Positions 1 through 51,258 of a DNA stretch of 51,258 nt are shown here, one piece after another (within the stretch, counting starts at the first letter, position 1; every line of letters starts with the position of its first letter). The notes below the pieces were generated by a model. The model was not told the DNA's origin, did not search any database, and was given only the letters and a program-made list of their open reading frames with translations. Location of the stretch: positions 1 to 51,258 of the IMG/VR virus record IMGVR_UViG_3300032299_001400. One strand, given 5' to 3'. Source of the stretch: a virus. Both the position numbers and the translations under genes were made by a program.

Positions 1-1
1 C

Positions 2-2815
2 CGTCCCGGTCAACTGCACCCCGATATTGATCGTCTTTGTCGCCACCTCCGGCGCAGTCCACGAGGCCAGATAGACCAGCGCCGAAGTGCTCCCCGAGGG
101 TTTCGTCGTGCGCCGCCCCGCCACCGTCAAAATGACGTTGTGCGTGCGAGGCTCCGTATTCTCCCATGTGACCAATCCATAAAGATCAAACTTGTTCGGC
201 GGCACCAGTTCGTTGCCATACACCGTCATCTGCTTGCCCGGCGCTGCCCACACGCGGTGCAGCAAACTCACCGCAACATTTTTCGGATCTTGCAAGCGCG
301 GCACCTCAACCGTGATCACCAACTGCTCATTTTTGCTGGCGAACTCGTTGGCCAAGGCAATGCTCACCACCTGCTGCCCCGCCTGCGTCTCCGCGAAGAC
401 GCCGGATAACGTGCGATTAGCGGCATCGTAGGTCAGCCCGCTCGCCGTGCCAAAACTCACCGCCACACTCGTCGCATCGACCGTATTCAACACATACGAG
501 AACGGCTGCCCCGTGATCGCGCGGACTTGCAGCACGCTCGTTACTCTTGGCTGGGGGATCGCTACGTTGACGGTCAAATCCCGCGTCGTATTGGCCAAGA
601 GGTTACTCGCCGTGATCTGCAACGTCTGCACCGGGTCCACCGAAGTAAACGCGCCGGTAATTCTTTGAGTGTCGGGCGAATAAGAAAGCCCCGTCGAAGT
701 CCCGAAGCTCACCGCGCTGGCTGTCGCATTCCTAATTACCAGTTCGTATTCGATTGGATCCCCCGCCCGAGTGTTTAAGGTTAAAGCGCCCGGCCCTGCC
801 AATATCCCGTCCGGAGTTGCGGCAGTGGCCGGAGTCGCGGGAGATCCGCTCACATCATAAGTGAAAGATGTTTTCACTGAAAGGGGCGGGAGCGCCCCCC
901 GCCCAACTGAGGTAGTGACTACCGACGTTATCGCAAACGTGCCGTTATACGCGCTCTGCGAGCATCCCACGATATTAACCAAATCACCCTGATTGAGCTG
1001 GTGCCCGGCGGGATTGCCTATACCACCACCAAGGGCCGTCACGGTCGCTGTTGTTCCATTCCTTGTTATACTCACCGGTATGTAGCTCCGCTGCCCGGTG
1101 AAGCTCGCCGAACCTCCTCCTATGAGCGGAGTCAGCACCCGAGAGGTGATCACCAGCGTCTCGGTCTTCGTGGCATACGCGTTCGCCGCCGTGAGGCTCA
1201 CGTTGTAAGTGCCCGCCGCTGTCAAAGTCCCCGCAATCCGCCGCGTGGCCGAATCATACGTCAGCCCGGTCACTGTGCCGAAGGCCACACTGAAAGTCGT
1301 CGCATCGTTCGCGGCCAGCGTGTAGGTGAACGGCAGCCCCGCCACATTATCCGCCGTGAGCGCACTAGTGAAAGCCGGGGTCACTATCGCCACGGTCACA
1401 TTCAACGTCTGCGTCGTCGTGGCATCGGCATTGCTCGCCGTCAGAGTGATCGCCTTCACCCCGCCCGAAGTGAAAGCTCCCGTGATTCGCCGAGTCGCCG
1501 AATCATAGGAAATGCCCGGCACCGAGTTGAGATTCACCTCAAAGCTCGTCGCATTCGTTGCACTGAACTGGTAGAAAAACGGAATCCCCGCCACCACCGT
1601 AGCCGTCAAAGGGCTCGTGATCACAGGCGTGGCCACATTGACCACAATCGTCACCGTCTTGGTCGTTGTGCCATAAGTATTCGTCGCACTGACCGTTATC
1701 GTCCTCGTCCCAGCCGTTGAGAATGACCCCGTGATCCGGCTCGTGCTGGAGTTGAAGGCCAATCCTGTTGTGCCGAGATTCGCCGCAACGCTCGCCACGC
1801 CGATCGGACTGGAAACGGCGACCACGTACGAAATACTATCCCCAACATTCACGGTAATCGTGTCAGGCGACGTGATTCTTGGTGCGGGAGTTCCGTTCGC
1901 CCAATACTCAAAGACGGCTACGCGGGTTTCGACCCTTGTTGCGCCGGTCCACACGCGCCCCGGAGCGCCCCTGAATAATGTCCACACATAATCACTGCGC
2001 GGCGGGGCGGGCGGTGCCGCGTTAACGGGTTGGGAAGCCAAAGTAAAAGACGCGGTCGCCTTGTAAAACCCGCCGTCCCGCAAACCTACAATGTCTCCTA
2101 AAAAATAGTTGTAGCGGGCGGGCGCACCCCGGAGGCCTTCAATTTCCGGCATGGCAGAGGTGCCGCCTGTTACTGCGTAATCGCCACGAACCACCGGATC
2201 GTCATAACCGAAATTACTTTTCAGTTTGAAACGGGCTTCGGACTGGAACCACGAAGCGTTCCCGTAAGCGATTTCGCCAATTCCTCTAATAGGCGGCGTC
2301 GTTCCGAGTGGTTCGTAACCAATAGATCCATAGGTCAGGTTGTGGCGCAATCCACTGTGAGGGGGCAACAGAAGATCGCCCACCGTTTCCGATAAAGTGA
2401 ACAAGGCGGTATTCGCCGGGATACTGCCCACCTCGCTCAAGGAAAGCGTGCGCGTGCCAGTGGCCACCGCAGAAGATTCCGAGGCGTTTTTTACTATCAC
2501 GTTGGCCGTAATTGTCCGGTTGGCGATCGAGTTGTCGCTTGCTTGCCATCGCTGTATGGGAATTCTAACGGAAGTTGCGTTGCGCTGAACCAGCGTGACC
2601 GTAGCCGGAGCGCCTGCACCCGTCACCCACACTTCAATAAAATGATTTGTCGGCTCATTATTTGTCCACGTTATCGTCGCATCGTATTGCAAGGCCGTTG
2701 TATATTCGTAACGATTTTGATTATTGGTCGGCGATGGCCCTGCCCAATATTCCTCCTTCACTTCGGAGCGAACCACCTCAGTGACACTCACATTAGTTAC
2801 CGGAGTCAGTGGCAT
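2..2815 (-). CDS. Large distal tail protein with Ig-like repeats (runs off left edge)
   Basis: An open frame of 938 codons starts at 2815 (MPLTPVTNV) and has no stop before the window edge, so the C-terminus is missing. The first ~300 residues are a beta-rich non-repeated part. After that come at least five Ig-like (putative-Ig/cadherin type) repeats marked by variants of YDSATRRITG followed by a TLxxTAxN strand. The marker lies near plus-strand positions 1731, 1490, 1240, 670 and 410. The first three are spaced about 82 residues apart; a non-Ig insert (about 800-1130) separates the third and fourth. Such repeats usually display or extend receptor-binding proteins on phage tails. The gene is last in a tail gene chain and starts 3 bases after the stop of the 252-residue protein at 2819. 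Tail adhesin is inferred. Confidence 0.8.
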   Translation of the reverse strand, partial: MPLTPVTNVSVTEVVRSEVKEEYWAGPSPTNNQNRYEYTTALQYDATITWTNNEPTNHFIEVWVTGAGAPATVTLVQRNATSVRIPIQRWQASDNSIANRTITANVIVKNASESSAVATGTRTLSLSEVGSIPANTALFTLSETVGDLLLPPHSGLRHNLTYGSIGYEPLGTTPPIRGIGEIAYGNASWFQSEARFKLKSNFGYDDPVVRGDYAVTGGTSAMPEIEGLRGAPARYNYFLGDIVGLRDGGFYKATASFTLASQPVNAAPPAPPRSDYVWTLFRGAPGRVWTGATRVETRVAVFEYWANGTPAPRITSPDTITVNVGDSISYVVAVSSPIGVASVAANLGTTGLAFNSSTSRITGSFSTAGTRTITVSATNTYGTTTKTVTIVVNVATPVITSPLTATVVAGIPFFYQFSATNATSFEVNLNSVPGISYDSATRRITGAFTSGGVKAITLTASNADATTTQTLNVTVAIVTPAFTSALTADNVAGLPFTYTLAANDATTFSVAFGTVTGLTYDSATRRIAGTLTAAGTYNVSLTAANAYATKTETLVITSRVLTPLIGGGSASFTGQRSYIPVSITRNGTTATVTALGGGIGNPAGHQLNQGDLVNIVGCSQSAYNGTFAITSVVTTSVGRGALPPLSVKTSFTYDVSGSPATPATAATPDGILAGPGALTLNTRAGDPIEYELVIRNATASAVSFGTSTGLSYSPDTQRITGAFTSVDPVQTLQITASNLLANTTRDLTVNVAIPQPRVTSVLQVRAITGQPFSYVLNTVDATSVAVSFGTASGLTYDAANRTLSGVFAETQAGQQVVSIALANEFASKNEQLVITVEVPRLQDPKNVAVSLLHRVWAAPGKQMTVYGNELVPPNKFDLYGLVTWENTEPRTHNVILTVAGRRTTKPSGSTSALVYLASWTAPEVATKTINIGVQLTGT

Positions 2816-2818
2816 AAC

Positions 2819-3577
2819 TTATTCCTTTACGCTTGAGCAGAAGTAAGCAACGAACCCACGCGGATCCGGCACGTCATTCTGCGTGTCAAAGCAGGACAAC
2901 CGCAGCCGCAGCACAAAACTGTTCCCGGTGGGCAGTTGCGCACTCACCGCGCCGATCACCCTCTCATACCTAGAAATGTCCCCCTGCCACGCCTCTTGGT
3001 TATTCACCAAAGTCCGCCGCAGCGTCACGCCCATGCTGTGCGTAGAAACGACATCCGTGACGTGGATCTGCTGGTCGATCAATGGCTCGCGCCACACGTA
3101 GGTGTCGATGTTCGGTCCCACCGGAGCGGGCGAGGATTGATCCGTCCTCATGCCGATCTCCCAGACAAAATTCCACACCGCGTCCGTATTGTTCGCCAAC
3201 AACCGCGCGCTCAACTTTCTCGTCAGCGTGAACGTCCCGCCCAGCGGCAGCGAGTTTGGCGTGAAAGCCAGCGTGTAGAGCACCCGCTCGAATGGCTCCG
3301 GGTAATACGAGTTGGTCGCCTTGTAACGCCGCACGGGGAACCAAAACCTCCCATCGCTCCCCGCAAAGCTGCCCAGCGGCAGCTTTTGGGGAGGCCACGC
3401 GCCGAAGGCCGGGAGAGTCAGCACAGATCCCGCCGTGTTTTGAAAAACCTGTGCGGCTGCCACCGCAGGCAAAGCCGTTCCATAAACCGGCGTCACCGTG
3501 GCATCATGCACCGCCGGGAGCAACCCCAAGGCCGGTGCAGGCAAGCTGCCAATTTCTTTGATGTCCTCGATGATCAT
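2819..3577 (-). CDS. Distal tail protein, C-terminal domain shared with upstream neighbour
   Basis: 252 residues, start ATG at 3577 overlapping the upstream stop by 4 bases (ATGA). I recognise no named family. The C-terminal ~130 residues resemble the C-terminus of the 881-residue neighbour: a GGTFTLTRKLSARLL-like strand, a W..Y.R segment, then LRLRLSCFD and a PDPRG motif ending in a hydrophobic strand. The neighbour has LRLTNFD and PDPRG at the same place. Shared end domains in adjacent tail genes suggest a common partner, such as a trimeric fibre knob or a tail-tip docking site. Structural tail role inferred from position. Confidence 0.75.
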   Translation of the reverse strand: MIIEDIKEIGSLPAPALGLLPAVHDATVTPVYGTALPAVAAAQVFQNTAGSVLTLPAFGAWPPQKLPLGSFAGSDGRFWFPVRRYKATNSYYPEPFERVLYTLAFTPNSLPLGGTFTLTRKLSARLLANNTDAVWNFVWEIGMRTDQSSPAPVGPNIDTYVWREPLIDQQIHVTDVVSTHSMGVTLRRTLVNNQEAWQGDISRYERVIGAVSAQLPTGNSFVLRLRLSCFDTQNDVPDPRGFVAYFCSSVKE

Positions 3578-6219
3578 AGCGTGATGTCCAATCTCGTCGG
3601 CGGCATGATCAAAGCCACTTGGCCTCTCGGATCGGGCGACGCATCATCTATATCGAAATTCGTCAACCGCAGGCGAATCGTGGCAGGCAAAGTGAAATTC
3701 CCGCCCGCCATGGTTTTCCGGTAAGCCGACCACGCACTCACCATGGTCAAAGCCTCACGCCGCACCGAGAGCGACCACCGGAACGTCTCCAGCGCGGGCG
3801 ACAGGGTGATCCGCGTCTGCCCCAGCACCACCGGGGAGGACACTTGCCCCACGGCCACCGAGCCTGAGACCGGCACTGCCTCGCACACAAGTAAGTATTG
3901 TGCCGCCACATCCACGCGCCCCACCCCGCGCGCATCGTCATCGAAAAAGTCGCCCAGCATCCGCGTGCGCAACTCACCCGCCACATTAAGCACCGCTCCC
4001 GTAGGAAGTTGTGCATCATCGAAAAACACTCTCCACAACTCGCGGTCCATCTCAGCGGGGTAATACCAGTTCCCTTCGGCGTTCACCCGGTAGAGCGCGC
4101 GGCCATCGCTGGCAAATCGCTCCCCGCTCTTGATCGTTTGCCCCTTGCGCCCACCTTCACCGGGCAAGCTCACCCCCGCCGGATTCGTGCAAAGCCAAAC
4201 AGTCCCAGCCGATTGTGACGCCTCCGGCAAGACGCTGGCCGTGCCAAACGAAAGAACATTGGACGACTGAATCGCCGGAAGCAAAATCGGCCAGCGGCCC
4301 GCCTTGACCATACTCGCGCTGCGCGCAGGCCACACCGCCGGGTCGCTCGGTATTTCTGGCTCCGCAGGAACTTTCACCTCCCCATCCGGCCCCACCTCCG
4401 CCGCTTTGCCGCGCGAGCCGGTCTTGCCCACCCCGGGAATTGAGGCGCGGTAGAGCACATTAGCCGGGAGCGCATCTTTGTCTTTCTCCAGCTTGGCATC
4501 CTCCTCTTTTTTCTTTTCTTCCGTTGCCTTGGCATCGGTCCCCTCCGGTGCCTGCTGCTGCCCTTTTTCTGGGTCCACCACAATCTGTGAAGCCAAAGTC
4601 GCAACGGAGTCCAATACCGAGATGTCGGGTAAAACCTCCCCGATGTTCGGCAAAGTAAACTCCTGCGGGGATTGGCCGCTCATCTGGCCCGCCGCACCGG
4701 CCTTCGGCAAAAGACTTTCCAACACCGCAATCCGTTGCAGCATATTTTCCAATAACGTCGTCAGCCCGACGATCTGCTCTTGCGTGTGCGTGTGGGCATC
4801 CCACTGCCTCACCGCCGGAGCACCCTGCACATAGACCAGCAATCCGTTCGATGCCGGTGCTGACGCCGTGCCAAAGGCCAACTGCACCTCATTGGCATTG
4901 GTGATCGTCGCATTGTAATCCACGCCCTCCGTCAGTGCCGTCCATGCCGCCGTGTTGTTTCGCACGATGATATTGGCGATGGCCTGCGTGTTTAGTCCGT
5001 GCGTGATCGTGAAGGAAGTGGCCGAGCCATTGCCAATTACCGACGAGTAAGTCTGCGGCCCCGTCACAATCTGATTCGCCGTGAAGGGAACATAGTCTTC
5101 CGGGTTCACCCGCAGCCAATCCACACCGGGCACGACCGCCATATCCGGCCATATCTGCGGGCGCCGCACCCGCAGCGTCGTCTGCCACAGCTTGCGCGTC
5201 ACAATGCCCGCCGATGGGTCCGCCGGATCCAGATAGAAATCCGCTTCCGCCTCGAAAGGTAAACTCAACACCTCCGCCTGCCGCAGCGCGGCGAAAAGCT
5301 CGTAACGATCCATCGGCAGATCAAACGTCCAGTCTCCCTGCGGTGCGCTGAAAACTGCCACCTGCAACTGCTCCACATCCGTCCCTGCCAGATCATCACG
5401 GAATTCGATATTCGCCACGTCCTGCTCCGGGTTGCTCACCAGCACCGATCCCAAGACCGTCCCATTCGGTAGCGTCAGCATCTTGTTGATCGCCCGCTCG
5501 ATCTGCGCCGGTCCATCCAGAGGATCCAACAAATCTGTTTTGGCAAACTGACCGTATCGAAGCTGGTAGGTTCCCCTCCAATTACGCGGAATCCGTAGCT
5601 GCTGAATCTCGTTCCATTGGTAAGTGCCGGAAGGATCCGCGCCGCCATTCACCAGTGTTGTGATCGACGGCGCATCGGGAAGCACCCGCGTCGCCGAATC
5701 GGCAAAGGCCAGCGGAGCCGCCGTCAGCCGCAATTCGTAATTCCATTTTCCCGCCACCTGCACCGCCAGAATGCGGCCAAAGCTCACCGGCTCCAGCTTG
5801 TTCGACACCACCGAAATGACCATCGCGGCACCATCCGCGCGCACGATCATATAAGACCCCGCTTCTTGAATCACCGAATAGCTTCCACCCACCGAGAGCG
5901 CATTCAGCGCCGACTCGACCTGTGTGGCCGTTGCGATATACGAGAGCGGCAGCGTTGTGTTCCCTCCCACCACCGTAGCCCCCGTTCCGATCTTCAGGCT
6001 AAACGTCCCGCCCGTGGGCCGCGCATCCACCGTTCCTACTCCGACCCGCAGGGCCGCAATATCCTGATCCTTCTCTGTAAACGCCCCGTAATACTCCAAA
6101 AACCTCAAGGCAAAACTCAAAGTGCCACCCGCCACCACTTCGGGAAACGTCACCGCTTGGCCTGCCTGATTGGCAGCGCGTCCATTGTAGAGATCAACGT
6201 AATAGAGATTGGCGCTCAC
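3574..6219 (-). CDS. Large tail fibre/baseplate-like structural protein
   Basis: 881 residues, GTG start at 6219 preceded by GAGGAG and, further up, by a GTTGAC box (6236-6241). The N-terminal third is beta-rich. Near residues 395-490 there is a domain with GNGSATSFTITHGL and AVRQWDAHTH segments, typical of phage tail-fibre modules that begin with a G.G..T.FTITHGL strand. Next comes a predicted helical coil (LLENMLQRIAVLESLLP), a lysine/glutamate-rich linker near residues 555-590, and a C-terminal domain shared with the 252-residue neighbour. The layout (globular domain, coil, charged linker, knob) fits a fibre or tail-tip protein. Exact function unknown. Confidence 0.75.
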   Translation of the reverse strand: MSANLYYVDLYNGRAANQAGQAVTFPEVVAGGTLSFALRFLEYYGAFTEKDQDIAALRVGVGTVDARPTGGTFSLKIGTGATVVGGNTTLPLSYIATATQVESALNALSVGGSYSVIQEAGSYMIVRADGAAMVISVVSNKLEPVSFGRILAVQVAGKWNYELRLTAAPLAFADSATRVLPDAPSITTLVNGGADPSGTYQWNEIQQLRIPRNWRGTYQLRYGQFAKTDLLDPLDGPAQIERAINKMLTLPNGTVLGSVLVSNPEQDVANIEFRDDLAGTDVEQLQVAVFSAPQGDWTFDLPMDRYELFAALRQAEVLSLPFEAEADFYLDPADPSAGIVTRKLWQTTLRVRRPQIWPDMAVVPGVDWLRVNPEDYVPFTANQIVTGPQTYSSVIGNGSATSFTITHGLNTQAIANIIVRNNTAAWTALTEGVDYNATITNANEVQLAFGTASAPASNGLLVYVQGAPAVRQWDAHTHTQEQIVGLTTLLENMLQRIAVLESLLPKAGAAGQMSGQSPQEFTLPNIGEVLPDISVLDSVATLASQIVVDPEKGQQQAPEGTDAKATEEKKKEEDAKLEKDKDALPANVLYRASIPGVGKTGSRGKAAEVGPDGEVKVPAEPEIPSDPAVWPARSASMVKAGRWPILLPAIQSSNVLSFGTASVLPEASQSAGTVWLCTNPAGVSLPGEGGRKGQTIKSGERFASDGRALYRVNAEGNWYYPAEMDRELWRVFFDDAQLPTGAVLNVAGELRTRMLGDFFDDDARGVGRVDVAAQYLLVCEAVPVSGSVAVGQVSSPVVLGQTRITLSPALETFRWSLSVRREALTMVSAWSAYRKTMAGGNFTLPATIRLRLTNFDIDDASPDPRGQVALIMPPTRLDITL

Positions 6220-6249
6220 CTAACTCCTCTGTCGCGTCAACTGCCGCCG

Positions 6250-6453
6250 TCAACTGCCGCCCACCTCAACGTCATCCGATGGTTCCGCCCCAAAAAATTT
6301 ATCATCAAACCCCAGCACATCGTAGGGAAACGGCGGCTCCAACCGCACCTCCGCACTGGCCGCTTGCTCCGCCTCCCGCCGGATCCGCGCCAGCTTGTTC
6401 AGCCCGAAGGCATCCGAGAGCATCAACAAACTAAAAGTATTCGAGCGCGACAT
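6250..6453 (-). CDS. Small hypothetical protein in tail gene cluster
   Basis: 67 residues with an ATG start at 6453, 3 bases after the upstream gene stop. The sequence is charged, with a helical N-terminal half (LNKLARIRREAEQAA) and an acidic C-terminus. No family recognised. The gene ends in AGT TGA, so its stop lies within a GTTGAC string (6250-6255). Same strand and tight spacing with tail genes support a real late gene. Role unknown. Confidence 0.55.
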   Translation of the reverse strand: MSRSNTFSLLMLSDAFGLNKLARIRREAEQAASAEVRLEPPFPYDVLGFDDKFFGAEPSDDVEVGGS

Positions 6454-6456
6454 ATC

Positions 6457-7413
6457 CTAAACGGTCCAGAACCGCCCCCTGTTTGATGCCGCATTGAACG
6501 CCGCCGCCAAGAGAAGCGAACTTGCCGCATTCATCGCTCCCAGCGTTGCCAACGGGGCAACCGTGTATCTGCCCACAAAAGCTGCAATCCCAGCCCCGAT
6601 GGCAAAACCCGGTATGTTGATCGGCGGTCGGTTCTTTGCCGCGTAATCCACGTTCCAAAACAGATCATGCTTCACGTAGAGTTCATACGCCGCCCCCGGC
6701 GTCGTCTCCTTCGGCGGCTCCTCACCCTCCTTGGCGGGCGGCGAGACAAAATAGAGCGTGGCCAACGGCAAATGATCGAAGCTGTCGTCTTGCGGGCCAA
6801 ATAAGACGTTCTGAGAGCCTGTGGGCGCGGCGGGCAGCTCCTTCGCCAAATTGATCCGAGGAAGCCGACCCAAGGAAAACAACGCCGTAGCGTCCCACGT
6901 CACCGTGTATTCGACAATATTGGCCAGCAAGAGATTGCCCGGAATCGACGCATCCAATTTTTGGCTCGCCCGCGCCTGACTCATAAACACAACGCACTGC
7001 AACATCTTCCGAGCGCCCGCCGCCTCCTCCGCTTGTGTCGGAACGGTGATCGTCACACCGCCACCGCGAGTGTTGATTTCCGGCTTTTCAGGATCCTTCA
7101 CCCCGAGTCGCTTGAAGAAATCCGGCGCGCTGGCCGGTTGCTCAAAGATATTATTCGGCAAAGGGATCTTGGGCCGGTCAGTCAACGGCATCCGCTTGAA
7201 AGTCGTATTGTCGCCCACCTCTTCGTCGAGTTCGTCAGATGGGGCCAGCGGTGCCTCCCCGTTCACGAAGCCAGGCTTGATCTGGATCTTCCACGATTCA
7301 TCCTCGTAAAACCCCGTGACAAACCACGGGTGCTGCCACTCACGGCTGATCTCGTCGAGGTAATACACCTCGCCCTTACCCGTTGTTCGTTTGTAAACGG
7401 CTCCATCACTCAT
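6457..7413 (-). CDS. Hypothetical tail protein with C-terminal hydrophobic segment
   Basis: 318 residues, ATG at 7413, 3 bases after the stop of the gene at 7417. The N-terminal part is beta-rich (KRTTGKGEVYYLDEISREW), with a central TWDATALFSLG segment. The last ~45 residues are hydrophobic and small-residue rich (GFAIGAGIAAFVGRY and SSLLLAAAFNAASNRG), like a membrane-active or coiled tail-tip segment. Not recognised as a named family. Its place between the tandem paralogues and the fibre-like genes suggests a tail-tip component. Confidence 0.7.
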   Translation of the reverse strand: MSDGAVYKRTTGKGEVYYLDEISREWQHPWFVTGFYEDESWKIQIKPGFVNGEAPLAPSDELDEEVGDNTTFKRMPLTDRPKIPLPNNIFEQPASAPDFFKRLGVKDPEKPEINTRGGGVTITVPTQAEEAAGARKMLQCVVFMSQARASQKLDASIPGNLLLANIVEYTVTWDATALFSLGRLPRINLAKELPAAPTGSQNVLFGPQDDSFDHLPLATLYFVSPPAKEGEEPPKETTPGAAYELYVKHDLFWNVDYAAKNRPPINIPGFAIGAGIAAFVGRYTVAPLATLGAMNAASSLLLAAAFNAASNRGRFWTV

Positions 7414-7416
7414 AAC

Positions 7417-8001
7417 TCATGCCACGTGGAAAAAGTGCCGCCAGCTTCCGCCGAACTGATTCTTGGCCGTGTTATGCCGGTAAGAAAAGTAGGCGATTTG
7501 AAATGTCTCCAGCATCCCACTCGGCATTTTCTTGATGCAGGCCAACGGCGCATAACCGTATTCCCCCGATGCGCTGTGAGGGGTTTCCGAAAACTCCACC
7601 ACCAGATTGTCCCGGGCGACCGCATCCTGACCACCGGCCACCATCTTCCCCGACTCAAGATCAATCTTCACCTTGAGCACCACCCACTGTTCATCGCCTT
7701 CCTTCCAATCGCCCTTGATTACACCCCCCCTGCTCCCACCCGTCCGCCCGCTTAGAGGAATTCCATCCGGCGTCACCGGCTCCAAGGCATTGACAAAACC
7801 CGGCGCAACCAAGGCTTCCACCTGCCCGCCCTGTAGTCCTACCGAAGAGACATACCACGCTCCGGAAAAGACGGAAGCGCCGCGCGAAGTGTAAAGAACA
7901 GTGCGCGCATTCTTGCCCGCACCGATCGTTCGGGACATCAGCCCCGCGCCTGCCATCACCTTTGGCGGTCGCCGCCTCAAAAGTATTGGAACCAAGATCA
8001 T
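7417..8001 (-). CDS. Tail-region protein, diverged third member of a tandem family
   Basis: 194 residues. I chose the internal ATG at 8001 (MILVPILLRRR) rather than the longer frame to 8049, because 8001 overlaps the upstream stop in an ATGA, as at the neighbouring junctions. It carries NARTVLYTSRGASVFSGAWY near the start and a C-terminal SYRHNTAKNQFGGSW segment. It appears to be a diverged relative of the two genes upstream (similar length and layout, W-containing C-terminus), but similarity is weak. Structural tail role inferred. Confidence 0.65.
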   Translation of the reverse strand: MILVPILLRRRPPKVMAGAGLMSRTIGAGKNARTVLYTSRGASVFSGAWYVSSVGLQGGQVEALVAPGFVNALEPVTPDGIPLSGRTGGSRGGVIKGDWKEGDEQWVVLKVKIDLESGKMVAGGQDAVARDNLVVEFSETPHSASGEYGYAPLACIKKMPSGMLETFQIAYFSYRHNTAKNQFGGSWRHFFHVA

Positions 8002-8711
8002 GCGTATTCGTAAATTTTGCGCTCCCACCCGTTCACAGAATACAGCCATTCCTCCGTTGTTTCTATCGTGCTTCCATGATCGCGGCGGTTCACCGAGGTC
8101 TTGATCCAGTTCTTCGCGCTGGCCGACAGGCCCGTATTGAGGTCGACCGGAGGATCATCCAGCTTGCCCAAAGCGGCGATGCCGCCCAACTGATTCAGTC
8201 TCCTTATTCTGAAAGTTGCGCGAGGCGAAAAAAAACTCGTCACTCCGTAAAACGGATTCAAAGCGAACTCGTTGCCATCCGCATCCACGCCATCGCGCTT
8301 GCTTTCGCCCGTAGGATCCTTTTCGGGAAAGGTCAGTTCACCCTCCTTCACTGTTCCGCTGAACTTCTCCATTATCTCCTTTATTCTCGGGTGCATTCCC
8401 AGCGGCACTTGATCCACCCCGATCGACAACTCGATCACCTCGTTTGGCGTGGCATCATCACCGCCGCCATCACCAGCTATTGCCACACCCCCCATGAACG
8501 TCCACACGATCTTGGTAAACCCACCCTGCGGATCGGTTTGCACCTCGTAGCCCGCCGCCACCACATCCGGCACCGGGCAGGCCGGGATCTTAATCTGCGG
8601 CTCGGAGTTCGGATCGACCAACTCCGTCATCGTCACCGTCAACTTGCCCGGAGGCTCCAAGCGAATCGACTCCATGATCGGCTCTGGCAGTTTTCCGATT
8701 AGCGTTCTCAT
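7998..8711 (-). CDS. Tail-region protein, tandem paralogue (middle copy)
   Basis: 237 residues from the ATG at 8711 (MRTLIGKLPEP), which forms an ATGA overlap with the upstream stop. The longer frame to 8777 would overlap the upstream gene by 70 bases and is rejected. It shares with the upstream 263-residue protein a central LNPFYGVxxF motif, a DxxG..F/V.LNPFYG context and a C-terminal NW...W..xxGxWExxIYx end. This indicates tandem duplication. Function unknown; position after the tape measure suggests distal tail. Confidence 0.7.
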   Translation of the reverse strand: MRTLIGKLPEPIMESIRLEPPGKLTVTMTELVDPNSEPQIKIPACPVPDVVAAGYEVQTDPQGGFTKIVWTFMGGVAIAGDGGGDDATPNEVIELSIGVDQVPLGMHPRIKEIMEKFSGTVKEGELTFPEKDPTGESKRDGVDADGNEFALNPFYGVTSFFSPRATFRIRRLNQLGGIAALGKLDDPPVDLNTGLSASAKNWIKTSVNRRDHGSTIETTEEWLYSVNGWERKIYEYA

Positions 8712-9499
8712 GACCCCCCCCAATAGAAAGGATCGTAAATCGCCGGTTCCCACTGGCCGAATCCGCTCAACATCCACGCCTTACGCACCCAAAACTTGTT
8801 GCCCACTTGCGAGGCATCTGCGCCCACATAAAGCCAGTTGCGGTCTGTGTAGTCGTCATTTTCGTCGCCCTGCAAGTTAGGCGGTTGTTGAATCGTCCCG
8901 ATCCCATTGAGGAGGCCATTCAGTTGCCCTTTTGTCATTTCCTCTTCCACGATGTGCATGGCGCTCACATCGTAGAAATCCTTCACTCCGTAGAATGGAT
9001 TCAGGTTGCTTACCATGTTTCCTTTGGTGTCCAGCCCTCGCCGCGTCGAACCCCCGGTCGGATCTTCCAATTCCCACTGCACTTCCCCCTCCACCACCCG
9101 CCCGTATTTCTTACCCTCCGGCGACACATAGCCGAGCCACTTGCCGATGTCCCGGTGCATCGTGATCGGCGTCTTATTCAGCGACCCATCAAAAGTAATG
9201 ACCGTGCCGTTTTGGCCGTTGGATTGGGGATACCCGGACCAACCATCTCCTTTGGAATCCACTGTCTCAAACCTCCACTCATAGGTCGCCACGCCATCTT
9301 CAAACGTCACATTGGCCCCCACCAATCCTTGACCCGTAACACTGGGTAGCTCCGTAACCTGTTTCGGCAAAGTGTTCCCGTCCCGCATCAGCCATCTTTC
9401 CCGCACGGTCGTATAAACGCGCGCCGCATTTCTTCCACGGTCCACCGTGCGAGCCAGCATCCGCTGCTCCCTGTTTCCTGAAAGCGCGAGAATTGCCAT
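8708..9499 (-). CDS. Tail-region protein, tandem paralogue (first copy)
   Basis: 263 residues, ATG at 9499, two bases after the tape-measure stop. It has a GxxxTxxTVRERW-like N-terminus, a beta-rich middle (GVATYEWRFETVDSKG), the shared LNPFYGVKDFYDVSAM motif near residue 170 and a GFGQWEPAIYDPFYWG end. In siphoviruses the gene after the tape measure commonly encodes the distal tail or minor tail protein, but no lambda gpM/gpL-like signature is visible. The annotation stays at tail-associated. Confidence 0.7.
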   Translation of the reverse strand: MAILALSGNREQRMLARTVDRGRNAARVYTTVRERWLMRDGNTLPKQVTELPSVTGQGLVGANVTFEDGVATYEWRFETVDSKGDGWSGYPQSNGQNGTVITFDGSLNKTPITMHRDIGKWLGYVSPEGKKYGRVVEGEVQWELEDPTGGSTRRGLDTKGNMVSNLNPFYGVKDFYDVSAMHIVEEEMTKGQLNGLLNGIGTIQQPPNLQGDENDDYTDRNWLYVGADASQVGNKFWVRKAWMLSGFGQWEPAIYDPFYWGGS

Positions 9500-9501
9500 G
9501 A

Positions 9502-12500
9502 CTATTGACTCATTTCCGCTTCGGCCATGGCGATCACGCGCTTGTTGTCGGCCAGCGCGGTTTCCTGCTGCGTTTTGAACGTATCCATCAGAGTCTTTAT
9601 TTTCTCCGCATTCTCCTTGATCGCCTTGAGATCCTTCGAGTTGTCATTGACCAGCCCGCCAAATCCCGCGCTCCCGCCCACGCTCGCCATCTCACCCATT
9701 TCCGGTTGTCCCGTCCGCTCGATGTTCGACATCGCCCGCGCCATCTCCACCTCCGCACTGGCCAACCCCGCCGCAATTTCCGGATCTTTGATCGTATCGC
9801 CCAATTCCTTTGTTCTGGCTTCCTTCGCCATCGAATCCTCCAGCGCATCCGCATCCCTGCGCGCCTGATCCTTGTTCGGCCCGTATTGTTCCTGCGCCCT
9901 CAGACTCGCCAGCTTAATCCGCTCCCCTTCCGTTTGCGCCGCAGCGATCCGATCTGCTTCCTGCTGCGCTTTGTTGTATCTCGCGTTGCCAAGCTGCTTC
10001 TGGATGTCTTGCGGTAGCTGGTCTCCTACCCCTGCCAACTCTGCTGCTTCATTCGCCGCCTTAACCCTTCGCGCGGTTTCGGGGCTTGCCGTCCTGCCGC
10101 CCTTCATTTCCTCAACCATCGCTTTTTCGGCCGCATCCTTCTCGGTGGCTGCCGCCATCTTCCGCTCTAAGGCAGCAATTTCCGCATCCGCCGCGTCGCT
10201 CTCGATCTGCGAACGTGTCAGCGACTTTACTATTTGGCCCGTTCTTGGATCTCGGATCGCCTGCTCCGGGTTCGTATTATTGACATTGGCTTCTGCCGAC
10301 TTTTGCGCCATCTGCGCCAGCATCTTCTCCGTATTCAGTTGCCGTTGCGCGGCCTCCACCCGCGCCTGTGCTGCCGCCTGCGTGATCTTCGCTTGATTCA
10401 AGTTGGCCTGTAAAATCTGCTGCTCGAGCGCGCTTTGGATCTCTTGCACCCCACGATCCCCCACGCCTGCCGCCGCCGCCGCCACCGAAGCCTGCTCTAC
10501 TCCTGCCCGCGCCTGATCCTGCGCTTCCGTCGATCCGCTCTCCCGCGCCTGCGCGTATTGTTCTTGCGCCGCCGCCAAAGCCTTCGCCGCCGTCAAAGCC
10601 TTCTGCAAAGCCGCCGTCCGGTTTTCGCTCTCGATTGTCGCCGCCTCATCCGCCTGCGCGCCACTACCGGAAATCCCGGCCAGTTGGTTCTCCAAAGCCA
10701 ACGTCTTCTCCTTCGCCGCATTCAACGCCTTCTGCGCGGCCTCCGCCTCCTTGGCCGCTTGAGCCTGATTGCGCGCCGACTCATCCGCCTGCCGCGCGGC
10801 ATTCGGATCTTCCTGCGCAGCGGCAAAATCCCGCCGCCGCTGCAACTCTTGAATCCGCGCGCCCGAAATTTCCGATTCCCCACCAATCGCGGCAATTTGC
10901 TCCCTCAACACCTGCCGCCGTGCCGCCTCCGCCTCACGCTGCTGCGGCGTCATAGCGCGCTCTTGTTCTGTCGTGCGGCCCGCCTGTGCTGCATCCAACT
11001 CCGATCTTTGCTGCACCAATGCCGTCCGCACCGCAATATCCCGGCTCAATCTGCTTGATTCCGTCGTCGCTTTGACTGCCTTGATTTGTTCAATCCCTTG
11101 CCGCAGATTTTCTGGGTCCGCTTCACCCGGCACGAGCGCGCTTGTTGCCTGATCTAGATCGGCCCTTTCTTTGGGATTTACTCTCGATGCCGCTTCCGCC
11201 GTTTTCAGCCTCTCCTGTGAGCGCCTGCGCTCCGCATTGGCCATCCGCGCTTGCATCTGCGGATCTGCCGCCGCCTGCGCGGAAGCAAAGGCCTCATCTC
11301 GGATTTGCTTTTCCAATGACATCCGCTCCCTCGCTTGTTGATCCTGCGCCCGATCCACGCCTAAACCGCCCTGCGCCTCCACCGCCGCCCGCCTCGCGCG
11401 CAGCATATCTACCTGCCCCTGCGCAAACCCCGCGCGCCTGTCAGCCATCACTACCTCTTCATCCGCCTGCATCCGCTCCCATCGGCTGGAGGTCGAAACT
11501 CCTAAAAAAGTTCCTTCGGACAAACTTTTTTGTTTGGCACGAGCCGCAGCTTGCGCCGATTGCGCCTCATTCAATTCCTGCTGGGCATCTTGAATCGAAC
11601 CGCCAATCTGCTGCAATGTCGCCTGTCGATCGTCCTCGGTTTGCATCCCCGAAGCCGCGCGCACAATGTTGGACTCGCGCCCCGCATTGTTTTGCATTCT
11701 ATCCTTCTCTGCTGCTTCCAACGCCTTGATCGCTGCTTGCGCTTCGTAGGCTTTGGTCGCCAGATACACCAATGCTGTCGCTGCCGCCAGAGTCGCCGCC
11801 GAGCCAACTGTCATGAGCCGACCAAATGCTCCACCCACGGCTACCAAACCTTTGATCGCGCCCGTTGCCCGCAGCGCCGCCATAGCGAATCCGCCCAACA
11901 TTTTTGCCACGGACGCCAACCCCGCCGCCATCGGGATCAACACCGCCACCGAAAGCTGGCCTAAAATGTCAAAAAACGCACGCGCCGCGCCCGTGTCGGC
12001 AAGCGAGCCGAGGAACGAACCGATTGCCTCCTTGACCATGTTAAGCCCGCCCATGATCGCCGCCCACGGACCCGCTGCCGTCTCCCTAAATGCATTATTG
12101 AACTTCTGGAAACCAATCGCCGCGCGCGCTCCGGCCTTCGCGCCCTCCTCGAACATCCCACCGATCTTGACATCACTTGCCGTCTGTAAATTCTCAAGCT
12201 GCGCTTGCAGCCCGTCGATCGTGCTGGCCAATTCCGCCGCCGCACCGCTGGCCTTGCTTGTTTCTGACTCCACTACGCGCATCGCTTCGCCCACCGGAGC
12301 ACCTTGCGCGGCCAGATCCGCCACCTTCTGTGCCGCCGCTTGCGAAATTGCCCCCATCGCTGCCAACTGCGCTGCCGCCGCTCCGGCCCCATCACCGCCC
12401 CGCTTCATCGAACCAACCAGATCGCCCATAGCAGAAGCCACCGCATCGACCGGCGCTCCCGTTGCCACCGCCACATCCTGCACCTGCCGCAAGGCCCGCG

Positions 12501-12855
12501 CCGAAGCAAACGCCCCATTGCTCAACACCTGCAAATTCAGGGCCGCTTTGCCCAAAGCCTGAAACGAAAAGGGGCTGCGCTGCGCCTCCTTCGACAACTC
12601 CGCCACCTTCTTACGCGCGGCATCCGCGCTGCCCATGATGACCTTAAACTGGTTTTCCAGCCCCTTCGCCTGTCCGCTCGCCCGCAATGCCGCCGCCATC
12701 TTCTCCGCGTTGAGCGCCGCGCCCGCCGTGTATTTCACGAAAGCCAGCGCACCCGCCGTCAGCACGCCCATCGGGCCGATCGTGTCATTGAGGATACCCT
12801 TCAACGCCGAAGCCGCATTAGCCATCCCTGCCGGGCCTTGGTTTGGTGCTGCCAT
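9502..12855 (-). CDS. Tail tape measure protein
   Basis: 1117 residues, ATG at 12855 (MAAPNQGPAGM). The N-terminal ~250 residues match the usual tape-measure start: a helical region with EKMAAALRASGQAKGLEN and SPFSFQALGKAALNLQ, like TMP_2-type proteins. Several hydrophobic stretches follow (AFFDILGQLSVAVLIPMAAG, VYLATKAYEA). From about residue 390 to the end it is almost entirely Ala/Gln/Glu/Arg-rich coiled coil. The protein is the internal ruler of the tail tube. At the known ~1.5 angstrom per residue it predicts a tail near 165-170 nm if unprocessed. A GTTGAC box lies at 12872-12877, 16 bases before the start. Confidence 0.92.
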   Translation of the reverse strand: MAAPNQGPAGMANAASALKGILNDTIGPMGVLTAGALAFVKYTAGAALNAEKMAAALRASGQAKGLENQFKVIMGSADAARKKVAELSKEAQRSPFSFQALGKAALNLQVLSNGAFASARALRQVQDVAVATGAPVDAVASAMGDLVGSMKRGGDGAGAAAAQLAAMGAISQAAAQKVADLAAQGAPVGEAMRVVESETSKASGAAAELASTIDGLQAQLENLQTASDVKIGGMFEEGAKAGARAAIGFQKFNNAFRETAAGPWAAIMGGLNMVKEAIGSFLGSLADTGAARAFFDILGQLSVAVLIPMAAGLASVAKMLGGFAMAALRATGAIKGLVAVGGAFGRLMTVGSAATLAAATALVYLATKAYEAQAAIKALEAAEKDRMQNNAGRESNIVRAASGMQTEDDRQATLQQIGGSIQDAQQELNEAQSAQAAARAKQKSLSEGTFLGVSTSSRWERMQADEEVVMADRRAGFAQGQVDMLRARRAAVEAQGGLGVDRAQDQQARERMSLEKQIRDEAFASAQAAADPQMQARMANAERRRSQERLKTAEAASRVNPKERADLDQATSALVPGEADPENLRQGIEQIKAVKATTESSRLSRDIAVRTALVQQRSELDAAQAGRTTEQERAMTPQQREAEAARRQVLREQIAAIGGESEISGARIQELQRRRDFAAAQEDPNAARQADESARNQAQAAKEAEAAQKALNAAKEKTLALENQLAGISGSGAQADEAATIESENRTAALQKALTAAKALAAAQEQYAQARESGSTEAQDQARAGVEQASVAAAAAGVGDRGVQEIQSALEQQILQANLNQAKITQAAAQARVEAAQRQLNTEKMLAQMAQKSAEANVNNTNPEQAIRDPRTGQIVKSLTRSQIESDAADAEIAALERKMAAATEKDAAEKAMVEEMKGGRTASPETARRVKAANEAAELAGVGDQLPQDIQKQLGNARYNKAQQEADRIAAAQTEGERIKLASLRAQEQYGPNKDQARRDADALEDSMAKEARTKELGDTIKDPEIAAGLASAEVEMARAMSNIERTGQPEMGEMASVGGSAGFGGLVNDNSKDLKAIKENAEKIKTLMDTFKTQQETALADNKRVIAMAEAEMSQ

Positions 12856-12877
12856 ATACCCCCTGCGTCAAGTCAAC

Positions 12878-13696
12878 CTACTTTTTCTTTTCCATCTGCG
12901 AAATCCTCTGCACCGTCTCCTGCCAATACCGCACTTGGGCATGGCCGTAAGCCTCCTTCTCATTCTTGCCCTCCTCCTCGACGATCTTCGCCGCCATCTC
13001 CGCAATCGTCTTGGCCCGCTTCTTACGCTGCACCTCCATGCGCTGCTCGTCGATCGGCGTCCATAGCGGGATCTTCGCCCCCTCCGTCTTGGCCACCGCC
13101 ACATTCATCCACACCAATTCCCCCAAGGGCATATTCCACGCCTGCTCGATCGGATGCCCGTGCTTGCACCACAGCGCCACCTGCTCCAGCCCGTCATCCA
13201 TATCCCGCTCATCTTGGCCCTGCTTGGAAAGCCCCTCATGCAATCGCGCCAACTCCCTCGCCTCCACCTGCTCGGCGGGATCGGTTGTTACTCCCATCAG
13301 GTAGCGCAAAGCCTCGGCCAACTTCGCGTGCGCGCTGCCGGTGCCGGTCCATGTCTTCGGCGGGGCATTGTATTCCCGCAAATACTCGATGAAATTCTCC
13401 ATCTCCCGGTCGGGACGAAAACGCCACCCACACCAAATCCACCAGCCAAGATGCCACCATGCGCTGCGCTTCTGCTTCAGCTTCGGGCGGTGCGGGTATT
13501 TGCTCTGGCAAATCTTCGCCGCCACCCAGAGATCCCATAAGGTTGCGCCACCAATGAGCACCGGAGAGTTCCAATGCTCCAACTGAAATTTGTGCCAGCA
13601 GCTAAACGGCAACAATCGCTTTCCCATGACGGAGTGCTCTCCATCATGCAGAATGCTTTCCGCCAGCCTCTCGTCAACGACGTAGCGGATCGACAC
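12878..13696 (-). CDS. Putative tail assembly chaperone-position protein
   Basis: 272 residues, GTG start at 13696, 6 bases after the stop of the gene at 13703. Trp-rich N-terminal half (SAWWHLGWWIWCGWRF), then a mixed helical region, and a basic coiled C-terminus ending in KKK. It lies directly upstream of the tape measure, the place of lambda gpG/gpGT. I see no convincing slippery frameshift string, so the chaperone role rests only on position and helical, charged composition. Confidence 0.6.
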   Translation of the reverse strand: MSIRYVVDERLAESILHDGEHSVMGKRLLPFSCWHKFQLEHWNSPVLIGGATLWDLWVAAKICQSKYPHRPKLKQKRSAWWHLGWWIWCGWRFRPDREMENFIEYLREYNAPPKTWTGTGSAHAKLAEALRYLMGVTTDPAEQVEARELARLHEGLSKQGQDERDMDDGLEQVALWCKHGHPIEQAWNMPLGELVWMNVAVAKTEGAKIPLWTPIDEQRMEVQRKKRAKTIAEMAAKIVEEEGKNEKEAYGHAQVRYWQETVQRISQMEKKK

Positions 13697-13702
13697 GTGA
13701 GG

Positions 13703-14035
13703 TTAGGAGGCGAGCCCGCGACCTTCCGCCGTGAACCTGCTGAAATCTTCCACCGATTTCTCGATGTTCACGCTGGTCACTTTGCCACTCAGACCAGCCA
13801 CGTCCATATCCGCCCCCAGATTAGGACCATCGGCCACCGTGCTGAAGCCAGTGATGCTCAGATTGTAGCTCTCTTTGCCGACGAGCGCCGCCACGACATT
13901 ACCCTCGCTGTTCTTGGCACGCACCACCGTTCCCAACACTTTTTCCGCCGAAGCGGAAGTCGGAGCGGAAATTCCCGTAACACTTGCATCACCCGCACCC
14001 ACGATGGTGCCTGAACCTAGTCGCATGATAGCCAT
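13703..14035 (-). CDS. Small tail protein, candidate tail-tube subunit
   Basis: 110 residues, ATG at 14035 with a strong AAGGAG ribosome site seven bases upstream. Beta-rich with no charged tail. It seems related to the adjacent 99-residue protein: both have a GxIS...S.E...V strand, a G..ADV/VAAL turn and a polar strand (YNLSITG versus MTVTETS). It sits at the lambda gpV (major tail protein) position, but is short for that family. Confidence 0.6.
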   Translation of the reverse strand: MAIMRLGSGTIVGAGDASVTGISAPTSASAEKVLGTVVRAKNSEGNVVAALVGKESYNLSITGFSTVADGPNLGADMDVAGLSGKVTSVNIEKSVEDFSRFTAEGRGLAS

Positions 14036-14044
14036 AAAATCTCC

Positions 14045-14344
14045 TTAGAATTCAAACGTCAGTTTTTCATTGGTGGTTCTCGCCACGTCCTCGTTACTTA
14101 TTTCCACGCGCGAACGAATCGTCGCCGTGTTCCCTTGCGCACCCATAGATTCAAAATCGCTTCCGATTGAGGTCTCCGTCACGGTCATTTCCTCGCCGGA
14201 ATAGATCACATCGGCCAACTCGCCTTGGCCGTCCACAACTTCCACCTCCGAAGAATATCTTTTGGAGATTGTTTGCGAGATTACGCCGCTGGCGCCCGCA
14301 CCATCCAAGTAATCCAATCTTTCGCCAATTCGTTGTAAAGCCAT
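14045..14344 (-). CDS. Small tail protein, probable paralogue of next gene
   Basis: 99 residues, ATG at 14344 preceded by GAGGAG and, 27 bases upstream, a GTTGAC box (14372-14377). Acidic, beta-rich (SEVEVVDGQGELADVIYSG). Likely paralogous to the 110-residue protein downstream. Both strong ribosome sites in this pair suggest high late expression, as expected for repeated tail subunits. Function inferred from position only. Confidence 0.6.
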   Translation of the reverse strand: MALQRIGERLDYLDGAGASGVISQTISKRYSSEVEVVDGQGELADVIYSGEEMTVTETSIGSDFESMGAQGNTATIRSRVEISNEDVARTTNEKLTFEF

Positions 14345-14372
14345 ATTCGTCTCCTCAGTCTTTGTGGCCGTG

Positions 14373-14798
14373 TCAACTTACCGGAAGCAACGCCGCCGCG
14401 CCGATCTTCAGTCGCACGATTTCCGCGCGACTCCGTGATCCCTTCTGCGAATCCAGCGCGCTCAAATAAAATCCGCTCACCGCCAAGTCATCCGTCTCAA
14501 GCTGCCGAAACGAGCACGCCGGAGCATTGAGATAATCGCAGATAGCCCGCAAACGCTGCCGCACCTTGCCCGCCACGATCGCATCATCCACCGGCCCCAC
14601 CACCCGGATCTCCGTCGCCACCAGATAATTCCCCACCCCGCGCGCCTCCGCCGTGCTCGCCACCACGGCCACATATTGATTCGGTCGCTCCCCCTCCGAG
14701 TCGCCCTTGACCACCGGACACGGGACCTTCGCCTCGGCCAAGACCTTCACGATCTTCTCCGCCAGCGCCTCTTCCAATAATCCCCTTACCTCGTTCAT
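14373..14798 (-). CDS. Putative tail terminator / tail completion protein
   Basis: 141 residues, ATG at 14798, 3 bases after the upstream stop. Begins with an amphipathic helix (LLEEALAEKIVKVLAEA), then a PNQYVAVVAS strand, EIRVVGPVDD, a helix KVRQRLRAICDYLNA, and a final RAEIVRLKIGAAALLP strand. This alpha-beta layout (N-terminal helix, antiparallel strands, middle helix) matches the tail terminator fold of lambda gpU/Z-like proteins, and its place between head and tail genes agrees. Family assignment is structural reasoning, not a sequence match. Confidence 0.55.
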   Translation of the reverse strand: MNEVRGLLEEALAEKIVKVLAEAKVPCPVVKGDSEGERPNQYVAVVASTAEARGVGNYLVATEIRVVGPVDDAIVAGKVRQRLRAICDYLNAPACSFRQLETDDLAVSGFYLSALDSQKGSRSRAEIVRLKIGAAALLPVS

Positions 14799-14801
14799 AA
14801 A

Positions 14802-15158
14802 TCAAAACTCCGGCGTGGCCTGCCCGCTTGTGGAGATACAAACCAGCAACGTCATCGTGCCCAGATCCCGCACCACGCTCACCGACCATTCATCCTTCGC
14901 CGTGATCACCCGGCTCCCATGTGCCGCCGCCGTTCTCTTGACCTCCGTGCTCAACAGATAAAACGAACAATTCCGCGTATTGATGTAGCCGCCATCGCCC
15001 AGCGACGAGAAATACTCCCCCTCATCCCGCACCGCCCGCGTCGCCATGCCACCCGGCTCATAAACATCGCCCTCCGAGCGATTGCCCACGATCCTGATGT
15101 CCTCGCCCATCATCAGCAAAGACACCTCATCCGCGACGGCAAACGCTTCGTCAAACAT
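14802..15158 (-). CDS. Putative head-tail connector protein (lambda FII position)
   Basis: 119 residues from ATG 15158 (MFDEAFAVADEV). A longer frame opens at 15203, but it would run through a perfect 10-bp hairpin (15165-15190), and the 15158 start is 14 bases after an ATTGAC box, as at other late genes. It contains EDIRIVGNRSEGDVYE, a GGYINTRNCSFYLL strand and a final TMTLLVCIST strand. First gene after the capsid terminator, where lambda has its head-tail joining protein FII. Function inferred from order and size. Confidence 0.55.
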   Translation of the reverse strand: MFDEAFAVADEVSLLMMGEDIRIVGNRSEGDVYEPGGMATRAVRDEGEYFSSLGDGGYINTRNCSFYLLSTEVKRTAAAHGSRVITAKDEWSVSVVRDLGTMTLLVCISTSGQATPEF

Positions 15159-15164
15159 ACCCAT

Positions 15165-15190
15165 CGGGGCAGTGTCAATCCACTGCCCCG
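15165..15190 (-). promoter_or_regulatory. Perfect hairpin before connector gene, TTGAC box in its loop
   Basis: CGGGGCAGTG and CACTGCCCCG form a 10-bp perfect stem with a 6-base loop. On the transcript strand the loop and first stem bases include ATTGAC. It lies seven bases before the chosen start, so it could hide the start site or stabilise the mRNA left after termination behind the capsid gene. Confidence 0.5.
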
Positions 15191-15213
15191 TCTCAAATTT
15201 CAAATCTCAAATG

Positions 15214-15247
15214 AAAACCCGCAGGGTTTTAAGCCCTGCGGGTTTTT
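15214..15247 (-). terminator. Terminator after major capsid gene
   Basis: AAAACCCGCAGGG pairs perfectly with CCCTGCGGGTTTT around a 7-base loop, with T-runs on both sides. It lies 40 bases after the capsid stop, so the capsid mRNA can end here while part of transcription reads on into the tail genes. It could work in both directions. Confidence 0.8.
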
Positions 15248-15286
15248 GGTGCGAGTGGGGATGGTGGATCACCCGCAATCCATATC

Positions 15287-16264
15287 TTAGGCGTAATTCG
15301 TCTTGATCAGAGTGCCTGCACACTCGTTGATGACGTGCTCCTCGTTGTGCTGGCGAACGCGCACCACATCGCTGCGGCGGGGTTCGTCGCGGAACGTCTC
15401 AACCACGTAGCTGAACGCCGCGTCTTCCTGCCAATACATACAGCGGCCTGCTCCGCCCATGTCCGGGGAACCACCGGCCACGTGTCCGAGCCAGATGTAG
15501 TCATCCCCCCAGATGTAAGAGAGCTTGTTGTCCGCAACCGCTTCGCCCTTCTTCGCCGTGCTGTAAACAGCCTCCGCGATGAACATGGACTGAATCGGTG
15601 CGCTGTCTTGGAAGGTGCTGAGAAACACATCCTTCGTGATGATCTTGCCCCCGGCATTGTCGCCGAAGATGTATTGACGCAACAGCTTCGAGCGGCGAAC
15701 GCGCTTCCAGATGTTACGGCTGAGGATCATCGTATTGACCAGTTCGCCACGCTTCTGCACGCGGGCGATGGCTTCCTCGATGTCCTGCGCGATGTCGATC
15801 GTGTTGATGTTCGCCTCGGTCAAGGCGACAGTCGCATCGGTCTTGCCCCAAGTCGTTTCATCCATGATCTTCGCGGCCACGCGGGCCTCCTGCGCACGCA
15901 GGATGTTGTTCAGCACCAAGCGGGTGCTCGTCGATTGTGCGTCGAAGAAGCGAGCCAGATCAGCCTGATCGCTGTCGTCGATCACCTCGGTAAGACCGCG
16001 ATCTTTGCAAGCAAAGGACGCTTTCTCGTAGGTGCGATCAACTTCCTTGTAGGCCGTGCGCGGCGCACGCAAGGTGCTGTCGCTGCTGGTCATGGCAAGG
16101 ATGTTGCCGGTGCCCTTCTTGATTTTGCGATACTCGCCCGTTTTGGTCGCGGATGCGTAAGACGGGAAAATCTTGTCCGCGATGAAAAATTGCTCCGCCG
16201 CCAGTGCTTCTTGAACCACCGCCTGCAATTCAGGGCGGATCTCTGCGTCTGTATTTGTAAACAT
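15287..16264 (-). CDS. Major capsid protein
   Basis: 325 residues, ATG at 16264 after GAGGAG. The layout fits lambda gpE / HK97-fold capsid proteins: helical N-terminus (RPELQAVVQEALAAEQFF), an IFPSYASATKTGEY strand, then a domain with TEVIDDSDQADLARFF. Next are a long spine-like helix region (LVLNNILRAQEARVAAKIMD), the NTMILSRNIWKRVRR segment and a C-terminal domain with YIWGDDYIWLGHV and SYVVETFRDEP. Very similar proteins are annotated as capsid in many siphoviruses. It follows the decoration gene and is closed by its own terminator, as expected for the most abundant virion protein. Confidence 0.88.
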   Translation of the reverse strand: MFTNTDAEIRPELQAVVQEALAAEQFFIADKIFPSYASATKTGEYRKIKKGTGNILAMTSSDSTLRAPRTAYKEVDRTYEKASFACKDRGLTEVIDDSDQADLARFFDAQSTSTRLVLNNILRAQEARVAAKIMDETTWGKTDATVALTEANINTIDIAQDIEEAIARVQKRGELVNTMILSRNIWKRVRRSKLLRQYIFGDNAGGKIITKDVFLSTFQDSAPIQSMFIAEAVYSTAKKGEAVADNKLSYIWGDDYIWLGHVAGGSPDMGGAGRCMYWQEDAAFSYVVETFRDEPRRSDVVRVRQHNEEHVINECAGTLIKTNYA

Positions 16265-16300
16265 AGTGCTTGTCGTCTCCTCGTTAAATTTCCTCGTGCC

Positions 16301-16660
16301 TTAGAGCGGATAGACCACGACGACATCGTTCGCCGCCGTGCTGCTGCCGAAGGCGATGCCGAAGTCATGGCCTCCGCCGCCCGAAACCACCTTGCCGTCC
16401 GCCGCACTCTTCACGACGGTTCCGGCTGCGAACGCGCCCGAAGCGACAACCTCGAAGCTGCCCGGTGCGTTCTTGAGCTTCACTCCGACCGGCGTGACGC
16501 CATCGTTGCTCTTGGTCATAGTCACGCCGATGGCGATGTCGCTCGCCCCGGCCAACTCAATTTTGTTGCTGCTGTTGAGCTTCACTCGGACGTTGGCAGC
16601 GATGCCGCCGCTCGTCGCCGCCACGAAACTGTCAAACCCATTGCTCTGTGTTGCATTCAT
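16301..16660 (-). CDS. Capsid decoration (cement) protein, DUF2190-like
   Basis: 119 residues, ATG at 16660 with GAGGAG upstream. Ser/Ala/Gly/Val-rich beta protein with the hallmark ANVRVKLNSS strand, a DIAIGVTM segment, then GAFAAGTVVKSAADGKV and GIAFGSS. These are features of small capsid-cement proteins that clamp between capsid subunits. Its position just before the capsid gene equals lambda gpD. Confidence 0.82.
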   Translation of the reverse strand: MNATQSNGFDSFVAATSGGIAANVRVKLNSSNKIELAGASDIAIGVTMTKSNDGVTPVGVKLKNAPGSFEVVASGAFAAGTVVKSAADGKVVSGGGGHDFGIAFGSSTAANDVVVVYPL

Positions 16661-16685
16661 GATTTTTTTCTCCTCGTTAGATTCT

Positions 16686-17441
16686 TTAGGCGTCCGCCAG
16701 CTTGATCAGTCCGCGAGCCGACAGGCTCTCGGCGTAAGCGCGCGGGTTGCTCTTGATGGCGAAGCGGATCGCTTCGGCCCGTGCGGCGGCAGTGGGCTTT
16801 CCACTGGCTTCCAGTTCGGTAGCCTTGGCCGCGACGATGCTGTTGAACTCGGTGTCTCCTTCGCCGGAGAACATCTTCACCCCTTCGGTCCCGGCGCTCG
16901 CCGCCTTGATCCCGTGCATCTTGACGATGCGCTGGAGCGATTCGTTCTGCGCGATGAGAGCGTTCTGCTTCTCTTCCAGAACATCGAAAGCGTGCTGAAT
17001 TTTCGCCGCCTCGTCGTTCTGCGCCTCCTCGGCCAGCCTGCCTTCAAGCTCGACCACGCGGCGTTGCAGAGCGGATAGCGCCGCACCAGCGGCCTCGCCA
17101 CCGGCAGCGGCGCTATCGTTGCCCTCACTGCTATGCCCTGCTCCAACCAATTCCCCTTCGCCTTCGGCTTCGCCGCCCTCGGCTTCCGCCACGTTGGCGA
17201 TCAAATTATTCAGTTCGTCGCGGGTAATCCCCTGCTCGGCCAGTTGCTCGTCGCTCATCGCGTCGAGTTCGGCCAGTTCGTCCAAGGAAAGCGGCGTGTT
17301 CGCTTCGATCAGCGCATCCACTTCGGCTTGGCGATTAGCCACCGCCGTCACCACTTCTTGCAACTCCTGCACCGCTGCAAACACCTCGGCCAAAGTCGGC
17401 TCCGGGGCAGCACCCTCGTTTTGTTCGATTTTATCGTTCAT
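16686..17441 (-). CDS. Nested scaffold protein from internal start (candidate)
   Basis: An in-frame ATG at 17441 (MNDKIEQNEG) marks exactly the protease-scaffold boundary and would give a 251-residue acidic scaffold. A GTTGAC box at 17463-17468 lies 21 bases upstream, as at many real late starts. Independent scaffold expression from an internal start is known for lambda Nu3. No strong Shine-Dalgarno site is visible, so this remains inference. Confidence 0.45.
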   Translation of the reverse strand: MNDKIEQNEGAAPEPTLAEVFAAVQELQEVVTAVANRQAEVDALIEANTPLSLDELAELDAMSDEQLAEQGITRDELNNLIANVAEAEGGEAEGEGELVGAGHSSEGNDSAAAGGEAAGAALSALQRRVVELEGRLAEEAQNDEAAKIQHAFDVLEEKQNALIAQNESLQRIVKMHGIKAASAGTEGVKMFSGEGDTEFNSIVAAKATELEASGKPTAAARAEAIRFAIKSNPRAYAESLSARGLIKLADA

Positions 17442-17960
17442 AGGTTTTCCATTTGTCGCCGTGTCAACCACGGCCTCGAAAAGCCCCGCCGGATTCGCCG
17501 CAGGCATCGCCACGCAATCCACCGCCAGTAGCTCCTCGCATCGCGCGGCCTGCTTCCCGTCCTTGCGCTTCTCCCCCTTCGGAGGACCGGAAAACGCCGC
17601 CGAAAGCCCGAAGCAATCCGGCATCCGAGTCGCCCTCTCCATCAGCGCGTCGAATTCCTCGTGGCTCTTGAGCAAATGCCAATCGGCCACCACCTTGTCG
17701 CCCTCGCGGCGGAAGCCTTCGAGGTAGCCGCAAATACTTTGCAGAGCTTGCGGGTCTTTGTGATTTAGCTTCACCTGCACCCGCCCCTTCGCGTTCCCGC
17801 ACGTCACGATCTGCTCCAGCGTCGTGTCATCCACTTCGAGGTCATGCCCCCGCGCCGTCACGCCACCCGTGATCACTGCCGCTCCACGAATGACCCCAGC
17901 ATCCCGATCCACCCGACCGGAAATGCTCCCTGCCTGAAATTGAAAAACCTGCGAGTCCAT
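16686..17960 (-). CDS. Prohead protease fused to scaffold region
   Basis: 424 residues from ATG 17960 (MDSQVFQFQ). The longer frame to 17984 would swallow a GTTGAC box (17976-17981), which elsewhere lies before late starts. The first ~170 residues look like the herpes-type (assemblin-fold) prohead serine protease: candidate catalytic His in VKLNHKDPQ (about residue 67) and Ser in CFGLSAAFSG (about residue 119). The rest is acidic and coiled (ALQRRVVELEGRLAEE), typical of scaffold. It ends in a basic amphipathic tail, as for scaffold that binds capsid protein. Lambda encodes C and Nu3 in the same nested way. Upstream of decoration and capsid. Confidence 0.82.
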   Translation of the reverse strand: MDSQVFQFQAGSISGRVDRDAGVIRGAAVITGGVTARGHDLEVDDTTLEQIVTCGNAKGRVQVKLNHKDPQALQSICGYLEGFRREGDKVVADWHLLKSHEEFDALMERATRMPDCFGLSAAFSGPPKGEKRKDGKQAARCEELLAVDCVAMPAANPAGLFEAVVDTATNGKPMNDKIEQNEGAAPEPTLAEVFAAVQELQEVVTAVANRQAEVDALIEANTPLSLDELAELDAMSDEQLAEQGITRDELNNLIANVAEAEGGEAEGEGELVGAGHSSEGNDSAAAGGEAAGAALSALQRRVVELEGRLAEEAQNDEAAKIQHAFDVLEEKQNALIAQNESLQRIVKMHGIKAASAGTEGVKMFSGEGDTEFNSIVAAKATELEASGKPTAAARAEAIRFAIKSNPRAYAESLSARGLIKLADA

Positions 17961-18036
17961 ACCCGCAGGCTCCAAGTCAACCAATCAAGGGCACGGCGGC
18001 TGAAGTCCCCCAACCACCAACCGCCGCACCCTGAAA

Positions 18037-18351
18037 TTAGTTTTTCTCCTGCTCCCGCAGCCGATCCTCGTGGTCGCCCACCGTATGCGTCATCGCCTGC
18101 ACCGCCGCATCCATCTTCGCCGCCCACCAAACTGTCCCGGCCAACTGCATAACCACAGCAACGAGGATGGCATTGAATGAAGCCCGCAAAAATCGGGTCG
18201 TCTGGTCGCGCTCTCTCAAAGTAACTCGGATCTCGTGAGTCTCCCGTTGCAGGCTGTCCAAAGTATCCGAGATCCGCGACAAGGCGCTGGAATGCCTTTC
18301 CAGTTCCTTGTCGTGGGTGTCGATCCGGTGTCCGTGGTCATCGCTGCTCAT
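18037..18351 (-). CDS. Small coiled-coil protein with one membrane helix
   Basis: 104 residues, ATG at 18351. The first ~50 residues form a polar coiled coil (ELERHSSALSRISDTLDSLQ). One clear membrane segment follows (about residues 57-76, FNAILVAVVMQLAGTVWW), then a short charged tail. This resembles phage hemolysin-XhlA/holin-accessory shapes, but no lysis gene is adjacent. It lies between the protease and the glycine-zipper proteins. Role unknown. Confidence 0.6.
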   Translation of the reverse strand: MSSDDHGHRIDTHDKELERHSSALSRISDTLDSLQRETHEIRVTLRERDQTTRFLRASFNAILVAVVMQLAGTVWWAAKMDAAVQAMTHTVGDHEDRLREQEKN

Positions 18352-18375
18352 GGTGAACTACAACATTGACTGTTC

Positions 18376-19437
18376 TTACCGCCCCATCATCGCCTTGAGC
18401 CGACCCATAAGGTTCTGCCGCCGCGCCATCTTCTCCGCCTCCACATTGCCATAAGCCGCTGCCATGCTATTCGGATCCGCCCCGCCCGTCTCATTGGCCA
18501 GAAATTGCCCGTTGTTATTGCGAGGCCGATTATCCTCGCCCAAGGCAAAAGCCACCATCCCCGGAGTCAGAGCCGACATCCCGCAAGAACAACTGCCCTT
18601 GCTGTAAGGTCGCTTGCCCGGAACGGGCTTGCACCCCTTCCAGCACCGGCCTTTGGGCTTGGTCGCGCGACCTAGCTCCACAACCCGTTGCTGAAGCGCG
18701 CCCATCATCTTGTTTTTCTTCATATCTTTCGTCAGAGCATAAACGCCGCCGCCGCCCGCTGCTGCGCCTGCCACCGCGCCGATTTTCATGGCCGCGACTT
18801 GACGGCTTACCGCTTTTCCGGTCGATAGACCGCGCGCATACGCCTCGCAATTAGTGTCGCCTGCGGCACAGACGTTGCGCCGCTTCCAGCGAGGGTCTTG
18901 CTGCGCCTGTTCATAGCGTTTGTTGAAAGCCGCCACCTCCGGCTCATTCATCGTCCCGCCGCGCCCTTCGGCTCGGCGGGGAAGATTCCGGTCGCGCAAA
19001 ATCTTTCCTTCATCGTCCACGAACATTTTGCCGAACGACTCCTCCGGCACAATTCTGCGCCCGCGCGCCTTCGAGACTTCTGCAATCCGTCCGCTCCCCA
19101 CGCCCACGCCATAGTGACGTTGGGGAACACCGGCCCACTGATCCACTTTTTCCACGGCGCGGGCCACAGTTCCCTTGATGCCTTGCTGTCTTCCCGCGCT
19201 CCTCACCACCGAACGCAGGTTTCCGACCTTGGGAATGGAAATGACTTCCAGTGGAGTCGTGACCCCTTGATTGTTGTAAACGACCTTGCCCAAAAGCGAC
19301 TCCCCCGCTTGGGCCACACGGCCCTTCGGCAACAAACGAGGCAAGGTGCGCGCGCCCACTGCCGCGCCACCGAGAACGCCAGCACCAATCAGTGCCGCGC
19401 GCCCCAGACCGCCCTTGCGCTCGTCTGCTTTTTTCAT
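18376..19437 (-). CDS. LRAT/NlpC-like domain protein with glycine-rich membrane segments
   Basis: 353 residues, ATG at 19437, which directly abuts the upstream stop. After an N-terminal Gly/Ala hydrophobic segment (residues 14-28), residues ~50-215 resemble an LRAT / permuted NlpC-P60 domain. An H-box HYGVGVGSG (His108) is followed by a strand, and an NCE box NCEAYARGL (Cys197) is followed by SRQV and a Gly/Ala membrane helix (about 219-235). This order (His, NC-E, S.QV, membrane helix) is that of LRAT/HRASLS acyltransferases and phospholipases. The C-terminus has Cys-rich GRCWKGCK and CSCG motifs. Part of a three-gene glycine-zipper block, so perhaps an ejected virion enzyme acting at the host membrane. 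Catalysis unproven. Confidence 0.6.
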   Translation of the reverse strand: MKKADERKGGLGRAALIGAGVLGGAAVGARTLPRLLPKGRVAQAGESLLGKVVYNNQGVTTPLEVISIPKVGNLRSVVRSAGRQQGIKGTVARAVEKVDQWAGVPQRHYGVGVGSGRIAEVSKARGRRIVPEESFGKMFVDDEGKILRDRNLPRRAEGRGGTMNEPEVAAFNKRYEQAQQDPRWKRRNVCAAGDTNCEAYARGLSTGKAVSRQVAAMKIGAVAGAAAGGGGVYALTKDMKKNKMMGALQQRVVELGRATKPKGRCWKGCKPVPGKRPYSKGSCSCGMSALTPGMVAFALGEDNRPRNNNGQFLANETGGADPNSMAAAYGNVEAEKMARRQNLMGRLKAMMGR

Positions 19438-19968
19438 TTATTCGGCCTTTTTAGGGCGACGCAACAACCCGACCATGCCTGCATTGCCCATCCGCGATTC
19501 GTCCTGACGCCCATAAGCCAACTCCACCAACCTCTCTTGGGCCGACAGCCGAATCCGCCCGCCGCTGGCTACGCGAAGACCCTTGCGGATACCGCCAAAC
19601 AGCCCGCGCATCATCCCGCCGCCCTTGCTGGCGTTGGCGGCATAGGTCTTCGTTCCGGCTGCCATGCCCGCTTGGCCTGCTGTTTTTGCCGATGCGCCAT
19701 AACCCTTGACCGCATCCATCGCATCCATGCCTGCCTGACGATAAGCATCCCCGCGACCAACCCCCGGCAGCATACTGTATTTACGCATGATGGCTTGATC
19801 CGCTTTGTAAGCACCATACGCGCCTACGCCCAGCGCCGCCGCTGCGGCTGGAATACCAGTCCCGCGAAGACGAAAGCCCTGTTCTTCCTCGACATTGCGG
19901 CGAAACAGCACCGCATCCAGATTTGCTTCCAACTCCACCAGCTTATTTTTTATCGTTTTCGTGTTCAT
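19438..19968 (-). CDS. Small glycine-zipper protein of the virion block
   Basis: 176 residues from ATG 19968 (MNTKTIKNKLVEL). The frame extends upstream to 20199, but that would overlap the large neighbour out of phase and would skip the GTTGAC box at 19990-19995. Leading coil (KLVELEANLDAVLFRR), one Ala/Gly membrane segment (IPAAAAALGVGAYGAY), then Gly/Ala-rich helices and a GLFGGIRKGLRV segment. Composition matches its two neighbours. Probable partner in membrane passage or virion interior; inferred. Confidence 0.6.
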   Translation of the reverse strand: MNTKTIKNKLVELEANLDAVLFRRNVEEEQGFRLRGTGIPAAAAALGVGAYGAYKADQAIMRKYSMLPGVGRGDAYRQAGMDAMDAVKGYGASAKTAGQAGMAAGTKTYAANASKGGGMMRGLFGGIRKGLRVASGGRIRLSAQERLVELAYGRQDESRMGNAGMVGLLRRPKKAE

Positions 19969-20000
19969 AGATTTATTCTTTGGGTTTAAGTCAACCGGCC

Positions 20001-23000
20001 TCAACCAGCCTTGGGGAATTGGATCGTTTTGGCGGCGTTGGCTTTTTGGTATCCCGTGTAGATACCCCGGCGCTTTACCAGTGTATTGACTTTGCCTATG
20101 TGGCGACCGATCAGCACGCCACCCGTTCCAGCCGTCACCGCGCCGAGCAATCCCGCGCCAATAAGCATTTTTTTCTGGCCCTCCTTCGTCTCGTGCCAAT
20201 CAGCCATACGGCGCTCGCGCTTCTTAGAGTTCGGAGCAAAGACTCGCGCACTGCGACCGCGCGCATCGCGCAAATCCCATCCCGGTGCTGAGTAGTATTC
20301 AGGATACAGATCGAACATCCGCGCCGATGCAGCCAGACGCGCCTCCATACCAATCGCGCGGCCAACGGCATCCTCCACGCTTTTTCGTGCACTTTTGTAA
20401 GTCTCTATGCCGCTGTCGGCCAGCCTGCGGCCCTGTTTCAACCACTTCGGGGCATTGATCATCCCACCCTTGCGGTAGAGACTTCCCCCCACAAGCAAAC
20501 CTCCAGCCAAAGCGGTTGCCCCCACCGCATTGCGAAACCACGGCTTTTCCCATTCGCGCTTTTTCGTCTTTTCGCCGCGCGCCACTTCAGTCAAATCTTG
20601 CGTTAGGCTTGCACCCCGCCGAAGACCTCTGTATCCGGTTTCCGCGCTGCGGTAAGCGGAGCGCACAAAGGTCGGCAGGGTCATGTTGGTCGGGTTGCCA
20701 TCTGCATCCACCAGCTTGTCTCCACGCACATAGTTCTTCCATCCGGCATAGCGCCGATTCGAGTCATAGACCATTCCCTCGAATTCATGGGAGAACCCGA
20801 ATTTTTTCCGCCATGCGGTCAACGCTGCCTTGGTCATTTTCTGCTCTCCCCTACTCAAAAGACCGGCCATCTTTTCCGATGCCAGCTTCCGAAGGTTCTT
20901 TCCATAAACCCGCCGCGCATTGATTTTTGCCATCCTTGGCGCATTTGCCGCTTCGGCTTTCCTGATACTGCGAACGGCCAAAGCGGTTGCTCCGCCCACC
21001 AACCCTAAACCTGCCACCGTTCCCAGCAGCGCGCTACGCACCTGATGCTGCTCTGGCGTTGCTACTTGGCGCACGCTTGTCTGAGCAGGCACCATTTTCC
21101 CATTGGAAAATTCATGCTTGGCCTCGAATGGAAGATAGTCTGCCGCATTACGCAGTTTATTGAGCACTCCGCGATTCCAGCTTGGTGTCCGCGAGTTCTC
21201 TTTGGCCAAGACTGCTTTCATGTCTTTGGTCGGGCGGGCAATGCGCCGAATCTCCGCCATCTTGTCGTAGGTCGGCTTGACCGGTTTCTTCAAAAACTGG
21301 CTGGCGCGGATAAATCTTGGCTTGGTCGGAAAGTTTAGCTCCACCAGATTGCCGCTTCGGCCCATCGCCCATTCTGGTCGCTTGGCCGTGGGATAATAAG
21401 ACTTGCCTTCCAACCCCGCGCGGAACGCCGCCTTTGTCTCACGCCACGTCTGCCTCGGATTAAGCACGTTCCACAATCCGCCTTTTGCCTGACGGTAAAT
21501 TTTCCCGGCATCGGCATAAATGCTGGTCGAGTTTTGCAATGCCGATTGAGTCTTGCTTGCTTGCGAGGCCACATTTTCGACGGAACGCAGCGCGCTGCGA
21601 ACAGATTTTGCACTGCGCACGCCAATCAAAGCGCCCGCCGCCAAACCCGCTGCACCGGCACCCGTAAGAATTGCCGCTTTGGCCGTGTTGGACTTTTCTT
21701 TTTTTTCGGCAAACATCAAGGCGGACAGTTCACGGCGCTTTTGAAACGCGGAGCGAATGCCGCCCCGGCCCAGCATTCCTTGGTCAATCACATCACGCAC
21801 ACCGGCAATTTTGTCGGGGATGTCCTTGCTCGTCTGCGATACCTGCGACGAAGCCTTGCGAATGCTGCGAAGGGTCGCTTTGGCATACTTCGCCACACCC
21901 GGAGTCTCTTTGGCGATAGCTTCCGCCACGCTGGGAATCTGCTTTTTGGCAATCTTGTAAAGCCCGTGCGCGCGCAATCCTGCGTAACCCGCTGCTCCCA
22001 GCACACCCAGCCCGCCCGCCAGTTGCGCCGTGTCCCGCAATTTGCTCAACAAATCGCGGTTTTGCCGCACGGTGACTTTCTCCGAGAATTCCATTTTTTT
22101 CCGCAAATCCTTCCTTAAATTCATAATTCCATCCACCTGTTGACCTTCATCCGCTCCGGTTGCCCCGCCGTAGATTCCGCCACCGACCGCGCCAATAGCC
22201 GCACTGGCCGGGAGCGGCCCACGCCGAATCCACTCTGCCGGTCGCCATGTTTTCGAGGCTCCGACCAAAAACCGCGCTCCGGGCCGCGTCTTGCGCAGCA
22301 AAACACCACCGGCCAGCCCTGCGCCCGCACCGGCAATGACCCCGCCAATCGCCGCGCGCTTGGTGAAGGCCGCGCCTTCATCCTCACGCGGCTTGCCGAT
22401 AATCCTCGATCCAAGCAATGCGCCGCCGCCGACAATGGCTCCGCTGAGTGTGCCCGCTCCAATTCCGGCCTTCACCGCACCTTTCAACGTGCTGCCCTTG
22501 CGCAAAATCGTCGGGATAAAACCCAATGCCGCACCCGAAGCCGCACCGCTCGCAGCCGCTCCCAAATAAGGATTCAGCTTCCGCTCTTTCTTGCTGCCAA
22601 CTGAAAACTGAACACTGGAAACTTCCGCCGAACAATTCCACCGCTTCAGAGCCGCGCCCTTCGGCGTGAGCTTCCCATCCTTCGAGGTCGGTCCCTGCAT
22701 TCCGCCCATCCGAGCGCAGAAAGAAGCACGCCGCTTGGCCGCTTTGCTCCCCGGCTTCAGCTTGCTTGGCTCCGTCGTGACCGGACGCTTCAGGTTACTC
22801 CCATTCTCCCGGTTGTATTTCTTGCGGAACGAGTCATTCAGCCCGCCCGTCTTGGCGTGCCGCTTCTCGCTGTAACCATGAAACGGCTTTTCAGAAAATT
22901 CCGTGCGAGGACGACCGATCCATTGCTGCCCAAACTCAGGCGCAACAACAACAATGTGACCGTTTTTTCTCAGCTTATTTGCAATCCGTTGCTTTGCTAC

Positions 23001-24170
23001 ATCATGCACAAGAGCCTGCCCATAGGGGCTGTTCATCAAATTCTTTACCTTTTGTCGGTTTTCTTTGCGCTTGTTATGGCCGTGCCATGCAAGCCCTCCG
23101 GTAGCTGCCACTAACCCGCCCATCGTAGCGGCGGCGGTAACTTTTGGACTGATCTGAAAGAAATGCTGTTGCCTTTTTCCCTCAAATTTCAGCTTCTTGA
23201 GAAGCCCCAGCTTCTTCGCCGTCAGCAACCCCGCGCCCGTCAGCGCGGCGATCGCCGGAACCGACTCCGCCCGTTTCGCCCCGCGCGAACGCTCGCCATA
23301 GGCATCCCGTGAATTCTTTGTGGCCTGACGAACTCCCAAAACTCCCGCCGTCCCGGCCAGCGCGCCGATCCCCATGCGCTTATAGATCCCCATCTTGCCG
23401 CTCGGAAACAGCGCACCGGCAATCGCCCCCGCCGCACCCGCCCGCCCCAGATTTGCGTCCCGCCGATCCAAGTCCTCATCGCGCAGCTTCTTCACCCACC
23501 GATCCCGCGCAATCCGCCCTGTCAACGGCACTCCACCCTCATATCCGATTGCTTGGCTCATCTCAACTCGATCCCTGTCAATTCGGCTGAACTGCTTCTT
23601 CTGAATGTCGCCAAGGGGGACCGGCTTCCAGCGCCAGTCCCTTGAGGTTGCCATGAAGGTGTCTTGCGGCGGCTTGCCTTTGAGTAACCCGCGCGCTTCT
23701 TTTGCCGCAATCCCGCCACGAAGCGGGGCACTTGTTGTTGTTGCTCCAATAGCGTTACTGACAGCTCGATCTCGTCTTTTCAAAGCGCCCCGCGCCACCG
23801 CGACAATCCGCGCCTGCTCGCGCGGGCGGTGAGTAGCATAATTGGCAGCTATCTTTGGATTTGATGCAACCCAAGTCAGGGACTTGCTTCCAATAGCTTC
23901 ACGCACTTCTTTTTCACTTTCTGGATAAACCACTGGCGCGCGATCTCCCTGCCCCCACTTCGACCTAAACCTTCCCCGCGCGAGGGTTTCCACTTCTTTT
24001 TTGTTGGTCCCACGAAACAACAACGGCAGCTTCGATTCCCTCCGATCCCCCGGAAGATAGCCGTCTAACTGCTTGCTCAACTTCCCGCCGCGCGTTTGCT
24101 TCTTCAGCTTCCCATAGTAATGCCGCCAGACAGCTTTGGCCGTGGGCGACAATTCGGAAAACTGGTGCAT
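20001..24170 (-). CDS. Giant multi-segment membrane/ejection protein, possible ART-like N-terminus
   Basis: 1389 residues, ATG at 24170 (MHQFSELSPTA). Residues ~50-130 resemble an ADP-ribosyltransferase-like fold: LFRGT (Arg53), then TWVASNPKIAANYA (about 99-112) and an ARIVAVARG strand. About twelve Gly/Ala-rich hydrophobic segments follow (near residues 240, 265, 345, 530, 565, 605, 655, 720, 840, 1060, 1225, 1350), separated by basic linkers. Short F-centred motifs recur ahead of several (TEFSEK, MEFSEK, HEFSNGK, VQFSVGSK, LMFAEKK). Near residue 480 is SFCARMGGMQG...ALKRWNC, a Cys motif I have seen in other phage virion proteins. Between portal/GT9 and protease genes. Large ejected pore or pilot protein is the best inference; the ART call is weak. 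Confidence 0.65.
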   Translation of the reverse strand: MHQFSELSPTAKAVWRHYYGKLKKQTRGGKLSKQLDGYLPGDRRESKLPLLFRGTNKKEVETLARGRFRSKWGQGDRAPVVYPESEKEVREAIGSKSLTWVASNPKIAANYATHRPREQARIVAVARGALKRRDRAVSNAIGATTTSAPLRGGIAAKEARGLLKGKPPQDTFMATSRDWRWKPVPLGDIQKKQFSRIDRDRVEMSQAIGYEGGVPLTGRIARDRWVKKLRDEDLDRRDANLGRAGAAGAIAGALFPSGKMGIYKRMGIGALAGTAGVLGVRQATKNSRDAYGERSRGAKRAESVPAIAALTGAGLLTAKKLGLLKKLKFEGKRQQHFFQISPKVTAAATMGGLVAATGGLAWHGHNKRKENRQKVKNLMNSPYGQALVHDVAKQRIANKLRKNGHIVVVAPEFGQQWIGRPRTEFSEKPFHGYSEKRHAKTGGLNDSFRKKYNRENGSNLKRPVTTEPSKLKPGSKAAKRRASFCARMGGMQGPTSKDGKLTPKGAALKRWNCSAEVSSVQFSVGSKKERKLNPYLGAAASGAASGAALGFIPTILRKGSTLKGAVKAGIGAGTLSGAIVGGGALLGSRIIGKPREDEGAAFTKRAAIGGVIAGAGAGLAGGVLLRKTRPGARFLVGASKTWRPAEWIRRGPLPASAAIGAVGGGIYGGATGADEGQQVDGIMNLRKDLRKKMEFSEKVTVRQNRDLLSKLRDTAQLAGGLGVLGAAGYAGLRAHGLYKIAKKQIPSVAEAIAKETPGVAKYAKATLRSIRKASSQVSQTSKDIPDKIAGVRDVIDQGMLGRGGIRSAFQKRRELSALMFAEKKEKSNTAKAAILTGAGAAGLAAGALIGVRSAKSVRSALRSVENVASQASKTQSALQNSTSIYADAGKIYRQAKGGLWNVLNPRQTWRETKAAFRAGLEGKSYYPTAKRPEWAMGRSGNLVELNFPTKPRFIRASQFLKKPVKPTYDKMAEIRRIARPTKDMKAVLAKENSRTPSWNRGVLNKLRNAADYLPFEAKHEFSNGKMVPAQTSVRQVATPEQHQVRSALLGTVAGLGLVGGATALAVRSIRKAEAANAPRMAKINARRVYGKNLRKLASEKMAGLLSRGEQKMTKAALTAWRKKFGFSHEFEGMVYDSNRRYAGWKNYVRGDKLVDADGNPTNMTLPTFVRSAYRSAETGYRGLRRGASLTQDLTEVARGEKTKKREWEKPWFRNAVGATALAGGLLVGGSLYRKGGMINAPKWLKQGRRLADSGIETYKSARKSVEDAVGRAIGMEARLAASARMFDLYPEYYSAPGWDLRDARGRSARVFAPNSKKRERRMADWHETKEGQKKMLIGAGLLGAVTAGTGGVLIGRHIGKVNTLVKRRGIYTGYQKANAAKTIQFPKAG

Positions 24171-24179
24171 ACCAACCCG

Positions 24180-25271
24180 TCACCTGTCACCTGTCGCCGC
24201 CTTCATCACTTCCCGCACCACCCGTTGCGGCTCGATCTGGGCGAGCACTTCACACCTGCCGGTGCGCGCGCACGGACCATGCGGAGGAAAGGCCGATCCG
24301 CGCCCGTGCCAGTAACACGGCGAACAAGCCATCGAAACCTGCAAAGCGCGGATGGTCGGCGCGTAGGCCGTCCTCGCCTGCCACGGGAACGATCCGTAAA
24401 GGGCCACAGTCGGCAGCTTCAAGGCTCCGGCCAGATGCGCGATGGCTGAATCGGGAGCCAGGACAACATCGCACTGCGCCAGCACCCCCGCACTCTGGGC
24501 AAAGGTCTTGGCCTGTGCCGCCACGTTGAGCACTCGCGGATGGTTCTCCTGTAATTGAATCGCCCCCGGAGGCCCGAACAAGGCCACCTCCAGATCCGCA
24601 TGAAGCATGAAAGACTGCACCACCTCGATCATCAAATCCTGCGGATACGTCCGCGCGGGACTCGACGCCATGAGCTGCACCCCGATCCGCTTGGACGCGC
24701 GTTTGGGAAAATGCTCCTCGGCCCAAGCCGTGTCTTCCGGCTTCACCGCATAGCTCAATTCCTTGCCCTCGGTCAGTTCCACCCCCGCCGCCTCGGCAAA
24801 GAGATCGACCGCGTGCCTCGACGGATCGACGGCAAACTCGATCACGCCCTCCAACCAGAACTCCCGGTCATAGGGCATGACCTCGGCCAAAATCATCGGA
24901 TACCGCTTCCACTGCACCGCCACACCGGACAAAGCATCTTTGTAGTTGTCATGGCAACAGACAGTCACTTCGTTGCCCGCCGCCAAAAGCGTGCGAATGA
25001 GCGGCGTCAGAAAAAGAATATCCCCGAACCCACCGCTCCTCGTGATCAGCACCCGCTTGCCCGCTTCGCCTTGGAACAACTCACGATCACGGATCTTGCC
25101 CGCCGTGCCCATCATCATCAAATGGGCCAGCGTCGGGTCTTCCACCACGTAGCTGTTGCCGCCTGCAAACTGAATGCCGTGACCGGCGTAGTCACGCACC
25201 ACCTCGACAATTCTGCCGGAGGGGGCTTTAGCCGTTGTTATTTGGGGAGGAGGAGGAAGCAGTGTTGGCAT
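24180..25271 (-). CDS. Glycosyltransferase family 9 (heptosyltransferase-like)
   Basis: 363 residues from ATG 25271 (MPTLLPPPPQ), which overlaps the portal 3' end by 44 bases. An in-frame extension to 25349 lies wholly inside the portal gene and is rejected. The GT-B fold signatures of family 9 are clear: TRSGGFGDILFLTP near residue 80 (N-terminal sugar-nucleotide transferase motif) and LAPDSAIAHLAGAL followed by PTVALYGSFPWQ near residues 270-300. Known members add heptose or other sugars to lipopolysaccharide from nucleotide-sugar donors. In a head gene block it may instead glycosylate a virion protein. It begins its own run after the portal; no separate promoter seen. Confidence 0.85.
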   Translation of the reverse strand: MPTLLPPPPQITTAKAPSGRIVEVVRDYAGHGIQFAGGNSYVVEDPTLAHLMMMGTAGKIRDRELFQGEAGKRVLITRSGGFGDILFLTPLIRTLLAAGNEVTVCCHDNYKDALSGVAVQWKRYPMILAEVMPYDREFWLEGVIEFAVDPSRHAVDLFAEAAGVELTEGKELSYAVKPEDTAWAEEHFPKRASKRIGVQLMASSPARTYPQDLMIEVVQSFMLHADLEVALFGPPGAIQLQENHPRVLNVAAQAKTFAQSAGVLAQCDVVLAPDSAIAHLAGALKLPTVALYGSFPWQARTAYAPTIRALQVSMACSPCYWHGRGSAFPPHGPCARTGRCEVLAQIEPQRVVREVMKAATGDR

Positions 25272-26973
25272 TGGTATTGGTTGGTTGCTTGGGTTGTTCC
25301 GGTCTTTGTTCCGGCACAAGGGCTTCGGCTTTGGCGCGAGGCACGCCATAGACCCAGACGAGGGATTGGATCGCGCTGGCGCGCTCCAGCTTGCCTTCGG
25401 CGTAGGCCGTCAAAACTTCGATCACCTGCGCTGCCGTTTTCTCTCCCGCTTGGCCGACATAGCCCGGAGGCGGTTCTGGCGCGGGTTCCGGCGGACTGTT
25501 GATCGCGGCGAGCAAGGCCGTGGCGTTTTGCATCGCCGGAACGACCAATTCGATCGGCACGGCGGATTCGGCTCCAACTTCCTGAAGTTCCTTCACCTCG
25601 CGGGCGCGCGTGCGGACGATCTCCATGTGCGAGGAACCATCCATCTCCTCGATCACCTTACCGCGCGTGATTAACCCGTTCTGCATCAGCATGATCTGCT
25701 CTTGCACGTAGTTGCCCGTATCCCCGGTCAGCCTCGCCCCAAAATTCCACGATCCCGAATTCCAGAGCGGATGCGGCGGCAGCGCGCCCATGGCAATCGC
25801 ATTGTCCAGCACGGCGTCCTTCACTCGGTTCAGCACCCGATCGACCAACATCTGCTGCATCTGCGCGATGCTCCTCATGGCCTGCATCACCTCGATGCGC
25901 GCGGCGTGACCGCCAAGCAGGCCCATGTTATAGACAAAGCCGTAAGGCAGGTTCATGCCCAAGGCGATTTCGCGGATGAGCAGTTCGACAAACTGCATCA
26001 GGTTCCCGCTCGGTCGGCCCGTGCTGCCGGGGAAAGTGATCTCTTCGCCCTCTTGGAGCCTCTTGATCAGCCCCGGCTGAACATTGAAAGAACCCGGCCC
26101 GGACTCCGATCCCGGCTTGCGCGTCATCCAATCCATCCCCGCGTTCTTCAAACCATCGGGCCGCTTGATGAAACCGGCAAATGCCGCCGCAAACTTCATG
26201 GCGATTTTTTCAAATCCGAAAAGCTCGTGGATGTCCCGCGCGTGCGGCAAAGCCGGACTCAGCCAGCTTAATCCGTGGTATTGATCCACCCGTGTCGGAC
26301 GATAAAGGTGAATAAACTGGTCTGGCGTGGCATCGAGTTCCTTGATGTATTGCGCCATCCGGGTGCGCTTGTAGATTTCATATCGCTGAATCCGCCCCAA
26401 ATCGTCGATCACGATGCCGTTGATATTGTATTCATCGACGCTCCCTCTCGGCTCGTCGCCGCCGATCCGGTCGCCTTCGATCGACTGCAAACGCAGTTCG
26501 CCATCCACCGGCAGGATTAGCCACCCGTGCTCGCCGTCGCGCACCGTGGCGCGGAAACCAAGCTGCACCAACTCGGAGAAACGGAATCGGCCCGTCACAT
26601 CCGCCCTGCTGCACCAATCGTGAAAATAGTTCTGGTATTGTTCGTCAAACTCGCTGTCGCCCGTGCGAGCCTGATAAGTGATCGCCCCACAAACGTATTG
26701 CGTCAGCTTCTCCAAAATCCCGCGCACGAAGCAGTAACGCTCCTCCATGTCGCGGGCTTCCCAAATTTGCTTGAGCCGGTCGCGGTTACGGCGACTCGTC
26801 TCGCTCGACGCATGGCGACTCTTCCCGCCACTGTCGCCCCGCTGCGTCCGCACCTCTTCGCCGCTCTCGAATTCCTTCAGAATCGAGCGACCCATCACCC
26901 GCGACATGGCATAACGCGGGGCGACCGAAGCAATCGCCCGGTCCATCCATGTCACTTTGTTTGTCTCTGGCAC
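25228..26973 (-). CDS. Portal protein, lambda gpB family
   Basis: 581 residues, GTG start at 26973. Matches the lambda-type portal family: helical N-terminus, ERYCFVRGILEKLTQYV, GWLILPVDGELRLQSIEGDR, then FIHLYRPTRVDQYHGLSWLS, a family hallmark. FAAAFAGFIKRP, the long spine helix (LLIREIALGMNLPYGFVYN) and a Pro/Asn/Ser-rich C-terminal tail follow. Forms the dodecameric ring for DNA entry and docks terminase and connectors. The gpW-like gene lies upstream and the GT9 gene overlaps its end. The 5' flank holds an AT-rich string (26978-27004) seen in two other junctions. Confidence 0.92.
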   Translation of the reverse strand: MPETNKVTWMDRAIASVAPRYAMSRVMGRSILKEFESGEEVRTQRGDSGGKSRHASSETSRRNRDRLKQIWEARDMEERYCFVRGILEKLTQYVCGAITYQARTGDSEFDEQYQNYFHDWCSRADVTGRFRFSELVQLGFRATVRDGEHGWLILPVDGELRLQSIEGDRIGGDEPRGSVDEYNINGIVIDDLGRIQRYEIYKRTRMAQYIKELDATPDQFIHLYRPTRVDQYHGLSWLSPALPHARDIHELFGFEKIAMKFAAAFAGFIKRPDGLKNAGMDWMTRKPGSESGPGSFNVQPGLIKRLQEGEEITFPGSTGRPSGNLMQFVELLIREIALGMNLPYGFVYNMGLLGGHAARIEVMQAMRSIAQMQQMLVDRVLNRVKDAVLDNAIAMGALPPHPLWNSGSWNFGARLTGDTGNYVQEQIMLMQNGLITRGKVIEEMDGSSHMEIVRTRAREVKELQEVGAESAVPIELVVPAMQNATALLAAINSPPEPAPEPPPGYVGQAGEKTAAQVIEVLTAYAEGKLERASAIQSLVWVYGVPRAKAEALVPEQRPEQPKQPTNTNANTASSSSPNNNG

Positions 26974-27004
26974 TCTTAAATCTCCAATTTCAAATTTGAA
27001 ATCC

Positions 27005-27253
27005 TCAGAACCTCACCGCCGAAAAATCGGGAACCGCCGTGTTGTCGTTGTAGGAACCGGCATTACTCTGATGGAGCATTCGGATCGCCGCCTGAAGCCG
27101 GTCGCGGATCTCCCGCAGATCCTTCGTGTAGGACTTCGATCCCACCTGCTGCGACATCAGCGGAACCGCCAGCTTCTTCAGCCCCGCGATCTCCTCCTGC
27201 AACTCCGCCGTGGAGTAGGTGCTGTAAATCTCCTGCCAATCGGTCGTCGCCAT
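27005..27253 (-). CDS. gpW-like head-tail joining protein
   Basis: 82 residues from ATG 27253 (MATTDWQEIYSTYS), preceded by CAGGAG and an ATTGAC box (27269-27274). The frame opens at 27307 but those codons overlap the upstream gene. Short helix-turn-helix-like layout with ELQEEIAGLKKL and DLREIRDRLQAAIRML, ending in a polar tail, as in lambda gpW. It sits directly before the portal, exactly as W precedes B. gpW plugs the portal after packaging. Confidence 0.7.
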   Translation of the reverse strand: MATTDWQEIYSTYSTAELQEEIAGLKKLAVPLMSQQVGSKSYTKDLREIRDRLQAAIRMLHQSNAGSYNDNTAVPDFSAVRF

Positions 27254-27269
27254 AACTCGCTCCTGCCTG

Positions 27270-27458
27270 TCAATTCTTAAGGGAAATGCCGCGTTGCTGT
27301 GCCGCATCCAGAGTTGTCGCGGCCAAATTGAGCATGATCGAAATGCCTGCCTCCGCTTTTGCTACGGCCTCCGCAAGTTTTGGTTGATCGCGCGCCATGT
27401 CGCGCAAATCGCCGAAAGCGCCGATGATATCCTGAATCTCTTTTTCATACGGTTTCAT
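27270..27458 (-). CDS. Small helical protein before gpW-like gene
   Basis: 62 residues from ATG 27458 (MKPYEKEIQDII). Predicted all-helical (DLRDMARDQPKLAEAVAKAE, SIMLNLAATTLDAAQQ). No family recognised. It is in the head gene run, 16 bases before the gpW-like start and 10 bases after the methyltransferase. Possibly a packaging or head accessory protein. Confidence 0.55.
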   Translation of the reverse strand: MKPYEKEIQDIIGAFGDLRDMARDQPKLAEAVAKAEAGISIMLNLAATTLDAAQQRGISLKN

Positions 27459-27468
27459 AAAATTTGCC

Positions 27469-28053
27469 TCACCTTTCCAGCAATATCGTTTCGCCCTCCG
27501 GCCCGGTGCTGAAGATCGGCGCATAGCGATTCCGCTCCAGCCAATCGAAAACCTTGTCGTAGTGCGGATTGCTCTTCCAAATCTCGATACAGAGAAAACG
27601 CGGGCGGCTGATCATGCACGACAGCACGGGCCATTCCTGCCCCTCGCAATCCAACTGCATCGCCCCGATGTTGCCCGTGTCGAAATCGCCAAAGACGCGC
27701 ACATCAACAAGAGTTCCCTCCCCGGCAGTAATCGGCGTAGGCGACCACTGGCTTTGCAAATACGAAGAGCCTCCGTTCAAAAAAAGAAGCTCCTGCGCGC
27801 GGCGGTCGGATACCGCACAGGCATGAATCGTCGCCGTGGGAAACTGTTCCTTGGCAATTTTGTGAAGCTCTGGATTCGGCTCAAAACCCATGAAATTGTC
27901 GCAGAGGTCGATGACCTGTGGCAGTGCCGCAATCTCCAGCGGCCCGATGCCGCATTCGCAGAAGGTATGCGGACGGTAGCGTGCCGTTTGCAAGACCCAC
28001 CGCCAATCGACGAGCCACTTGTTTTGTTTTACTTCAGCCAAGGTCATAATCAT
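27469..28053 (-). CDS. FkbM-family methyltransferase
   Basis: 194 residues (ATG 28053, or ATG 28047). Class-I SAM methyltransferase of FkbM type: motif I CECGIGPLE (an unusual form of the DVGAxxG loop), then MGFEPNPE (acidic strand-2 end), the GTLVDVRVFGDFD region, AMQLDCEGQEWPVL (FkbM-hallmark D.EG.E) and LCIEIW. FkbM enzymes O-methylate sugars or polyketides. A GT9 glycosyltransferase lies two genes downstream, so the pair may build and cap a glycan on a virion or host surface. The ATGA overlap at 28050-28053 couples it to the upstream gene. Confidence 0.8.
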   Translation of the reverse strand: MIMTLAEVKQNKWLVDWRWVLQTARYRPHTFCECGIGPLEIAALPQVIDLCDNFMGFEPNPELHKIAKEQFPTATIHACAVSDRRAQELLFLNGGSSYLQSQWSPTPITAGEGTLVDVRVFGDFDTGNIGAMQLDCEGQEWPVLSCMISRPRFLCIEIWKSNPHYDKVFDWLERNRYAPIFSTGPEGETILLER

Positions 28054-28325
28054 ACCCTCCGAAAATCGTGGCCGCGCGCCGCCGCCATATTGGCCATCGC
28101 AAACTCATAGGCTTCCCGTGTCGCCCACACTGCGGCCCACAGAACCATACATGGTGCCAAGAGATACCCGTTGCCTGTGACCCGGTGCTCGCGCAACGGC
28201 TCCAACTCCATCCGGTTCTTCTCCCACACCCGCATTCCTGTCCGCCGCTTGCTCGGAGACTCGCTACGCTCCGGCTTGCGCCACCCGAATCGCTTCGGCT
28301 TACCCAAAAATCTTTTCGGACCCAT
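28050..28325 (-). CDS. Small basic protein with hydrophobic segment
   Basis: 91 residues from ATG 28325 (MGPKRFLGKPKRFG), 16 bases after a GTTGAC box (28342-28347). A longer open frame to 28718 crosses the plus-strand HTH gene and is rejected. Strongly basic N-terminus with an EPLREHRVTGNGYLLAPCMV segment and an AVWATREAYEFAMANMAAA helix. No family recognised. Its stop overlaps the methyltransferase start (ATGA). Confidence 0.5.
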   Translation of the reverse strand: MGPKRFLGKPKRFGWRKPERSESPSKRRTGMRVWEKNRMELEPLREHRVTGNGYLLAPCMVLWAAVWATREAYEFAMANMAAARGHDFRRV

Positions 28326-28340
28326 TAAATGTCGCGGCCA

Positions 28341-28353
28341 TGTCAACTTGACA
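28341..28353. promoter_or_regulatory. Palindrome between divergent genes, candidate operator
   Basis: TGTCAACTTGACA is a perfect 6+1+6 palindrome made of two inverted TTGACA boxes. It lies between the minus gene starting at 28325 and the plus HTH gene starting at 28383, so it could regulate both. One half is the same GTTGACA box seen before other late genes. No clear -10 element is visible. Confidence 0.5.
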
Positions 28354-28382
28354 GCTACGCCTTTGAGTAAGACTTTCTTTTT

Positions 28383-28607
28383 ATGGGCAAAAGCAGCAAA
28401 CCAACCCCGCGCATCGACGCGCTCATGCGCCGGTTGGCCCGCCACCTCGCCGCCGCGCGCGGAAGGCAAACCCATCTCGCCCGGATCGTCTGCCCCCGCG
28501 ATGTCAAAACGGGCATTATCCGCGTCTCCGAATGGATCCACCGCCGCAAAAATCCCAACGGCGAAACCACCCTGACCATCCAAGAATGGCTCGACGGGCG
28601 GGATTAG
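28383..28607 (+). CDS. Small HTH (Cro/YdaS-like) regulator
   Basis: 74 residues, the only plus-strand gene inside the late block. Basic, with a helix-turn-helix-like pattern: LARHLAAARGRQTHLARIV, then IIRVSEWIHRRKNPNGETTL and IQEWLDG. This resembles Cro/YdaS-type repressors, whose recognition helix has a VSxW core followed by PN.E. It starts 29 bases after the palindrome at 28341-28353, which may be its own operator. Its 3' end overlaps the convergent membrane-peptide gene by four bases. DNA-binding role inferred. Confidence 0.6.
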   Translation: MGKSSKPTPRIDALMRRLARHLAAARGRQTHLARIVCPRDVKTGIIRVSEWIHRRKNPNGETTLTIQEWLDGRD

Positions 28608-28735
28608 TCCTTCGCCTCGTCCAGCTTCCCCAGAGCATCCTTCATGCCCCGTTTCTCCCCCAGACAATAGGCCACCTGCGCCGTCAGGCCCAGCACGGCC
28701 AGCGCAACCATGATGCAACCGATGATCGCGCTCAT
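28604..28735 (-). CDS. 43-residue single-pass membrane peptide
   Basis: From ATG 28735 (MSAIIGCIMVALAVL), overlapping the upstream stop in an ATGA. One membrane helix (residues 3-24), then a short charged helix (KRGMKDALGKLDEAKD). The longer frame to 28837 lies inside the upstream gene. Could be a holin-like or superinfection-exclusion peptide; no direct evidence. Confidence 0.5.
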   Translation of the reverse strand: MSAIIGCIMVALAVLGLTAQVAYCLGEKRGMKDALGKLDEAKD

Positions 28736-29010
28736 TTCCGGCGTTTCGGCTTCGGCTTCTCCGCCTTGCTCGGCTTGTCCGCCTCGGCCATGACCTTGCG
28801 GTAGCCGGTTTTGCGGATCTTCCGCCCGTCTTCCCATACCTGAAAATCTTTCACCTCGATGTCGCCGGTCTTGATCCCCGGCGCGAGCACTTCACGCACC
28901 CGATCCGGCGAGCATTCCAGTTGCTCCGCGATCTCTTCCCGTGTGCTCCAGCCTTTCGGCCAAGAAAATGCCGCCTTGTTGATCCTGTTCACTTCGTTTT
29001 TCCAGTTCAT
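28732..29010 (-). CDS. Winged-helix-like small protein
   Basis: 92 residues, ATG at 29010 in an ATGA overlap with the metallophosphoesterase stop. N-terminal half matches a helix-turn-helix / Rad-like winged pattern (WSTREEIAEQLECSPDRVREVLAPGI), followed by a small wing (VKDFQVWEDGRKIRKTGYRKV) and a Lys-rich tail. Probably binds DNA; may act with the phosphoesterase encoded just before it. Confidence 0.6.
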   Translation of the reverse strand: MNWKNEVNRINKAAFSWPKGWSTREEIAEQLECSPDRVREVLAPGIKTGDIEVKDFQVWEDGRKIRKTGYRKVMAEADKPSKAEKPKPKRRK

Positions 29011-30026
29011 AGAATGATCGGGGCGGTAATCGTGCGTCCGCGCTTGTGGTCGAACAGGAAATAGGTCTGTTGCGGCGGCTCAAACTGCGCCTTGATCGAC
29101 AAAGCATAGGCATTGTAGCCGATCAACGACCCGTTGCTGCACCACTTGGGGTTCTGCTGCTGCTGATGCCAATGCCCAAACACATCAAGGTCGGCAGGCG
29201 TAGCCCGGTTCCAGTTGGCGACGGCCTTCTCGACCGGGATGGTCAAGCCACCCACCCCGCCCTGATAGCGGATATTATCCCCATGGTGAAACCGGATCAC
29301 CTTGTCATAGAGCTTCACGAAATTGAAATACGAGTCGGCCACTTGGAACTCGACCGCCCCGCCAAAATCCCGCTGCGACAACACCTGATAAAGCAACCAC
29401 TCGTAAGAATTGCGGTATCCCGTGGCATGACGCGGCTTTTTCGTCGTCCGTCCGTGATTGCCGAAGCAACACGGAACCAAAATGCGCTTGAAGTGCTTCT
29501 GCAATAGCCCGATCCCGGCCATCAGCCGCTCCTGCAACCAAAGAATTGTCTCAGTCGGACTCAGCGCGTTCGTCTCCATCAACTCCTCGTGGATGTAGCC
29601 GCTCATCAAATCGCCACCGAGGAACAGAACGCACGTGTCGATCTCCGAGCCACTGCGCTCAATGTCTGTCAACCGCACGACGCTATGGAAAAATTTGCTG
29701 ATGCGTTGGTCGGCAATGGTCAGGTTATAGTCGTTCAGCCCGTTGACCGAGGCCGGTTCCACCGTCTCCTCGACGTGCCAATCCGAGGCCACCGCCACGG
29801 CCACCGCTTCGCTCTTGGCCGTCTTGCGAGCCTCCAGCACCTTGTTGGTCGGTGCGGATCTCAGTGCCTTGGTGACGCCAAGCTGGTCTTCCAACTCCAT
29901 CACGGTCTTTTGATACCGCTCAACCTGCGCTTTATAGTCGGCAATGACGGATTTATGCGCGTGTTCACTCGCCGCGCGTGCGATCTGCCCCCACTCGTTC
30001 TTCCCACCCTTGGCTTTGGCTGCCAT
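29007..30026 (-). CDS. Calcineurin-like metallophosphoesterase
   Basis: 339 residues from ATG 30026 (MAAKAKGGKNEWG). I prefer it to the ATG at 30047 because it lies 16 bases after a GTTGAC box (30043-30048). After a coiled N-terminus (residues ~20-50) all metal-binding motifs are in order: SDWH (Asp82, His84), GGDLMSG, GNHGR, HHGDN and GHWH. Members hydrolyse phosphoesters and include phage DNA-repair-type nucleases. First gene of the leftward late run; the next gene is a winged-helix protein, consistent with a nucleic acid substrate. Confidence 0.85.
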   Translation of the reverse strand: MAAKAKGGKNEWGQIARAASEHAHKSVIADYKAQVERYQKTVMELEDQLGVTKALRSAPTNKVLEARKTAKSEAVAVAVASDWHVEETVEPASVNGLNDYNLTIADQRISKFFHSVVRLTDIERSGSEIDTCVLFLGGDLMSGYIHEELMETNALSPTETILWLQERLMAGIGLLQKHFKRILVPCCFGNHGRTTKKPRHATGYRNSYEWLLYQVLSQRDFGGAVEFQVADSYFNFVKLYDKVIRFHHGDNIRYQGGVGGLTIPVEKAVANWNRATPADLDVFGHWHQQQQNPKWCSNGSLIGYNAYALSIKAQFEPPQQTYFLFDHKRGRTITAPIIL

Positions 30027-30124
30027 ACGATTCTTCGTCGGTGTCAACCCGCCAACTTCCCAAATCTCGATTTTCTAACTGAAATCCCTTCATGGTCGGG
30101 CTTTTTTTCGCCATGGTCGGAAAA

Positions 30125-30142
30125 TTACTTATTCATAAGTAA
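30125..30142. promoter_or_regulatory. AT-rich palindrome, candidate operator
   Basis: TTACTTAT and ATAAGTAA form a perfect inverted repeat around TC. It lies in the 192-base divergent gap between the phosphoesterase (minus, start 30026) and the Ala/Arg-rich gene (plus, start 30219). A direct repeat CATGGTCGG flanks it on the left (about 30090 and 30110). Good position for a regulator site. Confidence 0.5.
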
Positions 30143-30180
30143 AAATCCGCTTTATGACATTCTTTCGCGCTCTGTTGCGC

Positions 30181-30209
30181 TTGCAAATTGCTATGCTTTG
30201 GCGTATCTT
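30181..30209 (+). promoter_or_regulatory. Candidate promoter of the Ala/Arg-rich gene
   Basis: TTGCAA and TATCTT are separated by 17 bases in an AT-rich patch. The -10 box ends only nine bases before the ATG at 30219, so an mRNA from it would be nearly leaderless. Matches to consensus are partial. Confidence 0.35.
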
Positions 30210-30218
30210 TTTAGGCTT

Positions 30219-31139
30219 ATGCAGCAGAAAACGCATAAAAAGACACTCGGCACCAAAGCCGGATCCCGCGCGGGATGCACCGCGCAAAACGAGAGAACGC
30301 GCAGCGCGCAGCGCGCGGCCATTGTCCGCGCGCGCATTGCAGCAGGCAAAGCGGCGCAGAAAGCGGCGCAGGAATCGCCAGAAGCGGCGCAGGCAGCGGC
30401 GCAGGCAGCAGCGCAGGCAGCAGCGCGCCGCGCAGGCATTAACGCGCGGCGCATGGCGCGCGTCCTGCGCGTCCTGCGCGCGCAGGCAAACCGCGCAGCG
30501 CGCGCGGCGCAGGAAAAGCAGGCAGGAGGCCCCAAAGAATTCGGTGACCGATTCCTTCCCGAATTCGCGGAGGAATATTGCAGCGGCGCGCTTGCAGCAT
30601 GGAGCAGCGGCGCAGCGCGCGCAGGCATCGCGCGCGCAGGTTACGAGCAGAGCAATCTGCTTTTTCAGAAGATGAGCAGCGCGCACGCGGATCCCGCGAT
30701 CCTGCTTTCGCTGCCTGCTGAAATTCTGGCGCATGATGATGCAGAGCAATCTGCGCGCCTGCTGTCTGACATGCGCCGCGCGATCATCCTGCGCGCGCTG
30801 GAGATGCGCGCAGCGGCGCGCGCCGCGCATGATGCAGACTTGCATGATGCCGCGCGTCTTGTCGGAAAGAAAACGCGCGCACTCAACACTGCGCGCAGAC
30901 AATACGCGCGAGACGCGCGGATTGTTCGTCGCGCTACGCTCTGCGCGCTCGCACGCTTGAAGGGTCAACCTTTCGAGTTTGCCATTGCGCGTGGTGTATC
31001 GCGCAGCGGCGCGCGCGGTGGCCGCGCGGCGGATGCTCGCACGCCTTGGCAGACAATGCTGGCGCAGCATGACGCTACGCGCGCGCGCCTTGGCCTGCCT
31101 GCGCTCACGCTGGCGCAGCGCAGCGCAGCGCGCGATTAA
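30219..31139 (+). CDS. Ala/Arg-rich protein encoded by GCGC-saturated DNA
   Basis: 306 residues from ATG 30219 (MQQKTHKKTLGTK). About half of the residues are Ala or Arg; residues ~45-70 contain AQAAAQAAAQAAARRAG. Less biased islands (KEFGDRFLPEFAEEYCSG, QSNLLFQKMSSAHADPAILL, PWQTMLAQHDATRARLGLPA) argue for a real folded protein. Codon use differs from neighbours: Ala is mostly gcg/gca and Arg cgc, whereas flanking genes prefer gcc. The tetramer GCGC is packed through the gene, dozens of copies and often overlapping. It ends just before a perfect terminator (31158-31190). No family recognised; nucleic-acid compaction is a guess. The codon bias suggests transfer or selection on the DNA itself. 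Confidence 0.65.
   Translation: MQQKTHKKTLGTKAGSRAGCTAQNERTRSAQRAAIVRARIAAGKAAQKAAQESPEAAQAAAQAAAQAAARRAGINARRMARVLRVLRAQANRAARAAQEKQAGGPKEFGDRFLPEFAEEYCSGALAAWSSGAARAGIARAGYEQSNLLFQKMSSAHADPAILLSLPAEILAHDDAEQSARLLSDMRRAIILRALEMRAAARAAHDADLHDAARLVGKKTRALNTARRQYARDARIVRRATLCALARLKGQPFEFAIARGVSRSGARGGRAADARTPWQTMLAQHDATRARLGLPALTLAQRSAARD
30647..30660 (+). repeat. 14-base hairpin repeat GCAGAGCAATCTGC, copy 1
   Basis: A 5-bp inverted repeat around a GCAA (GNRA) loop, inside the Ala/Arg-rich gene. Identical copies are at 30741-30754 and 31166-31179; the last forms the tip of the gene's terminator. Confidence 0.6.
30741..30754 (+). repeat. 14-base hairpin repeat GCAGAGCAATCTGC, copy 2
   Basis: Identical to the copy at 30647, again inside the coding frame, but here followed by GCGCC, so it resembles the terminator arm more closely. 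Confidence 0.6.
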
Positions 31140-31157
31140 GCGCAGCGGCGCATCAGC

Positions 31158-31190
31158 AGCGGCGCGCAGAGCAATCTGCGCGCCGCTTTT
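31158..31190 (+). terminator. Rho-independent terminator of the Ala/Arg-rich gene
   Basis: AGCGGCGCGCAGA and TCTGCGCGCCGCT form a perfect 13-bp stem with a GCAA tetraloop, followed by TTTCTTT. It starts 18 bases after the stop codon. The apical 14 bases are copy 3 of the repeat at 30647. Confidence 0.85.
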
Positions 31191-31211
31191 CTTTGCCTTG
31201 CTCAATTTGAT

Positions 31212-31243
31212 TTGACGCTATCAAATGCAGTAACGCATATACT
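31212..31243 (+). promoter_or_regulatory. Candidate early promoter
   Basis: TTGACG and TATACT sit in a short AT-rich stretch right after the terminator. Spacing is 20 bases, longer than the usual 17, so the exact -35 is uncertain. It would start the rightward early transcript with the leader ORF at 31255. Confidence 0.45.
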
Positions 31244-31254
31244 ATGGAAGGGGA

Positions 31255-31317
31255 ATGAAAAATCCCGCGCACGCAAAACGCGCGCGCGCTGGATTTGATT
31301 TTCCCGCCCGTGATTGA
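31255..31317 (+). CDS. 20-residue leader peptide
   Basis: ATG at 31255 follows a strong GGAAGGGGA ribosome site and the candidate promoter. The product MKNPAHAKRARAGFDFPARD is Ala/Arg-rich and its DNA again shows GCGC runs, like the preceding gene. It lies at the head of a 270-base structured leader, so it may be an attenuator-type peptide. Too short to judge by composition alone. Confidence 0.4.
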   Translation: MKNPAHAKRARAGFDFPARD

Positions 31318-31588
31318 TCTTCGCGCGGATTCTCGCGCGGTCGCTTTTTTGCAAAAGTGATCTTGTTTCGGAAGTAGGCTCCCCCCCTCCACCAACCGCC
31401 GACCATGCGGGGGATGTGAGCCTACTTCCGAGGCAAGTTGCTGACTTGTCTCCGCTGGCCTGCCAGCCGGATCGTCTCCGGCAGGATAGGTTATCTTATC
31501 GGTTCGGTTCTCCGTCCGTTTCTTGGCGGAACCGCTCGCCTTCGGCGCGCGGCTCCCCGCCATTTCCGAAACCAACACAAAAGAACCA
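31318..31588 (+). promoter_or_regulatory. Long structured leader of the first early gene
   Basis: No gene here. It holds a T6GCAAAAG element (31344-31357) and a perfect 12-bp stem CGGAAGTAGGCT/AGCCTACTTCCG (31369-31380 with 31419-31430) enclosing C- and G-runs. It also holds a GCCGGA/TCCGGC hairpin (31466-31482) and a GC-rich hairpin around 31525-31561 with a CGCC-TTC-GGCG tip. Its end is A/C-rich up to the start at 31589. Confidence 0.55.
31344..31357 (+). repeat. Early-unit boundary element CTTTTTTGCAAAAG, copy 1
   Basis: Exact 14-base repeat with a palindromic core TTTTGCAAAA. Four copies in 2.1 kb, each between an upstream early unit and the next gene. This copy lies in the leader of the gene at 31589. 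Confidence 0.7.
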
Positions 31589-32365
31589 ATGAAAAACCAA
31601 ATCGTCGCATACGCGACCTTCAGCAAGCTCGGCATTGCCAAACTCACTGCCGAGTTCACCAACCGCGAGAACTCTCTCCGCCGGATCTTCAGCGAACTTG
31701 GCAAAGTCTTCACCGCCATGATTCCGCAAGTGCCGCGCGGTCAGACCATCACGGCCTACCTCAAGGAAAAGGGCATCTCGCAAGGCACGATATCCAACAG
31801 CCAATACGCGAGCAATGCCTTCGCCCTTGTCGTCAATGGTGTCATCAACGAGTCCCGCTACGATGAACTGACACTCCGCGAGTGCCAGACCATCAGCAAA
31901 TACGGGGCCGAGAAAGCCACCGCAGCCTTCGCCAACCGCACAAAATGGCGGCTGGAGTTGGCTTCTCTGGAAAAATTCGGCATGACGCTCGCCGAGCACG
32001 CCGCCGACATCGCTGCCAAGGAGCAATCCAAGGCTACCGAGTCGTCTGCCTCTGCTCCCGCCGAGACGCCTGCCGAGACACCTGCCGAAACACCTGCCGA
32101 AACGGAGGCAGCACCCGAAGTCACGGCGACGCCGACCAGCACGCCCGCCGAGACTCCGGCCACGCCGGAAAACGTGGTCGCTATGCCGACCAACGCCGAC
32201 CCGGCTTCGGTTCAGAGCGCACTGCAAGACCGCGCGCTTGTCCTCTTGGGCGAATTGGACTCCATCCTCGCCCAAGCCGCCGACAAGACGCCGATCCTCG
32301 ATCTCATCGCTGCGATGGTCGAGATGCACGCGGCTCCCAAGGCCCGCAAACGCAAAGCGGCCTAA
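31589..32365 (+). CDS. Early protein with Pro/Thr/Glu repeat linker
   Basis: 258 residues from ATG 31589 (MKNQIVAYATFSKLG), end of a long structured leader; the frame opens earlier at 31523 but those codons form the leader hairpin. The N-terminal ~150 residues are helical with a possible HTH-like stretch (ITAYLKEKGISQGTISNSQY). Then comes a linker with four AETP units (about residues 160-178), and a C-terminal helix ending in basic ARKRKAA. First gene of the early block, followed by a strong terminator. Likely abundant early DNA- or host-interacting protein; family not recognised. Confidence 0.75.
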   Translation: MKNQIVAYATFSKLGIAKLTAEFTNRENSLRRIFSELGKVFTAMIPQVPRGQTITAYLKEKGISQGTISNSQYASNAFALVVNGVINESRYDELTLRECQTISKYGAEKATAAFANRTKWRLELASLEKFGMTLAEHAADIAAKEQSKATESSASAPAETPAETPAETPAETEAAPEVTATPTSTPAETPATPENVVAMPTNADPASVQSALQDRALVLLGELDSILAQAADKTPILDLIAAMVEMHAAPKARKRKAA

Positions 32366-32370
32366 CCGAT

Positions 32371-32413
32371 GGATGGGTGAGGGTCACAACGACCCTCACC
32401 CATCCCCTTTTTT
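32371..32413 (+). terminator. Strong terminator after first early gene
   Basis: GGATGGGTGAGGGTC and GACCCTCACCCATCC form a perfect 15-bp stem with a 5-base loop, followed by CCTTTTTT. The T-run is shared with the boundary element at 32407. Confidence 0.88.
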
Positions 32414-32420
32414 GCAAAAG
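32407..32420 (+). repeat. Boundary element CTTTTTTGCAAAAG, copy 2
   Basis: Follows the terminator stem directly and lies 23 bases before the start at 32444. Between them is a five-codon frame MKFIL (32430-32447) whose TGA overlaps that start. Confidence 0.7.
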
Positions 32421-32443
32421 TCACCGACCATGAAGTTTATCCT

Positions 32444-32674
32444 ATGAAACGCTACAACCACAGCAACACCCGCGTCCGACTCGTCGAAGGCGCACCGATC
32501 ACCGCGCGTTCCGTCACCCCCGACGAACGGCGCTTGGCGCGGCTCTCCATCTGCGTCACGCAAAGCCTCGGGCTTCCCAATGATCCCGACGCCGAAATCA
32601 TCCTGCGCCTGCCCTCAACTCGCCGACCCGTGCGCGGCCCCCTCACCTTCCAACCCTTCTCCGCCCTCGCATGA
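32444..32674 (+). CDS. Small basic early protein, head of a four-gene overlap chain
   Basis: 76 residues, ATG at 32444 overlapping the stop of a 5-codon frame. Basic N-terminus (MKRYNHSNTRVRLVEG), a DERRLARLSICVTQSLGLP helix and an IILRLPSTRRPVRGPL segment. No family recognised. Ends in an ATGA overlap with the next frame. Early regulator or host-takeover peptide possible. Confidence 0.55.
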   Translation: MKRYNHSNTRVRLVEGAPITARSVTPDERRLARLSICVTQSLGLPNDPDAEIILRLPSTRRPVRGPLTFQPFSALA

Positions 32675-32766
32675 TTGCTCGCATCCTCCTCCATGTCTCT
32701 GTGGCCATCGTCAAGCCCTCCACTTGGCGCTGGCAACTCTCCGGCATCATCCGCGAATTCCTATGA
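32671..32766 (+). CDS. 31-residue hydrophobic peptide
   Basis: ATG at 32671 overlaps the previous stop (ATGA) and its own TGA overlaps the next ATG. Product begins MIARILLHVSVAIV and ends in a Trp-containing amphipathic stretch. Possible membrane peptide. Supported by the two exact overlaps, otherwise hypothetical. Confidence 0.45.
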   Translation: MIARILLHVSVAIVKPSTWRWQLSGIIREFL

Positions 32767-32930
32767 TCCTGCAAATTCCCCACGATGCGCGCTTCACCAT
32801 GCGCGGAGCCTTGGCCGACCGCCTGACCCGCTTTTGGCCGATGCGCAACGCCACCGACCATCCGACCCGCACTGTCGCCCGCTCCAGCATCCGGCAGATC
32901 GTGCAAATGCTCCGACAGCTTCTTCCATGA
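32763..32930 (+). CDS. 55-residue basic early peptide
   Basis: ATG at 32763 in an ATGA overlap. Arg-rich (RFTMRGALADRLTRFWPMRN) with a C-terminal helix SSIRQIVQMLRQLLP. No family recognised. Third member of the overlap chain. Confidence 0.5.
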   Translation: MILQIPHDARFTMRGALADRLTRFWPMRNATDHPTRTVARSSIRQIVQMLRQLLP

Positions 32931-33064
32931 AACGTCTCGTTCCCCACTTGTTTTACCTTCACGTCGTCACCGCGCCGCCGCGCCGACTCTCGTGGTGGCG
33001 GCGACTCTTGCGCCGCCGCCGTGTCGCGGCCATGCGGTTTTTCCCACACCGGGATTCCGACTAA
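32927..33064 (+). CDS. 45-residue Arg-rich early peptide
   Basis: ATG at 32927 in an ATGA overlap. A hydrophobic start (MKRLVPHLFYLHVV) is followed by RRLSWWRRLLRRRR, an amphipathic cationic segment like membrane- or RNA-binding peptides. Last in the chain; stops four bases before boundary element copy 3. Confidence 0.5.
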   Translation: MKRLVPHLFYLHVVTAPPRRLSWWRRLLRRRRVAAMRFFPHRDSD

Positions 33065-33068
33065 ACCA

Positions 33069-33082
33069 CTTTTTTGCAAAAG
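33069..33082 (+). repeat. Boundary element CTTTTTTGCAAAAG, copy 3
   Basis: Lies four bases before the outer helix of the structured leader RNA that begins at 33087. Confidence 0.7.
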
Positions 33083-33086
33083 CAAT

Positions 33087-33215
33087 TTGTGCATGGGCCG
33101 CGCCACCACCTTCGGCGCGTTTGCACAAGGGCTACCCTCCGGTGGGGGGGGTAGCCCACCTCTTTCCGCCGCACGGATCGTGTTCGCCGTGCGGCCTCAA
33201 CTGACAACCGAACAC
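33087..33215 (+). ncRNA. Structured leader RNA with predicted pseudoknot, copy 1
   Basis: P1: TTGTGCA (33087-33093) with TGCACAA (33122-33128), capped by an inner CGCGCC/GGCGCG hairpin. P2 follows with no gap: GGGCTACCC (33129-33137) with GGGTAGCCC (33149-33157). P3: GCCGCACGG (33168-33176) with CCGTGCGGC (33187-33195), 10-base loop. The loop segment GTGTTCG (33180-33186) is perfectly complementary to CGAACAC at 33209-33215, 14 bases before the ATG at 33230. A copy with the same layout and different stem bases is at 42738. Could be a riboswitch-like or protein-responsive translation switch. Confidence 0.65.
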
Positions 33216-33229
33216 AGGAGAAACCAGCT

Positions 33230-33406
33230 ATGCACGCCATGATCAAAGACGGCAACCTCGTCGTCACCATCCCCGTAGGCACGCCGCGCCCCTCGGCCAG
33301 CGGCAAAACCCTCGTCGTCGCCACCAGTGGCGGCAACGTCGTCACCAACGCCCTCGTCAACGGCAAGGCCGTGACCATCGGCCTCAACGCCTACATCAAG
33401 CCCTAA
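33230..33406 (+). CDS. Small conserved-looking phage protein behind leader RNA
   Basis: 58 residues, ATG at 33230 after AGGAG. Sequence is beta-rich: DGNLVVTIPVG, SASGKTLVVATSGG, then GKAVTIGLNAYIKP. I recall similar ~60-residue phage proteins with a SGKTLVVAS core and a final GxNAYI, all of unknown function. Preceded by the pseudoknot leader and followed by a terminator, so it forms its own unit, likely with regulated translation. Confidence 0.7.
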   Translation: MHAMIKDGNLVVTIPVGTPRPSASGKTLVVATSGGNVVTNALVNGKAVTIGLNAYIKP

Positions 33407-33412
33407 CCGGAT

Positions 33413-33455
33413 TGCCGGTGGGGGGACACCACGCCCTCCACCGGCACACTTTTTT
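33413..33455 (+). terminator. Terminator after the 58-residue gene
   Basis: TGCCGGTGG pairs with CCACCGGCA across a 16-base loop, then CACTTTTTT. The T-run belongs to boundary element copy 4. Confidence 0.75.
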
Positions 33456-33462
33456 GCAAAAG
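33449..33462 (+). repeat. Boundary element CTTTTTTGCAAAAG, copy 4
   Basis: Ends three bases before the ATG at 33466, so here the element also occupies the ribosome-landing region. Confidence 0.7.
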
Positions 33463-33465
33463 CTG

Positions 33466-33666
33466 ATGAAAGCAACCCGCGCGATGCTCGAAAGCCTCGT
33501 CGCTATTGCCGATCACGGGCCGCTGGCAAAGCCGCTCACCCTCAAGCACCTGCAAGCCACCTTGGACATCCAAGACTTCTACTCCGGCATTCGCTACCGC
33601 TACTACCCGATCTTCGACCAGAGCACATTGCAATTTTCCGGTTGGTGCATCGCCGACCGCCCTTAA
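33466..33666 (+). CDS. 66-residue early protein
   Basis: ATG 33466 (MKATRAMLESLVAIAD) directly after the boundary element; the frame to 33412 runs through the terminator and is rejected. Helical first half, then a Tyr-rich strand pair (FYSGIRYRYYPIFDQS) and FSGWCIADRP. No family recognised. Confidence 0.55.
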   Translation: MKATRAMLESLVAIADHGPLAKPLTLKHLQATLDIQDFYSGIRYRYYPIFDQSTLQFSGWCIADRP

Positions 33667-33678
33667 CCACAACTCCAA

Positions 33679-34548
33679 ATGAACGACATCCAATCCCGCG
33701 TCCTCATCGTCAAGCCCTCCGTCTCGATGGTCGGCAAGTCAAAGACCGACAAGAAACTCACCGAAGAGGTGAAAGACAACCACGACCTCGGCAAAGAAGC
33801 AGGTCAGTGGGTCACAAAGCTGTGGCCTCCCAGCTTCATTACGCCCTTCACCAAGCTGTGCAGCGAGGCGATCAACGCCGAGAACAGCTTCCACAAACGC
33901 CACACTGTCATCTCGCAATTCGGCTACCTCCTACCGACCTCGCGCTTCGAGGAATACCGCGCCTACTTCGACCGCTTCGAGTCCCGCTTCAACGCTCTGG
34001 CCGACGACTTCGCCCTGCGTTACGACGAAGTGCTCGAAAAAGCACGCATCATCCACAATGGCGAATTCCGCGCGGAAAACTACCCGCTGCCGAGCGAGAT
34101 CCGCAGCAAGTTCAGCTTCACCCTGTTCACCGCGCCGGTTCCCCGCACCACCGACCTCGCCGTGTCCTACCTCGATGATGTTCGCATCGAGCAGATCCGC
34201 GCCGACATCGAGCGCAACGTGAACCGCGCCGCCACCCAAGCCAGCGAGCAGGTGATGACCCGCGTGCTCGATTGCGTCCACCGCATCGCCTCCAAGCTCT
34301 CCGACCCCGACGCCATCTTCCGCGACACCCTCATCGGCAACCTGCGCGACATCCTCGTCATCGCTCCCGAACTCAACATCGCCAACAACCCCCGCATCAC
34401 CGAACTCATCCACAACTGCCAAACCCACCTGATGCGCGACGCCGAAACCCTGCGCCAAAACAAGTTCACCCGCCAAACCACCGCCGCCGCCGCCCGCAAC
34501 ATAGCTGACAGCTTCGGTGCAATGGGTGCCCGCAAACTCGCTGCTTAA
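33679..34548 (+). CDS. DUF3150-like early protein
   Basis: 289 residues, ATG at 33679. Layout matches DUF3150-type phage proteins: LGKEAGQWVTKLWPP near residue 37, KLCSEAINAENSFHKRH, YLLPTSRFEEYRAYFDRF, FNALADDFALRYDEVLEKA, then helical C-terminal half. The family is common in phage early regions, often near AAA+ ATPases; one lies 2 kb downstream. Molecular role unknown. Family call from memory of the pattern. Confidence 0.6.
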   Translation: MNDIQSRVLIVKPSVSMVGKSKTDKKLTEEVKDNHDLGKEAGQWVTKLWPPSFITPFTKLCSEAINAENSFHKRHTVISQFGYLLPTSRFEEYRAYFDRFESRFNALADDFALRYDEVLEKARIIHNGEFRAENYPLPSEIRSKFSFTLFTAPVPRTTDLAVSYLDDVRIEQIRADIERNVNRAATQASEQVMTRVLDCVHRIASKLSDPDAIFRDTLIGNLRDILVIAPELNIANNPRITELIHNCQTHLMRDAETLRQNKFTRQTTAAAARNIADSFGAMGARKLAA

Positions 34549-34694
34549 CCACTTTTTCAGACATCCGGCCATCGCCGGAGGCAAACCCGTGTCGCGCGTA
34601 TATCGGCTGCGGACAGACCCCGAGCAGGGATTCTGATTATGTCCCGCAAAAAGCGCGCTGTCTGAAATCTCCAATCTCCAATCTCAAATCCACT
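34549..34694 (+). other. Intergenic gap with small hairpin and AT-rich string
   Basis: No supported gene. Begins with a degenerate relative of the boundary element (AACCACTTTTTCAG). A TCCGGC-CATC-GCCGGA hairpin follows at 34564-34579. Ends with an AAATCTCCAATCTCCAATC string (34666-34690) shared with two other junctions. Confidence 0.5.
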
Positions 34695-35051
34695 ATGATA
34701 GATCCACCCTATGCCGTCATCGACGACGAGAAATACATTCGGTCCATCATGAAAGCGATGGGCTTCCCTGACAGCATTTTCGACCCGCCAACCAAAGGCA
34801 ACCGGGTCGTCGCGCTGTTCGTCCTGCCCGCCATCGACGGCATCACGCCCAAGCGGTATGCCTGTTTTCTTGGCGAGCACTTCCACACCAACCCCGACGA
34901 CAATGGCTACATCCTCTCCAGCCTCTCCAGCACAGTCTTCACCGCCCAAGAAGCCGCCGAGTTCTATGCCCGTGCCCTCCATGAAACCAACCCGATCAAT
35001 GACGACAAAATGCCCGATGCCCCGCCAGCACACATTGTCAGTCGCAACTGA
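34695..35051 (+). CDS. 118-residue early protein
   Basis: ATG 34695 (MIDPPYAVIDDEKYI). Mixed alpha-beta: MKAMGFPDSIFDPPTKG, VALFVLPAIDGITPKRYACF, and an FTAQEAAEFYARALHE helix. No family recognised. Its 3' end overlaps the next gene by 35 bases in another frame. Confidence 0.55.
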   Translation: MIDPPYAVIDDEKYIRSIMKAMGFPDSIFDPPTKGNRVVALFVLPAIDGITPKRYACFLGEHFHTNPDDNGYILSSLSSTVFTAQEAAEFYARALHETNPINDDKMPDAPPAHIVSRN

Positions 35052-35259
35052 CGGCACGATGCGCTGCCTCTGGAACGAGGACATCCCGCTGGCCGATCTC
35101 GGTCGCCTCTCCATCGAGCGCGCCAGCACCATCGAGTTCGCCCACGAGTCGCAGTGCTGGCAAGTCATCATCAACGACGAAACCGCTTATTCCCATCCCT
35201 CCCGCGATGCCTGCCTCGCGTGGGAGCACCAACATTTCAACGCCCTTCTCGACCAATGA
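35017..35259 (+). CDS. Small conserved phage protein (RAS-x-x-EF type)
   Basis: 80 residues from ATG 35017 (MPRQHTLSVATDGTM). Pattern: TDGTMRCLWNEDIPLADLG, then ERASTIEFAHESQCWQVII, YSHPSRDACLAWEHQHF. This is the layout of a widespread small phage/prophage protein (IRxxYxEDLxLxxLG...RASHVEP...W.V.L...sRxxALxxExxW). Function unknown. ATGA overlap with the next gene. Confidence 0.6.
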   Translation: MPRQHTLSVATDGTMRCLWNEDIPLADLGRLSIERASTIEFAHESQCWQVIINDETAYSHPSRDACLAWEHQHFNALLDQ

Positions 35260-35459
35260 AAATGAAATACATCATCGAAGCACCATCTGGTGCGAGATAC
35301 GGAAACTGCCTTCTCGGAGAAGGCGTTACCGAACAAGAAGCATGGCTTGATGCCTATGGACCCAAACCATGGACTCCATACGTCAGGAAGTGCGCGCGGC
35401 AAGCATGGGCACGCCAAGTCAGCGAAGCCGAACTGACTGATCTCAGGTGGCCCCAATAA
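35256..35459 (+). CDS. 67-residue early protein
   Basis: ATG 35256 (MKMKYIIEAPSGARYG) in an ATGA overlap. Beta start, then a GEGVTEQEAWLDAYG helix, a basic RKCARQAWARQVSEAEL helix and a WPQ end. No family recognised. Confidence 0.55.
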   Translation: MKMKYIIEAPSGARYGNCLLGEGVTEQEAWLDAYGPKPWTPYVRKCARQAWARQVSEAELTDLRWPQ

Positions 35460-35489
35460 ACCCTAAACCATCAACCCTCAACTAATCAT

Positions 35490-35873
35490 ATGTCACACTG
35501 GACAACTGTTAGCTGCGAGTTCCGCGACCAGAAAGCCCTCGAAGCCGCCTGCCGCGAACTCGCCCTTCCCATCCAAGCCAACGCCATTGCGCGTGGCTAC
35601 GGATCGCAAACCCTCAAGGCCGATATGGTCATCAAATGCCCCGGCCCCTACGACATCGCCGTCAAGCGCAACACCGATGGCACGCTCGGCCTCACCACCG
35701 ATTGGTGGAACGGCCACGTCGCCAAAGTTGTCGGCAAGGACTTCGCCAAGCTCAAGCAGCTTTACGCCGTCCACCGCGCCACCGCCGCTTGCCGCGCCAA
35801 AGGCTACTCCGTAGCCCGCGTCACCAAGCAAGACGGCTCCATCAACCTCGCCGTCACCGGATCCTTTAACTAA
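35490..35873 (+). CDS. DUF1257 / Ycf35-like protein
   Basis: 127 residues, ATG at 35490 (MSHWTTVSCEFRDQKAL). The MSHxTT start, a GYGSQTLKADMVIKCPGPYD middle and TTDWWNGHVAKVVGKD are hallmarks of DUF1257 (Ycf35). The family occurs in cyanobacteria, plastids and many phages. It is followed by a DUF2997 protein and, 840 bases later, a Ycf46-type AAA+ ATPase, a grouping known outside phages. Likely a partner or substrate adaptor of that ATPase; biochemical role unknown. Confidence 0.82.
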   Translation: MSHWTTVSCEFRDQKALEAACRELALPIQANAIARGYGSQTLKADMVIKCPGPYDIAVKRNTDGTLGLTTDWWNGHVAKVVGKDFAKLKQLYAVHRATAACRAKGYSVARVTKQDGSINLAVTGSFN

Positions 35874-35875
35874 CC

Positions 35876-36061
35876 ATGAAATCGCTCCTCATCACCATCA
35901 CGCCGACCGGCGAAGTCTCCATCGAAGCCACCGGCTTCAAGGGCAATTCCTGCGAGAAAGCCACCAAGGCCATCGAAGCCGCCTTGGGCACAGTCACCAC
36001 CCGCAAGAAAAAGCCCGAATACCACACCCTCAACACCGGCTCGGCCACCCAATCGGCATGA
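35876..36061 (+). CDS. DUF2997-like small protein
   Basis: 61 residues, ATG at 35876. Fits DUF2997: LLITITPTGEVSIEATGF, then KGNSCEKATKAIEAALG and a basic C-terminus. Usually encoded beside DUF1257, as here (2-base gap). Overlaps the next start by ATGA. Function unknown. Confidence 0.78.
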   Translation: MKSLLITITPTGEVSIEATGFKGNSCEKATKAIEAALGTVTTRKKKPEYHTLNTGSATQSA

Positions 36062-36285
36062 AAACCTTCTGCCTATCCGTCCAGCGCACTCGCACCATCG
36101 TCAATGACGTTTATATCGAGGCCAAGTCGCGCAAAGCCGCAGAGAAGTATTTCCACGACCAACTGAAGACCGGCGATCCCGATTGGTATGACGAGGCATC
36201 GTGGGGCGAAGTGGAATATTACTGCTACGACAAATCACCCATCCTGTCCTATGACTACGAGATTATCGGGATCGAAGAAAGATAA
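36058..36285 (+). CDS. 75-residue early protein
   Basis: ATG 36058 in an ATGA overlap. VQRTRTIVNDVYIEAKSRKA followed by an acidic Trp/Tyr-rich stretch (PDWYDEASWGEVEYYCYDKS) and a YEIIGIEER end. The last codons are nearly repeated at the end of the micro-frame at 36489, evidence of local duplication. No family recognised. Confidence 0.55.
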   Translation: MKTFCLSVQRTRTIVNDVYIEAKSRKAAEKYFHDQLKTGDPDWYDEASWGEVEYYCYDKSPILSYDYEIIGIEER

Positions 36286-36289
36286 ACCA

Positions 36290-36508
36290 ATGAGAAACAT
36301 TATGTTTGATCTGGCTGCAACCATCAACACCGAGAAGGAGTTCGAGGAATTGACTGTCCCCGAGCTTGTCGATGCCGTCCGCAAACGGCTGCACGACATC
36401 CTGCGGGAGAATACGCCCGAGGCATTCGGGTATTGCGACGAATATGATCACTCTGACTACCAACTGAAAACTGCCAACTCACCAACCAATGCAATCCATA
36501 ACCCATAA
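36290..36508 (+). CDS. 72-residue early protein ending in duplicated sequence
   Basis: ATG 36290 (MRNIMFDLAATINTEK). Acidic helical protein (FEELTVPELVDAVRKRLHD). Its last eight residues PTNAIHNP come from the 32-base repeat at 36482 read in another frame, so the natural C-terminus was probably replaced when the repeat formed. Confidence 0.5.
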   Translation: MRNIMFDLAATINTEKEFEELTVPELVDAVRKRLHDILRENTPEAFGYCDEYDHSDYQLKTANSPTNAIHNP

Positions 36509-36513
36509 AATCC
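36482..36513 (+). repeat. 32-base direct repeat, copy 1
   Basis: Identical to 36710-36741, the start of the AAA+ ATPase gene including its first eight codons. This copy opens a dead-end frame (36489-36569) and supplies the end of the gene at 36290. Confidence 0.85.
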
Positions 36514-36569
36514 CCGCCGAACCCGACGATTACCAGATTATCGGGATCGAGGAAGAAGTGAGCGTATGA
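36489..36569 (+). pseudogene. Chimeric micro-frame left by duplication
   Basis: 26 codons: the first eight (MQSITHKI) match the AAA+ ATPase start, the last part (YQIIGIEEE) matches the end of the protein at 36058. Looks like a recombination scar between these two genes. Its stop overlaps the next ATG (ATGA), so it may still be translated and couple that gene. Confidence 0.5.
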
Positions 36570-36736
36570 ACAAAGCATATCAACCCAAGACCGGTCAGAA
36601 ATGTAGCTGCCGCAAGGGGATCGAGCGCGATAACTGCCCTCAATGCGAAGGCACCGGAATGTGCATCGACTTCCGCGCCATCCGCGCCCGCATCAAGATC
36701 AAAGAAAACCCAACCAATGCAATCCATAACCCATAA
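36566..36736 (+). CDS. 56-residue zinc-knuckle-like protein
   Basis: ATG 36566 in an ATGA overlap. Cys pattern CSC..., CPQCEGTGMC resembles one DnaJ-type CxxCxGxG zinc unit. Basic C-terminal helix, then PTNAIHNP again from the repeat. It overlaps the ATPase start by 20 bases. Possible nucleic-acid or ATPase adaptor. Confidence 0.55.
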   Translation: MNKAYQPKTGQKCSCRKGIERDNCPQCEGTGMCIDFRAIRARIKIKENPTNAIHNP

Positions 36737-36741
36737 AATCC
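36710..36741 (+). repeat. 32-base direct repeat, copy 2
   Basis: Spans the end of the zinc-knuckle gene and the first codons of the ATPase. This is the functional copy, since the ATPase frame continues from it. Confidence 0.85.
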
Positions 36742-38234
36742 GCGCCGGTTATCCCGGCATCTACCTCACCTCGTTCGAGGAGCAACGCGCCGAGTCCATG
36801 ATTCGCGGCGTGGCCGACCAACTGGAGTATGCCCTCCATGCTTGGTCTTGCACCGCCGGACGCATCGACGTTCGCACCGGAGCCGCCTTCGGCGAGCAAG
36901 ATCCCACCGAAGTTCTCGCCGCCATCCACGGGCTGCCCGAGAAAACCATCCTCCTCCTGCGCGACTTCCATCTCGTGCTGGCCGAGCCAAACCCGATCAT
37001 CTACCGCATGGTCAAAGACGCTTGCCTCCACGCCAAGACCGCGCAGAAGACCATCATCATCCTCTCGCCCTTCTTCAAGCTGCCCGAGGAATTGTCGAAG
37101 CTGTTCGTGGTCGAAGAATTCCAACTCCCGAAGCGCGAGGAATTGCAGAGCCTTCTCACCACCTTCTGCGAATCGACCGGAAAGCCGATGCCCGAAGGCG
37201 ATGCCCTCGATGCCGTGCTCGATGCCTCCGTGGGCCTCATCACGACCGAGGCCGAGGACGCCTACGCCCTCTCCGTCGTCGAATCCGGCCTATTCTCGCC
37301 AACCATCATCTCCCGCGAGAAAGCCGCCGCCGTGAAGAAGAACGGCCTGCTCGAAATCATAGATAACCCCACTCACATCGACCAAATCGGCGGGCTGGAA
37401 AACCTCAAATCCGACCTCCTCTCCTCCCGCATCGCCTTTACACGCAAAGCGAGCCAACGCGGCATACCATCACCGCGCGGCATCCTCTGCGTTGGCCAAG
37501 GTGGGACCGGCAAATCTCTCACCGCTCACGCTTGCGGCAGCATCTTCGGCATCCCCGGACTCCGCCTGCCAGCCGACAACCTTTTCGGCTCACTCGTCGG
37601 ACAATCCGAGGCCAACTGGCGTTCTGCCTTCTCGGCGGCGCGCGCTATCGCTCCGTGCGTCCTCTGGATCGACGAGGCCGATGGCCTCTTCTCCGGCGCG
37701 CGGTCTTCCGGTTCGACAGATGGCGGCACGACCAACCGCGTCGTGAAAACCATCATGCAAGATATGCAATTCAACAGCGAAGGCATATTTTTCGTCTTCA
37801 CCGCCAACGACATCGACGGATTCCCTGATGCCCTCATCGACCGACTCGACGTTTGGGCCGTGGATCTGCCCACCACGCCGGAACGCGACGCCATCTGGCG
37901 CATCCATATTCCCAAAAAGCGCCGACCCGATCAGCAATCGTTTCACGACCCTGACGCCTTCGACATTGCCGCATTCGCTGAAGCATCCGCAGGCTTTTCC
38001 GGTCGCCAAATCGAGCAGATATGGATCAAGGCTCTTAAAGACGCATACAACGACGGCGGACGCGAACCAAACTCCGCTGACGTTCTCGCCGCCATCGCCG
38101 CCACCACCCCGACCAGCGTGACCATGGCCGAAGCCATCGAAGCCCGCCGCCGCCGACTTTCCGGCAAGGCCAAACCGGCCTCCCACCCCGAAACCGCAAA
38201 ACCCAACAACAACAAACGCAAGATCAACGCATAA
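36717..38234 (+). CDS. Ycf46-type AAA+ ATPase
   Basis: 505 residues, ATG at 36717. Residues ~1-200 match the Ycf46 N-terminal domain (AGYPGIYLTSFEEQRAE, TILLLRDFHLVL, TIIILSPFFKLPEEL). Then a classic AAA+ core: Walker A GQGGTGKS (260-267), Walker B VLWIDEAD (315-322), sensor 1 FVFTAND (359-365), arginine finger in DALIDRLD (371-378) and the lid FSGRQIEQIW. The C-terminus is basic (PNNNKRKINA). Encoded near DUF1257 and DUF2997 genes, as in some bacteria. Likely a remodelling ATPase acting with them during infection; substrate unknown. Confidence 0.88.
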   Translation: MQSITHKIRAGYPGIYLTSFEEQRAESMIRGVADQLEYALHAWSCTAGRIDVRTGAAFGEQDPTEVLAAIHGLPEKTILLLRDFHLVLAEPNPIIYRMVKDACLHAKTAQKTIIILSPFFKLPEELSKLFVVEEFQLPKREELQSLLTTFCESTGKPMPEGDALDAVLDASVGLITTEAEDAYALSVVESGLFSPTIISREKAAAVKKNGLLEIIDNPTHIDQIGGLENLKSDLLSSRIAFTRKASQRGIPSPRGILCVGQGGTGKSLTAHACGSIFGIPGLRLPADNLFGSLVGQSEANWRSAFSAARAIAPCVLWIDEADGLFSGARSSGSTDGGTTNRVVKTIMQDMQFNSEGIFFVFTANDIDGFPDALIDRLDVWAVDLPTTPERDAIWRIHIPKKRRPDQQSFHDPDAFDIAAFAEASAGFSGRQIEQIWIKALKDAYNDGGREPNSADVLAAIAATTPTSVTMAEAIEARRRRLSGKAKPASHPETAKPNNNKRKINA

Positions 38235-38235
38235 T

Positions 38236-38622
38236 ATGGCACTACACTGGAACATCACGAACTGTAAGGACTCCGCATCCCTGCAAACCGACGAGGAATG
38301 GCCCATCACCAACGCCCTCATCTGGCAAACCATGTCTGTAGGCATCCGCGACATCAACGAGAAGACGATCCCCGAGTTCTACGCTCGCCTCTGTGTCTGG
38401 CAGAGCATCGTGGGACCGATGTTTTACGAGGAGGACGAGAACGGCAGGCCGACCGAGCGCGGCGTGACCCTCGATGACCTCCGCAAGCGCATCGGCCTGC
38501 ACACCAATGCCAGCAGCATGACCCGCGCCGAGTGGCGCAAGAATCTCGCCGCCTACTTCGACCGCAAGGCCGACGACTACAAACACCGCGCCGAACAAAC
38601 AGAACAACTCCAAGCCGCCTAA
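38236..38622 (+). CDS. 128-residue early protein
   Basis: ATG 38236, two bases after the ATPase stop. Sequence MALHWNITNCKDSASL, then TNALIWQTMSVGI, a Trp-containing helical middle and a charged C-terminal helix (DRKADDYKHRAEQTEQ). I recall similar unnamed proteins in phage early regions, with the IW.TM..GI core. May work with the ATPase because of tight linkage. Confidence 0.65.
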   Translation: MALHWNITNCKDSASLQTDEEWPITNALIWQTMSVGIRDINEKTIPEFYARLCVWQSIVGPMFYEEDENGRPTERGVTLDDLRKRIGLHTNASSMTRAEWRKNLAAYFDRKADDYKHRAEQTEQLQAA

Positions 38623-38647
38623 CCCAAAACTTCCAGCCTACCCTTGT

Positions 38648-38670
38648 AGCGGCGGTCTATGACCGCCGCT
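38648..38670 (+). repeat. REP-like palindrome
   Basis: AGCGGCGGTC-TAT-GACCGCCGCT, a perfect 10-bp stem with 3-base loop, then TTCCTTTTCC. It resembles extragenic palindromes I associate with Verrucomicrobiota genomes, and could have been picked up from a host. It may act as a weak terminator before the next gene. Confidence 0.6.
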
Positions 38671-38680
38671 TCCTTTTCCT

Positions 38681-39568
38681 ATGAAGATACGAAACCTCAC
38701 AGAGTTCCTCGCCCATGTCGGCGGGGACAATGCCTACCAAGCCGGTCGAGGCCTGTATAAATACACGGACTGCGGCCCGTGGATCACCTACCTCGTTGAA
38801 GAGACGCCGGAACGTGCCGTCACCTTGGCCGTTACAGTTCGGCTCAAGGACGGCAAGCTACACGCCCAGTTCGAGGAGTCGGCGTTCGACTACGAGAACG
38901 AACACGAAGCAGAGGCGTTGAGCCTCCTTGGGTTCAATGCGGACGGGTCGCCCCGCAACGGCGACAAGATCGGACGCACCCTCGCCGCCTATCGCCGGAC
39001 GATCGAGGCATTTATCAAACGCGACGATACCGATCCAGCGACTATCGGAGACATCACCAACCCTTACACGTTGAAGCTGCACCCGGAACTACCGCATGAC
39101 CTCGGCGCGAAGCGCGCTCGCAAGAGCGTCTTCATCACACTGAACCGGATCGAGAAACCCACCTATCGTGAGGTCTGCTACGAGTCCGACGAGGCCAATA
39201 CGCTCACCGAATGCATCGGCATCAAGATGGGCAGCATCGTCGAAGGCAGTGAGGCTTACGTCGATCGCGAGCCGATGATGTTCCCGTTCACGGGTAAGGA
39301 GTTCGACGCATACGTCCAGAGCATCGACGACGAGGCCAGCTTCTATTGGAAGCGCGACAATCTCGACCACTACATGGTGAGGCAGGGCAACAAAGAATAC
39401 TGCGTCACCTCCGGCTGGGGCGAGGAACTCAAGCTGCCCAAGAAACTGCGGGAGACAGTCACCGCATTTCTCCAGAACAACGAACTGGAAGAAGGACAAT
39501 CCATAACCATCCCGTCCACAAAGATCGAGATTGAGAAACTCTCGACCGGTGAATGGGGCTACTACTAA
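38681..39568 (+). CDS. 295-residue early protein, unknown
   Basis: ATG 38681 (MKIRNLTEFLAHVGG). Acidic, alpha-beta. N-terminal Tyr/Gly-rich part (YQAGRGLYKYTDCGPW), AVTVRLKDGKLHAQFEESAF, a TLTECIGIKMGSIVEGSEA strand segment and a C-terminal LPKKLRETVTAFLQNNELEE helix. No catalytic motif or family recognised. Own unit after the REP-like palindrome. Confidence 0.65.
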   Translation: MKIRNLTEFLAHVGGDNAYQAGRGLYKYTDCGPWITYLVEETPERAVTLAVTVRLKDGKLHAQFEESAFDYENEHEAEALSLLGFNADGSPRNGDKIGRTLAAYRRTIEAFIKRDDTDPATIGDITNPYTLKLHPELPHDLGAKRARKSVFITLNRIEKPTYREVCYESDEANTLTECIGIKMGSIVEGSEAYVDREPMMFPFTGKEFDAYVQSIDDEASFYWKRDNLDHYMVRQGNKEYCVTSGWGEELKLPKKLRETVTAFLQNNELEEGQSITIPSTKIEIEKLSTGEWGYY

Positions 39569-39575
39569 CACCTTT

Positions 39576-39821
39576 ATGAAAACCGCAACCAACCCGCACA
39601 ACATGACCAAGGCCGAACTCCGGCAATGGGCCATCAACCTCTGCAACGATTGGAACTGGAACGCAGGCATAATGGAGATTGCCAAGGAACTCCAAGATCA
39701 AGGCATCCACACGGAAAGCCGTGAATTCGAGGTGCTGACCAAGGAATTCAACAAGTTCTTCAAGAAGCCCGAAATGCCCTGCATCGAGGCGGTCAAACAC
39801 ATCCTCGAATACAGCGAATGA
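39576..39821 (+). CDS. 81-residue helical early protein
   Basis: ATG 39576 (MKTATNPHNMTKAELR). Contains a WAINLCNDWNWNAGIMEIAK helix and a LTKEFNKFFKK segment. An internal ATG at 39603 is possible. ATGA overlap with the next gene. No family recognised. Confidence 0.55.
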   Translation: MKTATNPHNMTKAELRQWAINLCNDWNWNAGIMEIAKELQDQGIHTESREFEVLTKEFNKFFKKPEMPCIEAVKHILEYSE

Positions 39822-40066
39822 CTTGCCTCTGCGGTAATCCGCTCGAAGAAGGGCGCGCTGCCCTCGGATTGCCGACTTGCCTGCCCTGCGCGCAATCGCG
39901 CCCTGTGCCGAAGTATCGCGGGGCCATGATCTACGGACACAAGACCGCCGCCTCGATCCAACTCATGCGGCCCGACGAATTCAAGACGTTCAAGAAACTT
40001 TCCAACCGCCGGGGCCAAAGCAGCGTCCTCCGCAACGTCATCGTGGCCAATGGCAGAGCTTTATGA
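39818..40066 (+). CDS. Zinc-ribbon-like early protein
   Basis: 82 residues, ATG 39818 in an ATGA overlap. CLCGNPLEEGRAALGLPTC then CxxC-like PCAQ form a DksA/TraR-like four-Cys pattern at the N-terminus, followed by a basic helical part (FKTFKKLSNRRGQSSVLRNV). Possible RNA polymerase or nucleic-acid binder. Confidence 0.55.
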   Translation: MTCLCGNPLEEGRAALGLPTCLPCAQSRPVPKYRGAMIYGHKTAASIQLMRPDEFKTFKKLSNRRGQSSVLRNVIVANGRAL

Positions 40067-40092
40067 AAACCGAAACCGAACCAACACAATGA
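40063..40092 (+). other. Nine-codon coupling frame
   Basis: MKTETEPTQ. Its ATG overlaps the upstream stop and its TGA overlaps the downstream ATG, so it can carry ribosomes across. Its DNA resembles the first codons of the gene at 39576. Confidence 0.35.
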
Positions 40093-40487
40093 CCATACTC
40101 AACCAACCCTGTCCCGAATGCGGACGTGAAGATGGCGGCAAGTGGAAATATCCCTGCCCTTCCGACGACTGCGTTCTGCACGGCAATCGCGCAGACCGCG
40201 CTTTCACTCATGTCGAGGAAAGTAACAACAACTGCTCCTTCCTTTGCAATGAGGATGGATTGGACATTGCCACGCTACATCGGGTTCGTCCCGATGAAGT
40301 CTCCGACACCGATCATAAGGCTGCTTGCCTGTCCGACAAGGGGTGGCAAGCGACAGTCAACTTGGTCGCTGCTGCTCCGGCCATGCTCGAACTTCTTCTT
40401 GAAGCATCAGCGCCGCTCGGCATCGGCCCCTCATTTCCGCAATGGCGCGAGCGTGTTCTCGCCGTGACCTCCAGAGCTTCAGCATGA
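40089..40487 (+). CDS. Zinc-finger early protein with AAAPxML motif
   Basis: 132 residues from ATG 40089 (MTILNQPCPECGRED). CPECG and CPSDDC could bind zinc. Cys-rich middle, then NLVAAAPAMLELLLEA, the same motif as AAAPEMLEAL in the protein at 43811 and in many small phage proteins. Function unknown. Confidence 0.6.
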   Translation: MTILNQPCPECGREDGGKWKYPCPSDDCVLHGNRADRAFTHVEESNNNCSFLCNEDGLDIATLHRVRPDEVSDTDHKAACLSDKGWQATVNLVAAAPAMLELLLEASAPLGIGPSFPQWRERVLAVTSRASA

Positions 40488-40699
40488 AAAAATACCCAAC
40501 TGTAGGAGTCTACACCCGCACACATCGCTTCCATGCGTGGCGTTTTGAGCAGCAATGCGGCCCAGAGTCGGCGGAGATCGCCCGACAACTGAATGAAAGC
40601 TGGGGCGGCGTCGAAACCCTGATCGTGCCACCTGTGAATGGACAATTTCAGGTCTGGCTCTGCGCCACAATGGAACAAGAAGATGGCATTCTCCCATGA
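40484..40699 (+). CDS. 71-residue early protein
   Basis: ATG 40484 (MKKYPTVGVYTRTHRFH) in an ATGA overlap. Small beta-alpha layout with RFEQQCGPESAEIARQLNES and VWLCATMEQEDG. No family recognised. Confidence 0.55.
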   Translation: MKKYPTVGVYTRTHRFHAWRFEQQCGPESAEIARQLNESWGGVETLIVPPVNGQFQVWLCATMEQEDGILP

Positions 40700-40875
40700 A
40701 ACTACACACCGCCAACTACAACCTGCACAACCATCCCGCCTTTCGCTTCCCGAAGGAATACAGCCAGCGGGTCTATGAAGTCATGGACCGCTACTGCTGC
40801 GACCACTCGGACGCGGAAGGCATCGTCGAAGTCGAATACGCCGAACTCGGCTACATCCCCAAGCCATCCTTGTGA
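40696..40875 (+). CDS. 59-residue His/Tyr-rich peptide
   Basis: ATG 40696 in an ATGA overlap. Begins MKLHTANYNLHNHPAF, then RVYEVMDRYCCDHSDAEG and an acidic beta end. Cys/His arrangement (CC.H) could bind metal. Its TGA overlaps a GTG start (GTGA). Confidence 0.55.
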   Translation: MKLHTANYNLHNHPAFRFPKEYSQRVYEVMDRYCCDHSDAEGIVEVEYAELGYIPKPSL

Positions 40876-41129
40876 GATACAAACCCATCATCCAGTTTCA
40901 CCCGCTTATGTCTGACCGCATGGCGGAAACTGCCGCGCTGGTCGCCCTTGGCTACGTCAACAAGGAAATCGCCGACCAGATGAATCTCAGCATCAAGACT
41001 GTGGAGAAGTTTCGCCAGATGATTCACGACCGCTTCGGCGCGCGCAACACCGCCGACATCACCCGCATCGCCATCAAACTAAACCTGATCGACCTCGATC
41101 TCTCAACACCAATACCTCCCTATGACTGA
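40872..41129 (+). CDS. LuxR-type HTH transcription regulator
   Basis: 85 residues from GTG 40872 (GTGA overlap); ATG 40908 is an alternative. Residues ~14-75 are a LuxR/GerE DNA-binding domain: ETAALVALGYVNKEIADQ, NLSIKTVEKFRQMIHDRFGA, DITRIAIKLNLI. It has no sensor domain, so it is a bare binding module like T4-type or GerE regulators. Candidate activator of late or middle promoters. Confidence 0.82.
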   Translation: MRYKPIIQFHPLMSDRMAETAALVALGYVNKEIADQMNLSIKTVEKFRQMIHDRFGARNTADITRIAIKLNLIDLDLSTPIPPYD

Positions 41130-41379
41130 ACCCTATAACGAACTATTTTGGACAAAACAGGCGGAGAATGTGCTGCTCGGACGCACCATCGCTAAAGTCC
41201 GCTACATGACCGAAGCGGAACGTAATGAACAAATCTGGTCGCACCGCGCGATCGTTCTCGAACTCGACAATGGGGTGCTCGTTTATCCCTCAAGTGACGA
41301 CGAAGGCAACGAGGCCGGAATCCTGCTTACTTCGCTCGACCAGTGGAACGGAACCAACTTCGGAATACCCACTCTATGA
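41122..41379 (+). CDS. 85-residue early protein
   Basis: ATG 41122 overlaps the previous gene by 8 bases. TKQAENVLLGRTIAKVRYM, HRAIVLELDNGVLVYPSSDD and GILLTSLDQW form a small beta-rich fold. I have seen similar phage proteins with the IVLxLDxGxxVxPxxDxxGN pattern. Function unknown. Confidence 0.65.
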   Translation: MTEPYNELFWTKQAENVLLGRTIAKVRYMTEAERNEQIWSHRAIVLELDNGVLVYPSSDDEGNEAGILLTSLDQWNGTNFGIPTL

Positions 41380-42485
41380 CCACCACCCCCTACTTCACCA
41401 ACCCCAACGCCATGAAGTCGCTCGGCAAGCGGCTGTTCAAGGTGGCTGTTGACCTGTCGCAGGACTACCGCGCTACAAAAAAGCAGATCGCTGAACTGGT
41501 CAGAGCGGCAAAGGGACGCAAGAACATCCCTATCAAAGTCGCGGTCGAGGAGATCCACCAGTTGCGGAAGGATATGCGAAAAGCCCGAAGTCAGCGGAGC
41601 TATCGCAAGGCCGGAAAGACGGCGATTGTGGCATCTTTTTACTATAAGAGGACATACTACACTCCTGCCGACACGTATCGGTATCATTGGACTTCCCACG
41701 AACCACTGGCCGAGCGGCTGGACAAATACAAAAGGGAACAGAAACGAAAGCTGGCCGATCGTGTCGGCGGAGGTTTTACGCGCGGCGGTCGTGATCGACA
41801 TCACTTAGAATTCACTTACACCGACGATCCCTCGCAGGTGACTTTTCAAGGAACACGCTCCCAGCACGCTCATTCTTGGAACTGGAAGTGGATCGAGACG
41901 CACTCCCATTGGAAAATTGTCTTGCCGCACGATTGGAACGAACGGGTCTTTCCCATGCACCTACACCTACAACGTGAGATGGGTTACTCGCAGATAGCAC
42001 TGCTCGATCACAAAAAGATTTACAGTGGTGAAATCAAATCGGCGCACTACCGCCGCGCCATTCGTGGGACTGGAGTTCGCGTATGGGAAGAACACTACGC
42101 GGCCAAGGTGGCAAAGCAGGGGCGGGGATTCCGTATCACCACCGAAGACGGAATCATCGTGCGGCGGGTTTATGCGGCGGCAAACAGGGGGACGAGCCTG
42201 ACCTACGGCGCGGACCTCCGAGAAGCCGTGACCAAAGCCAACAACAAGTGCCCGCTGATGCAAGATTATCGCCGCAACCAACAGGCCTTGCGGACCCACG
42301 ATCTTCTGGAAGCTCTCGAAACACTCAAGCTCGTGCAAAGCGGCCACCGCTCCGTCCACAATCTCACTGCGACGGAAAAACTTGACCTCATGCGGGTGGT
42401 GCAAGATCAAATCGCCACCGCCCAGAAACGCACCGCGACTTTCGGCGGGATCGGCCAGCGCGCCATCCATGCCGATGCTGCATAA
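41376..42485 (+). CDS. 369-residue basic early protein, unknown
   Basis: ATG 41376 (MTTTPYFTNPNAMKS) in an ATGA overlap. Basic helical N-terminus (KKQIAELVRAAKGRKN). A middle rich in His/Trp/Tyr (HAHSWNWKWIETHSHWK) with a HxH arrangement could bind metal or nucleic acid. C-terminal helix LLEALETLKLVQSG. No nuclease or polymerase motif that I can name. Replication accessory possible. Confidence 0.6.
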   Translation: MTTTPYFTNPNAMKSLGKRLFKVAVDLSQDYRATKKQIAELVRAAKGRKNIPIKVAVEEIHQLRKDMRKARSQRSYRKAGKTAIVASFYYKRTYYTPADTYRYHWTSHEPLAERLDKYKREQKRKLADRVGGGFTRGGRDRHHLEFTYTDDPSQVTFQGTRSQHAHSWNWKWIETHSHWKIVLPHDWNERVFPMHLHLQREMGYSQIALLDHKKIYSGEIKSAHYRRAIRGTGVRVWEEHYAAKVAKQGRGFRITTEDGIIVRRVYAAANRGTSLTYGADLREAVTKANNKCPLMQDYRRNQQALRTHDLLEALETLKLVQSGHRSVHNLTATEKLDLMRVVQDQIATAQKRTATFGGIGQRAIHADAA

Positions 42486-42486
42486 T

Positions 42487-42732
42487 ATGTCACTTCCCAA
42501 ATTCCTCTACTCCGAACACTTCAACGACGATGGTTCGGTGCGTGAATTCGTGATTCACAACCATTGGCCGCGCTTCATCATGGAGTTTATCGACGGACAA
42601 GGAGCGCCGCAGTTTCTCGACCCTGAAAGCCAAGTGATCGCCCTCGAACTTGAAGCGGGACGCGCACCCGCCGTGCTCATTTCCCGCCTCATGCGTGAGG
42701 CCGGTGAGTTCTTCTCCGAACATTGTCTTTGA
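42487..42732 (+). CDS. 81-residue early protein
   Basis: ATG 42487 (MSLPKFLYSEHFNDDG). VREFVIHNHWPRFIMEFIDG, then a PESQVIALELEAGRAPA strand and a helix. No family recognised. Last gene before the second leader RNA. Confidence 0.55.
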   Translation: MSLPKFLYSEHFNDDGSVREFVIHNHWPRFIMEFIDGQGAPQFLDPESQVIALELEAGRAPAVLISRLMREAGEFFSEHCL

Positions 42733-42737
42733 GCCTT

Positions 42738-42861
42738 TGTGCTGCTGCATAGCGCACACCCTCGCGCCCTGCCGTGTGGCAGTGGCGCGGGGGTAACTCC
42801 CTGACTGTCTTTCCGCAACGCGATCGGTGTTCGTCGCGTTGCCTCCTGTCCAACCGAACAC
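42738..42861 (+). ncRNA. Structured leader RNA with predicted pseudoknot, copy 2
   Basis: P1: TGTGC (42738-42742) with GCACA (42754-42758). P2 abuts it: CCCTCGCGCC (42759-42768) with GGCGCGGGGG (42784-42793), inner CTGCC/GGCAG stem. P3: GCAACGCGA (42815-42823) with TCGCGTTGC (42834-42842), 10-base loop. Loop GTGTTCG (42827-42833) matches CGAACAC at 42855-42861. Only the loop, the AACCGAACACAG segment and the TCTTTCC before P3 are kept from copy 1; the P3 stem bases differ but still pair, which supports the structure. It ends 18 bases before the ATG at 42880. Confidence 0.65.
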
Positions 42862-42879
42862 AGAAAGCAAAGTCCAACT

Positions 42880-43518
42880 ATGGCAACTGCAACAACTCCG
42901 GCCAAAACCGGAATCAAGAAACTCAACCTCGGCTCTATCGCCCAGAAGTCGGAGAAATCGGCCAAAGCCTATCCGGTCATCCCCGACAACGAAGGCGAAG
43001 TGGCGCTCCTGGTCGATTCCATCCTCCAGCGAAGCCGCGAAGTCGAAGCCCTCGAAGGCGCGCTGAATATCGACAAGGCGCAACTGACCAGTATCGCCAA
43101 GCAGCACTACTTCGACACCAACTCCGGCAAGACCGCCATCCCCTCCAGCGTGTCGGCCCGCAGCGGTGACAAGGAAGTGCTCGTCACCCTGCAAAACCGC
43201 TACAAGGGAACCAACGACGATGCCGCCATCGCCAAGGCCATCGGTGACGATGCAGCCGCGCAATACTTCCGGCAATCCTTCGAGTTGCGGGTCAACGGCG
43301 ATGCCATTCCCGAAGATGCCGCCGATACCCTCATCGCCGAGATGCAGGAACTCTTCGCCAAGCACAATGCGAGCGAAGCCCTCACCGCCAAGGCGATCAT
43401 CAAACCGACCAAGGAGTTCCACACCGCACGGCACACCGCGTTCGACAAGGACACCAACATCGAACTCGACCGCCTCGTGCCGCTCGTGGCCATGGTCAAG
43501 ACCAAGACGAAAGAATGA
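42880..43518 (+). CDS. 212-residue early protein behind leader RNA
   Basis: ATG 42880 (MATATTPAKTGIKKLN). Disordered N-terminal ~25 residues, then SILQRSREVEALEGALNID, HYFDTNSGKTAIPSSVSARS and a YKGTNDDAAIAKAIGDDAAA segment. C-terminus has KPTKEFHTARHTAFD. I do not recognise a family; abundance is suggested by its own leader RNA. A DNA-binding or annealing role would fit its neighbours but is not shown. Confidence 0.65.
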   Translation: MATATTPAKTGIKKLNLGSIAQKSEKSAKAYPVIPDNEGEVALLVDSILQRSREVEALEGALNIDKAQLTSIAKQHYFDTNSGKTAIPSSVSARSGDKEVLVTLQNRYKGTNDDAAIAKAIGDDAAAQYFRQSFELRVNGDAIPEDAADTLIAEMQELFAKHNASEALTAKAIIKPTKEFHTARHTAFDKDTNIELDRLVPLVAMVKTKTKE

Positions 43519-43814
43519 CGATGGGAGCCGAATTCAACTACCGGCTCTTTGCCGACAAGCTGGGCAAGGATACCATCGTCAGGCAGTGGGACGCTCTGTG
43601 CGAGCAGTCTCGATACGAAAGCGGCCATTCCTACTCCGGCTGCATCGGGATGCTCAAAGGCAAGCCACGATGGAACGATGCCATGCTGGCCACTGAACAC
43701 GAAGCGCGCGAGGTCGTCGCCGACCGGCACGAAAAGTGGGAAGCACCCTTGGCTGTTTCCTACAACGAAAACGGCCAGAAATTCTGGCTCATCGGAGGAT
43801 GGTGCTCGTCATGA
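43515..43814 (+). CDS. 99-residue early protein
   Basis: ATG 43515 in an ATGA overlap. FNYRLFADKLGKDTIVRQWD, a YESGHSYSGCIGMLKGKP segment, ATEHEAREVVADRHEKWEAP. I have seen unnamed phage proteins with the SGxIG pattern and a similar C-terminal EKWxxAxAV. Unknown function. Confidence 0.6.
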   Translation: MTMGAEFNYRLFADKLGKDTIVRQWDALCEQSRYESGHSYSGCIGMLKGKPRWNDAMLATEHEAREVVADRHEKWEAPLAVSYNENGQKFWLIGGWCSS

Positions 43815-44113
43815 ACGAACAAACACCCGGACCTTGGGAAGCCAATCTGTATCGCGTCTTCTCCAAAACCAAACGTATCGCTGAAGTAGAAACCGCAAGG
43901 TGCAATCACGCGGAAATCATGGCTAATGCCCACCTTATCGCCGCCGCACCCGAAATGCTCGAAGCGTTGCGTTATGTCGTTCGCTGGCATCGAGACAATG
44001 ACAGCGGGGAGGGCGAATTGTATGGCCGCGATTACGTAACAACTTGCATAGGCGCACTTCGCAAAGCCCTGCCACTCGCCACAAATCACTCGTCACTCGT
44101 CACATCCCCATGA
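43811..44113 (+). CDS. Small phage protein with TPGPW start and AAAPEML motif
   Basis: 100 residues from ATG 43811 (MNEQTPGPWEANLYR) in an ATGA overlap. The pattern TPGPW... IAEVE.... ANAHLIAAAPEMLEAL ... CIGALRKAL is widespread in phage early genes. Function unknown. The nearby 132-residue protein at 40089 has the same AAAPxML core. Confidence 0.7.
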   Translation: MNEQTPGPWEANLYRVFSKTKRIAEVETARCNHAEIMANAHLIAAAPEMLEALRYVVRWHRDNDSGEGELYGRDYVTTCIGALRKALPLATNHSSLVTSP

Positions 44114-44688
44114 TCACCTACCCTGCCCGCCCGATCAGCGGCGGACGGCTGGATCTTGCTCCACCCAAGCGCGGCGATTGGGCGGTGGAGCCGAAGTTCA
44201 ATGGTTGGCGCGTGCTCGTTCACGCGCCAACCGGAACGGCCTACAACCGGCACGGCAAACCGCTCTCCATCCGTGAGGAGTTCTGCCACGCCTGCGCAAC
44301 TCTGCGCTGCGCTTGGGAACGCGATCCTCGTCTGGAATGGATCGACTGCGAGGGGCTGGAACGACGCCATGGCCTCGGCAAAGGTGCGCTGGTCGTGCTC
44401 GATGTGGTCAGCGAGGAAACTTACAGCGCGCGTCGAAGCATACTGGAGGAGGCATTTGACATCACGCTGCACAATGAACCGATGTTCCCCCTCGATGTGC
44501 GGCTCACCCCGAACTTTCTCCTCGAAGACGCCACCCGCATTTACGGGGAACTGCGCCAACTCAACGACCTGTGGAAAGTTCCCTACTACGAAGGCGTCGT
44601 GATGAAAGAACGCCACAGCACTTACCCCATACAAACCCGCTCTCCCGATGAAACCACACCACACTGGATCAAACACCGCTGGCGTTAG
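44110..44688 (+). CDS. ATP-dependent DNA ligase, adenylation core only
   Basis: 192 residues from ATG 44110 (MITYPARPISGG), ATGA overlap. Motif I EPKFNGWR (Lys29 is the adenylation site; FNG instead of the usual YDG), then WIDCEGLE (motif III), EGVVMK (motif IV) and the final WIKHRW (motif V). The protein ends right after motif V, so the OB-fold with motif VI is absent; typical ligases have >=270 residues. It may act with a host partner or as a nucleotidyltransferase. Part of the replication-linked end of the early block. Confidence 0.8.
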   Translation: MITYPARPISGGRLDLAPPKRGDWAVEPKFNGWRVLVHAPTGTAYNRHGKPLSIREEFCHACATLRCAWERDPRLEWIDCEGLERRHGLGKGALVVLDVVSEETYSARRSILEEAFDITLHNEPMFPLDVRLTPNFLLEDATRIYGELRQLNDLWKVPYYEGVVMKERHSTYPIQTRSPDETTPHWIKHRWR

Positions 44689-45037
44689 CGACCGCATCAA
44701 GTCGCTGCTCAACTACCACACCGACCTCGCCAAGTTCGCCGTGAATGACGAACTGCCGGTCTTCTGGGTGCTCGACCTCGAAGACGAGAAGGCCGTCAAC
44801 GTGGCCCTCGGCTTCAAGGAGCGCGAGGAATTGATAGCCATGCGCAACAAGGAACGCGAGGCCGGAAGGATCGCCGCCCTGACCATCACCAGCCCGATGC
44901 AATTCCTCAACCTCTATCGGCAAGAAGTGCAAGGCAACGCTGCCATGCCCGATCCCGGCCATGACCACCTCTACCTCGTCCTCTGCTCGGAGGAGCGATT
45001 CATGGTGGCCAAGATGCCGCGCCTCACAATCAAATGA
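44648..45037 (+). CDS. 129-residue early protein
   Basis: ATG 44648 (MKPHHTGSNTAGVSDR), overlapping the ligase end by 41 bases in another frame; ATG 44825 would be a shorter choice. DELPVFWVLDLEDEKAVNVAL, REELIAMRNKEREAGR and a C-terminal LYLVLCSEERFMVAKMP strand pair. Acidic. No family recognised. Confidence 0.55.
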   Translation: MKPHHTGSNTAGVSDRIKSLLNYHTDLAKFAVNDELPVFWVLDLEDEKAVNVALGFKEREELIAMRNKEREAGRIAALTITSPMQFLNLYRQEVQGNAAMPDPGHDHLYLVLCSEERFMVAKMPRLTIK

Positions 45038-45207
45038 AAAAAATGAAAACTACCAAGATCCAGATCGAGATTCATTGGAGAACGGAATCCGATGCTGAAG
45101 ATGCGTTACGAGAAGCTGTCAGCAAAATTGAAGATGGCTACCACAGTGGATTCGATAGCAACGATGACGGCTCTTACAGCTTCGAGGTAAGCGGCGATTA
45201 TCTGTGA
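45034..45207 (+). CDS. 57-residue acidic peptide
   Basis: ATG 45034 in an ATGA overlap (ATG 45043 is also possible). IQIEIHWRTESDAEDALREA, then an acidic Gly/Ser/Tyr tail. A ferredoxin-like beta-alpha-beta mini-fold is possible. TGA overlaps a GTG start. Confidence 0.5.
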   Translation: MKKMKTTKIQIEIHWRTESDAEDALREAVSKIEDGYHSGFDSNDDGSYSFEVSGDYL

Positions 45208-45371
45208 AATCCCGCAAAGAAACGCGCTTAAAACCTTGCCCCGAGTGCGGGGCGCGCGAAGGCGAATACTGCCGCCGTCACAACGGACGCCGCCGCTTTA
45301 GCTGCCATGCCGCAAGACACCTTTATGTCGAACATGACAAACCAAGCCGCCGTAAAACGGCGCGCTCTTGA
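45204..45371 (+). CDS. 55-residue zinc-finger peptide
   Basis: GTG 45204 (GTGA overlap). PCPECGAREGEYCRRHNG and SCHAARH give a CxxC...C...CH pattern, as in small phage zinc proteins with a G..C......G....CH..R pattern. Basic C-terminus. Probably nucleic-acid binding. Confidence 0.6.
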   Translation: MKSRKETRLKPCPECGAREGEYCRRHNGRRRFSCHAARHLYVEHDKPSRRKTARS

Positions 45372-45504
45372 AGTAGCACAGCAACGCGCGTGGAAACCCA
45401 CCCGCGTCGCCAAATCGTTCCTCGATCGCATCGAGGCCCAAACCCGCGCGGCCATCGTCCGCGAAACCCAAGCCCACCCCTCCAAAGGAAAGACCCTGAC
45501 ATGA
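45325..45504 (+). CDS. 59-residue basic helical protein
   Basis: Start uncertain (45307, 45325 or 45334). KRRALEVAQQRAWKPTRVAK and a FLDRIEAQTRAAIVRET helix; Lys-rich end. It overlaps the zinc peptide in another frame and ends in an ATGA with the next gene. No family recognised. Confidence 0.45.
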   Translation: MSNMTNQAAVKRRALEVAQQRAWKPTRVAKSFLDRIEAQTRAAIVRETQAHPSKGKTLT

Positions 45505-45734
45505 ACAAATACGGACACCTGACCAAGAAAGAGCAACGCGACGCTGCTGTAGAACTCCTCGATTCCATGCGCGGTCGCTACATCATGGGCCAAGCCTTGG
45601 CCCTCGCTCACCGGCAACTAATCGACACCGAGCCAAGCAATGCCGCCGATATGGAATTGCTCGGCTTTCAATTCTTCGAGCCGTGGTTCAGCGCCGCGCT
45701 GCTCGTGAGCGAACCGGAGGCAGTCATCGAATAA
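45501..45734 (+). CDS. 77-residue early protein
   Basis: ATG 45501 (MNKYGHLTKKEQRDAA) in an ATGA overlap. Helical, with GRYIMGQALALAHRQLID and DMELLGFQFFEPWFSAALLV. I have seen similar short proteins with the YIxxQAL.xAixxL pattern in phages. Function unknown. Ends three bases before the clamp gene. Confidence 0.6.
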   Translation: MNKYGHLTKKEQRDAAVELLDSMRGRYIMGQALALAHRQLIDTEPSNAADMELLGFQFFEPWFSAALLVSEPEAVIE

Positions 45735-45737
45735 CTT

Positions 45738-46826
45738 ATGACAAACACCCAACTGACCCTGATCACCAAGGCCGTCGATCCCAACCCGACGCTGGCCTTC
45801 CTCAAGAACGTGCTGGTGCGACCGGCACATGACCACGTAACGCTGACCGCGATCAACATGACAAAATCATGGGGCACGATCAGCGTGGCCATCCCCTGCC
45901 AACCCACCCGCAAGGAGAACTATGCCATCGCCATCGGCGATCTCAAACACCACATCAAGGCCAAGAGCTGCGATCCCTTCGCACCCATCACGCCGATCAG
46001 CAAGGAGGATACCGCCGAACTGATCAAGTGTCTGGGCGAAGGCGCATCCGCGACGGAGTTCCCGCCCACGGCGGCAGAGTATCCGGCGCAAGCCATGCTC
46101 GATGCGGAGTTTGCCATCTCCAAGGATGAAACCCGCTACGTGCTTAACGGCACATTGCTCGACGAGACGGGTAACATTGTCTCGACCAACGGGCGATGCC
46201 TCTATGTCTCCGAGGGCCACAAGCCGGTCAACGACAAGCCGCTCATCGTGCCTGACTCGAAGCTGATGCGAGCCTTCCACCGCACTGCCGTCAAGAACGA
46301 GAACAACTTCATCCAAGTGACCGAGAAGAAAGGGGAGACTTACCTGCGTCTACGCACTTACGGCAATGGAGTGAATGCCACCTACGTCACCAAGACTGTC
46401 GCGGGGCACTACCCGAACTGGCAGCAGGTGATACCCAAGCAGGCCGAAATCACAGTGCAATTCACCCCGCAGCACATGATTGAGGCGATCGACTCTCTGC
46501 CCTTCCACCTGATCAATGACAAGGGCATGGCATCGAAATGCAAGACGTTCACCTTCCGTGTCCGCAAGGGGGTGTCACAGATCGTGATGTCTCCTCTCGA
46601 TGGACCGGAACACGCCCGCAACATCTTCTGCATCACGGACGGAACCATGGACATCTCCTTCAACGCCGACTATCTGCGCCCTGCGCTGGAGGCCGGATTC
46701 AACACGATGCAGGGCATCGACGAGATTTCGCCGGGTCTGTTCACCAAAACGGACGACCCGCACAACGCACGATTCGTCCTCATGCCAATGAGGACGGCAC
46801 AACCCGCACAAGCCAAAGCCGCATGA
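45738..46826 (+). CDS. DnaN-like sliding clamp
   Basis: 362 residues, ATG 45738 (MTNTQLTLITKAVD). Clamp-like motifs in order: VTLTAINMTKSWGTISVAIP (domain I), RYVLNGTLLDETGNIVSTNG (beta-clamp middle domain YVLxGxLxxxxG..ATDGRRL), HYPNWQQVIPKQ (YPnY..vIP), SFNADYLRPAL (NxxYLxxAL) and ARFVLMPMR near the end. Known clamps form a ring on DNA and tether polymerases. No phage polymerase is in the window, so it may recruit the host enzyme or control late transcription as in T4. No dnaA- or RNAP-like gene nearby. Confidence 0.8.
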   Translation: MTNTQLTLITKAVDPNPTLAFLKNVLVRPAHDHVTLTAINMTKSWGTISVAIPCQPTRKENYAIAIGDLKHHIKAKSCDPFAPITPISKEDTAELIKCLGEGASATEFPPTAAEYPAQAMLDAEFAISKDETRYVLNGTLLDETGNIVSTNGRCLYVSEGHKPVNDKPLIVPDSKLMRAFHRTAVKNENNFIQVTEKKGETYLRLRTYGNGVNATYVTKTVAGHYPNWQQVIPKQAEITVQFTPQHMIEAIDSLPFHLINDKGMASKCKTFTFRVRKGVSQIVMSPLDGPEHARNIFCITDGTMDISFNADYLRPALEAGFNTMQGIDEISPGLFTKTDDPHNARFVLMPMRTAQPAQAKAA

Positions 46827-47005
46827 ACAAGGAAGACCGCGACCGCCTCATCTGGCAGGCGCTCACCCTCGCCGCCGATGCCATCCTCTCGCTCCAGTGT
46901 GTGCAGGATCAGCTCAACGAACTCCTACGAACCTTCGAGTTCGCCGAAATGAAACCCACGAGCAACCTCAAATCCAAGGGCAACCTGAAGCGCAAGACGG
47001 CTTGA
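46823..47005 (+). CDS. 60-residue helical protein
   Basis: ATG 46823 in an ATGA overlap with the clamp stop. A helix LIWQALTLAADAILSLQ followed by LNELLRTFEFAEM and a Lys/Ser tail with NLKSKGNLKRK. Clamp-linked small partner possible. Confidence 0.55.
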   Translation: MNKEDRDRLIWQALTLAADAILSLQCVQDQLNELLRTFEFAEMKPTSNLKSKGNLKRKTA

Positions 47006-47036
47006 TTCCGTCTTCCCGAAACTGAACACTGACATC

Positions 47037-47621
47037 ATGCGTGTCCTCGCACCGCTCGAACCCGTAGTCACCGCCGATGGCGAATTGAAGCGCGGCAAGG
47101 TGGAGATGGACGGGCAAACCCTGCGGGTGGATTGCGCCACGGACAACTCGTGGGTCAGCCTCCACGATGAATCGCTGGGCGATCCGCTGGCCTACGATGT
47201 GCTCATACCGGAGAGCGGAACCCTGCGCGCCGACCAGCCGACGCTGACCTTCGCGTGGACGCCGGAGCACTTCGCATGGTTGCAGGGCTACATCGACCCG
47301 CCGCCGCCGGAGCCGAAACCCGAGCCGATGCTCTTTATCCGGCGACCGGCACAGGGCTTCGTCCCGCCAACCGGCGAAGACGCCGCTCCAACGCCTCTGC
47401 CGATCATGCCTCAAACCCAAGTCAACGAGGGCACGCGATACCTGTATTACGGCTTGATCTACTTGGTGCTCGGCCTGATCTGCTGGAACACGGAGTATTC
47501 GCTCGTCCGCTTGATGGGAGGATTCTTCCTCCTCACGGCCATGCGAATGCTCTACGAGGGACGCACGCTGGCCAAACAAATCTGCCTGATGATCTACGGC
47601 AAAATCAAACAACGCTTATGA
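47037..47621 (+). CDS. Two-pass membrane protein
   Basis: 194 residues, ATG 47037 (MRVLAPLEPVVTADGE). Beta-rich soluble N-terminal ~95 residues, a Pro-rich linker (PPPPEPKPEP), then two membrane helices near the end (YYGLIYLVLGLICW and MGGFFLLTAMRMLY) and a basic tail. Role unknown; early membrane protein, e.g. superinfection or lysis control. Confidence 0.65.
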   Translation: MRVLAPLEPVVTADGELKRGKVEMDGQTLRVDCATDNSWVSLHDESLGDPLAYDVLIPESGTLRADQPTLTFAWTPEHFAWLQGYIDPPPPEPKPEPMLFIRRPAQGFVPPTGEDAAPTPLPIMPQTQVNEGTRYLYYGLIYLVLGLICWNTEYSLVRLMGGFFLLTAMRMLYEGRTLAKQICLMIYGKIKQRL

Positions 47622-47842
47622 ACGAACCAAACCCAACACCCAAGAAACGAAAAACCATCGAGGAGTCGTGGCAAGAAGGCCGCGACAACCTCATCAACAT
47701 CCTCATCGAGCACCGCCGCGCCGTCGAACGAATGGCGATCGAACAGAAGATCGAAAAAAGCGACCGCGCGGCGATCCTCGCCTGCGCCACCTTCGCCTAC
47801 TACGAACTGATGCGCGGAGCGAAGGAGAGGAGGGGGAAGTGA
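47618..47842 (+). CDS. 74-residue helical early protein
   Basis: ATG 47618 (MNEPNPTPKKRKTIEE) in an ATGA overlap. Basic start, then ILIEHRRAVERMAIEQKIEK and ILACATFAYYELMRG helices. TGA overlaps a GTG start. No family recognised. Confidence 0.55.
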   Translation: MNEPNPTPKKRKTIEESWQEGRDNLINILIEHRRAVERMAIEQKIEKSDRAAILACATFAYYELMRGAKERRGK

Positions 47843-48075
47843 ACGATTACCTCTGCATCCGCGCTTGGGAAAAAATGATGGGAAGCCCGGACTGCGAACA
47901 TAAGGTCGAACGTGCCATTGCTACTGACGCGCCGCACGATGCAATCTATGAACGCTGGGAGGGCGGAACGCCTACTGGCCAATGGGAGTTGCTGCGGGCT
48001 GTCACCGATCCGCACACGCGAGCTTACTTCGAAGACAATTATCCAGAGCTTCTGTCCCATTCTGAAATCTCATGA
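47839..48075 (+). CDS. 78-residue early protein, GTG start
   Basis: GTG 47839 (GTGA). NDYLCIRAWEKMMGSPDC, ATDAPHDAIYERWEGGTPTG, LLRAVTDPHTRAYFEDNYP. No family recognised. ATGA overlap with the last gene of the block. Confidence 0.55.
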   Translation: MNDYLCIRAWEKMMGSPDCEHKVERAIATDAPHDAIYERWEGGTPTGQWELLRAVTDPHTRAYFEDNYPELLSHSEIS

Positions 48076-48284
48076 AAAAAATGAAAGACAGAAACCAACT
48101 CGTTGAGGATACGATCACGGCCTTGGAGAAGATCACTGAAGGAAATGTAACCAATGCGATCAATGCCGCACTCTACTCCGCCGCGAGCTTGGCCAAGGTG
48201 GAGGGCATCAGCCGCGCCGTCTTCGAGCAAGGCGCAGCGGCCACCTTCGATAATGTCTTCGGACGAACGAAGAATCTGAATTAG
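48072..48284 (+). CDS. Last early gene, 70-residue helical protein
   Basis: ATG 48072 in an ATGA overlap. Helical: DTITALEKITEGNVTNAINA, SAASLAKVEGISRAVF, then a polar end. It ends 26 bases before the bidirectional terminator. Confidence 0.6.
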   Translation: MKKMKDRNQLVEDTITALEKITEGNVTNAINAALYSAASLAKVEGISRAVFEQGAAATFDNVFGRTKNLN

Positions 48285-48310
48285 CGCAAACCGCGCCGCT
48301 CACAAAAAAA

Positions 48311-48345
48311 CCCCGCATGGGAAAACCCGTGCGGGGATTTTTTTT
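48311..48345. terminator. Bidirectional terminator between early and terminase units
   Basis: CCCCGCATGGG and CCCGTGCGGGG pair (one wobble) around AAAA, with a seven-A run before and an eight-T run after. It closes the early plus-strand unit and the convergent minus-strand unit. Confidence 0.9.
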
Positions 48346-48386
48346 GGCTTTTTTTCAGCCACGCTCTGAAGCGTTTTGCCGGATGA

Positions 48387-48710
48387 TTACTCTTCGTCAA
48401 CCTCAAGACCGGTAGCGGTCAGGTTGAAGGTCATCGTGTAGGTCGCAGTGAAATTGCCGGTGGCCGGATCAACTTGGCCATAGGAGCGCTGCAAACGCAT
48501 TTTCGATGAACGGTTGGCGGCGGCAAGACCGTTGTAAATTGAACAGAGTTTGTCGACGATCGCCCAGATCATCTTGCGGGAATCGCCGGTCGCGGCGTCG
48601 GTCTCAGCGGCGTTAGTATCAGGAAAGGCGCTGAGCGGGATGCTCATGGTGGTGCCATTCTCGGAATACGACGTGCCGAAAAACAAAGTAGGTGCCGGAT
48701 TAAAAGCCAT
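48387..48710 (-). CDS. Small late protein beside terminase
   Basis: 107 residues, ATG 48710 (MAFNPAPTLFFGTSYS). Ser/Thr/Asn-rich N-terminus, a KMIWAIVDKLCSIYNGLAA helix and a beta-rich GNFTATYTMTFNLT end. The GTTGAC box at 48728-48733 lies 17 bases upstream. Resembles unnamed virion-region proteins in other phages; structural role inferred only from strand and place. Confidence 0.65.
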   Translation of the reverse strand: MAFNPAPTLFFGTSYSENGTTMSIPLSAFPDTNAAETDAATGDSRKMIWAIVDKLCSIYNGLAAANRSSKMRLQRSYGQVDPATGNFTATYTMTFNLTATGLEVDEE

Positions 48711-48727
48711 AATACTTCTGCCGCAGT

Positions 48728-48733
48728 GTCAAC
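48728..48733 (-). promoter_or_regulatory. GTTGAC start-associated box (type member)
   Basis: GTTGAC lies 17 bases before the start at 48710 and overlaps the terminase stop (AGT TGA). The same box precedes other minus-strand starts: 30043-30048, 28342-28347, 19990-19995, 17976-17981, 17463-17468, 14372-14377, 12872-12877 and 6236-6241. ATTGAC variants are at 27269-27274 and 15173-15178. It equals a -35 consensus, but no matching -10 is visible. Confidence 0.5.
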
Positions 48734-50540
48734 TTGGCTCCAAGCTCAAGGCTTGCTGGGCGTTGGCGTATTTCTCGTGGTCTTCCTGTATGATGCCGCA
48801 GCACAGGGCATCGACAACCTGCATGGCCTCGCAGTCCAACAAGTGGTTGGCTTTGCGGATTTGCTTCCAGACCACGGTGTAGCGCCCGGTGCGCGGATTC
48901 TGCCGCATGATCTTCATCTCGGCATTGAGGTGGCGGGTGTATTCCTGCGGGATATCGCCATGGACGTGCCAGCGCCTCGGCTCGGCATGGCGCACGACGG
49001 CAAGAATGTCTTTGATCGGATCGTTGGCCCAGAAAACATAGCGCGCGCGAGGATTCTGCTCGCTGGCATAGACCGTGCCCAAGTGCGGATCGCGCCACTG
49101 GACCGGCGAAACCAGCTTTTGCACCCGATAGCCGTTGCCGAGGGCATGGACAAAACCCTTCTTGTCGCTGCCCCATGCGCCGCGCCAATCCCTGTCCACC
49201 ATCCATTTGCAGACCAAGTTGGTCTGGTCGGCCACGTCGATCATAACGTGATTGGGCTGCACGGCATACTTTTGCTGGAGAACGTCAAGCTGCTCGATGG
49301 TTTCGACAAATCCGGCCCAGACCAGCCAGCTTTCCCCAGACTTCGCCCAGGTGCGAACCACCGCCCAGAAGCCCGGACGCTGAACGTCCACTGTCATAAG
49401 GGCTACGCGGTCCCGCTGGATCTCCGCGACCAGATACGGCTCGGTCACAACCGGCGTGTCGTCGTAGGCATTTTCCCCGTCGAAGGGTTCCGCGAGGGTG
49501 GAGTTGATGAAGTTCTGCCGACCATCGACTGTCGTTTTGCTCTGGAGCCATTTCACGGCCAAGGAACCGAATCGGGTCTGCTTCCACGGAGCGTAAAGGG
49601 CATTGAGGTGGTAACTGCGGCGGGATGCCTCGGCGGCTTCGCGGGAGGGTCGCCATTCACCGGCCAGCAGCATACCGGGCTTGTGGGCATCGAGGATCTT
49701 GCCGGAGCACTCTTGGCAGACGTAGTGGGCATTGGCCGCGACCTTGCCCATATCCCACTCGTTGTCGGTCTTGGCCTCGCTCTCGTCCTTCTCCCACCAG
49801 CGAACTTGCTTCCACAGGAGCTTGATCATGCCCTTGCAGTGAGGACACGGAACCCAGAAATACCGCTGGTCGCCTTTTAGGAACTCTTGCCAGATTTCGC
49901 CATAATAGACCGTGGGGGTGGAGGTCTTGATGCGTTTGGGGAAATTGAAGGTCTTGGTCCGCTCCTCGGCATTCTTCAACGCTCCGGCCTCGCGGTCGTT
50001 GCGTAGGCCGAATTTGTCGGTTTCGTCCATAATGACGTTGCCGCAGGGACGGGATGCCAACTGGCCGGGACTGTTCGACCCGACCCAGAAAACCGTGGCA
50101 CGGGCGAATTTCTGCTCGCGGGTGGTGAAAAAGTTGCGGTTGCGGGGTTTCAGCGCCCGTAGCGGCACACAGTCATCGACCCAAGGAATCCAGCGATTGC
50201 GGGAAAAGGAGCCGCCAAGCTCTTTATCAGGCATGACCCACAGTGAATCGGACGGACTATTGACCAAAAGCCAAGAGACGCCGCCCATCACAATCGTTGT
50301 CTTCGCCGTCTGTGCGGCGAAACACAGCGCCAAGTCCTCGATGCGCTTCTCTTTGAAGCAATTTAGCGGTTCTCTGGCATAGGGCGTTAGGGTCGTAGAA
50401 TAAGCGCCTTCATGGTCGCCGCGCACGTAGCAGTTCTTTTCCAGCCATTGCCACACAGGCAAGTCATCGGCAGGTGCAAGGGTGTCCACGCAAAACTTGC
50501 GTAGCTCCGCCATCCCCTCGTCATACCAAGACTTGCTCAT
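48729..50540 (-). CDS. Terminase large subunit, lambda gpA family
   Basis: 603 residues from ATG 50540 (MSKSWYDEGMAELR), preceded by AGAAGG and overlapping the small subunit by 20 bases; the frame opens at 50573. GpA-type ATPase: AAQTAKTT (divergent Walker A), LWVMPDKELGGSFSRNRW, GNVIMDETDKFGL (Walker B). A CPHC...CQEC zinc pair follows, then the nuclease part with MTVDVQRPGFWAVVRTW, HVMIDVADQT and LLDCEAMQVVDAL. It cuts and pumps DNA through the portal. Separated from the portal by 18 kb of opposite-strand early genes. Confidence 0.92.
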   Translation of the reverse strand: MSKSWYDEGMAELRKFCVDTLAPADDLPVWQWLEKNCYVRGDHEGAYSTTLTPYAREPLNCFKEKRIEDLALCFAAQTAKTTIVMGGVSWLLVNSPSDSLWVMPDKELGGSFSRNRWIPWVDDCVPLRALKPRNRNFFTTREQKFARATVFWVGSNSPGQLASRPCGNVIMDETDKFGLRNDREAGALKNAEERTKTFNFPKRIKTSTPTVYYGEIWQEFLKGDQRYFWVPCPHCKGMIKLLWKQVRWWEKDESEAKTDNEWDMGKVAANAHYVCQECSGKILDAHKPGMLLAGEWRPSREAAEASRRSYHLNALYAPWKQTRFGSLAVKWLQSKTTVDGRQNFINSTLAEPFDGENAYDDTPVVTEPYLVAEIQRDRVALMTVDVQRPGFWAVVRTWAKSGESWLVWAGFVETIEQLDVLQQKYAVQPNHVMIDVADQTNLVCKWMVDRDWRGAWGSDKKGFVHALGNGYRVQKLVSPVQWRDPHLGTVYASEQNPRARYVFWANDPIKDILAVVRHAEPRRWHVHGDIPQEYTRHLNAEMKIMRQNPRTGRYTVVWKQIRKANHLLDCEAMQVVDALCCGIIQEDHEKYANAQQALSLEPS

Positions 50541-51198
50541 AAACCTTCTGGCCGTCTGCGATCGCCCGCTCAATGTCCTGTCTAATGATCTCCGCCGCCG
50601 TCACGTCGTCCGCCGGATTCACCTTTGGCCCAAGGATCGACGGCAAGCCGCGCAACCGAGACAGCAACGCCCCCCACCCTTTACCGAAAAGGGACCGGGC
50701 ATCATCCCAAGGAACCAGCACCTTCGCCTTCTCCTTTATCTCCAAAACCATTTTCTCAGATGTTAGCCGCCCCTCCTTGGCTTTGTTGTAGCTTTGCAAT
50801 AACAGCGGAAGCCTCTCGACTTCATCCAAGGCAATCGCTCGGTCTACCAGCCACTTCGCGTTTTCCTCAATTTCGACGCTGGCTTTCAGAGATTGCTCCA
50901 TACTTTTGAGGCTTTTCTTCTTCACCGGCCCGAATGAAATCGGCGCGATCTCCGCGCTCACTCCCTCGCTCTCACGAGCGGGGGATTTTTTTTGGCCTCG
51001 ACTCCGGTAGCCCGTTCCACCGCGCGCCGCATTCTGCATTCTCCATTCCCGCGCGGCCTCCAAAGATTCCACCGGGCAACCCCTCTCATTCTTCATCCGG
51101 CTCACATAGGCAACCGAGCACCCCCAATCAGCCGCGATGTCGGACAATTTTACTTTCTGCTCTCCACTGGCATCCATATACGCCCACCCCTCACTCAA
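50521..51198 (-). CDS. Terminase small subunit
   Basis: 225 residues, ATG 51198 (MSEGWAYMDASGEQK); ATG 51177 is possible. N-terminal HTH like Nu1 (VKLSDIAADWGCSVAYVSRM), basic linker, then a long helical oligomer part (SLKASVEIEENAKWLVDRAI and LLLQSYNKAKEGRL) and an acidic C-terminal helix that usually contacts the large subunit. Binds the packaging site. A GTTGAC box (51207-51212) precedes it by eight bases. Confidence 0.85.
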   Translation of the reverse strand: MSEGWAYMDASGEQKVKLSDIAADWGCSVAYVSRMKNERGCPVESLEAAREWRMQNAARGGTGYRSRGQKKSPARESEGVSAEIAPISFGPVKKKSLKSMEQSLKASVEIEENAKWLVDRAIALDEVERLPLLLQSYNKAKEGRLTSEKMVLEIKEKAKVLVPWDDARSLFGKGWGALLSRLRGLPSILGPKVNPADDVTAAEIIRQDIERAIADGQKVYEQVLV

Positions 51199-51258
51199 CT
51201 TAACTTGTCAACTAAACCACCCCGAACAGGTTTACAAGCCGCCCGCTTCGCGGAAACC
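51199..51258. other. Right-edge stretch before terminase
   Basis: 60 bases with no gene start visible. Holds the GTTGAC box and an AACTTAACTT string. A packaging site could lie here or beyond the edge; nothing diagnostic is seen. Confidence 0.4.

Follow-up and report, generated by a model that had tools for sequence, protein, structure and literature searches.

Paired H-type pseudoknots a short, constant distance ahead of unrelated genes in a clade of uncultured phages

Pseudoknots and hairpins in the window

The window, a 51 kb stretch of DNA from an IMG/VR virus record, carries a 58-aa gene (33230..33406) and a 212-aa gene (42880..43518), each preceded by a predicted pseudoknot, here called copy 1 and copy 2, respectively; these and all other window features given below lie on the + strand. 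Copy 2 reads as an H-type pseudoknot at 42815-42861. A pyrimidine tract, TCTTTCC (42808..42814), abuts the 5′ side of its first stem S1, and the CTTT of this tract stands at the same place in 11/11 copies from the window and its relatives. The strands of S1, GCAACGCGA (42815..42823) and TCGCGTTGC (42834..42842), form 9 bp around a 10-nt loop, made up of L1 (TCG, 3 nt, 42824..42826) and, at its end, GTGTTCG (42827..42833), which pairs as the 5′ strand of S2 with CGAACAC (42855..42861). The 12-nt loop L3 (42843..42854) differs in length and sequence among relatives. An A-rich spacer of 18 nt (42862..42879), with a weak or absent Shine-Dalgarno motif, leads to the start codon, and the complete layout is TCTTTCC-GCAACGCGA-TCG-GTGTTCG-TCGCGTTGC-CTCCTGTCCAAC-CGAACAC-AGAAAGCAAAGTCCAACT-ATG.

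In copy 1 the pyrimidine tract TCTTTCC (33161..33167) is followed by the pseudoknot at 33168..33215 (S1 33168-33176/33187-33195, S2 33180-33186/33209-33215), the layout being TCTTTCC-GCCGCACGG-ATC-GTGTTCG-CCGTGCGGC-CTCAACTGACAAC-CGAACAC-AGGAGAAACCAGCT-ATG, with AGGAG at the usual Shine-Dalgarno place. The original prediction had given both copies a 9-bp stem, a 10-nt loop, GTGTTCG with CGAACAC and a gap of 12-13 nt, all of which was confirmed in the sequence, the distance from S1 to CGAACAC being 13 nt in copy 1 and 12 nt in copy 2. By itself GTGTTCG is not rare in the window (7 observed vs 7.8 expected), but the joint pseudoknot pattern occurs twice, against none in 100 shuffles. The two copies share only TCTTTCC and the pseudoknot, and since they align over these 57 nt at 78% identity, their descent from a common ancestor is likely. 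Their S1 stems are unlike at four of the nine pairs (pairs 3, 4, 6 and 9), and in all four the change on one strand is compensated on the other.

Two hairpins precede copy 1. P1 (33087..33128), formed by GTGCATGGGCCGCGCC...GGCGCGTTTGCAC with a TGGGC/TT internal loop, is conserved in six phage records, and P2 (33129..33157), a 12-bp hairpin with the loop GGTGG, shows both-sided changes among relatives: a reading of the six records by eye found four versions, in which the 12-bp hairpin is intact and four pairs have changed on both sides. The same order of P1, P2, stem and pseudoknot had been claimed for copy 2, and this part of the original prediction did not hold. The two hairpins then taken for P1 and P2 (42739..42794) are stable and fold well (-41.9 kcal/mol, z -4.1), but they have neither sequence nor anatomy in common with those of copy 1 and lie outside the pseudoknot module. 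In the closest relative (G001) they form a 66-nt block, 97% identical, at 384-449 nt upstream of the knot, from which it is detached by a tRNA-Cys (GCA) gene found with ARAGORN (L102:16703-16773, - strand) and a 90-aa ORF whose stop codon lies 11 nt short of the knot, both absent from the window; P1-P2 was therefore rejected as a part of copy 2. In three further relatives (G019-G021) a stop codon about 30 nt ahead of copy 2 leaves no room for such hairpins. As P1 and P2 are not common to both copies, the duplicated unit is the CTTT tract, the knot and the short spacer.

Other repeated or structured elements lie near the copy 1 leader. A further stable hairpin, CCTCGTCGAACAAGCGCGCGCGTGTTCGGAGGATTACCCGACGAGG, stands about 100 nt before P1 in G006, G019 and G020 (L100/L099/L175), and its G006 version sets GTGTTC opposite GAACAC. 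Within 2.1 kb the + strand has four occurrences of a 17-base element, CACTTTTTTGCAAAAGC, with 0.01 expected by chance; it is exact at 33067-33083 and 33447-33463 and has two mismatches at 31342-31358 and 32405-32421. These copies flank the start of the rightward genes and are possibly part of a promoter, operator or terminator.

Copies and covariation in related phages

Relatives were located via both downstream proteins together with DNA patterns, and six phage records were scanned with an ungapped descriptor for a hairpin whose loop pairs to a downstream tail. The scan revealed the second copies of G019 and G021, which every sequence search had missed, and the second copy of G020 was found by reading the DNA before the homologous gene. 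A version of the scan that also required a suitably spaced start codon returned 16 matches in 427 kb, ten of them family members and six weaker, and none in the reversed sequences. Altogether there are 11 copies, 10 of them distinct, in six IMG/VR phage records, with two each in the window, G001, G019, G020 and G021 and one in G006, a record that ends a few hundred bases past copy 1 and in which a second copy cannot be judged; two copies are thus present in 5/5 records that reach far enough. When the descriptor was run on the neighbourhoods of relatives of the 58-aa protein, taken from 80 prokaryote contigs and 16 virus records, it found no member outside the clade. Broad DNA-pattern matches in IMG/VR were mostly due to chance and failed the stem test.

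The geometry varies little, with an S1 of 9-10 bp, an L1 of 2-3 nt, an S2 of 6-7 bp and an L3 of 8-13 nt over all copies, all of them on the sense strand. The knot ends 14-19 nt before the start codon in every copy, and the A/C fraction of the spacer is 0.58-0.87. Apart from the CTTT tract, the conserved letters are mostly helical, and L1 and L3 vary in both sequence and length. Two copies depart from perfect pairing: copy 2 of G020 has one bulge in S1, and copy 2 of G001 has lost its last S2 pair (G to A), with two pairs to be gained at the opposite end (CGG with CCG).

Covariation was assessed on nine aligned cores with L3 omitted. Copy 1 of G019 was excluded for its extra S1 pair, a tenth pair inserted on both strands and itself compensatory. 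Within this alignment 97.9% of the cells are paired, and both-sided change is seen at 10 of the 16 pairs (7/9 in S1, 3/7 in S2), although the sequences are related, so that cell counts exceed events, with at least three independent-looking versions of S1 and three of S2. When the partner strand was slid by 1-3 columns as a control, 26-43% of the cells were paired and 0-2 pairs changed on both sides. The three versions of S2 are GTGTTCG/CGAACAC, GCGTTCG/CGAACGC and GTTCTC/GAGAAC. Within each of G019, G020 and G021, copy 1 and copy 2 are unlike in S2, yet each pairs with itself; pairing between the two copies through identical S2 strands, an arrangement we had considered for the window, is thus not conserved. 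An alternative hairpin ahead of S1 (GACTT/AAGTC) was likewise discarded, since it can form in the GTAAG lineage only and not in that of the window.

Because changes among the related phages are compensated in both helices, with S2 kept in three different sequences, the predicted pseudoknot of about 45 nt is strongly supported as a structure kept by selection on pairing, in agreement with the selection on structure first proposed from the two window copies. The 57 nt of alignment could suggest that the copies arose by neutral duplication, or that they are an inverted repeat in the DNA that plays no role as RNA, but every stem difference in the window is compensated, and a DNA palindrome would not require the covariation seen in the crossing helix S2; we regard this explanation as scarcely credible.

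Target genes and a possible role

Comparison of the records shows that these phage genomes carry two predicted knots before unrelated early-region genes, always 14-19 nt ahead of the start codon. Behind copy 1 lies the first gene of a rightward block, which encodes the 58-aa protein in the window, G001 and G006 or a 66-aa protein in G019-G021. Behind copy 2, the window and G001 have the 212-aa gene, and G019-G021 have one that is DUF3150-like. The genes also occur without the structure: direct reading found no knot ahead of the 212-aa homologues in G002, G003, G004, G005, G009 and G019, the DUF3150-like gene of the window itself has none, and G020 and G021 yielded no third knot in the descriptor scan. 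The knot is thus independent of any one gene family, and it is unlikely that a single target exerts autogenous control throughout the clade. The suggestion that one of the two target products is the trans factor fares poorly for the same reason, the second target differing by lineage.

Both window targets have no assigned function. The 212-aa protein belongs to a phage family and the 58-aa protein to a widespread small-protein family (PSASGKTLVVAT...IGLNAYI) with more than 300 relatives in many bacterial and some archaeal genomes, spread through many phyla. The 58-aa product had no match in Pfam or PHROGs, and a fold search with models of the 212-aa and 58-aa proteins (mean pLDDT 74 and 84) gave no significant PDB match. 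Among the downstream proteins, Pfam and PADLOC found no toxin or defence family, and neither family nor fold matches pointed to a single-strand binding protein. Protein and DNA searches of GenBank phages found no similar leader DNA and neither target protein.

The reading that we put forward, at about an even chance of being correct, is that the knot is a portable translational operator acting in a gene 32-like manner, by which a shape-reading trans factor would set the translation of both genes. Such a factor, of phage or host origin, would recognise the knot by its shape and not by its letters and hold it folded beside the ribosome-binding region, and the folded knot would then set the level or timing of translation for both genes. 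A position 14-19 nt upstream of the ATG adjoins the stretch that an initiating ribosome is expected to cover. In the copies read, S1 is followed by L3 with no U-run that would indicate an intrinsic terminator or attenuator, and copy 2 of G001 is intercistronic, with a stop codon 11 nt ahead of the knot; together these favour a role in translation or mRNA stability over one in attenuation. Against the operator reading we count that the Shine-Dalgarno position itself lies outside the knot, that six related records amount to few independent events, that no candidate trans factor was found and the modelled targets gave no significant structural match, and that copy 2 of G020 has a bulge in S1. The presence of two copies in every record long enough is compatible with the joint control of two genes that had been predicted. 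More tentatively, and at somewhat less than even probability, the shape-read operator may have been duplicated and moved between unrelated genes, so that a single trans factor would govern two genes as a translational regulon and the operator would be a phage regulatory RNA of a new class.

The knot could instead be an mRNA stabiliser or a processing boundary that shields the downstream cistron from nucleases, for which a structure with no conserved loop letters would suffice and with which copy 2 of G001, between two cistrons and directly past a stop codon, agrees; such a role would not need the spacing from the start codon that is fixed in both lineages, and we consider it improbable. The same constant distance and the A/C-rich spacers could instead point to a ligand-free mechanical aid to initiation, a standby or positioning element that keeps a mostly Shine-Dalgarno-less start region open. 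A Shine-Dalgarno-like motif precedes 11/59 crudely called ORFs, against 13% by chance, and Shine-Dalgarno motifs are scarce in some Verrucomicrobiota and many Bacteroidota (PMC10783764), groups that may or may not include the host of this phage. However, most genes of the same phages that have no such motif, target homologues included, also have no knot, and copy 1 of the window has its AGGAG, which leaves the mechanical role unlikely, if worth keeping in view. 

Several riboswitches, such as SAM-II and preQ1, are compact H-type pseudoknots near the start region, and the knot could by this likeness be the aptamer of a small-molecule riboswitch. This is very improbable, given that L1 and L3 are conserved in neither sequence nor length, that the conserved letters lie in the helices, that the target genes are unrelated and that even permissive thresholds gave no Rfam riboswitch match. 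The variation of the unpaired loops favours shape recognition or a mechanical role over a metabolite aptamer.

Comparison with known systems

At gathering thresholds no Rfam family was reached in the whole window, and a permissive search gave matches at chance level only. SAM-II and preQ1 resemble the knot in being compact and near the initiation region, and differ from it in that the knot has neither a conserved unpaired core nor an Rfam match. ToxI, the antitoxin RNA of type III toxin-antitoxin systems, consists of small pseudoknots upstream of a gene. It has tandem repeats before a ToxN-like endoribonuclease, whereas here the knots are single and no toxin or defence match was obtained. The rpsO/S15 operator, named alongside that of gene 32, is likewise a translational operator with a pseudoknot (PMC3014915), but the targets here include no ribosomal protein and Rfam finds no such match.

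The closest anatomy is that of the T4/RB69 gene 32 operator, a pseudoknot in the mRNA leader to which the single-strand binding protein of the phage binds (PMC535899, PMC3014915). In both cases a phage mRNA leader carries an H-type pseudoknot upstream of the initiation region, followed by a mostly unstructured spacer, and the requirement is structural rather than strictly one of sequence (PMC535899, PMC3014915); the leader pseudoknot typical of gene 32 is matched here by one in which both helices covary. However, the T4 gene 32 knot lies about 67 nt upstream of its start codon as against 14-19 nt here, UUAAA repeats stand between it and the start whereas UUAAA/UAAA repeats are absent from our spacers, the T4 operator serves one gene autogenously whereas two knots precede unrelated genes here, and the gene 32 target is a single-strand binding protein, none of which was recognised among our targets. 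Because of these differences in spacing, repeats and targets, the knot resembles the gene 32 operator in anatomy without being a member of its family. If the operator reading is true, operators can serve as portable modules, as exemplified by this clade of uncultured phages, in whose genomes two covarying knots stand before differing genes, and the clade would offer naturally occurring compensatory variants with which to test how an RNA shape is read by a protein or by the ribosome.
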